Source of the DNA: Methanoculleus sp.
GTDB taxonomy: Archaea; Halobacteriota; Methanomicrobia; Methanomicrobiales; Methanoculleaceae
Direction of reading: 5' to 3'
NCBI RefSeq assembly: GCF_030019085.1
Contig: NZ_JASEFJ010000019.1
Span: forward strand, 1 to 32,564
Length of the DNA stretch: 32,564 nt
Shown: piece after piece, positions 1 to 32,564 of the stretch
Layout of the letters: every line of letters starts with the position of its first letter
Position numbering within the stretch: the stretch's first letter is position 1
Notes under the pieces: generated by a model
The model's database searches: none
Told to the model about the DNA's origin: nothing
Seen by the model: only the letters and a program-made list of their open reading frames with translations
Translations under genes and position numbers: made by a program

Positions 1-195
1 GGTTGTCCGACCGGGCATTGCCGAGCAGCTACGCGATAAGGGATAAAAGCTGAATGCATCTAAGCTTGAAACCCGACCTGAAAAGAGACTCCGTTGAGGA
101 CACGGGTAAAAGACCCGCTTGATAGGCCTGGGATGTAAGCATGAAGGTAACGACATGTTCAGTCCGCAGGTACTAACGTCCGATGCCGTCCGCCG
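1..195 (+). rRNA. 23S ribosomal RNA, 3' end (partial)
   Basis: The window opens inside the last part of the large-subunit rRNA. The region around 40-180 reads as the conserved 3' end: the GCTGAATGCATCTAAGC stretch, the GAAACCCGACC segment and the closing GGTACTAAC block near 170-178. The gene starts upstream of the window. The 3' end is an estimate, set roughly 15-20 nt after the GGTACTAA block by analogy with other 23S genes; the true mature end may differ by about 10 nt. tRNA-Cys and 5S follow on the same strand, so this is the distal part of an rRNA operon. Confidence 0.93.
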
Positions 196-239
196 AACTC
201 AGACGAAATCCAGAATAACGCACCATAAAGGCCTTACGG

Positions 240-277
240 CCGGACCTGTTGAGATATAAAACCTTAAATAGGTCTGG
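240..277 (+). other. stem-loop between 23S and tRNA-Cys
   Basis: CCGGACCT (240-247) can pair with AGGTCTGG (270-277, one G-U pair) around an AT-rich loop. It sits in the 23S to tRNA-Cys spacer and may serve precursor processing. The loop contains ATATAAA and CCTTAAAT strings that could instead be TATA-like elements for an internal promoter about 45 nt before the tRNA. The sequence alone does not separate these readings. Confidence 0.35.
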
Positions 278-304
278 AGGCAACGTAGTAAGGCAACACA
301 GCTT

Positions 305-408
<104 letters not shown>

Positions 409-411
409 ATA

Positions 412-540
412 TGGTAATAGCGGCCATAGCAGAGGGGAAACACCTGGACTCATTCCGAACCCAGCAGTTAAGCCCTCTCACGTAGTGTGTTGTACTGAGG
501 TGCGGGAGCCCTCGGGAAGCACGCTTCGCTGCTATTACCT
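412..540 (+). rRNA. rrf: 5S ribosomal RNA
   Basis: The terminal helix pairs GGTAATAGC (413-421) with GCTATTACC (531-539). Internal 5S landmarks are present: the CCGAACCCAGCAGTTAAG stretch around 455-474 (loop B/C region) and the GTACTGAGGTGCGGGAGCCCT region around 493-512. The length of about 127 nt fits archaeal 5S. Ends are uncertain by 1-3 nt. The gene is last in the rRNA operon, after tRNA-Cys. Confidence 0.94.
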
Positions 541-561
541 TCCTTTGTAACAGTGCGATCC

Positions 562-586
562 TTTTCTGAGTTTTCTGGGAGTTTTT
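562..586 (+). terminator. oligo-T tracts after 5S rRNA
   Basis: Three T runs (TTTT at 562-565, TTTT at 571-574, TTTTT at 582-586) follow the 5S gene on the sense strand. Archaeal RNA polymerase terminates at such T-rich tracts without needing a hairpin, so this is the likely rRNA operon terminator. Termination itself is inferred. Confidence 0.55.
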
Positions 587-604
587 GTAAAGTATATCCC
601 TTGT

Positions 605-928
605 TTACTCGCCGAAGTTTCTGTTCCATTCTTCGTATTGGTCAATATCAGTCCTGGTTATGGGCGACCTGATCTTTTCAAATGCGTCCTCAAAATCACG
701 TGCTTCAAGCCCTCGTATCTTGAGGGGGCGTTCTTTTAACTCGTCGAACGGCAGTTTGGCAAGCTGGTAGATGTTTGGGTTCTCTTCGCGGACCATGTGC
801 CAGATCGCCTGCTGCATCATACCGGTTCGCGAGCAGCAACGCTGGTGGGACTGGGCCAGCATCAGGATAGACCATAACCCGGCCAGGGTCAGAGCGGAGG
901 TATACACCTCACCCCGTGCATCCGGCAC
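605..928 (-). pseudogene. degraded C-terminus of a CDC48/VAT-like AAA ATPase
   Basis: The last 40 or so codons (605-730) read like the C-terminal helical lid of CDC48/VAT-type AAA ATPases: a basic segment, then ARDFEDAFEKIRSPITRTD and a final QYEEWNRNF, matching the family's usual DFEEALKKIRPSV...YEEW pattern. No P-loop, Walker B or sensor motif lies upstream. The preceding part is not AAA-like in this frame, while a neighbouring frame near 820-835 gives SVAARE, reminiscent of the REA helix before the lid. This suggests a frameshifted, 5'-truncated relic. The open frame begins at a GTG (928) without a clear ribosome binding site. An expressed short protein cannot be excluded. Confidence 0.4.
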
Positions 929-1071
929 GATGTCCGGGCGCTCCCTATCCCTGGCCTGGTGATGATGTTGTTGAGGTTTTTGGGTCGGATTGGATCTCTC
1001 AAGTATGTGCCCGCTGTTGTGGCACGCACCTATATCTTTATTTACTTGAACTTAACTTTTGCTATTGGTTG

Positions 1072-1083
1072 ACCTGATCAGGT
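1072..1083. other. 12-bp perfect palindrome after fwdB
   Basis: ACCTGATCAGGT is a perfect palindrome lying directly beyond the fwdB stop codon (TAA, complement of 1084-1086). As RNA it would have no room for a proper loop, and no T-run follows on the fwdB strand, so it is not a convincing terminator. It may be a protein-binding site or chance. Confidence 0.3.
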
Positions 1084-2424
1084 TTACCTGCTCGCCGGAA
1101 CCCCGATTGCCGTTGGAGACGCCCTCTCCTTTACGGTTGCACTATTGCCCTGCTCCCTCTCCAGTATATGCTCAAGCATTGCTGAGAGCACCTCCTCGTC
1201 GTTCGGGAGGCCCAGGTCCAGAACCTTTCTCAACCGGATCGGGACAGAGTCCATCCGGTAACCCGTCCCCTCACAGTCTATCCCGACGCAGGCGACCGGG
1301 ATCTGGAGGGTGGCAAACGACGAGGTTAGCGAGACGAATGGGTCTATGACGATGGTCGGGATCCTTGCGAGGTGTTCGTTGCATCTCCTGGGGAGGTGAG
1401 CCCCCGGATCGGCGCCGATGACCAGGCACGCATCGACCTCCCCCCGACCGAGTAAGTCGACGATCGTGGTCTCGCCGGGGTTGTAGTATGGGATACCGCG
1501 CGAGAGATCGACCCCGTAAGGGTAGCCTGTAAGGTATGAGAAAGTTTGGTTGGTTCCGTTAACGTTCCAGTGCCCCCTCATCGGCGTCAGCGTGAACTTC
1601 GTGTAACGGTTGAGTTCGTCGATGAACTGTATAGCGCTCCTGACGTTTTTGTATCTCCCAGGGGACTGTGTCAGACCTATCCCGGTGAAGAGCGACCCGA
1701 ATTGAGCGTTTCTGCAGAGGTCTGCAAGCCAGATCAACCGCTCCCTCGGGATGCCTGCGACGCTTGCAGGAAGAACGTCCGCGTGCCCCCGGAGAATGGC
1801 AAGGAGAGCCGAAAAGACGGCATAGTCCCCACCGGGTTTGATCTGTATGAACTCGTCGGCAATCTTTGCGGTATCGGTCTTCCTGATATCCACGACGATG
1901 AGCGTCCGGTCGTGGTGTCCCTCGTCCCGGAACTTTCCATTCACGAACTTTGTGTAGCGGGAGAGGTGACGGGGGTGCGACTCGATCGGGTTTGAGCCCC
2001 AGTAGATCACAAGATCGGCACGGTTCTTCACAGTGCCGAGCGTGCATCCGGGGTGCCCCACCTCCTGGATGCCGAGGAGCGATGGGCCGTGGCAGATCGA
2101 CGAACAGTTGTCTATGACGCCCCCGATAGCCTCGGCTATGTGGATACCTATACACTGCGCCTCTGCGGATGTCCCGCTCCACCCAAACAGCAACGGCCGT
2201 TCGGCGTCCGCCAGAATATCCCCAGCTGACCGGATCGCCTCACTGTAGGAGACCTCTCTCCATGACCCGCCGTCCCGCACAAGGGGTTTCCTGTGCCGGC
2301 TCTGCGAGAGGAACTTTGCTGCGCCGAGCGAACATGCGTTGTCGACCGATGTGACAGCCCCGCCCTCGACCGTGACGACAAGGTCGTCACAGAGACAGCC
2401 GCAGAGCGGGCAGACGACAATCAC
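1084..2424 (-). CDS. fwdB: formylmethanofuran dehydrogenase subunit B (catalytic)
   Basis: This is the catalytic subunit of the molybdenum/tungsten formylmethanofuran dehydrogenase, which reduces CO2 and attaches it to methanofuran as the first step of hydrogenotrophic methanogenesis. At 446 aa it has the expected size. The N-terminus carries a [4Fe-4S] motif, C5-x2-C8-x3-C12 with C31 further on. C111 in the ICHGPS motif is the expected metal-ligand cysteine of the bis-pterin site; it is Cys, not Sec. The following HPGCTLGTVKNRADLVIYWG stretch is typical of the molybdopterin oxidoreductase fold. The ATG at 2424 lies inside the end of fwdD (38-nt overlap), implying translational coupling. Subunits A, C and others are not in the window. 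Sequence alone does not tell Mo from W use. Confidence 0.95.
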   Translation of the reverse strand: MIVVCPLCGCLCDDLVVTVEGGAVTSVDNACSLGAAKFLSQSRHRKPLVRDGGSWREVSYSEAIRSAGDILADAERPLLFGWSGTSAEAQCIGIHIAEAIGGVIDNCSSICHGPSLLGIQEVGHPGCTLGTVKNRADLVIYWGSNPIESHPRHLSRYTKFVNGKFRDEGHHDRTLIVVDIRKTDTAKIADEFIQIKPGGDYAVFSALLAILRGHADVLPASVAGIPRERLIWLADLCRNAQFGSLFTGIGLTQSPGRYKNVRSAIQFIDELNRYTKFTLTPMRGHWNVNGTNQTFSYLTGYPYGVDLSRGIPYYNPGETTIVDLLGRGEVDACLVIGADPGAHLPRRCNEHLARIPTIVIDPFVSLTSSFATLQIPVACVGIDCEGTGYRMDSVPIRLRKVLDLGLPNDEEVLSAMLEHILEREQGNSATVKERASPTAIGVPASR

Positions 2425-2857
2425 GAACGGTTACAGAATTTCCGGTCTCTTCATGGCCGTGCACCTCCGGGAGGGGGAAAACGGCGCCGCCCTCCTCTAC
2501 CAGGATCTCCCAGCCGGACCTCGGCGGGGTGTCTACCCTCCTTGCCGACCCTTCAATCCACTTGTAGTCGGGTGCGCCGGTCCCCCTCGTGGTTGCGTGC
2601 AGGATTGCGTTTGCGTGCGGTCCGCAGGGGATGAAGATTGTTCCCGATGCAACGTCCTCGCAGGGTGTTGCTATGAAGACCTCCTCCCCTGTTTCGGTCG
2701 AGAGGAGGAGGGAGTCTCCCGCCACAGCATCGAGTTCGAGGAGATCGAACGGGTTGACGAAACAGCGCCCTGTTTCAACCGAGTAGTTCTCTCCGTCTTT
2801 GTAGTAGAGTTCGTTTCCCTGGGAAATCGTCCTCCCGCTTGTGATGAGAACGTTCAT
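2387..2857 (-). CDS. fwdD: formylmethanofuran dehydrogenase subunit D
   Basis: This 156-aa protein is the small molybdopterin-dinucleotide-binding subunit that caps the catalytic subunit B. The N-terminus (MNVLITSGRTISQGNE) and the central IFIPCGPHANAIL segment are typical of FwdD/FmdD. I chose the ATG at 2857. The frame stays open to a TTG at 2884, but family members start at the MNV and the extension adds nothing recognisable. No strong ribosome binding site precedes the ATG. The C-terminus, after the PDYKW segment, overlaps fwdB by 38 nt, and the two form a two-gene operon driven from the TATA box near 2921-2934. Confidence 0.92.
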   Translation of the reverse strand: MNVLITSGRTISQGNELYYKDGENYSVETGRCFVNPFDLLELDAVAGDSLLLSTETGEEVFIATPCEDVASGTIFIPCGPHANAILHATTRGTGAPDYKWIEGSARRVDTPPRSGWEILVEEGGAVFPLPEVHGHEETGNSVTVRDCRLPALRLSL

Positions 2858-2920
2858 CGGTGGTTTATCTGGAGTCGATGACAATAATAGTTATGGATCT
2901 GGTGTTTACAATCACCAAAA

Positions 2921-2934
2921 GTAAATATAAATAT
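2921..2934 (-). promoter_or_regulatory. TATA box of the fwdDB operon
   Basis: Read on the minus strand, this AT-rich block contains TTTATATTT, a good archaeal TATA box. It lies about 65-75 nt before the fwdD ATG, which puts the transcription start near 2897 with a leader of about 40 nt. It is the only strong candidate in the gap between the hemerythrin gene and fwdD. Confidence 0.55.
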
Positions 2935-2975
2935 GTTGACACACCCGCTCTATGAGCCCCTTCCTCCTGTACATT

Positions 2976-3398
2976 TTACGCTATTGCCTCCTTCTCCTTT
3001 TCAAAGACTCTCCCCAGGGCAAAGAGGTCGCTTCTGCTGAGATAATGCCTGGCCCAGGCAAAGATATTATCCTCCTCCTGGGCGAAATGCCCCTCGACCC
3101 AGTCGCGGAGATCGGCAAGCGCTTCCATCCAGGCCTCGTCTCCCTCTGGAAGCACCTCGAAACGTTCAAGTCTCTCGCGTATGGTTACGTGCTCATCAAG
3201 CGACACCTCAACCTCCTCCGGTGCCACCTCCCTCAGGCGCAGGTAAAGGGTGGCCTCCTCCGCAATAAGGTGTGCCAGTAGTTCGCGGTGGAGCGTTATG
3301 CATCGGACATCCCTGCTCTTGGGGTCGTGTTCAATCTCGTTGAATAGCACTCTGATCAGATCGTGATCGTCCTCTATCAGTTCAAGGATCTGTGGCAT
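2976..3398 (-). CDS. hemerythrin HHE-domain protein
   Basis: This 140-aa helical protein has the spaced His/Glu pattern of the hemerythrin HHE cation-binding family: H12 in EDDHDL, H43 and E47 in LAHLIAEEATLY, H70 in EHVTIRERL, H104 and E108 in GHFAQEEDNIF. Such proteins bind a non-haem di-iron centre and in anaerobes are linked to oxygen or nitrosative stress sensing, or to iron handling. The ATG at 3398 is preceded by GGAGGAGAGACA, a strong ribosome binding site. A TATA-like GTTAAATTC lies about 38 nt upstream. It is monocistronic by spacing. The substrate (O2, NO or iron) cannot be read from sequence. Confidence 0.85.
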   Translation of the reverse strand: MPQILELIEDDHDLIRVLFNEIEHDPKSRDVRCITLHRELLAHLIAEEATLYLRLREVAPEEVEVSLDEHVTIRERLERFEVLPEGDEAWMEALADLRDWVEGHFAQEEDNIFAWARHYLSRSDLFALGRVFEKEKEAIA

Positions 3399-3511
3399 TG
3401 TCTCTCCTCCATCCGGGTAATTGGGGAGAGTGAATTTAACAGTTTCGTCCCCGAAATCGGTTGCCAGCAGTCTTCGACCACCCGTAGGCCTGGCAGTGGA
3501 TGCCGATCATG

Positions 3512-3623
3512 TTTCAGCGATAACTGAAAAAGGGACTCTTCCCCGAATGAAGACGCAAGTTTGGAGCAGAGTTTCATCAAACCGGGGCACGGTCTGAAGG
3601 CATCGGCTTGATGAACCCCCGGT
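3512..3623. other. inverted repeats before the APC permease
   Basis: The 258-nt gap between the hemerythrin and permease genes holds three inverted repeats: TTTCAG (3512-3517)/CTGAAA (3524-3529) with a 6-nt loop; TTCATCAA (3573-3580)/TTGATGAA (3608-3615); and ACCGGGG (3580-3586)/CCCCGGT (3617-3623). The last two have adjacent arms and could form alternative hairpins. A CCTTAAAT TATA-like element (3627-3634) follows about 25 nt before the permease ATG, so these repeats lie just upstream of the promoter and could be operators. Confidence 0.35.
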
Positions 3624-3656
3624 AAACCTTAAATGCAACATAGAGAGTGATATCGT

Positions 3657-4970
3657 ATGGCAAATGGGGAGGGTGAGACTTCTTATCCAGGCACAGAACT
3701 CCGGCGTGAACTCGGACTGCCCGCTGTCGTCCTGTCAGGGGTCGGGATCATCCTGGGGGCGGGTATATACGCCCTCCTCGGCGAGGCTGCCGGGATGGCC
3801 GGCAACGCCGTCTGGTTGACCTTTCTCTTTTCAGCCGCCGTTGCCGGTCTGAGCGCCCTGAGTTACGCTGAGCTCTCATCGATCTACCCGAAGGCGAGTG
3901 CCGAGTTCGAGTATGTCTCCCGGGCGTTCGGGAGGAGACTTGCGTTCGTTGTGGGCTGGTTGATAATCTTCTCCGGCATCCTCGGTGCTGCAACCGTCGC
4001 GCTTGGGTTTGCGGGTTACTTCTCCGACCTCGTGGGTCTGCCATTCATCCCGTCTGCCATCATGATCATCCTGATCCTCACTGGAATCCTCATCGCCGGG
4101 ATCAGGGAGACCGCGGGGATTGCCATCAGCATGACCCTGATCGAGGTCGCCGGGATAGTCATGGTGATCCTGATCGGTCTTCCCTGCATCGGAAGGGTGG
4201 ATTACCTTGAGATGCCGTTCGGGATACCCGGTCTCCTCCAGGCCTCCGCGCTTGTCTTCTTTGCCTACATGGGGTTTGAGGAGGTGGTGAAACTCTCGGA
4301 AGAGACCAGAAACCCGGAACGGACGATCCCCCTCGCTCTGGTGATCGCGCTTGCAATCTCCACCATCCTCTACGTCCTTGTCTCGGTTGCAGCGGTCTCT
4401 GTCGTCGGCTGGGAACAACTCTCTGCCTCACGGGCGCCCTTTGCCGAGGTTGCGGCCGTCGCTCTCGGGCCCACGGCGTTCACCCTGATCTCCGTAATAG
4501 CGCTCTTTGCCACAGCAAACACCGCTCTCATGATGATGCTGGCATCCTCGAGGATCATATACGGTATGGCATCCTCCTTCTCGCTTCCTCCGCGTCTTGC
4601 CAGGGTTCATCCCCGGACGCAGACACCCTGGATTGCCACCATCGTCGTTGCGATCGCCACCATCGCATTCCTCTTCGCCGGTGAGATCGACTTTGTCGCA
4701 AACATCACGAACTTCACGCTCTTTGCGACTTTCGTCGTCATCAACGCCTCCGTGATCCTTCTGCGCTACCGTGCGCCGGATCTCCCCCGGCCGTTCCGGA
4801 TACCCGGGAGCATCGGGTCGCTCCCTGTGTTACCCATCCTCGGGATAGCCTCGACGCTCATACTCCTCGTCAGCCTGGAACCCCTGGTGATGCTGCTCGG
4901 TGGGTTCATGGTTGTTCTGGGCGTCGTGATCGCCCTCCTCGGAGAAGGGCGGTGGCACCAGGCGGCGTGA
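3657..4970 (+). CDS. APC-family amino acid permease
   Basis: This 437-aa integral membrane protein of the amino acid-polyamine-organocation superfamily is likely a secondary amino acid transporter. The first transmembrane helix carries the family's glycine-rich substrate loop (VGIILGAGIYALLG, residues about 29-42). About 12 hydrophobic segments follow, with the conserved FFAYMGFEEVVKLSEETRNPERTIP region around 205-230. The ATG at 3657 is preceded by GAGAGTGAT. A TATA-like CCTTAAAT only about 26 nt upstream suggests a very short leader or leaderless transcript. It converges with the ACT-MBL gene, with only 19 nt between stop codons. The substrate is not predictable; an amino acid-sensing (ACT) protein as neighbour is suggestive only. 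Confidence 0.85.
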   Translation: MANGEGETSYPGTELRRELGLPAVVLSGVGIILGAGIYALLGEAAGMAGNAVWLTFLFSAAVAGLSALSYAELSSIYPKASAEFEYVSRAFGRRLAFVVGWLIIFSGILGAATVALGFAGYFSDLVGLPFIPSAIMIILILTGILIAGIRETAGIAISMTLIEVAGIVMVILIGLPCIGRVDYLEMPFGIPGLLQASALVFFAYMGFEEVVKLSEETRNPERTIPLALVIALAISTILYVLVSVAAVSVVGWEQLSASRAPFAEVAAVALGPTAFTLISVIALFATANTALMMMLASSRIIYGMASSFSLPPRLARVHPRTQTPWIATIVVAIATIAFLFAGEIDFVANITNFTLFATFVVINASVILLRYRAPDLPRPFRIPGSIGSLPVLPILGIASTLILLVSLEPLVMLLGGFMVVLGVVIALLGEGRWHQAA

Positions 4971-4989
4971 TGCCTGGATACGGTGAGTC

Positions 4990-6498
4990 TTACCGCGCCT
5001 CTCGTGGCAGGTAACGCTCAATAGGGCCTACCGCCTCAAGCCTCCCTTCCGGGGAGAGGACGGATATCGCGCCGTGGCCGCCTGCGACCAGGCACCTGTG
5101 GCCGGTCGGGGCAAGTTCTTCATCCAGGTCCCGGATCAGTTTGAGCAGTGCTGTGCGCTCCTGGCGTGCGCGTTCGCTATCGACGTTGACCGATGTCACC
5201 AGGAAGTCGGCCAGGGAGTTGTAGCGTTTCCGGTCGTCATCCAGACTTCCGAAGTTGATCAGGGTATCTGCGGTGAAGATCATCCCGTGGGTGTGGCAGA
5301 GGAAGTAGACCTGACCGTGCATGTGCCCGCCAAGTGATTCGAGGACCTCAAACTCCAGGTCATGGATGGCAAACCGCGCTATAACTGGAAAGATCGAGCG
5401 GCTGGCAAGCCTCTCCGTCGGGAAGGTCTCCGGGTTTTCTGGCGGCGTGAAGCGTGAGAAGAGGTTTATGACCGTTGTGTAGACCTCCTCCAGGATCGAG
5501 GACTCGCTGCGCGACCCATAGGCCCGGTTCGCGCGCCGGATGATCTCGACCGACCACGGGTGGGTAAAGGCTTTCGCGTCGAAGAACCCTGCCGCCCCAC
5601 AGTGGTCGGCGTCGGCGTGGGTGATGTAGATCCGCCCCGGGTCTCCGATCCCGTAGTGCTGGAACATCCGGAGGACGTCCTGGTGGTATATCCCGTAACC
5701 GGTATCTATCATGACGCTCTCCTCAGGGGCGTTGAGCAGGAATATATTCCCACCGCCAGGCATCTGGAAACAGATGATTTCAACGGCGTTGCCAAGCGGG
5801 ATACGCTGGACGTCCGCGTAGAACCGGTCGCCTGTGGTTTCACGAAGCGTCTTTCCAGTGCGCAGGATGCAATCAAAGACCTCTTTTGGGTCCTGGCCCA
5901 GGTTGTTGAGTTCCTGGACGATGTGGTTGATGTCCTGGAGGAGAGAGAGGAGGAATTCATCCTCCGCCGTCCCGATATGTCCCCGCAACGCCTGGGCGAA
6001 CCTGACGTAAAAGACGGTGTCGTCGAGTTTCTCGCCGGTTGTGTCGTACTCAAGGATCTCCAGGCGGTAGCGTGATTTCAACCGGTCGAGCAGGCTATCG
6101 ACGATCTCGCTCTCCTCGACGCTCAAACTGATGGTGACCCTGCCGGGGTCTGACCGCCGCTCGTCAAAGTCGATGTAGGCGATGTTTGCCCCGGCACCGG
6201 TGATGTAGGTGAGGAGGTCAAAGAGGGAACCGGGTTCGTGCGGGAGGTATACGGAGAACTTGAGGAAGCCCGGCGTCGGCAGCGATTCCTGGAGGTAGCC
6301 GATGGCGTGGAGGTCTTCCTTTATCCTGGCATAACCCTCCGGTGTTGCAACCACTTCGAAGAATACCGTGGCGGGATCGATCCGGCGGTCGTACTGGATG
6401 CGGATGATGTTGCCAGAGTATGACTTGATGATCTCGGCCGCGCGGTGCAGCGCCCCGGGCCGGTCGGGCATCCTGGCTATGAAAGAGTATTTATTCAC
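4990..6498 (-). CDS. tandem ACT-domain / metallo-beta-lactamase-fold protein
   Basis: This 502-aa two-part protein has two ACT-like regulatory domains (residues about 4-70 and 80-150, the first with the DRPGALHRAAEII signature), a helical linker, then a metallo-beta-lactamase fold (about 240-500). The metal motif reads HADADH, so the usual second His of HxHxDH is Asp. Further candidate ligands are in GGHMHG, FTADTL and GGHGA. The carboxylate recalls the HxExDH of flavodiiron proteins, but no flavodoxin domain is fused. ACT domains usually bind amino acids, so ligand-controlled hydrolase or redox activity is a reasonable inference. Start choice: AGGTGA lies 5 nt before the GTG at 6498; a GTG at 6507 is in frame but overlaps that ribosome binding site. 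A TATAAA element (about 6520) is very close to the start. Confidence 0.75.
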   Translation of the reverse strand: MNKYSFIARMPDRPGALHRAAEIIKSYSGNIIRIQYDRRIDPATVFFEVVATPEGYARIKEDLHAIGYLQESLPTPGFLKFSVYLPHEPGSLFDLLTYITGAGANIAYIDFDERRSDPGRVTISLSVEESEIVDSLLDRLKSRYRLEILEYDTTGEKLDDTVFYVRFAQALRGHIGTAEDEFLLSLLQDINHIVQELNNLGQDPKEVFDCILRTGKTLRETTGDRFYADVQRIPLGNAVEIICFQMPGGGNIFLLNAPEESVMIDTGYGIYHQDVLRMFQHYGIGDPGRIYITHADADHCGAAGFFDAKAFTHPWSVEIIRRANRAYGSRSESSILEEVYTTVINLFSRFTPPENPETFPTERLASRSIFPVIARFAIHDLEFEVLESLGGHMHGQVYFLCHTHGMIFTADTLINFGSLDDDRKRYNSLADFLVTSVNVDSERARQERTALLKLIRDLDEELAPTGHRCLVAGGHGAISVLSPEGRLEAVGPIERYLPREAR

Positions 6499-6507
6499 CC
6501 GGTTCAC

Positions 6508-6978
6508 CTGCAGATTGTTTATAGGTGAGAATCTGCCTTAATACCCTTCTATCGGGCGGTTACGAGATGAATAACACGCGAATAACACGCCGCAGGATAA
6601 AATGGTCTGTGAGAAGATCTTTCCCCCTGCCAGGATAACTCTCCAGTAAGGGTTCAACCCTCTGTCAGGAAAGGGAGTTTCCGGGTGGCGGTGTTCCACG
6701 CTACGAGAAAAAAGAGCATCTGCCCGGGACGTTGAGACAGGGGCGTGGGACGTCCCGCCCCTCCCCTGGAAGGCGATACTCCATCGATACACTTTCCGGG
6801 AGTGTTTCTCTCCGGATCGTCTCGCTCCCGCCCCCCTGGCACTGATTTCCGGGCCAATCGCCGATCACTGCTTCCCCTCGCGGGGGTAGCCGGGGATATT
6901 TAAGGCACTATCCCCTCGACCTGTAGAAACAGCAGCAGCGGTATTTTTCCTGCTGAAGGTAAATTCTTACCACCCAGA
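6508..6978. other. 470-nt gene-free stretch
   Basis: I see no convincing gene here; the open frames have unnatural composition. Notable items are a perfect palindrome GGGACGTCCC (6747-6756) flanked by GGGGC/GCCCC to give a longer imperfect palindrome (6740-6761), and a TATA-like CCTTAAAT read on the minus strand near 6896-6903. The same CCTTAAAT string occurs before the APC permease and in the 23S-tRNA-Cys spacer. A short minus-strand transcript from about 6875 is possible but unsupported. Confidence 0.4.
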
Positions 6979-7506
6979 TCAGGAGTTCCCGGATCTCATC
7001 GCCGCCGCTGCAAGCTTCGGGAGTATCGCCCGCGCCCAGGAACGGACAGCATCCAGGTTTCGGAAGTCTCCTGGCTTTACCCGTATGAGTTTGATGATGG
7101 CACGGTCAGGACCGGATAGGCAACCGGCATCCAGTTTTCCCGGGAAGATACCGACCTCCACCGGGTTTACAAGCATCCTTACCTCGTCCATCGAGGCTTC
7201 CGCTCTTCTCAGGCTCTCGGCGCTCTCGCTCGCCACCGTGAGCCCAACGGCAAAGCAGGCGACAGGGATGGTTCGCAGGTAATGCTGATAGCGTTCGACA
7301 AAGACCCGGGCTTCCGGTAGCCACCTTCCCATGTAGATCGGGCTCCCTATGACCGCCGCCCTGTAAGGAGAAAGGTCGCGGACCTCGTTAACCGGCAGGA
7401 GATCGACCTTTTCACCGGCCTTACGGAGTTCATCACCGATCGCCTCCGCCACCTCAGCAGTCGAACCGTAACGGGTGGCGTAGGCAACAAGAATCCTGTC
7501 TGCCAT
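6979..7506 (-). CDS. flavodoxin-domain protein (HemG-like flavodoxin_5)
   Basis: This 175-aa single-domain flavodoxin-fold protein has the FMN phosphate loop near the N-terminus (YATRYGSTAEVAEAIG, residues about 9-24). The AAVIGSPIYMGRWLPEARVFVE segment (about 50-71) is typical of the flavodoxin_5 group, which includes menaquinone-dependent protoporphyrinogen oxidases and many archaeal flavodoxins. An electron-transfer role is likely; the partner is unknown, and haem synthesis should not be assumed in a methanogen. The ATG at 7506 is preceded by GGAGAAGAGGTAT. A TATA-like AATTAATAAG lies near 7535-7545. It stands alone, with long gaps on both sides. Confidence 0.82.
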   Translation of the reverse strand: MADRILVAYATRYGSTAEVAEAIGDELRKAGEKVDLLPVNEVRDLSPYRAAVIGSPIYMGRWLPEARVFVERYQHYLRTIPVACFAVGLTVASESAESLRRAEASMDEVRMLVNPVEVGIFPGKLDAGCLSGPDRAIIKLIRVKPGDFRNLDAVRSWARAILPKLAAAAMRSGNS

Positions 7507-7629
7507 AATAACAGATACCTCTTCTCCTGGCCGGTCTTATTAATTGCGGGAGCAGTCACGAGATCTTATGGGTTGGTCTCCCCCTGGAGGTCCTATGGCG
7601 ACAGGAAAAGGGGTGCCGGAGTATGGTAG

Positions 7630-8004
7630 CACATAGGTCAGGCTCTCTGCAGCACGGGGGACTACGACAGAGCGGTCGTCTGTTAAGATAAAGTTCTCGA
7701 ACTCTCCCCCGACGACCAGATTCTCTGGAGATTAATCTGGCTTGTTCTCATCAAAGCCGGTCACTGCGGCGAGACGCTCGCCTGTTTTGATAAGGTGCTC
7801 GCCCGAAGACGAGAAGGCCGGCCAGAGGATGGGAGATGTTCTCGCCTGCCCTGGAGAACACGAAACGTGCCTTTGCCTGCTGTGATCGGGCTCTCACGCT
7901 GGACCCAGAACACGTCCTCGGCCGGCAGAGCAGAGGTCGGGTACCCGGGGGCGATGTGCCGGTACGACGAAGCGGCGGCATCGTTGATCCGGTGGACCTG
8001 CTAG
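7630..8004 (+). pseudogene. remnant of a tetratricopeptide-repeat protein gene
   Basis: Conceptual translation gives TPR units spread over two frames. Frame of 7642: ALCSTGDYDRAVVC, an in-frame TAA at 7684-7686, DKVLELSPDDQILW, then KAGHCGETLACFDKVLA. The next unit, RAFACCDRALTLDPEHVLG, is in another frame (about 7854-7920). The reading then returns to the first frame with CRYDEAAASLIR (about 7955-7990). One stop and two compensating frameshifts thus interrupt about four TPR units. There is no good start codon or ribosome binding site, and the left end fades out near 7630. TPR proteins are scaffolds for protein contacts and are common in Methanomicrobiales. Sequencing error is less likely than decay, because there are three separate lesions. 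Confidence 0.65.
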
Positions 8005-8177
8005 CGGCCAGGCCATACCGGACTCCGGGGGTCGACCACTAATGGCCGCCCCCTCTCTACCGACGCCGGGTGCGGGGTACAGCCCGGAAAGAGCGTGGTC
8101 AAAGGCATCCGCCCTGCTGTCGGGCTCTCCGCCACATCGGTGTTCTCTATCACCAAATACCCGCGCGTTCCTGATAC

Positions 8178-8555
8178 TCATCTTCTATCGAGACTCGGGG
8201 GGGGAACACCGTTCTCCACGCCGCCGGGCATTCCGCCATCTGCCACCCCATGAACCGCGAGAAGCGCCTCTTCGGAGACGTTGAGCTCTGCTGCCGCATC
8301 AGCGAAGGAGTTCCGTCCCTGACCGGGTTCGCCGAGCGCCGTCCTGAGTCCCTCTTCTGTGACCCCGAGCGTGGCCGCAGCCGACGCGAAGTCCATCTGC
8401 GGTCGTTCACCCTGTTCCGGGGCAGTTCCGTTCACCTGCGGTGTTGCCATGTCTTCCTGCGACTGGCCTGCAGCCTGCGATTCTTCGCTCGTGCCGGTGC
8501 ACCCGCATGCAGCTGCAAGAGCGACGAGCATAGCGACTGCACATGTACCGATCAA
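8178..8555 (-). CDS. small lipoprotein-like secreted protein with paired helical repeats
   Basis: The product (125 aa from a TTG at 8555) begins with a hydrophobic signal (AVAMLVALAAACGC, lipobox-like, then CTGTSEES), followed by a Ser/Gln-rich linker and two similar units, FASAAATLGVTEEGLRTALG and FADAAAELNVSEEALLAVHG, near residues 56-102. The true start is doubtful. A strong GGAGGT (8581-8586) precedes ATGATG at 8571/8568, but that frame is out of phase. Removing one base from the A5 run (complement of 8559-8563) would join it and give MMTKQLIGT before the signal. Either the gene is frameshifted, the base is an error, or translation uses the poorly placed TTG. It is last in the COG1361-ABC operon, 72 nt after the permease. 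Function is unknown. Confidence 0.6.
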   Translation of the reverse strand: MIGTCAVAMLVALAAACGCTGTSEESQAAGQSQEDMATPQVNGTAPEQGERPQMDFASAAATLGVTEEGLRTALGEPGQGRNSFADAAAELNVSEEALLAVHGVADGGMPGGVENGVPPPSLDRR

Positions 8556-8643
8556 TTGTTTTTGTCATCATATTTCTTCTACCTCCAGACCTGCATTCTA
8601 CGACCCTGCTTCTGGCGAAGGTGGTTTTTCTTCTATCTACACA

Positions 8644-9858
8644 TTATTCAGCCCGCAATGCCTCGATCGGGTCGAGTTTTGATGCCTGCCATGCGGGGTA
8701 GGCCCCTGTGATCAGACAGATCCCGGCGCCTATGGCCATCGCCATAGGGACGTAGATGAGGCTATCCATCGCGAAGAAGTAATCGGCGGTGCCGACCATC
8801 CCGAAGACGACGACATAGCCGATGGCAAGGCTTGCAATTGAACCGATGACCGCGCCGACAATACCCAGGATCCCGGCCTCGTAGACGAACATCCGCAGGA
8901 CCTCGCCCCGCTGGGTTCCAATCGCCCTCAGGATACCGATCTCACGCACCCGTTCATTCACCGACATCATCATGACGTTGAAGATCGAGACCGCTGCCAC
9001 AAGGAGTGAGATCCCCGCGATCGCCATCACGAACGTTGTCATCGTGGAGAGTGTCGATGTAATGCTCTCCATCATACGGCTGCTGTCCTGGACGGTGACC
9101 GTATCCTCCTTGCGGTTGAGTTCGTCTTCGATCGCGGTCTTGACAGCATCAACGTTGTTGATATCATCAACCACTATGTTGACCTGGTCATACTCACCCT
9201 CCCCCCCGTAGATCCCGGTGAAGAGTTTCTCCGACCCGATAATGGCCATATCCGTGGAGAGATCCATCGACATCCCCCGCTCTTCCAGGATGCCGACAAC
9301 CCGGACGGTCGTGGTTGCCCCCTCATCAGGGTCGCCTATCTTAATCTTGCTCCCTACCTTGAGGTCAAGCCGCTCGGCAAGCGTCGGCCCCACGACCACC
9401 GAGGACGTGCTCTTTGGATACTCCCCCGTCTCGACAATCAGGATCTCACGGATGATATCCGGGTCGAGCCCGTAGATGGTTGCCCGTCCGGTCTCCGACC
9501 CCACCTCGATCTGATCTGATTCTGACATCAGGGTGTAGGCGGTCCCGTACTTCGCGACTATGCGCTCGATATCACGGAACTCGTCCTCGGTTATCACGTC
9601 CTCATCGTCCTGATCTCCCCCGCCGCCAGGCCCTCCTCCCATCATACCGCCACCACCACGGTAGGGGGTGACGGTGAGTTTGTTTGCCATATCGGAGAGT
9701 TCTTCAGTGACCGAGAGCGTCATGTTCGTTCCCACCATCCCGATCGAGGCGATAGCAACGACACCGATGACGATGCCGAGAGCGGCAAGCACCGACCGCA
9801 TAAAGTGGAGCCGGACGTTCCTTGCTGCGAGTGTGAGGATGATGTCCTTTGTTATCAT
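8644..9858 (-). CDS. ABC transporter permease, MacB/FtsX type
   Basis: This 404-aa permease has the MacB architecture: one N-terminal transmembrane helix (about 20-45), a large extracytoplasmic domain (about 50-280), then three C-terminal helices forming the FtsX domain, with the conserved SVNERVREIGILRAIGTQRGEVLRMF loop (about 300-325) and a final ASKLDPIEALRAE motif. A Gly/Met-rich insert (about 67-80) sits early in the external domain. Such four-helix transporters are mechanotransmitters or exporters of lipoproteins, peptides or antibiotics rather than importers. The start ATG overlaps the ATPase stop by 4 nt (ATGA), so the two are translationally coupled and form one transporter. Confidence 0.9.
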   Translation of the reverse strand: MITKDIILTLAARNVRLHFMRSVLAALGIVIGVVAIASIGMVGTNMTLSVTEELSDMANKLTVTPYRGGGGMMGGGPGGGGDQDDEDVITEDEFRDIERIVAKYGTAYTLMSESDQIEVGSETGRATIYGLDPDIIREILIVETGEYPKSTSSVVVGPTLAERLDLKVGSKIKIGDPDEGATTTVRVVGILEERGMSMDLSTDMAIIGSEKLFTGIYGGEGEYDQVNIVVDDINNVDAVKTAIEDELNRKEDTVTVQDSSRMMESITSTLSTMTTFVMAIAGISLLVAAVSIFNVMMMSVNERVREIGILRAIGTQRGEVLRMFVYEAGILGIVGAVIGSIASLAIGYVVVFGMVGTADYFFAMDSLIYVPMAMAIGAGICLITGAYPAWQASKLDPIEALRAE

Positions 9859-10526
9859 ACGATCTTTCCGTCCCGTATCGTGATTATTCGGTCGGCGTAT
9901 GCGGCGGTCTCCGGGTTATGGGTCACCATCACGATCGTCCGGCCTCTCTGGTTGAGGTCTGAGAGGATCTCCATGATCTGGATACTCGTCTGCGAGTCCA
10001 GGTTCCCCGTAGGTTCGTCGCAGAGAAGGATCGCCGGGTCGTTGACGAGCGCCCGGGCGATCGCGACCCGCTGTTGTTGCCCACCGGAGAGTTCGCCCGG
10101 TTTATGCGCCGATAGCGCCTCATCGATCCCGACCCTGGAGAGGAGGTGCTGCACCCTCCCCGTATCGTCGGGTTTGCGGTTCTTCATGATGTAGGGGTAC
10201 TCGACGTTCTCGTAAGCGGAGAGAAGGGGGATGAGGTTGAACTTCTGGAAGATGTAGCCTATGGAGGTCAACCGGAGGTAGGTCAGGTCGTGGTCATTCA
10301 TCTCCCTGGTGTTCTTTCCAGCAAGGAAGAGGTCACCTGACGTCGGGCGGTCCAGACAGCCGATCTGGTTAAGAAGGGTTGACTTTCCGGACCCCGACGG
10401 CCCCATGATGGCGACGAACTCCCCCTCATCGATCCTGAGGTCCACCCCGTTTAGCGCCGTTACATCGCCCGAAGGGAGGTTGTAGACCTTTTTGACACCT
10501 TTCAGTTCGATAACCGGACCACTCAT
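9855..10526 (-). CDS. ABC transporter ATP-binding protein, MacB/LolD type
   Basis: This 223-aa ATPase is complete: Walker A GPSGSGKST (residues 42-50), Q-loop in GYIFQKFNLIP, signature LSGGQQQRVAIARAL, Walker B ILLCDEPTGNLD, and the H-loop histidine in VMVTHNPE. The pattern with LNQIGCLDRPTSG and EPTGNLDS places it with LolD/MacB-type ATPases that pair with FtsX-like permeases. It powers the permease encoded directly downstream, with which it overlaps by 4 nt. It starts at an ATG 15 nt after the COG1361 gene's stop. Confidence 0.92.
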   Translation of the reverse strand: MSGPVIELKGVKKVYNLPSGDVTALNGVDLRIDEGEFVAIMGPSGSGKSTLLNQIGCLDRPTSGDLFLAGKNTREMNDHDLTYLRLTSIGYIFQKFNLIPLLSAYENVEYPYIMKNRKPDDTGRVQHLLSRVGIDEALSAHKPGELSGGQQQRVAIARALVNDPAILLCDEPTGNLDSQTSIQIMEILSDLNQRGRTIVMVTHNPETAAYADRIITIRDGKIV

Positions 10527-10541
10527 GCTTTTACCCCGGGA

Positions 10542-11777
10542 TCACCTGCGGAACCGGGCACGGATCTTGCCGACGTATCCCTTCCGCCACACCACGATAC
10601 CGGCCGCGATCACAACGACCACGAGCACGATCTCAGTGACCGGCATCTTTTCAAATCCACTGCCAAACGACCCGGTCATGCCCATACCCCCTCTACCGGG
10701 GGCGCCGCTCATGCCACCAGGGTTCTCGCTACCCGTGCCAGACTGCAGCGTCAGCCCTGAACTCGAGAGGGAGACGGTCACGGTTGTGCTGTAGGTCTTG
10801 CCATCCTCATCCCTGTACTGGACGAAGAGCGGGATGGAGGATGTGCCCTGCGGCACGGTGCACGTCACCTCAAAACTCGAGAAGTCATCGGGCTCAAGTC
10901 CACCGACAACGTAGACCGGGTAGGGGTCGGTCGCGGTCGCCGGATCATCGACGGTGACCTTGACGGCATAGGCGTCTTTGAGCCCGGCGTTGGTCACGTC
11001 TCCGGTCAGGGTGATGGTGCTGCCGCTCTGCGTAATCTCGATGTTGTTGACCACCATGTCCGGTTCAACCACACGGTCACCGATCTCTATGGGTATGGTC
11101 AGGGTGGTGTGGTGCTCGTTGATCCCGTTCCGGTAGGAGAGGTCGAAGGTGAGTTCGGTCGACTGTGACGCCACGACACTGAACGTGGCGGTCTTCTCTT
11201 CATCCGGTGCAAGAGCCCCCAGGAAGACGGCCGTCTCGGTTGTCCTGACGCCTTCCCCGGACGGGGTTATGGTAACACCGCTCACGCTGGTCCCGCGGGG
11301 GTTCCCGACCGAGAGGACGATGGTGTCCTCACTGTTTGCGGGGAATGTCTCCGGAGCGTCGATCACGTTGACCTGGATCGCGGTGCTCTCAATCGTCACC
11401 GGAATGGAGTAGCGGACGCTCCCGCCGTCCCGGAGGTCAAGGTAGAAGAGCGGATAGTAGATCCCGTCCTCAGTATCCGCCCGCACGGTAAACGTAAACG
11501 AGATGGTATTCCCGGGCCCAAGGGTGCCCACTGAGTCGTATGTCCTGTCGTTTACAACGACAACTCCCCTTGAGTAGAGCTCCGCCCTGCTGATGGCGAC
11601 ACCACTATCCCCGGTGTTCTGTATCTCGACCGTCACCGTCCCCGTATCCCCGCGCATGAGGGTCCCGGGGTCAAGTGCGACACTGGTGACTGCGATCTGT
11701 TCCGCTGATGAGGTCTCGGCCGCTGCAACACCCACGAGCAGTGAGAGGAGGAGCAGGATGCAGAGATTGCGCTTCAT
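10542..11777 (-). CDS. COG1361-type secreted, membrane-anchored beta-sandwich protein
   Basis: This 411-aa protein has an N-terminal signal peptide (KRNLCILLLLSLLVGVAAAE), then three tandem Ig-like/CARDB-type beta domains (about 25-125, 130-230, 240-345) with the recurring VTVEIQNTGDSG and VTNAGLKDAYAVKVTV motifs. A Gly/Met/Ser-rich spacer (about 350-380) is followed by a C-terminal transmembrane helix and a basic cytoplasmic tail. It should be exposed outside the cell and tethered. COG1361 genes next to MacB-like transporters are common in methanogens; a role as extracellular partner of the transporter is inferred from that linkage. It is first in the operon. A leader of about 110 nt follows the 23-bp motif at 11910-11932. 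Confidence 0.8.
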   Translation of the reverse strand: MKRNLCILLLLSLLVGVAAAETSSAEQIAVTSVALDPGTLMRGDTGTVTVEIQNTGDSGVAISRAELYSRGVVVVNDRTYDSVGTLGPGNTISFTFTVRADTEDGIYYPLFYLDLRDGGSVRYSIPVTIESTAIQVNVIDAPETFPANSEDTIVLSVGNPRGTSVSGVTITPSGEGVRTTETAVFLGALAPDEEKTATFSVVASQSTELTFDLSYRNGINEHHTTLTIPIEIGDRVVEPDMVVNNIEITQSGSTITLTGDVTNAGLKDAYAVKVTVDDPATATDPYPVYVVGGLEPDDFSSFEVTCTVPQGTSSIPLFVQYRDEDGKTYSTTVTVSLSSSGLTLQSGTGSENPGGMSGAPGRGGMGMTGSFGSGFEKMPVTEIVLVVVVIAAGIVVWRKGYVGKIRARFRR

Positions 11778-11909
11778 CGATCCTGCCCCGGTATCATTCT
11801 GGCTGTAGTCATGGTTCTTTCACTCGCCAAGAGTTTCTTTGCGTAAGTCGCCGCCCTTTCACCCTGATACAGGGGTAGGGGGCGACCCTGTTTTTGTTAA
11901 GAGCATTTA

Positions 11910-11932
11910 ACATATTGTTATATATGTTTTAC
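11910..11932 (-). promoter_or_regulatory. 23-bp operator-like motif, copy A (upstream of COG1361-ABC operon)
   Basis: On the plus strand this reads ACATATTGTTAT, seven variable bases, then TTAC; copies B (12562-12584) and C (13389-13411) share the layout with identical spacing. The left part contains the inverted repeat AACATAT (11909-11915)/ATATGTT (11922-11928). Read on the minus strand it includes ATATATAAC, a plausible TATA box for the COG1361-ABC operon, so a bound regulator would block the promoter. Nearby are a further inverted repeat (GTTAA/TTAAC, 11896-11911) and the palindrome TAACGTTA (11939-11946). Confidence 0.55.
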
Positions 11933-11947
11933 TAATAGTAACGTTAT

Positions 11948-12200
11948 CCTGGGTTGTGGGTTTGTTAACAGCGTGCCAGGAATCCAGGGCACAGAGAAAA
12001 CAGGTGCTTCAATCGGGATCCATATCCCGGGCGCACGGAGCGTCCCGCGCGGGTTCGCCAGGGGGTCTTACTCGCATAACGCCCCGAAAGGACGGAGGAG
12101 GTGGGTTGGAGGGCGGGCAGCAGGTTTGCAAGTCTGCCCATGGTGGTATAGCATGACAGGTCCCTTTACTCCACAGGGATGTTGGTCCTGCTGCCGCCCG
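11948..12200. other. GC-rich structured intergenic region (possible non-coding RNA)
   Basis: There is no convincing protein gene between 11778 and 12695. This part holds several good hairpins: GTGCC (11973-11977)/GGCAC (11988-11992); CGGGAT (12014-12019)/ATCCCG (12024-12029) with loop CCAT; and a long helix GGGC-(bulged G)-GGCAGCAGG (12111-12124) with CCTGCTGCC-GCCC (12187-12199). The last encloses TCCCT (12161-12165)/AGGGA (12175-12179). It is bounded by motif copies A and B, both AT-rich and promoter-like. Transcription and its direction are unknown. From 12200 to 12560 I see nothing recognisable. Confidence 0.35.
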
Positions 12201-12561
12201 ACAGGAATCCTCGTCGTTGCCATCGGAGAGCGGTGACGGGAATCTTGTGTGCTGCCGATTTTCTGCCGGTATTTTGATGTGGTGGTTGCCGCCGGCCAGC
12301 GTTTCAGCACACTCTTCTCCGGGAAGACCTCATTCTGCTTTTTTATCGTCCCGGAGATGGTTGCGGCGGAAATTACGTATCGCCGTATTCCGTGTGAACC
12401 GCATCATCAGTCTGTCGTTGTCGTCGCCGGTCTTCACGGGAGGGTGCTATGCTACCCCCGGTCGGATCCGGTCTCTTCCTGGTCGTCCACCTCCTTTCCG
12501 GTTGGGCGGGGGGCCAGGTGCCCATACCTGTGGTCTCACCCCGCCACGTATAGTATATTGT

Positions 12562-12584
12562 ACATTTTGTTATTAAAATGTTAC
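12562..12584 (-). promoter_or_regulatory. 23-bp operator-like motif, copy B
   Basis: ACATTTTGTTAT, seven bases, TTAC on the plus strand; 15 consecutive bases are identical to copy C. It includes a perfect inverted repeat ACATTTT (12562-12568)/AAAATGT (12575-12581), so a dimeric DNA-binding protein is the natural reader. It is not placed before any recognised gene: on the minus strand it faces the empty, hairpin-rich region, and it lies about 110 nt beyond the stop of the XRE regulator gene. Confidence 0.5.
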
Positions 12585-12648
12585 TGCTCTCTCCAGGTCT
12601 GAGCCCCCTAAAAACAGGATGACTCCCCTTTCCTCACCGGGAATCTGG

Positions 12649-12664
12649 ACCCCTTAACAGGGGT
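12649..12664 (-). terminator. short hairpin after the XRE regulator gene
   Basis: ACCCCT (12649-12654) / AGGGGT (12659-12664) form a perfect 6-bp stem with a TAAC loop, about 30 nt beyond the stop of the regulator gene. No T-run follows on the minus strand, so termination is only possible, not shown. Confidence 0.35.
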
Positions 12665-12695
12665 TTCTACGCTTAATTGCGCCTTTTTTGCCGGG

Positions 12696-12905
12696 TCAGA
12701 GATCTTCTGTCGGTTCGTCGTAGAGGAAGACTTCCTCGATCGATGCCCCGAAGTATCGCGCGATCTTAAAGGCCAGTTCGAGGGAAGGGTCGTACTTCCC
12801 CTTCTCGATGGCGAGGATGGTCTGTCGGGTGACACCAACCGCATTTGCGAGCGCTTCCTGGGTCAGGTCATGCATCGCCCGGTAGACCTTAATCCTGTTC
12901 TTCAT
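12696..12905 (-). CDS. XRE/Cro-CI family helix-turn-helix regulator
   Basis: This 69-aa protein is essentially one HTH_3 DNA-binding domain: [29 protein letters not shown] followed by [30 protein letters not shown]. It belongs to the small YozG-like regulators found across archaea and bacteria beside DUF2178-type membrane proteins. I start it at the ATG at 12905; an ATG at 12923 lies further inside the upstream gene and the family begins at MKN. It overlaps the upstream gene by 17 nt and is thus coupled to it. By location it is the best candidate to bind the 23-bp motif in its own operon's promoter; that is inference. Confidence 0.9.
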
Positions 12906-13362
12906 CGGTATCCCATTCTCCATACTTGCGGGCGTAGTAGACCCGGAACCCGACGTATAAAAAGATCATCAGACAGAGCAAAGTCATCTGAATGATGGCA
13001 AAACCGCCGAAAACAGGGAGTTCAAGCGCTTCAGTTGGAAACATCTCCTGGGGCCCCGGGCGCGGGGGTCGCAGTCCCAGCGGCCTTGAGAACGCGATGA
13101 CCGCGCTTCCCAGGCTGAGGACAAAAAAGATCACCCACGAGACCTCCAGCGTCCGTAGCGCTGCCTTCTGAGTGATCATTACCGTCCGTTCGTCCTCAAT
13201 CGTCTCCTCAACCCCCCGCCGTGCCAGATAAAGCAGGATAACGCCAAGGATGAAGGCAATCTGGATCAGTAGAGGGGCCTCAAGCCTCACCGAGAGCCAG
13301 AATATGCCGACCTCAACGAGCGCAACGATACCGATCAATAGGTAGAACGTGTTTCGTTTCAT
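12889..13362 (-). CDS. four-helix membrane protein (DUF2178-like) paired with XRE regulator
   Basis: This 157-aa protein has four predicted membrane helices (about 5-24, 32-48, 70-92, 120-142) and a charged segment [17 protein letters not shown] between helices 2 and 3 that resembles the DERxxxIxxKAA signature of DUF2178-type proteins. It probably senses a membrane or extracellular signal and antagonises the coupled HTH protein, as proposed for such pairs; there is no direct evidence here. I chose the ATG at 13362 (MKRNTF); an in-frame ATG at 13392 falls inside motif C and the promoter. With a TATA box in motif C the leader would be only about 10 nt. Confidence 0.7.
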
Positions 13363-13388
13363 GGTGCAGCCGCTGTATGTGATCTTCA

Positions 13389-13411
13389 ACATTTTGTTAT
13401 TAATGAGTTAC
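13389..13411 (-). promoter_or_regulatory. 23-bp operator-like motif, copy C (promoter of DUF2178-XRE pair)
   Basis: ACATTTTGTTAT, seven bases, TTAC on the plus strand, 27-49 nt before the ATG of the membrane protein gene. Read on the minus strand it contains CATTAATAAC, the natural TATA box, so operator and promoter coincide and occupancy should repress. The right half of the inverted repeat is less perfect than in copy B. Confidence 0.55.
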
Positions 13412-13427
13412 GCCGGCCGGTCTTCTC

Positions 13428-13433
13428 AAAAAA
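13428..13433 (-). terminator. oligo-T tract after gltX
   Basis: Six consecutive T on the minus strand, about 35 nt beyond the gltX stop and just before the DUF2178-XRE promoter. This is the likely end of the long housekeeping transcript. It rests on the rule that archaeal polymerase stops at T tracts. Confidence 0.5.
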
Positions 13434-13466
13434 GGTTCTTTGTGTGGGGGTTTAGTGATCTTCGCC

Positions 13467-15155
13467 TCACCGGTGCGCGAAGTAGGCGTTCACCCTGCCG
13501 GCCTTAACCGAGTCGATCCGGGCAAACCCGACCCTCTCGAACTGGACGACTCTCCCCACCTCGTTGGCGACAGAAGGCTCGCAGAACCCTTCCAGGTCCC
13601 CCTCCTGCCGCAGGAGGGTGCAGGGCAGGTTTGCGTCAACCGGGACCCACTGGATGATCGGCGCTTTTGCCTTCCGGGCCTCATCGAGCGAGTCACCGGC
13701 GTAGGATACCCTCAGTTTCTCCCCTTCCCGCTCGATCCTGACGTTATAGAGGTCTTTTAGTCTGACCATGCATTGCCCCTCGAGATCCCTCCGCGGCAGG
13801 AACACCCTGCCATCGGAGATAAGGGTGCGCACGCCCCTTCCAGGGTCGCCCGGGTGCAGGAGCGCGTGCGCCTCTCGGCGTGGCGCACCCTCGATGCTGA
13901 CCTCAACAGGATCGGGCACAAAGAAGTAGCGGTTCGCCTTCGGATCGACGATCTCCCTGTTCCGGGCATACAGGTTCTCCCAGGAGAACGATATATCGGT
14001 CTCCCCCATCCCGATATCGATCATGGCGTTCCTGACGGCTTCAGACTCGATCCCCCGGCGCGCGATCGCCCGCAGTGTCCCGAGATGTATATCGTCCCAG
14101 CCGGTGTATGTCCCGTTCCGGATCCCCTCGCGCATTGCGGATGTCGAGAGTACGACACCCGAGATACTCATCCGGCCATAGTGGTAGTACATCGGCGGTC
14201 TCCACCCGAAGTAACCGAAGATGTAGTGCTGTCGCTGGGTGTTTGCTATATGGTCTTTCCCGCGGATCACGTGGGTTATCCCGAGGAGGTGGTCATCCAC
14301 CGCGACAGAGAAGTTCATCAGCGGAAATACCGTTGCTTCCACTCTCGGGTGGATGGGAGAGTTCACAATCCGCATCGCTGAGTAGTCCCGCATCGCCGGG
14401 TCAGGGTGGCTGAGATCGGTCTTCACCCGGACGGTTGCACCACCCTCGTAGAACTCTCCATCAAGCATCTTCTGCCAGAGCTCCAGGTTCTCCTCAATCC
14501 CCCGGTCACGGCAGGGACATTCCCTCTCCTGGAGTTTGAGTTCGCGGAAACGTTCGGGCTCGCAGGTGCAGACATAGGCGCCACCGATCTCGATAAGTTT
14601 CCTGCACCAATCGTAGTATATATCGAGCCGATCGCTCTGGTAGACGATATCGGTGATCCCGAGCCCCAGCCACTCAACGTCCTCAAGCACCATCTCGTAT
14701 GCCGCGGGATCGACCCTCCTCGGGTCTGTATCCTCGACACGCAGGATGTATCGTCCCCCATACCGCCTGAGGTAGTAGTCGTTTAAGATGGATGCGCGGG
14801 CATGTCCAAGGTGCAGCGGCCCGCTCGGGTTCGGCGCAAACCGCATCACCACCCCGTTCTCCGCAGCCTCGAGCGGCTGGAGTTCGTGGGTGTGTTCATG
14901 CTCCTCACCGAGTTCGGCCAGGAGTTCAGGCGCGAGTTCTTCAAGCCTCGTCCTGCGTTCCGATGCACTCATCCCTGTCACCTCTGCAACCACCTTTGAG
15001 GCGATCTGCCCTATATCCCGCGCATTGCCCCGGAACTCCGGGTGCCTCCCGAGCAACGCCCCGATCACCGTCCCTGTCTTTGGGGGGCTCTCGTGCTTCA
15101 CCGCGTTCTGCAGCGCGTAGAGAAAGAGCAGGTGCTCAATATCGGCCTCCGTCAT
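13467..15155 (-). CDS. gltX: glutamate--tRNA ligase (archaeal type)
   Basis: This 562-aa class I aminoacyl-tRNA synthetase charges tRNA-Glu, and in archaea also mischarges tRNA-Gln for GatDE amidation. The HIGH motif appears as FAPNPSGPLHLGHARASI near residue 115. The KMSKS counterpart is the variant VVLSTSAMREG. The C-terminal half carries the beta-barrel anticodon-binding domains typical of the archaeal/eukaryotic GlnRS-like GluRS rather than the bacterial helical type. A Cys-rich insert (CTCEPERFRELKLQERECPC) resembles a zinc site. I chose the ATG at 15155, 4 nt after the idsA stop; the in-frame TTG at 15179 lies within idsA. It ends the long operon. Confidence 0.95.
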   Translation of the reverse strand: MTEADIEHLLFLYALQNAVKHESPPKTGTVIGALLGRHPEFRGNARDIGQIASKVVAEVTGMSASERRTRLEELAPELLAELGEEHEHTHELQPLEAAENGVVMRFAPNPSGPLHLGHARASILNDYYLRRYGGRYILRVEDTDPRRVDPAAYEMVLEDVEWLGLGITDIVYQSDRLDIYYDWCRKLIEIGGAYVCTCEPERFRELKLQERECPCRDRGIEENLELWQKMLDGEFYEGGATVRVKTDLSHPDPAMRDYSAMRIVNSPIHPRVEATVFPLMNFSVAVDDHLLGITHVIRGKDHIANTQRQHYIFGYFGWRPPMYYHYGRMSISGVVLSTSAMREGIRNGTYTGWDDIHLGTLRAIARRGIESEAVRNAMIDIGMGETDISFSWENLYARNREIVDPKANRYFFVPDPVEVSIEGAPRREAHALLHPGDPGRGVRTLISDGRVFLPRRDLEGQCMVRLKDLYNVRIEREGEKLRVSYAGDSLDEARKAKAPIIQWVPVDANLPCTLLRQEGDLEGFCEPSVANEVGRVVQFERVGFARIDSVKAGRVNAYFAHR

Positions 15156-15159
15156 GGTA

Positions 15160-16125
15160 TCAGTTACCCCTGTTAACAAAGAAATCGGCGATTTCGCCGA
15201 GCAACCGTCTCTCTTCCGAGTCCGGGATGACCGAGAGCGCCTGTTTTGCGACCCCCGCCCGCTGCAGGGCTACCGCCCGGACCTCCTCGATGACACCTGC
15301 ATCCTGGAGGAGGGCGATCACGTCCTCAATCTCAGCGCTTGATAGCGGTCTCCGGTATGGGGCAAGGTCGATCCCCTTCTCGCGCGCCCGGATGGCGATC
15401 AGGGTCTGCTTTCCCTCCCTGATGTCCGATGCCCGGTCTTTTCCGCTCGTCTCCGTGTTTGCAAGGAGATCGATCAGGTCGTCCTGGATCTGGAATGCGA
15501 TACCGCTGTTTATACCGAATTGGTAGAGTGCATCGGTCTGAACCGGGGTTGCACCCGCAAGGAGCCCTCCGATTGCAGCGGCCGCTCCATAAAGGGCGCC
15601 GGTCTTCTTACTGACCATTTCCAGGTACTCGAGTTCAGAGACATCCTCCCGCCTCTCAAACTCCATATCCATGCTCTGCCCCTCGCAGATCTCAGCACAG
15701 GTCCTGGCAAGCATCTTCACCGCCCGGATCTTGGCGGCATCCGCACCCTCCGCAAGACAGATGAACTCGAAGGCCTTTGCGTAGAGCACATCCCCCGCAA
15801 GGATCGCCGTCGGTTCGTCCCAGAGGGTATGCACCGTCCGAACACCGCGGCGGGCGGTATCACCGTCCATGATGTCGTCATGGATGAGGGTGAAGTTGTG
15901 GGTCAGTTCGAGTGAGAGCGCCGCCAGGATCAGGTCATCCGACGACCCCCTCCTGATGGCGTCCGCAGCGAGCAGGGTGACCGCCGGACGAAGCCGTTTT
16001 CCGCCTGCGAGCAGCAGGTGGGCACTCGCCTGGAAGAGGTCGCCATGGACGTTCCCGAAGTAGCGGTGGAGCATCCGGTCGATCCGATCGGCGTTCATCT
16101 CCAGGTATTCTTCAAGTTTCATCAT
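15160..16125 (-). CDS. idsA: geranylgeranyl/farnesyl diphosphate synthase
   Basis: This trans-prenyltransferase condenses IPP with allylic diphosphates to give the C15-C20 chains of archaeal membrane lipids. The first Asp-rich motif is DDIMD, in IHDDIMDGDTARRG; the second is DDLID, in FQIQDDLIDLL. GGKRLRPA near residue 45 binds diphosphate. An aromatic Phe lies five residues before the first DD, so product length (FPP versus GGPP) cannot be settled by eye. Three ATGs cluster at the start; GGAG is only 1 nt from the first (16131) but 7 nt from the one at 16125, so I use the latter (16122 is also possible). It is flanked by RNase J and gltX with 10- and 4-nt gaps. Confidence 0.93.
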   Translation of the reverse strand: MMKLEEYLEMNADRIDRMLHRYFGNVHGDLFQASAHLLLAGGKRLRPAVTLLAADAIRRGSSDDLILAALSLELTHNFTLIHDDIMDGDTARRGVRTVHTLWDEPTAILAGDVLYAKAFEFICLAEGADAAKIRAVKMLARTCAEICEGQSMDMEFERREDVSELEYLEMVSKKTGALYGAAAAIGGLLAGATPVQTDALYQFGINSGIAFQIQDDLIDLLANTETSGKDRASDIREGKQTLIAIRAREKGIDLAPYRRPLSSAEIEDVIALLQDAGVIEEVRAVALQRAGVAKQALSVIPDSEERRLLGEIADFFVNRGN

Positions 16126-16135
16126 CTGCATTCTC

Positions 16136-17473
16136 CTACTTTATAAGGAAATTCTGCCCGTTCCGGAGGACGTGGAGGTCGTTTCCAAGCGTGTAGCCGA
16201 CCTCCTCCGCGAAACTTGCATACTCGCCGGTCATGTCTATATCGCCGTGTGACGGGATGATGTGCTGGGGGTTGAGGAGGTGGAGGAACTCGTAGTGATC
16301 CTCGCGGTAAGCGTGGCCCGAGACGTGGAGTTCGTCAAAGATCCGCACCCCCGCCATCCCGGCGCGGGCCTCGATCAGGTAGCGCTGGCCCCGGTTCATG
16401 GGGTTCGGGATCACCTTCGCCGAGAAGAGGATCTTGTCCCCCTTCTCCAGATTAAACGGGGTATCGCCCATAACCATCCTTGTCAGGATGGCGCCTGTCT
16501 CACCCTGGTGACCGGTGACGATCGGGACGAACTTATCCTTTCCGGTCTTCATGATCCGTCGAAGCGTCCTGTCGACCGTCCGCCGGTTGCCGAATATCGA
16601 GAGGGATTCGGGGAACCCGACCAGTTTTAACTGTTCGGCCGCCGTGGCATAGCGTTCCATCGAACGCCCGAGGAGAACCGGTTTCCTGCCGATCTCGTGG
16701 GCACACTCGGCGATGGTCTTGATACGGGAGATGTGCGAGGAGAAGGTCGAAACGATGAGCGCGCTCTTGTCGTCCTCGTAACTCGTGATCGTGTCCCGTA
16801 CGAGGTCCCTTGCGATCTTTTCGCTCGGGCAGCGTCCCTTATCGGCGATGTTGACGCTCTCAGTGATGAGGGCGAGAACTCCCTCCTTCCCGATCTGCCG
16901 TAGCCTTGCAAAGTCTGGCGGCTCCCCCAGCACCGGTGTCCGGTCCAGTTTGAAATCGTTTGCGTAGATGATCGCGCCCTGCGGCGTATGCAGGACGGGG
17001 ATGACCGTATCGATGATCGAGTGCTGGCTTCGCACGAACTCGAGCGTCAGATGCGGGGAGATGGTGTAGCGTTGCCCGGCTTTCAGGGCGAATAGTTTGT
17101 TGTTCACGCCGAACTTCTGTTCCCCGGCGATCTGTTGCCTTATGAGTTCCGTCGTATAGGGCGTGCTGATTATCGGGGCGTTGTAGCGGTGTGCCAGTTT
17201 TGGTACCGCACCGATGTGGTCCAGGTGCCCGTGCGAACAGACGATCGCCTTTACGCTCCCTTCGACCGTGTTCATGACTGTGTCATCGGGGATGGCCTTC
17301 ATCTCGATGAGGTCCAGGGAATGCATATTCTCGATATCAGCATCCTCGTGGATCATCACCTGGTCGAGGCGCAGCCCCATATCAAAGATGACAATCTCTT
17401 TTCCGCAGCGGACGGCGGTCATATTCCTGCCGACTTCGTTAAACCCGCCAACTGCTATGATCTCAATATCCAT
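16136..17473 (-). CDS. RNase J-like metallo-beta-lactamase/beta-CASP ribonuclease
   Basis: This 445-aa protein is of the archaeal RNase J group, which performs 5'-to-3' exonucleolytic RNA decay. The zinc motif HGHLDH is at residues 81-86; later ligands are in RSQHSI and ANDFKLD. The beta-CASP part shows TESVN, VSTFSSHISRIKTI and VTGHQGETGAILTRM, and the C-terminal HVSGHAYREDHYEFLHLLNPQHIIPSHGD is diagnostic of the family. The ATG at 17473 has GGAGG 5 nt upstream and overlaps the fni end by 19 nt. Linkage with idsA and fni is a common euryarchaeal arrangement. Confidence 0.93.
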   Translation of the reverse strand: MDIEIIAVGGFNEVGRNMTAVRCGKEIVIFDMGLRLDQVMIHEDADIENMHSLDLIEMKAIPDDTVMNTVEGSVKAIVCSHGHLDHIGAVPKLAHRYNAPIISTPYTTELIRQQIAGEQKFGVNNKLFALKAGQRYTISPHLTLEFVRSQHSIIDTVIPVLHTPQGAIIYANDFKLDRTPVLGEPPDFARLRQIGKEGVLALITESVNIADKGRCPSEKIARDLVRDTITSYEDDKSALIVSTFSSHISRIKTIAECAHEIGRKPVLLGRSMERYATAAEQLKLVGFPESLSIFGNRRTVDRTLRRIMKTGKDKFVPIVTGHQGETGAILTRMVMGDTPFNLEKGDKILFSAKVIPNPMNRGQRYLIEARAGMAGVRIFDELHVSGHAYREDHYEFLHLLNPQHIIPSHGDIDMTGEYASFAEEVGYTLGNDLHVLRNGQNFLIK

Positions 17474-18552
17474 GTAGCCTCCTTATAGGGTTCTTTCGTT
17501 TTGTCGCTTGATTCAATCATCTGCCTGGTCAGGCCGGTAATATACGTTCTGGTTTGCCGGAGATCCGCTATATTTCGGGAGCCAGTCAGGAACATCGCCA
17601 CGCGAAGGTGGCGGTGTATCCCCTCGATGGTTGCAGAGAGGGCTTCTTCGCTCTCCATGGCCGGTTTCAGGAGGGGCAGTGCCATACCTCCGAGGTCCGC
17701 CCCGAGAGCAAGGGCTTTCGCAATATCGATCCCCGAACGTAAACCTCCCGTCGCTATGATCGGGCCTCCTGTCGTCCGCACCTCACAGAGGCTTACCACC
17801 GTTGGTATACCCCAGGAGACGAACGCCTCCCCGAGTTCGGCGAGTTCGTGGGCGGTTGCCCGAAGGCGTTCGATCTTTGCCCATGACGTACCTCCATACC
17901 CGCCGATATCGATCGCGCTTGCTCCGGCCCCAAAGATCTTCCTTGCCGTTCCTGCCGATATGCCGGAACCCGTCTCCTTCACGATGACCGGGCGTGGGAA
18001 CTCTTCGCAGAGGTTTCGCAACGCCTCCAGGCATCCAACCGCGCTGTGATCGCCTTCTGGCTGGATGGCTTCCTGGAGCAGGTTGACGTGGATCGCGATC
18101 GCCTGCGCATCGATCATCTCAACTGCTCTTTCCGCCCACTCGATGCCGTGGTCGCGCAGCTGAATGATCCCGAGGTTTGCACAGAGGAACGCGTGGGGCG
18201 CTTCCTCCCGCACGACTGTGAAACTCCCTTCCAGTTCCGGGTTTTCCAGTGCCGCTCGCTGAGAACCGACACCCATACCCAGGTTATACCGTTCGGCGGC
18301 ACGTGCCAGCCGTCGGTTCACCTCCAGGGTGTCAGGGTGTCCTCCGGTCATCGCTGCAATGAAGAGGGGGGAGTCGACTGTTGCGTCGAGAAACCGTGTT
18401 TTTAGCTCGATCGCATCCATGTCGCACTCGGGGATGGCGTTATGAACCAGCCGCACATCCTCGAAACCCGCATCGCCAGCCTCGACGGGCTTCTCATAGC
18501 ATATCTCCAGGTGGTCGCGTTTCCGTGAGGATGTTGGGGTATCTCTTCTCAT
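17455..18552 (-). CDS. fni: type 2 isopentenyl-diphosphate delta-isomerase
   Basis: This FMN-dependent enzyme interconverts IPP and DMAPP, the allylic primer for prenyl chains. At 365 aa it has family size. The N-terminal RKRDHLEIC motif, the AAMTGGHPDTLEVNRRLA segment (about 66-84), the active-site HVNLLQE with Gln160, and the phosphate/FMN-binding runs KETGSGIS, IDIGGYGGTSW and ATGGLRSGIDIAKALALGAD are all present. It starts at an ATG 3 nt after the ipk stop and overlaps the RNase J gene by 19 nt. It acts directly after isopentenyl phosphate kinase and before IdsA, both in the same gene string. Confidence 0.95.
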   Translation of the reverse strand: MRRDTPTSSRKRDHLEICYEKPVEAGDAGFEDVRLVHNAIPECDMDAIELKTRFLDATVDSPLFIAAMTGGHPDTLEVNRRLARAAERYNLGMGVGSQRAALENPELEGSFTVVREEAPHAFLCANLGIIQLRDHGIEWAERAVEMIDAQAIAIHVNLLQEAIQPEGDHSAVGCLEALRNLCEEFPRPVIVKETGSGISAGTARKIFGAGASAIDIGGYGGTSWAKIERLRATAHELAELGEAFVSWGIPTVVSLCEVRTTGGPIIATGGLRSGIDIAKALALGADLGGMALPLLKPAMESEEALSATIEGIHRHLRVAMFLTGSRNIADLRQTRTYITGLTRQMIESSDKTKEPYKEATWILRS

Positions 18553-18555
18553 TCT

Positions 18556-19314
18556 TCACTCCTTCCTGGTTATCGTTGTCCCGCCATGGTCAGCGCCGTC
18601 CAGGAACCGGCCGATCTGCGAGACATGGAATATGTGCGAGTCGATACCTGCATCGGCCAGTGTCAGGAGTTCGGCGATCTTGCCCCGCATCCCCCCGGTC
18701 ACATCGACCTTTGCCGAGCCGCCTATATCGAGCGAACCCAGGGCCTCGCGGTCTATGCGGGGGAGAACTGATCCATCGCTGAGCACGCCGGCAACATCGG
18801 TTGCAAGCCCAACGCGTCTGCACCCGAGGGCGATGGCGAGTCTTGCCACCATCTGGTCTCCGGATACGATGCACGAACCACGCCTGCTGTCCATCACCAC
18901 GTCGCCGTGCAGCACGGGCACAATACCGTGATCTGTCATGCCGGCGATGTGGCGGGTCTCAAACGAGACAAGACGACCGTCCTCTGCAAGTGCCAGACAG
19001 AGGGGGTGGATGCCGATCGCCTCGATCCCCGCTTCCCGCAGGGCGTCGACAACCGCGGCGTTCAACCGCGAGACCGCAGCGTGGGTGTGGTAGACCCCGG
19101 GCAGGTTATCCCGGTTGAGGCCCTCATCGATCCGGTAGCGCCGGGCCTCCGGGTGGCCGCATGAGCCCGCACCGTGGACCAGGACAAGCGCAACCTCCCG
19201 GTGTGCAGCGAGCACTCCCACAATCTCGCGCAACCTGGCGTGATCGATGGTGCAACCCCCGGACTTATCGGTGATAACGCTCCCGCCAAGTTTCAGTACC
19301 ACTCTCTCAGTCAT
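18556..19314 (-). CDS. ipk: isopentenyl phosphate kinase
   Basis: This 252-aa amino-acid-kinase-fold enzyme phosphorylates isopentenyl phosphate to IPP, the distinctive step of the archaeal mevalonate route. The N-terminal LKLGGSVITDK binds ATP phosphates. The substrate motif reads HGAGSCGHPEARRY, with His54 at the position of the conserved catalytic His; most relatives have Phe (or similar) where this one has Cys52. C-terminal DVTGGMRGKIAELL is typical. I use the ATG at 19314, which overlaps the mevalonate kinase end by 8 nt; the GTG at 19332 lies deeper within that gene. It sits between mvk and fni, the enzymes acting before and after it. Confidence 0.93.
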   Translation of the reverse strand: MTERVVLKLGGSVITDKSGGCTIDHARLREIVGVLAAHREVALVLVHGAGSCGHPEARRYRIDEGLNRDNLPGVYHTHAAVSRLNAAVVDALREAGIEAIGIHPLCLALAEDGRLVSFETRHIAGMTDHGIVPVLHGDVVMDSRRGSCIVSGDQMVARLAIALGCRRVGLATDVAGVLSDGSVLPRIDREALGSLDIGGSAKVDVTGGMRGKIAELLTLADAGIDSHIFHVSQIGRFLDGADHGGTTITRKE

Positions 19315-20176
19315 GCTTCTCTTTTCTCGCACCGTCGGTGTCTATCGTTGTGATGATAGCCCTTCCCTCGCAGGCCTCGATCGCTCCGGCAACCCGGTTC
19401 TTTGCACGCCTGGGGCAGAGGGCGACGATCGACCCACCGCCGCCTGCTCCGGTGATCTTTGCGCCGTAGGCACCACTTGCCCTTGCCGCCAGGACAAGTC
19501 GGCTGCTCGCCGGGTGTCCCACACCGAGCGCCTCCAGGAGTGCATGGTTCATATCCATGTACTGCCCGAGTTCCTTCGGGTTGCTCATCTCGTGGATGGC
19601 GGCAAGCGTCAGTTCCCCGATTGCGTCCAGTATCGGGTTTGCGATTGTGGGATGGTGCTGCCTCAGGTTCGCAACCTGCTCCACCATCTTTGCGGTGCTG
19701 TGGGGCACCATGGTGTTTCCCACAACAAGGTGGAGGTTCTCCGGGGGCAGTCTACGCTTGGAACCCCCGGTGATCAGGACCATCCCTCCGTTTGCCGAGA
19801 CATAAGTGTCGGTTGGGCTTGCCCGGCCCTTCTGCACCCTCTTCTCGATGGCAAACGCGGTCTCGGCTATATACTCACGTGGGTGTCCGAGGTCGAACTC
19901 GTCGTTGATGGCAGAGAGCGTCGCCACCGTCACAGCGGCCGATGACCCCAGCCCTGACGAACTCTGGAGTTGTGAGCGGACATAGACGCTGCCCTGGACG
20001 CCCATCACCCTGAAACACTCGTTGATGTATGGCGACTTTGGCCGCGTCGGGTTCCGGGACCTCCTCACCGTGACGAAGACACGGGGTTTGATCGCCATGG
20101 CGATCCCCGGCTTCCCGTAGACCACCGCATGCTCGCCGAACAGGAAGACCTTGCCCGGCGCGCTCCAGGTTGCCAA
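19307..20176 (-). CDS. mvk: mevalonate kinase
   Basis: This 289-aa GHMP kinase phosphorylates mevalonate. Motifs: APGKVFLFGEHAVVYGKP (residues 6-23), the ATP-binding QSSSGLGSSAAVT (71-83), the catalytic Asp123 in ASPTDTYVSANGG, and GAGGGGSIVAL near the C-terminus. The start appears to be a TTG at 20176: it gives the normal MATWSAPGK start, no ATG is available, and the GGTGGTG at the end of the preceding gene can serve as ribosome binding site. It follows the MEMO1-like gene by 1 nt and overlaps ipk by 8 nt. Later archaeal steps (phosphomevalonate dehydratase and decarboxylase) are not in the window. Confidence 0.94.
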   Translation of the reverse strand: MATWSAPGKVFLFGEHAVVYGKPGIAMAIKPRVFVTVRRSRNPTRPKSPYINECFRVMGVQGSVYVRSQLQSSSGLGSSAAVTVATLSAINDEFDLGHPREYIAETAFAIEKRVQKGRASPTDTYVSANGGMVLITGGSKRRLPPENLHLVVGNTMVPHSTAKMVEQVANLRQHHPTIANPILDAIGELTLAAIHEMSNPKELGQYMDMNHALLEALGVGHPASSRLVLAARASGAYGAKITGAGGGGSIVALCPRRAKNRVAGAIEACEGRAIITTIDTDGARKEKHD

Positions 20177-20177
20177 A

Positions 20178-20960
20178 TTACACCACCGCTATCGCTGCAT
20201 ACCCCACTACCTGATTGTAATCCTCCGTTACATCGCCGCTGGTCGTATACCGAAGAAGCAACCCCTTGCTTCCACCGAGATGCCTGCAGACGGTGCACAT
20301 CGTCGCGATCGGGCCGTAGCCACATATGGTTGCCCCGGTCGCCACGATCCGCCGGTAGAACTCCGGTATATCAAGGGTTTTGAGCGCCTCGATCACATGG
20401 AGGTCCTGGTGCCTTGCCACCGTCTCCGGGACGTAATGAGAGAAGTCACTTGAAGCAACGATCCGCACCTCCCGTCCGGTGTAGCCGATCGCGTCGAGCA
20501 GGTGCTCTGCGAGACTCATCGCAGCCTCGTAACCCTGGTCTCCCATGAGTATGGGCGCGATCCTTGCTCTCGGGAACCGGTACTTGAGGAATGGCATCTG
20601 CACCTCAAGGGAATGCTCGCCCCGGTGCGAGATCTCATCTATCCTGAGATCAAGTGCGTCGATAAACTCTGTATCGACATTGATGACGCCGAGAGGCGTC
20701 TCCCAGGGTATGGCAGAGGCACAGGTCATGTATCCATGATGACTCGGGCCTATAACGACGAATGTACCGTCAAAATCAGGTTGTATGGTAGAGAAAGCAC
20801 AGGCCGCGGTCTCCCCTGAGTATATGTAACCTGCGTGGGGGGAGACTATACCATAGGCTGAGATATCTGGATTTTTGTTCCTGAAGAATACCTCCAGCAG
20901 CTGGTCCAGATGCCTCGGCTCAGCAGGATAGAACATCCCCGCTACACTGCATCGGCGCAT
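20178..20960 (-). CDS. MEMO1-family protein (AmmeMemoRadiSam system protein B)
   Basis: This 260-aa member of the MEMO family is related to extradiol dioxygenases. Conserved His-bearing motifs are SPHAGYIYSG, VIGPSHHGY, GEHSLEVQMPFL and ASSDFSHY, with a Cys in the ATICGYGPI segment. Its molecular activity in archaea is not established; it usually co-occurs with AMMECR1 and a radical SAM protein, neither of which is here. I chose the ATG at 20960 (MRRCSVAGMFYPAEP); the frame reaches a TTG at 20969. It lies 32 nt after rps2 and 1 nt before mvk, a conserved euryarchaeal placement. Confidence 0.92.
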   Translation of the reverse strand: MRRCSVAGMFYPAEPRHLDQLLEVFFRNKNPDISAYGIVSPHAGYIYSGETAACAFSTIQPDFDGTFVVIGPSHHGYMTCASAIPWETPLGVINVDTEFIDALDLRIDEISHRGEHSLEVQMPFLKYRFPRARIAPILMGDQGYEAAMSLAEHLLDAIGYTGREVRIVASSDFSHYVPETVARHQDLHVIEALKTLDIPEFYRRIVATGATICGYGPIATMCTVCRHLGGSKGLLLRYTTSGDVTEDYNQVVGYAAIAVV

Positions 20961-20992
20961 ATCTATCAAGGGTGAGGTCTTGTGCTTTGATC

Positions 20993-21601
20993 TTATAACT
21001 CTGTCTCAAAGTCCTCGGGAGTGAGCGATGTGGTCACGCCGCGCAGGTGAAGCATCTCCTTTGTCAGGAGGTAGTATACCAGCGATAAAGCCTTTCTACC
21101 CTTGTTGTTCGTCGGGATGGCCAGATCGACGTACTTTGTCATGTTGTTGGTATCGCAGAGCGCGACAACGGGGATTCCTATCTGGACGGCTTCATTAACT
21201 GCCTGGGCATCGCTGATCGGGTCGGTCACCACAACCACGTCGGGCTCGATGTACTTGTTCAGGCGCTGGTTGGTCAGCATCCCCGGGATAAACCGGCCGA
21301 CGACCGCCATACCGCCGATGGCGTCGGCAAACAGTTTTGCGGGGTACTGCCCGTACTGCCTGGAGGTGACGACCAGGATCTTTGATGGGTCATACCGCGA
21401 AAGAAACTTCGCAGCAGTCTTGATCCGATCATCGGTTGCCTGGATGTCCAGGATGTAGAGTCCATCCCCGCGGACACGGTAGATGAACTTCATCATGTCT
21501 TTGCTCTTCTGCTGGGTGCCGATGTGCACGCCTGCCGCCAGATACTCTTCGACGGGCACCAGTGGTTCTTTAAGTTCGATCTCAAGTTCGTTTCCGGTCA
21601 C
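20993..21601 (-). CDS. rps2: 30S ribosomal protein S2 (uS2)
   Basis: This 202-aa archaeal S2 protein belongs to the small subunit. The N-terminal [17 protein letters not shown], the central [21 protein letters not shown], and [34 protein letters not shown] are diagnostic. The start is a GTG at 21601, 1 nt after the enolase stop, with GAGGAGCTGATC as ribosome binding site within the enolase end. The enolase-S2-MEMO order is typical of euryarchaea. Confidence 0.96.
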
Positions 21602-21602
21602 G

Positions 21603-22790
21603 TTAGATCAGCTCCTCTATTCGAATCAGTTCATTCAGTTTGGCTATCCGTTCTCCGCCGACCACACCGGCTTTGAGGAATATACAGCCGAACGCTGTTC
21701 CCAGGTGCGCAATGGTCGCGTCGGTTGTCTCCCCGGAACGGTGGCTCATGACGGTCTCCATGCCGTTCTCATCAGCGAGGCGTATCGCCTCAAATGTCTC
21801 GGTGAGCGTTCCGATCTGGTTTGGTTTGATCAAAACGCAGTTTGCCGCGCCCGTCTCGGTTCCCTGTAAGATCCGCTCGACGTTGGTCACGAAGAGGTCG
21901 TCACCGCAGATCAGGCACCGGTCGCCGACCTGATCGGTCAGGTCCGCAAAGGCCTCGAAGTCCTCCTCAAAGAACGGGTCCTCGACGTAGACGAGGTTGT
22001 AGCGGTCGACGAGATCCGCCACGTATGCGATCTGGGCATCACGGTTCCGCACAGCATCCCTGTAGCGGTAGTACTCACCGTCCCAGAGTTCGCTTGCTGC
22101 CATGTCGATCCCGATACGGATCTCTACGTTCATCTCATCCGAGACGGTTCCGATCGCCTCTTCCAGGATCTCAAACGCCTCCGAATCGGTTATCGCCGGT
22201 GCCCAGGCCCCTTCATCCCCTTTCCCGGAGAGTTTACCCTGCGCCTCCAGGATCTTCTTCACGTTCTTATGAACGGCGGCATTCAGGAAGACCGCCTCCG
22301 TCGCCCCGGAAGCGCCTGTGGCGACCACCAGGAACTCCTGGATGGACGTCGCGTTCGCCGCATGAGCACCTCCGCCGATGATGTTGCCTAACGGTAGCGG
22401 CGTCTCGGAAGCAAAGGCACCCCCGAGGTAGCGGAAGAGTTCCTGGTCGAGTGACGATGCCGCGGCCTTTGCGCACGCAAGTGAGAGCGCTACGGCGACG
22501 TTTGCGCCAATCGAGCTGAAATCTGGCGTACCATCGATCTCCCGGAGCAGTGCATCAAACGTGATCTGGTCACATGCATCCTCACCTATGAGCGATGGAA
22601 TCAGGGTTTCACGCGCGTTCTCGATTGCTTCGCGCGGTGGCCGCACCTTTGCCTCGTAGGTTCCGGTGCTGGCACCACCTGGTGCTGCAGCCCTCCCGAA
22701 ACCGCAGGATGTGTATATATCAGCCTCAACAGTCTCGTTACCGCGGCTGTCCAGGATAGTCCTCAGGGTAATCTCTTCGATGGTCGTCAT
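21603..22790 (-). CDS. eno: enolase (short, divergent archaeal form)
   Basis: This glycolytic/gluconeogenic enzyme converts 2-phosphoglycerate to phosphoenolpyruvate. At 395 aa it is shorter than the usual 420-430. Recognisable motifs: [13 protein letters not shown] at the start, GAxxSTGTYEA loop, [10 protein letters not shown] (canonical GDEGGFAP, catalytic Glu kept), metal ligands in [13 protein letters not shown] and [10 protein letters not shown], the catalytic Lys in [11 protein letters not shown], and SHRSGETTD. The usual GGxHADN reads GGAHAAN. It keeps the chemistry, so activity is likely. The ATG at 22790 is 4 nt after the rpoK stop with GTGATC upstream. Confidence 0.93.
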
Positions 22791-22794
22791 CAGA

Positions 22795-22965
22795 TCACAA
22801 CTTTCTCTTCACTGTTATAGGGATCACGTCCCGCTCAAACTCTTCAAGTGCGATCTCAAGCGGTTCGGTCTTTCTGGTCTTTACCAGAACGGGTGCACCC
22901 ATTGAGATCTGAAGAGCACGAGCCCCAATAATTCGAGCCCGTTCATACCGGGTATACGATTCCAT
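22795..22965 (-). CDS. rpoK: DNA-directed RNA polymerase subunit K (Rpo6)
   Basis: This 56-aa protein is the archaeal counterpart of eukaryotic RPB6 and bacterial omega, which helps assemble and clamp the polymerase. The translation starts [20 protein letters not shown], followed by SMGAPVLV and a C-terminal [13 protein letters not shown] segment: the Rpb6 signature [18 protein letters not shown]. The ATG at 22965 has GAGGCGG upstream. It lies 30 nt after tRNA-Pro and 4 nt before enolase, its usual archaeal place. Confidence 0.93.
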
Positions 22966-22995
22966 CGTGCCGCCTCAAAATCATTAATCACAAAA

Positions 22996-23069
22996 TGGGG
23001 TCGCTGAGATTTGAACTCAGGTCACAGCATCCCGAACGCCGTAGGATGGCCAGGCTACCCCACGACCCC
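22996..23069 (-). tRNA. tRNA-Pro (anticodon CGG)
   Basis: Read on the minus strand: acceptor GGGGTCG/CGACCCC with discriminator A; anticodon stem CGGCG/TGCTG (with G-U pairs) enclosing the loop TTCGGGA, giving anticodon CGG followed by G37 as usual for Pro; T arm CTGAG-TTCAAAT-CTCAG. 74 nt, no intron, no encoded CCA. Its first base directly follows the last base of the rpoN stop codon, so it must be cut out of a polycistronic transcript. Confidence 0.92.
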
Positions 23070-23258
23070 TCATTGATACGGGTTCAGGTCCTCCACCACT
23101 TCTTTGTGCGTCAGCAGCATCCGCCTGCAACAGTAACGTTCCAGGCCGAGATCGTCGAGGATCTCTTTTGGATCCTCGCCCGCATCTCTCCGCTCTTTAA
23201 ACTCTTTCCAGGCTGTGGAGATGACCTTACCGCATGTAAAACATCGTACGGGTATCAT
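23070..23258 (-). CDS. rpoN: DNA-directed RNA polymerase subunit N (Rpo10)
   Basis: This 62-aa homologue of eukaryotic RPB10 is a zinc-binding assembly subunit. Diagnostic motifs: N-terminal [13 protein letters not shown] (CxxC pair), then [17 protein letters not shown] with the CC pair that completes the zinc site. The ATG at 23258 is clear from the family start; the frame extends to 23330 but that part overlaps rps9. The TGA stop abuts the tRNA-Pro gene with no spacer. Confidence 0.96.
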
Positions 23259-23292
23259 ACTTGTTGCCCAGTATTCCTTATATCTCTTTTCC

Positions 23293-23694
23293 TCAGCGAT
23301 AAGACTTCTGGAATTTCGCCCGTGCGCCACGGCCCTGCGGTTTCTTGGTTTCTTTCTGCCGCGAGTCGTTCACGAGGAGTGTCCGGTCATACGAGAGGAA
23401 CGCATCCTTTATCTGCGGGTCGTTATGCCACTCCAGAATACCGCGCGCGAGCGCTGTCCGAATGGCTTCGGCCTGCCCCATTCTGCCACCGCCGGAGACC
23501 TCGATTGCGACATCGACACCGTCGAGTGCGTTTGGAACCAGCAGGAGTGGTTCAGCGATCTTCATCCTGATCACCTCGGTCCCGTAGATCTCCAGGGGCA
23601 CAGAGTTGATCCGGACACGGCCGTTGCCGAGCTTCAGGGTTGCCCTGGCGATTGCCTTCTTCCTCTTACCGCTTGAATTGACGATCTTTACCAT
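23293..23694 (-). CDS. rps9: 30S ribosomal protein S9 (uS9)
   Basis: This 133-aa S9 has [22 protein letters not shown] near the N-terminus, a central [21 protein letters not shown], and the basic C-terminal tail [13 protein letters not shown] that reaches the P-site tRNA in the ribosome. The ATG lies 14 nt after the rpl13 stop. rpl13-rps9-rpoN is a standard archaeal string. Confidence 0.97.
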
Positions 23695-23708
23695 CCAATC
23701 ACCATGTT

Positions 23709-24131
23709 TTAGTATTTCGCTCCGAGTGTGGTGCTTATTGTCCCGATCGTTACGTATCTCGGGATGCTCAGCCGGTCGATATGCGCCGACTCAAGCGTCT
23801 CCATATCCATGCCGGCAAACTCCGCCGGAACCCCGACGTAGACCCTGACCCGCTTGAGTGCGGCTGCGCCACGCTCACGCTTGTAGGGGAGCATCCCGCG
23901 GATGGTGCGCTTGACGATCTGGTCTGGCCTGCGCGGGAAGAACGGCCCACCCTCGCGGGATCCACGTTCGCGTTTCATTTTGTAGTTTGCGAGCACGTGG
24001 GCCTTGCTCCCCGAGACGATTGCCTTCTCTGCGTTCACGATGGCGATCTCCTCGCCGGCAAGCGCACGCTGTGCGACGATGCTGGCCATCCGTCCGAGCA
24101 GTAATCCATCTGCGTCGATAACCTGAACCAT
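23709..24131 (-). CDS. rpl13: 50S ribosomal protein L13 (uL13)
   Basis: This 140-aa L13 has the typical N-terminus [20 protein letters not shown] and the central [28 protein letters not shown] chose the ATG at 24131: it is preceded by AGGTGA 8 nt upstream. The in-frame GTG at 24143 lies within that ribosome binding site and would add four residues unlike the family. The gap to rpl18e is 8 nt. Confidence 0.96.
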
Positions 24132-24139
24132 ATTCTGCT

Positions 24140-24508
24140 TCACCTGAGGATCCGTACCCTGCTCCCTTTCGGGTTGTCCCGAACGAGGTCTTCAATGGTC
24201 ATGCACGTACCCCTGGCGCTGGTGATCTTGCTCACCGCTGTCTCGGAGAAGTCAAGTGCGGCGATCTTCACCGGCAGGTTGAGCGCACCGCTGCCGAGCA
24301 CTTTGCCGGGCACGAGGATTATCTCATCTTCGTTTGCGTAGCGGTTGATCTTGCTGAGGTTTACCTCAGCGTAGTTCTTCCGGGGTGCATCCAGCCTCTT
24401 TGCAATCTCGCGCCAGATGTTCGCCTCATTTGCACGCGACGCCTCTTTCAGCATCGCTATGAGAGCGGTCAGCCGGGGGTTTGATTTGTTTGCGGTTGTC
24501 TTGGTCAT
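24140..24508 (-). CDS. rpl18e: 50S ribosomal protein L18e
   Basis: This 122-aa archaeal/eukaryotic ribosomal protein eL18 family member has [32 protein letters not shown] at the N-terminus and [23 protein letters not shown] in the middle, both diagnostic. Its ATG overlaps the rpoD stop by 4 nt (ATGA). Confidence 0.96.
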
Positions 24509-25335
24509 TCTGTCCCCTCTCCCCTTATCTCGTTCATCACGTCTACCAGGTCATCTGATTGTTTCTGGATATATTGTAGCGCTCTCTCGATGATCTCACG
24601 GACCGGCATCGAACCGTCGCTTTCCACCACAAAGACGAACCTCTCCGGGTCGGTGCTGATATGGATGGCAGGTTCGTCACCGATCCCGCCTGCAAGGCAC
24701 GCCCGCTCACAGAGCCTGCAGAGCGAACATGACTCCAGCCGCCCGTTGACGACCCGGATGCGTCCCTCTGATGCTTCAAGCACGTTGCGGGGACACTCGT
24801 TGAGGCACATGCCGCAACCGTCGCACCGTTCGTCGACCGTTATTACCGGATAGTTCTTGTAGCCGCAGGCGGTCGTTGCCTGCCACTTGGCGTGTTCCTT
24901 TCCGGTCCCGAGGATGGCCCGGGCTTCGAGCACGACCTTCTGGCCCTCTGCAAGTTCGATGATCGGGATCTTTTCTTCGACCGGTGCGGTATCCGGGTCC
25001 TGCGGGATCAGGTCGCTTGAGTATACGGTCTTTGGTCCCTCGGCAGAGAGCGTGTATGCGGCTGTGCAGAACTGACAGCCTGTACCTTCGCAGGTGCACT
25101 CGCTGCGCAGCCTGTATTGGTCAGGGTCTGTCCGCAGGGGGATGAGCCCGAGGCGGTGTGCCAGCATCTCGTCGAAGAGGACACTTGTGTTGTCGTATAC
25201 GCGGACATCCTCGATTGCAAGCGTCGGCACTTCGCTCATCATCGCCCGCCGGAGCATGTTGGCAAACGACGTGGAAACGCCGCTCAGAGTAAACTTTGCG
25301 ACTCTCTCGTCCAGTCGAGAAAACGCTATCTCCAT
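24505..25335 (-). CDS. rpoD: DNA-directed RNA polymerase subunit D (Rpo3) with two Fe-S motifs
   Basis: This 276-aa archaeal polymerase assembly subunit is the RPB3/alpha homologue. The N-terminal assembly fold (FTLSGVSTSFANMLRRAMMSEVPTLAIEDV) is followed by Cys80/82/87/90, a small zinc-like knuckle. An inserted ferredoxin-like domain follows, with two complete CxxCxxCxxxC sets (C171/174/177/181 and C203/206/209/213). Two [4Fe-4S] clusters are therefore possible, as known for some methanogens; other archaea have one or none. It shares a 1-nt overlap with rps11 (TAATG) and 4 nt with rpl18e, so it is translated in step with ribosomal proteins. Confidence 0.96.
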   Translation of the reverse strand: MEIAFSRLDERVAKFTLSGVSTSFANMLRRAMMSEVPTLAIEDVRVYDNTSVLFDEMLAHRLGLIPLRTDPDQYRLRSECTCEGTGCQFCTAAYTLSAEGPKTVYSSDLIPQDPDTAPVEEKIPIIELAEGQKVVLEARAILGTGKEHAKWQATTACGYKNYPVITVDERCDGCGMCLNECPRNVLEASEGRIRVVNGRLESCSLCRLCERACLAGGIGDEPAIHISTDPERFVFVVESDGSMPVREIIERALQYIQKQSDDLVDVMNEIRGEGTE

Positions 25336-25724
25336 TACACTCTCCTTCCTCTCCGGCCGCCTTTGCTGCGGATGCTGTCGTGCGGCACGGGTGTGACGTC
25401 CTCGATGCGGCCGATCTTCATCCCTGCACGAGCGAGAGCACGGATCGCTGCCTGGGCGCCGGGCCCGGGACTACGCTGTTTGCCGCGGCCGGGTGCTCGA
25501 ACACGGACGTGAAGACCGGTGATCCCCTTTTCGCGAGCGCTCTGGGCGACCTGCGTTGCCATCTGCATGGCGGCGTAGGGCGAGCTCTCGTTTCGGTCCT
25601 GTTTCACGACCATGCCACCGCTGCTCTTTGTGACCGTCTCTGCCCCTGAGAGGTCGGTGATGGTTATTATGGTGTTGTTGAAGGAGGCGTAGATGTGTGC
25701 GATGCCCCATTTCTCTTCTGCCAT
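25335..25724 (-). CDS. rps11: 30S ribosomal protein S11 (uS11)
   Basis: This 129-aa S11 of the 30S platform has [23 protein letters not shown] at the N-terminus, then the [17 protein letters not shown] stretch and the basic C-terminal [21 protein letters not shown]. The ATG has GAGGT a few nt upstream. It lies 4 nt after rps4 and overlaps rpoD by 1 nt. Confidence 0.97.
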
Positions 25725-25728
25725 GGTT

Positions 25729-26277
25729 TTACCTCACTCCTGCACGGGTTATGCGCCCTCTCTCGGGGTGGACTTCGTTTGTGAGCGGGGAGACGTCGTA
25801 GTAGCCAATCTCCGGTTCTTCTTCCCTGGTGACCCGGTAGCCGGGTACCGTCACACGCTGACCGCCGATCGCGATGTGGCCGTGGGTGATGAACTGTCTG
25901 GCCTGTTTGGGGGTGCGTGCAAGCCCTTTGCGAAGTACAATTGTCTGGAGTCTGCGATCCAGCTGCTGCTCGACCTTCAGTGCGAGAACATCGCTCACAT
26001 CGGCGTTCTCTCCGACGAGACCGTAGCGGTAGAGGTGGTTGATGAGTTGGTCTTTCTTCGTCTGGTAGATCTCGGGGGTTATACCCGCCGACCTGAGTGC
26101 CACCAGTTCACGGGCGGCGGCACGGTATTCCCGCAGAATGCTCTGGGCTTTCCAGAGTTCACGTTTGTTACGCAGTCCATAATCGATGATAAGCCTCTTC
26201 TCGTCATCGAGCCTGGTCTTTTCGAACCTGCGCTTGGGTTTCGCGTATTGTTTATGGTTTTTTCCTGGGTATGCCAT
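25729..26277 (-). CDS. rps4: 30S ribosomal protein S4 (uS4)
   Basis: This 182-aa archaeal S4 has a basic N-terminus ([21 protein letters not shown]) and an S4 RNA-binding domain, [32 protein letters not shown] (about 105-137). It is a primary 16S-binding assembly protein. It starts 11 nt after rps13. Confidence 0.97.
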
Positions 26278-26288
26278 TCAATCACCGC

Positions 26289-26738
26289 TCAGTCCTTCTT
26301 TCTTCTGACGCCGACAGTCATGCCGGTTCTTCCGGTGGACTTGGTGCGCTGGCCGCGGACCTTCTGCCCGGTTTCGTGCCTGACACCGCGGTAACACCGC
26401 ATCTTTCGCATGCGGTTGATATCGTCTTCGATTGCCATGGTGAGATCTGCACCCAGTTGGTGGCGAGTCTTTCCGGTATAGACATCCCGCGGGCGGTTGG
26501 CCATCCATTCAGGCACATGCTCGCTGTAGGTCTCGACCGCCTCTGCAATTCGCCCGATAGTTTCGTCATCGAGTTTGCCGAGAATGGCGTGCGGGTCCAC
26601 ACCGGCAAGCGCGGTGATGGTGCGGGATGTGTGGTGACCGATTCCCTTGATCCCTGTCAGTGCGATCTGCACCGTTTTCGTGCCGTCGAGATCAGTGTTT
26701 CTGATCCGGACAAAGTACTTTATCTCTTCATCGTCCAT
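26289..26738 (-). CDS. rps13: 30S ribosomal protein S13 (uS13)
   Basis: This 149-aa archaeal S13 has [30 protein letters not shown] near the N-terminus and [29 protein letters not shown] at the C-terminus, the part that contacts the P-site tRNA. The ATG is preceded by GAGGCGATCAC. It is the first protein gene of the long operon, 37 nt after tRNA-Ser. Confidence 0.97.
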
Positions 26739-26775
26739 GTGATCGCCTCGTCATCGACATCATCGTCGGTGAAAG

Positions 26776-26860
26776 CGCTGAGGGAGGGATTTGAACCCTC
26801 GAGTCCCAGAGGGACACAGGTTTAGCAAACCTGCGCCATACCAGGCTTGGCTACCTCAAC
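26776..26860 (-). tRNA. tRNA-Ser (anticodon GCT)
   Basis: On the minus strand: acceptor GTTGAGG/CCTCAGC with discriminator G; anticodon stem CAGGT/ACCTG with loop TTGCTAA (anticodon GCT); a long class II variable arm (TGTCCCTCTGGGACTC); T arm GAGGG-TTCAAAT-CCCTC. The 85-nt length fits Ser. No intron, no encoded CCA. It appears to head the ribosomal protein operon. Confidence 0.94.
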
Positions 26861-26926
26861 ATAGAATTTCGCATCTTTCGACACTCGCAACACAGCACGG
26901 TGTTGCTCCAGACACAGCATTCTATG
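26860..26926 (-). other. nested inverted repeat in the tRNA-Ser leader
   Basis: An outer perfect 8-bp repeat CATAGAAT (26860-26867)/ATTCTATG (26919-26926) encloses an inner perfect 7-bp repeat GCAACAC (26887-26893)/GTGTTGC (26900-26906). With a transcription start near 26935 almost the whole 5' leader would fold, and the outer arm reaches the first base of tRNA-Ser. It may guide 5' processing or protect the leader. Function is inferred. Confidence 0.4.
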
Positions 26927-26954
26927 GCTTATGCCTAGTAATGTTTGTGGAGTT

Positions 26955-26964
26955 GATTAATAAC
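26955..26964 (-). promoter_or_regulatory. TATA box candidate for the tRNA-Ser / ribosomal protein operon
   Basis: On the minus strand this reads GTTATTAATC, the only strong TATA-like stretch in the 256-nt gap between tRNA-Ser and the deoxyhypusine synthase gene. It predicts transcription from about 26935, giving a 75-nt leader before tRNA-Ser. Confidence 0.45.
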
Positions 26965-27116
26965 TATTGTGGTGGGGGGCCACCACGGTCAAACCGATGA
27001 TTTCTCTCTCCGATTACGGGGGTTCGGATTGCGATCGGTGTTTCGCTCCTGCACCTATCCGGTGGTTGAGTCTGGTTGGTCGCCGACCGGACGCGGTGCT
27101 CCGGCGGGTGCGCGGG

Positions 27117-28082
27117 TTACGGTGCGCGGCGGGCGCGTTTGACCCCGCTCCCGATCAGGCCCGAAGCAACGATTGGGAGCGCTATCGTTGCGTCACAGAA
27201 GCACTGGACGCGGAGCGATTCCGGCGCTTCTTTGCCCCAGCTGATCGCCTCTTCGAATGTGCAACCGGAGAGCCCGCCCCAGTGGGGTGCGTCGGTGGTG
27301 TACTGGATGGCGTAGGCGTGGCCGCCGAGGTTCTGCTCGTGTATTGAGGCGATGACCTGGGTCTGCTGGATGAAGTTCTTCGGGACGCCTCCGCCGATAT
27401 AGATTACACCGGTCTTTCTTGCGCCCTCGACCACGCGGGTGATCTCATCTGTATCGGCGAGTTGATCGATATCTATCTCGACCCCGCGTCGACGCGCCAT
27501 CACAAGTCCGATCCCGATGGATGAGTCGCAGAGGGCCGGGATGAATATCGGGACGTTGCACTCTGCGCAGGTGGCGACGAGTGATTGCCCTTCGGGCCGG
27601 TTCTCGCGGAGCCAGTCCCCGAGGTGACGGGTGAACTCACGTGATGAGCCCCGGAACGGTGCGATCGCGCCGGCGAACCTGGCGATCTCGGCGTCAACGT
27701 TCCGGAACTCCTCTTCGTAGGCGAAGACGTCGTATATGCGATCGATCCCTTCCTCAAATAGTGCCGTGTCGTCAGCGTGATGGTGGCCAAGGTAGTGATG
27801 GACGCCCAGATGCTCGCAGGTGTCGTGAAAGATGTTTGCTCCCGTTGAGACGATGACATCGACGTAGCGGTGCCTGACGAGGTCGATGAGCACGTTCTGC
27901 ATGCCTGCAGGGATCATTGCGCCGGAGAGTCCCATGAATACGGTGCAGTCGGGATCGGTGATCATCCTGGTCCAGATACCGAGTGACTCACCGAGTTTTC
28001 TCCCCTGGAAGCCGGTCCTGCTCATGGACTCGAGGAGGGCCGTTATATTGCTATTCGGTTTGACTGGCTGCGTTGGTTTCAT
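27117..28082 (-). CDS. dys: deoxyhypusine synthase
   Basis: This 321-aa NAD-dependent enzyme transfers the aminobutyl group of spermidine to one lysine of translation factor aIF5A. Motifs include VFMGLSGAMIPAGM, VSTGANIFHD, the NAD-binding VIYIGGGVPKNFIQQ, and DAPHWGGLSGCTFEEAISWGKEA, where the WGK lysine matches the catalytic Lys that forms the enzyme-substrate imine. I place the start at the ATG at 28082; the frame stays open to 28319 but those extra 79 residues lack any family resemblance and would run through the promoter. It is monocistronic, with a TATA-like ATTAATAC about 37 nt upstream. Confidence 0.93.
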   Translation of the reverse strand: MKPTQPVKPNSNITALLESMSRTGFQGRKLGESLGIWTRMITDPDCTVFMGLSGAMIPAGMQNVLIDLVRHRYVDVIVSTGANIFHDTCEHLGVHHYLGHHHADDTALFEEGIDRIYDVFAYEEEFRNVDAEIARFAGAIAPFRGSSREFTRHLGDWLRENRPEGQSLVATCAECNVPIFIPALCDSSIGIGLVMARRRGVEIDIDQLADTDEITRVVEGARKTGVIYIGGGVPKNFIQQTQVIASIHEQNLGGHAYAIQYTTDAPHWGGLSGCTFEEAISWGKEAPESLRVQCFCDATIALPIVASGLIGSGVKRARRAP

Positions 28083-28114
28083 GGAAGTATCCTGATACGG
28101 TTTCTGGTTGCAGC

Positions 28115-28122
28115 GTATTAAT
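28115..28122 (-). promoter_or_regulatory. TATA box candidate for deoxyhypusine synthase
   Basis: ATTAATAC on the minus strand, about 37 nt before the chosen ATG, predicts a leader of about 10 nt and supports the shorter gene start. From 28130 to 28453 I see no gene, only the oligo-T tract at the end of the CBS operon. Confidence 0.45.
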
Positions 28123-28418
28123 GGTTGGTGCTCCGGGGCCTGATTGGTCTGGATCGCGGCATGGAGTCGGGTGGTGTCCTGCAAGCAATATGCCGTTCCT
28201 GGTGAGATCCTTACGGTGACATGCCGGGACGGGGAGGGGGACAATTCTGTGGTGTCACGGTGGAACCGCCCAGGATCCCGCTCCCGCCCCGGGTCACGGC
28301 CATCCCTGGCAATCGCCACTCACTGCCCGCCCCACCCCTGTGATGGGGGCGTCGACTTCCTGCCCAAAATAGAGTGTCTCGTGATACGGTGAGAGAGGGA
28401 GAGGGGCTACTTCAACGT

Positions 28419-28424
28419 AAAAAA
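28419..28424 (-). terminator. oligo-T tract after the CBS operon
   Basis: Six T in a row on the minus strand, about 30 nt beyond the stop of the last CBS gene. It is the likely operon end under the archaeal T-tract rule. Confidence 0.5.
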
Positions 28425-28453
28425 CAGGTAGAGAGAAGTTGGAACCTGGCCCC

Positions 28454-29236
28454 TCACAGGGCCTGCACAAGAGAGTTTCGGGTGACGATACCAACGATCT
28501 TGCCGTTCTGCTTCACAGGCACAGAGCTGATATTCTTCTTGAGCATCAGGTCGATGACATCGGAGACGTCCGCGTCCGCGCCCACTGTGATCAGCGGCGT
28601 GCTCATGATGTCCCGCACCAGCAGGTTCCTGATCCGGTAGTCCTGGTGCGTCCCCTCCACAAGGTCCTTTAGAGCATGTAGCGCTCTTGCGACATCGGTC
28701 TCTGTAACAATCCCGATAACGGCGTCCCCCTCCTCGACGATGAACCGGTAGATCCCCTCATCAAGCATCCTCCGGCGGAGGTGAACTGCACGTTCGTCTC
28801 CCTGGATGGTGTATACCGGCTCCATGACATCGGTGATTCCACCCGCCGGCCGGAGCACCTTCAGAAGGTCGCCAGCGGTCACCTGCCCGATGAGGCGGTG
28901 ATCGGAGTCAAAAACGACGACGACCTTGTAGTGCTGGAGCAGCGGTACCAGAACATCGATGCTCTGGTCGGGATAGACTGATGTGAAGTTCTCCTCGACA
29001 GTGTTTGCGACATGGATGGATGTGGCCTTCAGCGACTGAGTCTTCCTGCTCCCGAGCGTCTCGGCGATCGCCGCGCGGGAAGTCGTACCGATGACCGTGC
29101 CATTGTTGGTCACGATGAGCGGGTCGACACCCTCATCGAGCATCTTATCGAGCGCCTCGCTGATAAAGGCGGACTTTGCGATGGTAACTGGTTTGGCCAT
29201 CACATCTTTGACGAGTAACTGAAATTTATCGCTCAT
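28454..29236 (-). CDS. CBS-domain protein (four CBS motifs), fifth gene of the CBS operon
   Basis: This 260-aa protein has four CBS motifs in two Bateman modules: about 10-65 (VKDVMAKPVTIAKSAFISEALDKMLDEGVDPLIVTNNGTVIGTTS), 75-128, 135-190 and 205-260 (VRDIMSTPLITVGADADVSDVIDLM). There is no catalytic, transport or DNA-binding domain, so it is probably a stand-alone nucleotide or S-adenosyl-ligand sensor acting on a partner. The second motif is the most divergent. Its ATG overlaps the upstream stop by 4 nt (ATGA), and it is last in the operon. Confidence 0.88.
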   Translation of the reverse strand: MSDKFQLLVKDVMAKPVTIAKSAFISEALDKMLDEGVDPLIVTNNGTVIGTTSRAAIAETLGSRKTQSLKATSIHVANTVEENFTSVYPDQSIDVLVPLLQHYKVVVVFDSDHRLIGQVTAGDLLKVLRPAGGITDVMEPVYTIQGDERAVHLRRRMLDEGIYRFIVEEGDAVIGIVTETDVARALHALKDLVEGTHQDYRIRNLLVRDIMSTPLITVGADADVSDVIDLMLKKNISSVPVKQNGKIVGIVTRNSLVQAL

Positions 29237-30072
29237 TTTGCCACTTCCTTTATGATATCATCTCTCTTGAGCATACCCCGGATCTCGCCATCCTCCACGA
29301 CAACAAGGCTGTTAATCTGGTTTTCCAGCATCAGCCCGACTGCATCCTGCAGAGACGCGTCGGGAGGAATGGTGATGACCGGTCTGCTCATCACGTCTTC
29401 TGCAACTGCTGATACCTCAACGACGTACCTGTAACGTTTCTGCCCTGCCGGCTCGCTTTTTCGCAGGAGCGTAACCTCTTTTCTCGGTATATCCATCCGC
29501 TCGTTCAGGTAGTCGTAAAATGCGAGATTGGTCTCTGTAATTATGCCGGCAAGGCTTCCATCGTCGTTGACAACAATAATCTTATCGTCTTTTGATCTCA
29601 TCGTATCGATGATATGGTCAAGCGAGTGGTAGCGGTTGACCGTGACGGCTTCGCTCATCACATCGCCAACGGTGGCTTTTAGACCGCGCAGATATGCCGA
29701 TCGCATGAGATCCCGTTTGGTGACGATCCCGGCTATCGTGCCGTTTTCAACGACAGGAAGCCCGGAGATGTTCTTATCCAGCATTATGGCTGCAATATCG
29801 CGCGTGCTGGTTGCAGGGCTCACAGTGATCGGGTCGGGCACCATCAGAACTTCGACCGGAACCCTGTCGATCGGCCGCCGCCGCCATACCGGTTCCGCCT
29901 GCCTGAGTCGATAGGCGACATCCTTCTTGGTGATGATACCCCTGAGTTCCTCCTCCTCCATCACTGGCAGCCTGGATACGCGGTGTTTTAGCATAAGGTT
30001 GCGCGCATAGGCCACGTTATCGGTAGTTTTAACGACGTATACCGGGGATGACATCAAATCAACAGCACGCAT
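29233..30072 (-). CDS. CBS-domain protein (four CBS motifs), fourth gene of the CBS operon
   Basis: This 279-aa protein has four CBS motifs: AVDLMSSPVYVVKTTDNVAYA at the N-terminus, VEVLMVPDPITVSPATSTRDI (about 72), VGDVMSEAVTVNRYHSLDHI (about 136) and AEDVMSRPVITIPPDASLQDA (about 222). A linker of about 30 residues with basic and aromatic residues (KSEPAGQKRYRYVVEVS) separates motifs 3 and 4. I prefer the ATG at 30072, because GGAGTGATGA, a close match to the anti-Shine-Dalgarno target, lies just before it. An ATG at 30081 and a GTG at 30084 are alternatives overlapping the upstream stop. Confidence 0.88.
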   Translation of the reverse strand: MRAVDLMSSPVYVVKTTDNVAYARNLMLKHRVSRLPVMEEEELRGIITKKDVAYRLRQAEPVWRRRPIDRVPVEVLMVPDPITVSPATSTRDIAAIMLDKNISGLPVVENGTIAGIVTKRDLMRSAYLRGLKATVGDVMSEAVTVNRYHSLDHIIDTMRSKDDKIIVVNDDGSLAGIITETNLAFYDYLNERMDIPRKEVTLLRKSEPAGQKRYRYVVEVSAVAEDVMSRPVITIPPDASLQDAVGLMLENQINSLVVVEDGEIRGMLKRDDIIKEVAK

Positions 30073-30080
30073 GCCTTTCA

Positions 30081-31028
30081 TCACTCCATGGAAAATGCTT
30101 TTACCAGATCGTATTCGGTCACGAGTCCCACAAGATGCGAGTCCTCGATCACAGGGAGCGCTCCCACCTGCCGGCGGAGCATCTCGAGAGCGACGTCATG
30201 TATGTTTTTATCCGGTGTTGTGGTGTAGAGTTCGCCGGAGAGGAGCGAACGCACCGGTGCGCTCATCACCTCGGCAGCGTCCCCTGTTGTCAGGTGCTCA
30301 AAGGCTTTACCCTCCCCCAGGTAGCGCATGATGTCTGTGGCGGTGACGATCCCGCAGAGGACATCATCTGTGACGACCGGGAGTCGCCGGAACCTGCACT
30401 TCACCATCTTCTTGGAGACCTCGCTGATGGGGGTCTCGGGCGTGGTTACACGAACCGAGGAGGTCATTATATCCTCAACCCTGTATCGCGAGGGCCCGGT
30501 TGCGAGCATCATCATCACGTCACGCTCGGTCACGATACCCTTCAACTCTCCGTTATTGTCGGTGATGGGTATTCCGCCTATTCTACGGTTGACGATAATA
30601 TCGACCGCATCGGCGATACTCCCGGTAACCGGCATGGTTACCGGGTGTTCGGTCATGATCTCGTGAAGTTCCTCGTTGATGGCGGCAAGGAAATTTCCCC
30701 CGTGTTTAACCTGGACCAGGTTATACTTGTCTCCGCCGCCCATGAGATCTATGATATCGCTGCCGGTCACTATCCCGCGCAGGCGGTGCGTCCCGGCATC
30801 GACGATCGGCAGCCTCCGGAACCCTTCCCTGGTCATGATCTCCACCGCCTGGATGATCGTTGTGGTCTGATGCGCAACAACAACGTCCCTGGTGGCAATT
30901 GCCATGATCTCGCCTTCGTGTTCGGCGATCCTGGTCTTAAAGTCGATCGGGCCGCGGTCGTGTTTACCTGGCATCTTGAGGAGTCTATCAGCCGGTCTCT
31001 TCTCCGAATTATTGCGATTAGGTTGCAT
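30081..31028 (-). CDS. CBS-domain protein (four CBS motifs), third gene of the CBS operon
   Basis: This 315-aa protein has an N-terminal charged tail of about 40 residues, then four CBS motifs beginning near residues 41 (AIATRDVVVAHQTTTIIQA), 120 (LHEIMTEHPVTMPVTGSI), 182 (VEDIMTSSVRVTTPETPI) and 250 (AAEVMSAPVRSLLSGELY). The stretch between motifs 1 and 2 (MGGGDKYNLVQVKHGGNFLAAINE) is conserved-looking and unlike a CBS core. Its own ribosome binding site AGGAGG is 6 nt before the ATG at 31028, and there is a gap of about 40 nt to the upstream gene. No effector domain is fused. Confidence 0.88.
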   Translation of the reverse strand: MQPNRNNSEKRPADRLLKMPGKHDRGPIDFKTRIAEHEGEIMAIATRDVVVAHQTTTIIQAVEIMTREGFRRLPIVDAGTHRLRGIVTGSDIIDLMGGGDKYNLVQVKHGGNFLAAINEELHEIMTEHPVTMPVTGSIADAVDIIVNRRIGGIPITDNNGELKGIVTERDVMMMLATGPSRYRVEDIMTSSVRVTTPETPISEVSKKMVKCRFRRLPVVTDDVLCGIVTATDIMRYLGEGKAFEHLTTGDAAEVMSAPVRSLLSGELYTTTPDKNIHDVALEMLRRQVGALPVIEDSHLVGLVTEYDLVKAFSME

Positions 31029-31067
31029 AATATCCCTCCTTTCTGGGGTAAGTTCCTGAAATATTTT

Positions 31068-31826
31068 TTATCTGGACTGCGTGTAGCCCAGGATGTCGTG
31101 ACGGTCTATAACACCGACAAGTCTCTTCTTCTCGTCAACGACTGGCAGCATGCTGACGTCGTGCTCGACCATCAACCGGCCCGCCGTTGCCAGAGAATCG
31201 TCTGCTGTCACGGTGATAACGGGCGTTGTCATAACCCGCTCCACTGTGGTGTCTGCCCGGTTTTTCAGTGATGTGCGCACATTTCCGGCGCGCAGTAGAT
31301 CTTTACGGGATATGATACCTATGACCCTGCCGCCATCCACCACCGGGAACGAGTTAAAGCCGCTCGTGATGATCAGGGAGTATATGCGGTTTACAGGGTC
31401 ATCTGGAGAGCATGTGACCGGGTGGTGCGACATTGCGTCACGTACCTTGCTGTGGTTGACACGATGGGAGAGGAGAACTGGAAAGATCTCTGAGAATAGC
31501 ACCCCTCCAAGGTAGGTTGAATCTTCGTCAACTACAGCCGCGCTGTTTGTGCGGGCGTTCAGTATGGCGGTACTGACATCTGGAAGGGGCGTGTCCGGGG
31601 TGACCTTTGCAGCCTCCCGGACAAACCCCTCGACAGTGATGTTTGACTTGGTGTCGACAACCCGCAGGACATCGGAGATGTCGAGGTAGCCCAGCAGGTG
31701 GTCCTTTACGTCCACTATGTAGACTTCGCGAAATACGTCGTCACGGAGTATGCTGCGTGCTTTCGTGACATACTCATCGTAGCGCAGCGCGGGTATCTCA
31801 ACCATCAGGTCTGCGGCCACCATCAT
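31068..31826 (-). CDS. CBS-domain protein (four CBS motifs), second gene of the CBS operon
   Basis: This 252-aa protein has two well-kept C-terminal CBS motifs (VRDAMSHHPVTCSPDDPVN, about 128, and VERVMTTPVITVTADDSLATA, about 193, ending GVIDRHDILGY). The two N-terminal units are degenerate (ADLMVEIPALRYDEYVTKARSIL and VEGFVREAAKVTPDTPLPDV) and may have lost ligand binding. The ATG at 31826 overlaps the stop of the first gene (ATGA); a second ATG follows directly. No other domain is visible. Confidence 0.87.
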   Translation of the reverse strand: MMVAADLMVEIPALRYDEYVTKARSILRDDVFREVYIVDVKDHLLGYLDISDVLRVVDTKSNITVEGFVREAAKVTPDTPLPDVSTAILNARTNSAAVVDEDSTYLGGVLFSEIFPVLLSHRVNHSKVRDAMSHHPVTCSPDDPVNRIYSLIITSGFNSFPVVDGGRVIGIISRKDLLRAGNVRTSLKNRADTTVERVMTTPVITVTADDSLATAGRLMVEHDVSMLPVVDEKKRLVGVIDRHDILGYTQSR

Positions 31827-32386
31827 AGTAACTGTTCCTCCTCGCGGCAGGCGGGACAGAGCATGAGGTTGTCGACACGCGACAGTTCGTCTGACATGTT
31901 ACCACATCGGTCGCAGAGGCCCATAGCATACTCCTCTTCGCGATTAATTTCTATGAGATCGGCCAGCAGTTCGTTTACTTCTGTCGCGACGGTGAGTATG
32001 TCCCTCACGGTCACAATCCCGATGACCATCTGGTCTTCGACCACAGGGAGCCTGCGTACGCGGTGCTTTACCATCATTGCCGCGGCGTCCTCGACCAGTT
32101 TGTCGGCACCGATCGTGATCAGCGGGGTGCTCATGACCTCGCTTACGCGGATCTCACCTGGCTTCAGGTTCTTTGCAACAACCTTGCAGTTGATATCCTC
32201 CTCCGTGACTATTCCGGTGGGGAGGCTGTTTTGCAATACAATGCAACTACCGACCCCGGCACGGCACATGGTCTGTGCCGCCCGGGCAACGGTCTCTCCC
32301 ACATCGATTGTCGCTGGATGAGTCTGCATGACCTCCTTTAGAGGTATGCGTGTCTCGAAGCGGATGGCATTGCTATTGTTCATCAT
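31823..32386 (-). CDS. CBS pair with C-terminal zinc ribbon, first gene of the CBS operon
   Basis: This 187-aa protein has one Bateman module (LKEVMQTHPATIDVGETVARA, about 16, and VSEVMSTPLITIGADKLVEDA, about 82) followed by a helix and a C-terminal zinc ribbon, CDRCGNMSDEL...LMLCPACREEEQ, with four Cys in two CxxC pairs. The ribbon could bind protein or nucleic acid and makes this the only gene of the five with an added domain. The ATG at 32386 (or 32383) has AGGAGAATCCC upstream. It is first in the operon, behind the TATA box at 32453-32462. Confidence 0.88.
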   Translation of the reverse strand: MMNNSNAIRFETRIPLKEVMQTHPATIDVGETVARAAQTMCRAGVGSCIVLQNSLPTGIVTEEDINCKVVAKNLKPGEIRVSEVMSTPLITIGADKLVEDAAAMMVKHRVRRLPVVEDQMVIGIVTVRDILTVATEVNELLADLIEINREEEYAMGLCDRCGNMSDELSRVDNLMLCPACREEEQLL

Positions 32387-32452
32387 GGGATTCTCCTGTT
32401 CTGGCCGCTATAAGAACTAATGCTCCTGATGCAAGTCTATCTACGATTCAAC

Positions 32453-32462
32453 AGTATAAAAG
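32453..32462 (-). promoter_or_regulatory. TATA box of the CBS operon
   Basis: CTTTTATACT on the minus strand is a good archaeal TATA box about 70 nt before the first ATG, giving a predicted leader of about 45 nt. A weaker TTATAG lies nearer the gene (about 32408-32414). Confidence 0.55.
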
Positions 32463-32495
32463 AATTCTCTTAATCTGTGTGGGTGTTGAATAAGA

Positions 32496-32535
32496 GTGAA
32501 CTACCCTGCGCTCTCGGGCGGGGCTTCCTGCTTCA
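32496..32535 (+). mobile_element. IS200/IS605-type right-end-like hairpin (orphan, at window edge)
   Basis: GTGAACTACCC, then a 6-bp stem CCCTGC (32504-32509)/GCGGGG (32518-32523, one G-U), then GCTTCCTGCTTCA. From memory this resembles the hairpin with a following CTTCCTGCTTCA tail seen at the 3' end of many TnpB (IS1341-like) genes and in their guide (omega) RNAs. No tnpB reading frame precedes it; upstream on the same strand lies only the CBS promoter. The 29 nt after it would be flank or guide. The sequence beyond the window is unseen. Confidence 0.4.
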
Positions 32536-32564
32536 TGGACAACACTTGCATCACAGAGATGTGA

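Follow-up and report, generated by a model that had tools for sequence, protein, structure and literature searches.

What reaction is carried out by a protein in which two ACT domains are followed by a metallo-beta-lactamase (MBL) domain whose metal motif carries aspartate in place of the second histidine, and might that reaction answer to amino acids? A protein of this kind is encoded in the window (the whole stretch of 32,564 nucleotides of Methanoculleus DNA analysed here), and its sequence, predicted structure, relatives and surroundings were examined with this question in mind. We hypothesize that it is an amino-acid-gated dinuclear metal hydrolase, a reading to which we give a probability of roughly 0.68.

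Domain layout and predicted structure

The start of the 505-residue protein is the same in aligned relatives. The gene and the features on which the discussion depends are as follows.

4990..6507 (-): whole ACT-ACT-helical linker-MBL gene; 505 aa, GTG start, stop at 4990-4992
6292..6495 (-): ACT domain 1, residues 5-72; Pfam ACT, strands and helices of the model, P14/G18/L20/N33 nearly invariant
6043..6270 (-): ACT domain 2, residues 80-155; Pfam ACT_4 over 86-145, structure matches to 3mwb and 9d2t
5818..6042 (-): helical linker, residues 156-230, with helices 163-178, 183-202 and 207-223; AlphaFold model, pLDDT about 70-92
4993..5817 (-): MBL domain, residues 231-505; Pfam Lactamase_B, structure match to 2zo4
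5602..5619 (-): metal motif H297-A-D299-A-D301-H302; invariant in 136/136 homologues
5323..5325 (-): H395, predicted metal ligand in a GGH motif; 135/136
5266..5268 (-): D414, predicted bridging ligand; 135/136, one gap
5074..5076 (-): H478, predicted metal ligand in a GGHG motif; 134/136, two gaps

Pfam recognized ACT over residues 10-69 (E = 2.6e-10, 40.3 bits against a curated cut-off of 27, in two stretches), ACT_4 over residues 86-145, under its own cut-off, and Lactamase_B over residues 250-470 (E = 2.1e-13, 51.1 bits against a curated cut-off of 22.7); the helical linker (residues 156-230) was without a Pfam match. Among 30 aligned members, Lactamase_B was found in all 30 and ACT in 25 (Pfam, E ≤ 0.01). 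An NCBIfam search with the protein returned no family above its cut-off, the sub-threshold matches including threonine ammonia-lyase, over the ACT part, and hydroxyacylglutathione hydrolase, over residues 378-420. The AlphaFold model of the whole protein (alignment of 30 members, mean pLDDT 85.7) consists of two beta-alpha-beta-beta-alpha-beta units, three helices (163-223) and an MBL fold, and the ACT pair modelled by itself with AlphaFold (pLDDT 87.0) again gave two beta-alpha-beta-beta-alpha-beta units. The second of these matched the ACT domain of prephenate dehydratase (3mwb; Z 10.3, 82 residues, 3.2 Å) and the regulatory domain of threonine deaminase (9d2t; Z 9.9, 74 residues, 1.9 Å); since ferredoxin-like folds unrelated to ACT scored just below these matches, the ACT assignment is based on sequence and fold jointly. 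The MBL part matched 2zo4 (Z 19.4, 201 residues, 3.1 Å; VIA-align) and also many beta-lactamases, with Z about 19 to BcII. Pfam and the AlphaFold models therefore agree with the initial annotation, which had read the gene as two ACT domains fused to an MBL fold; the outcome that it had named as fatal, ACT-like regions proving to be unrelated folds, was not seen, the ACT profile scoring above cut-off and the fold being that of ACT.

The family is real and conserved, and it is unnamed by any whole-protein Pfam or NCBIfam model. Literature searches on the fusion of an ACT domain with a metallo-beta-lactamase or MBL fold found no paper on such a fusion; in the relevant passages of one report the two domains belong to different proteins (PMC7285479).

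Metal ligands, ACT loops and the proposed mechanism

Conservation was assessed on 189 matching ORFs from loci L001-L199, reduced to 136 by the removal of identical rows, with shorter fragments excluded. None of the 136 distinct homologues, rows down to 25% identity included, departs from H297, D299, D301 and H302. The His, Asp and His ligands of MBL motifs 3-5 are all present as H395 (135/136, the exception being Tyr), D414 (135/136, with one gap) and H478 (134/136, with two gaps), which completes the seven metal-ligand positions of an MBL. The substitution of Asp for the second His (HADADH), to which attention had been drawn earlier, is found within the motif THADADH at residues 296-302; the canonical HxHxDH is absent from the ACT-MBL family, HxDxDH occurs in 136/136, and on this sequence record HxDxDH is no chance variant.

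The ACT part is present (the row begins within the first 60 query residues) in 125 of the 136 homologues, the other 11 being truncated copies or MBL-only paralogues of a single genus (g13). Within the ACT-bearing rows the ACT loop residues P14 (123/125), G18 (122/125) and N33 (123/125) are strongly conserved, as are G93 (124/125), L95 (123/125) and N108 (114/125) of the second unit. Because these ligand-loop residues are conserved, the amino-acid control suggested in the initial annotation is plausible from sequence, and we judge it likely. The MBL-only paralogues of g13 (L058, L059, L061, L067, L068, L072 and L074) number up to several per genome and keep HxDxDH, and ACT control is thus not essential to the MBL fold. 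A conserved, Arg/Glu-rich insert at residues 326-351 (consensus NRAYGSRSExSILEEVYTTMINLF), of partly lower pLDDT, suggests a small charged metabolite as the substrate.

We propose, by analogy with published sites, that one divalent ion would be held by H297, D299, H395 and D414 and a second by D301, H302, D414 and H478, and that the two ions (Mn, Zn or Fe(II)) would activate water for hydrolysis. The ACT pair may bind an amino acid or an end product, the resulting signal would pass through the helical linker to gate the catalytic pocket, and the insert at residues 326-351 could act as a lid for a charged substrate.

Three other accounts of the metal site have to be set against this hydrolase. 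The initial annotation had pointed out that a carboxylate is known at this place in flavodiiron proteins, which is indeed so: these proteins combine an MBL domain with a flavodoxin-like domain, and the position is that of Glu81 in a ligand set of His79, Glu81, Asp83, His84, His147, Asp166 and His227 (PMC13133992). It had gone on to conceive of a flavodiiron-like di-iron redox enzyme under amino-acid control, which would accord with the carboxylate at the same position and an otherwise identical ligand set, with weak matches of 15 of 30 members to Pfam ODP (PF19583, the flavodiiron MBL family; E ≤ 0.01, best 2.2e-6), and with a Flavodoxin_5 gene (6979-7506, minus strand) lying about 470 bases upstream of the ACT-MBL gene in the window. 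We nevertheless consider such an enzyme unlikely, and this part of the initial annotation is not upheld. The residue is Asp in 136/136 and never Glu; a flavodoxin domain was matched by Pfam neither in the window protein nor in the aligned members; a flavodoxin gene lies near the target in only 10 of 118 loci, with no conserved redox partner; and of the 11 MBL proteins in the source genome (eight with HxHxDH, two with HxExDH and the ACT-MBL protein alone with HxDxDH) the two HxExDH proteins are flavodiiron proteins already, matching both ODP (E = 3.2e-26 and 1.5e-20) and Flavodoxin_1 (E = 1.7e-4, below cut-off, and 3.5e-18). The window protein has no ODP match at E ≤ 1, and since ODP is also matched (2.2e-6) by an ordinary HxHxDH protein from this genome, the ODP matches among the aligned members probably reflect the superfamily. 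Profile comparison favours a glyoxalase-II-type hydrolase: by hhalign, the family profile aligned through motifs 2 to 4 with an HxHxDH protein of the same genome (probability 92.5, E = 4.8e-7), labelled glyoxalase-II-type by inspection of its sequence (Pfam matches it to Lactamase_B), whereas the profile's alignments with the two flavodiiron proteins (probabilities 47 and 45, E = 1.9e-4 and 2.2e-4) covered motifs 1-2 only.

Nor does a carboxylate at this position in itself indicate iron redox chemistry, because the HxDxDH precedents are hydrolases. In a ComEC domain from M. glycerini, a nuclease, H598, D600, D602 and H603 belong to a site with two Mn ions, and the D600A change lowers the rate about 5-fold while most other ligand changes leave the enzyme virtually inactive (PMC12455585); modelling likewise placed a conserved Asp of ComEC where the template has His87 (PMC5031224), and Y2-AiiA, a putative lactonase, also has HxDxDH (PMC6146095). 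The ComEC motif is thus a known variant within the fold, so that the missing HxHxDH does not exclude an MBL fold. The same motif would suit a nuclease or phosphodiesterase like dinuclear ComEC or RNase J/Z that responds to amino-acid supply; however, Pfam showed neither a beta-CASP nor an OB nor any other nucleic-acid domain in the protein or its aligned members, PDB profile matches to RNase J and ComEC were weak and limited to motifs 1-2, and we hold this to be very improbable. Least probable of all is a catalytically dead MBL domain retained as a scaffold or sensor, for which one could cite the lack of a known substrate, but which is at odds with the strong constraint on every metal-ligand position.

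Distribution, history and gene neighbourhood

At E ≤ 1e-10 the ACT-MBL gene was detected in 205 of the 232 class genomes (128 of the 135 good ones) and, at the same threshold, in 126 of the 390 genomes of a phylum sample, namely 103 of the 106 belonging to the order and 23 elsewhere; order-level core gene is an apt description. The 23 carriers outside the order belong to two genera of one other family, which we infer from named contigs and the tree to be the Methanosarcinaceae. A search through named genome contigs yielded 166 confirmed relatives, the best 80 of which come, among archaea, from Methanoculleus, Methanoregula, Methanofollis, Methanolinea, Methanosarcina and Methanomassiliicoccales and, among bacteria, from Desulfofervidaceae, Thermodesulfobacteriales and Desulfobacterales. 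Carriage was 10/297 genomes (one with a fragment) in the phylum to which one bacterial carrier belongs and 8/145 in that of one Methanomassiliicoccales carrier. The earlier statement that ACT-MBL fusions are uncommon therefore fits these two other phyla and fails within the order, where the fusion is near-universal. A gene that is mostly single-copy and present in nearly all members of the order, in other methanogens and in some bacteria is likely to have a central role.

In a tree of 58 chosen rows (two divergent bacterial rows, L184 and L186, were left out, having given a very long branch in a preliminary tree), the seven bacterial rows group together (support 98) and adjoin those from Methanomassiliicoccales (87); a further branch (94) holds the Methanosarcina-type rows. 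The sequences thus indicate that the gene has probably moved between lineages. Bacterial carriage looks real because the bacterial rows have their own supported branch (98) and because one carrier genome (G726) is a single contig of 2322224 bases. Two copies from a MAG named Thermoplasmata (L095 and L106) were placed beside Methanoregula-like rows and are probably misbinned. Relics of the gene were seen in two genomes: in G001 (L223, 6814-7002) residues 6-66 persist with a stop, leaving only the start of ACT 1 directly before a gene that by eye resembles carA, and in G082 (L224, 10137-10658) residues 131-454 are missing.

Gene calling on the window and 120 loci, 121 stretches in all, recovered the target in 118, among which no neighbour was conserved across lineages or pointed to a pathway. 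Neighbours resembling aminotransferases, SIS-domain proteins and M42 peptidases, recognized by eye from the starts of their sequences, occur mostly in one group of genera. Cluster c0, which at first seemed to be an upstream partner in 19 loci, was rejected as a clustering artefact; its proteins do not resemble the target at E < 1. In the source genome a hemerythrin-domain gene (2976-3398, minus strand) lies near the locus, and five adjacent CBS-domain genes occupy 28454-32386 of the window on the same (minus) strand:

28454-29236 (-): CBS-domain gene; Pfam CBS
29233-30084 (-): CBS-domain gene; Pfam CBS
30081-31028 (-): CBS-domain gene; Pfam CBS
31068-31826 (-): CBS-domain gene; Pfam CBS
31823-32386 (-): CBS-domain gene; recognized by eye only

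A possible phosphoserine phosphatase function and comparison with known systems

A more specific possibility is that the protein is a serine-gated phosphoserine phosphatase which, built on an HxDxDH MBL fold, replaces a missing HAD-type SerB. Mycobacterial SerB2 provides a known example of an ACT pair joined to a phosphatase. Canonical SerB (TIGR00338, E ≤ 1e-12) was found in none of the 106 order genomes (G000 is an example) as against 251 of the 284 others in the phylum sample, so that there is either an order-wide gap or a phosphoserine phosphatase that goes unrecognised. A search scoring all candidates placed none of 41 relatives over the SerB cut-off, its remaining matches in these being long ORFs of P-type ATPase size, judged by eye, and small ORFs. 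Full-length SerA (TIGR01327) was over cut-off in 47 of 48 selected genomes (36 of the order, three Methanosarcina-type and nine others), including 35 of the 36 from the order; the sole exception, G001, has a mere relic of the ACT-MBL gene, a co-loss that is suggestive, as one event noticed after the fact. Bacterial carriers of the ACT-MBL gene had no SerB match (0/10) and, where tested, had SerA (6/6).

The SerA/SerB profile accordingly fits a replacement of SerB within the order, though not a strict one-for-one exchange. All 23 Methanosarcina-type carriers also have SerB; in Thermoplasmatota a SerB-like HAD protein occurs in 11/11 carriers (below cut-off) and in 14/19 non-carriers, nearly all of these proteins scoring below cut-off; and 16 of 20 bacterial non-carriers are likewise without SerB (four have a match). 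Moreover, other small HAD proteins are present in these genomes, the substrates of MBL enzymes are mostly diesters, thioesters or lactones, and the species are related, so that the counts represent few events and a Fisher value, which takes species as independent, is purely descriptive. Methanogens require phosphoserine for tRNA-dependent cysteine synthesis, which SerA may serve, and serine may also come from glycine (PMC5120207); SerA without SerB is for these reasons not proof of a gap. Weighing all this, we regard the replacement of SerB as unlikely.

A literature search on phosphoserine phosphatase in Methanomicrobiales found nothing relevant. In the sulfate reducer Desulfovibrio vulgaris the missing phosphoserine phosphatase is an acknowledged gap (PMC5764234), and GapMind records serine gaps for the same species but gave no match to names in Methano- (PMC7311316). 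Were the phosphatase function true, the SerB gap would be closed for an entire order of methanogens, and perhaps for some thermophilic bacteria of the sulfate-reducing type, and Methanosarcina would carry an ACT-MBL phosphatase beside SerB. The order-wide occurrence of SerA without canonical SerB offers a concrete and cheap test of one possible function.

The amino-acid-gated dinuclear metal hydrolase that we favour, with its invariant HxDxDH, would broaden the known range both of the MBL fold and of ACT control. The SerB2-type phosphoserine phosphatases also have two ACT domains ahead of a hydrolase, but their catalytic domain is of the HAD type with no MBL, whereas that of the ACT-MBL protein is an MBL. 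The ACT-regulated enzymes IlvA (threonine dehydratase) and prephenate dehydratase, to which the ACT pair was most similar in sequence and structure, share its fold and loop and differ in their catalytic domains. Flavodiiron proteins have in common with the ACT-MBL protein the carboxylate at the second ligand position and the remaining ligands, yet theirs is Glu, accompanied by an FMN flavodoxin core, where the ACT-MBL protein has Asp and is without that core. The ComEC MBL-like nuclease domain agrees in HxDxDH, with Asp at the second His, and its site is dinuclear; ComEC is, however, a membrane DNA-uptake protein without ACT domains, and its sequence similarity is weak and local (E 0.12-0.18). 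Hydrolases of the glyoxalase II/TTHA1429 (2zo4) type share the fold (Z 19.4), the ligand positions and motifs 3 and 4, but have HxHxDH, in contrast to the HxDxDH of the ACT-MBL protein, which also has the ACT pair and the helical linker ahead of its MBL domain.
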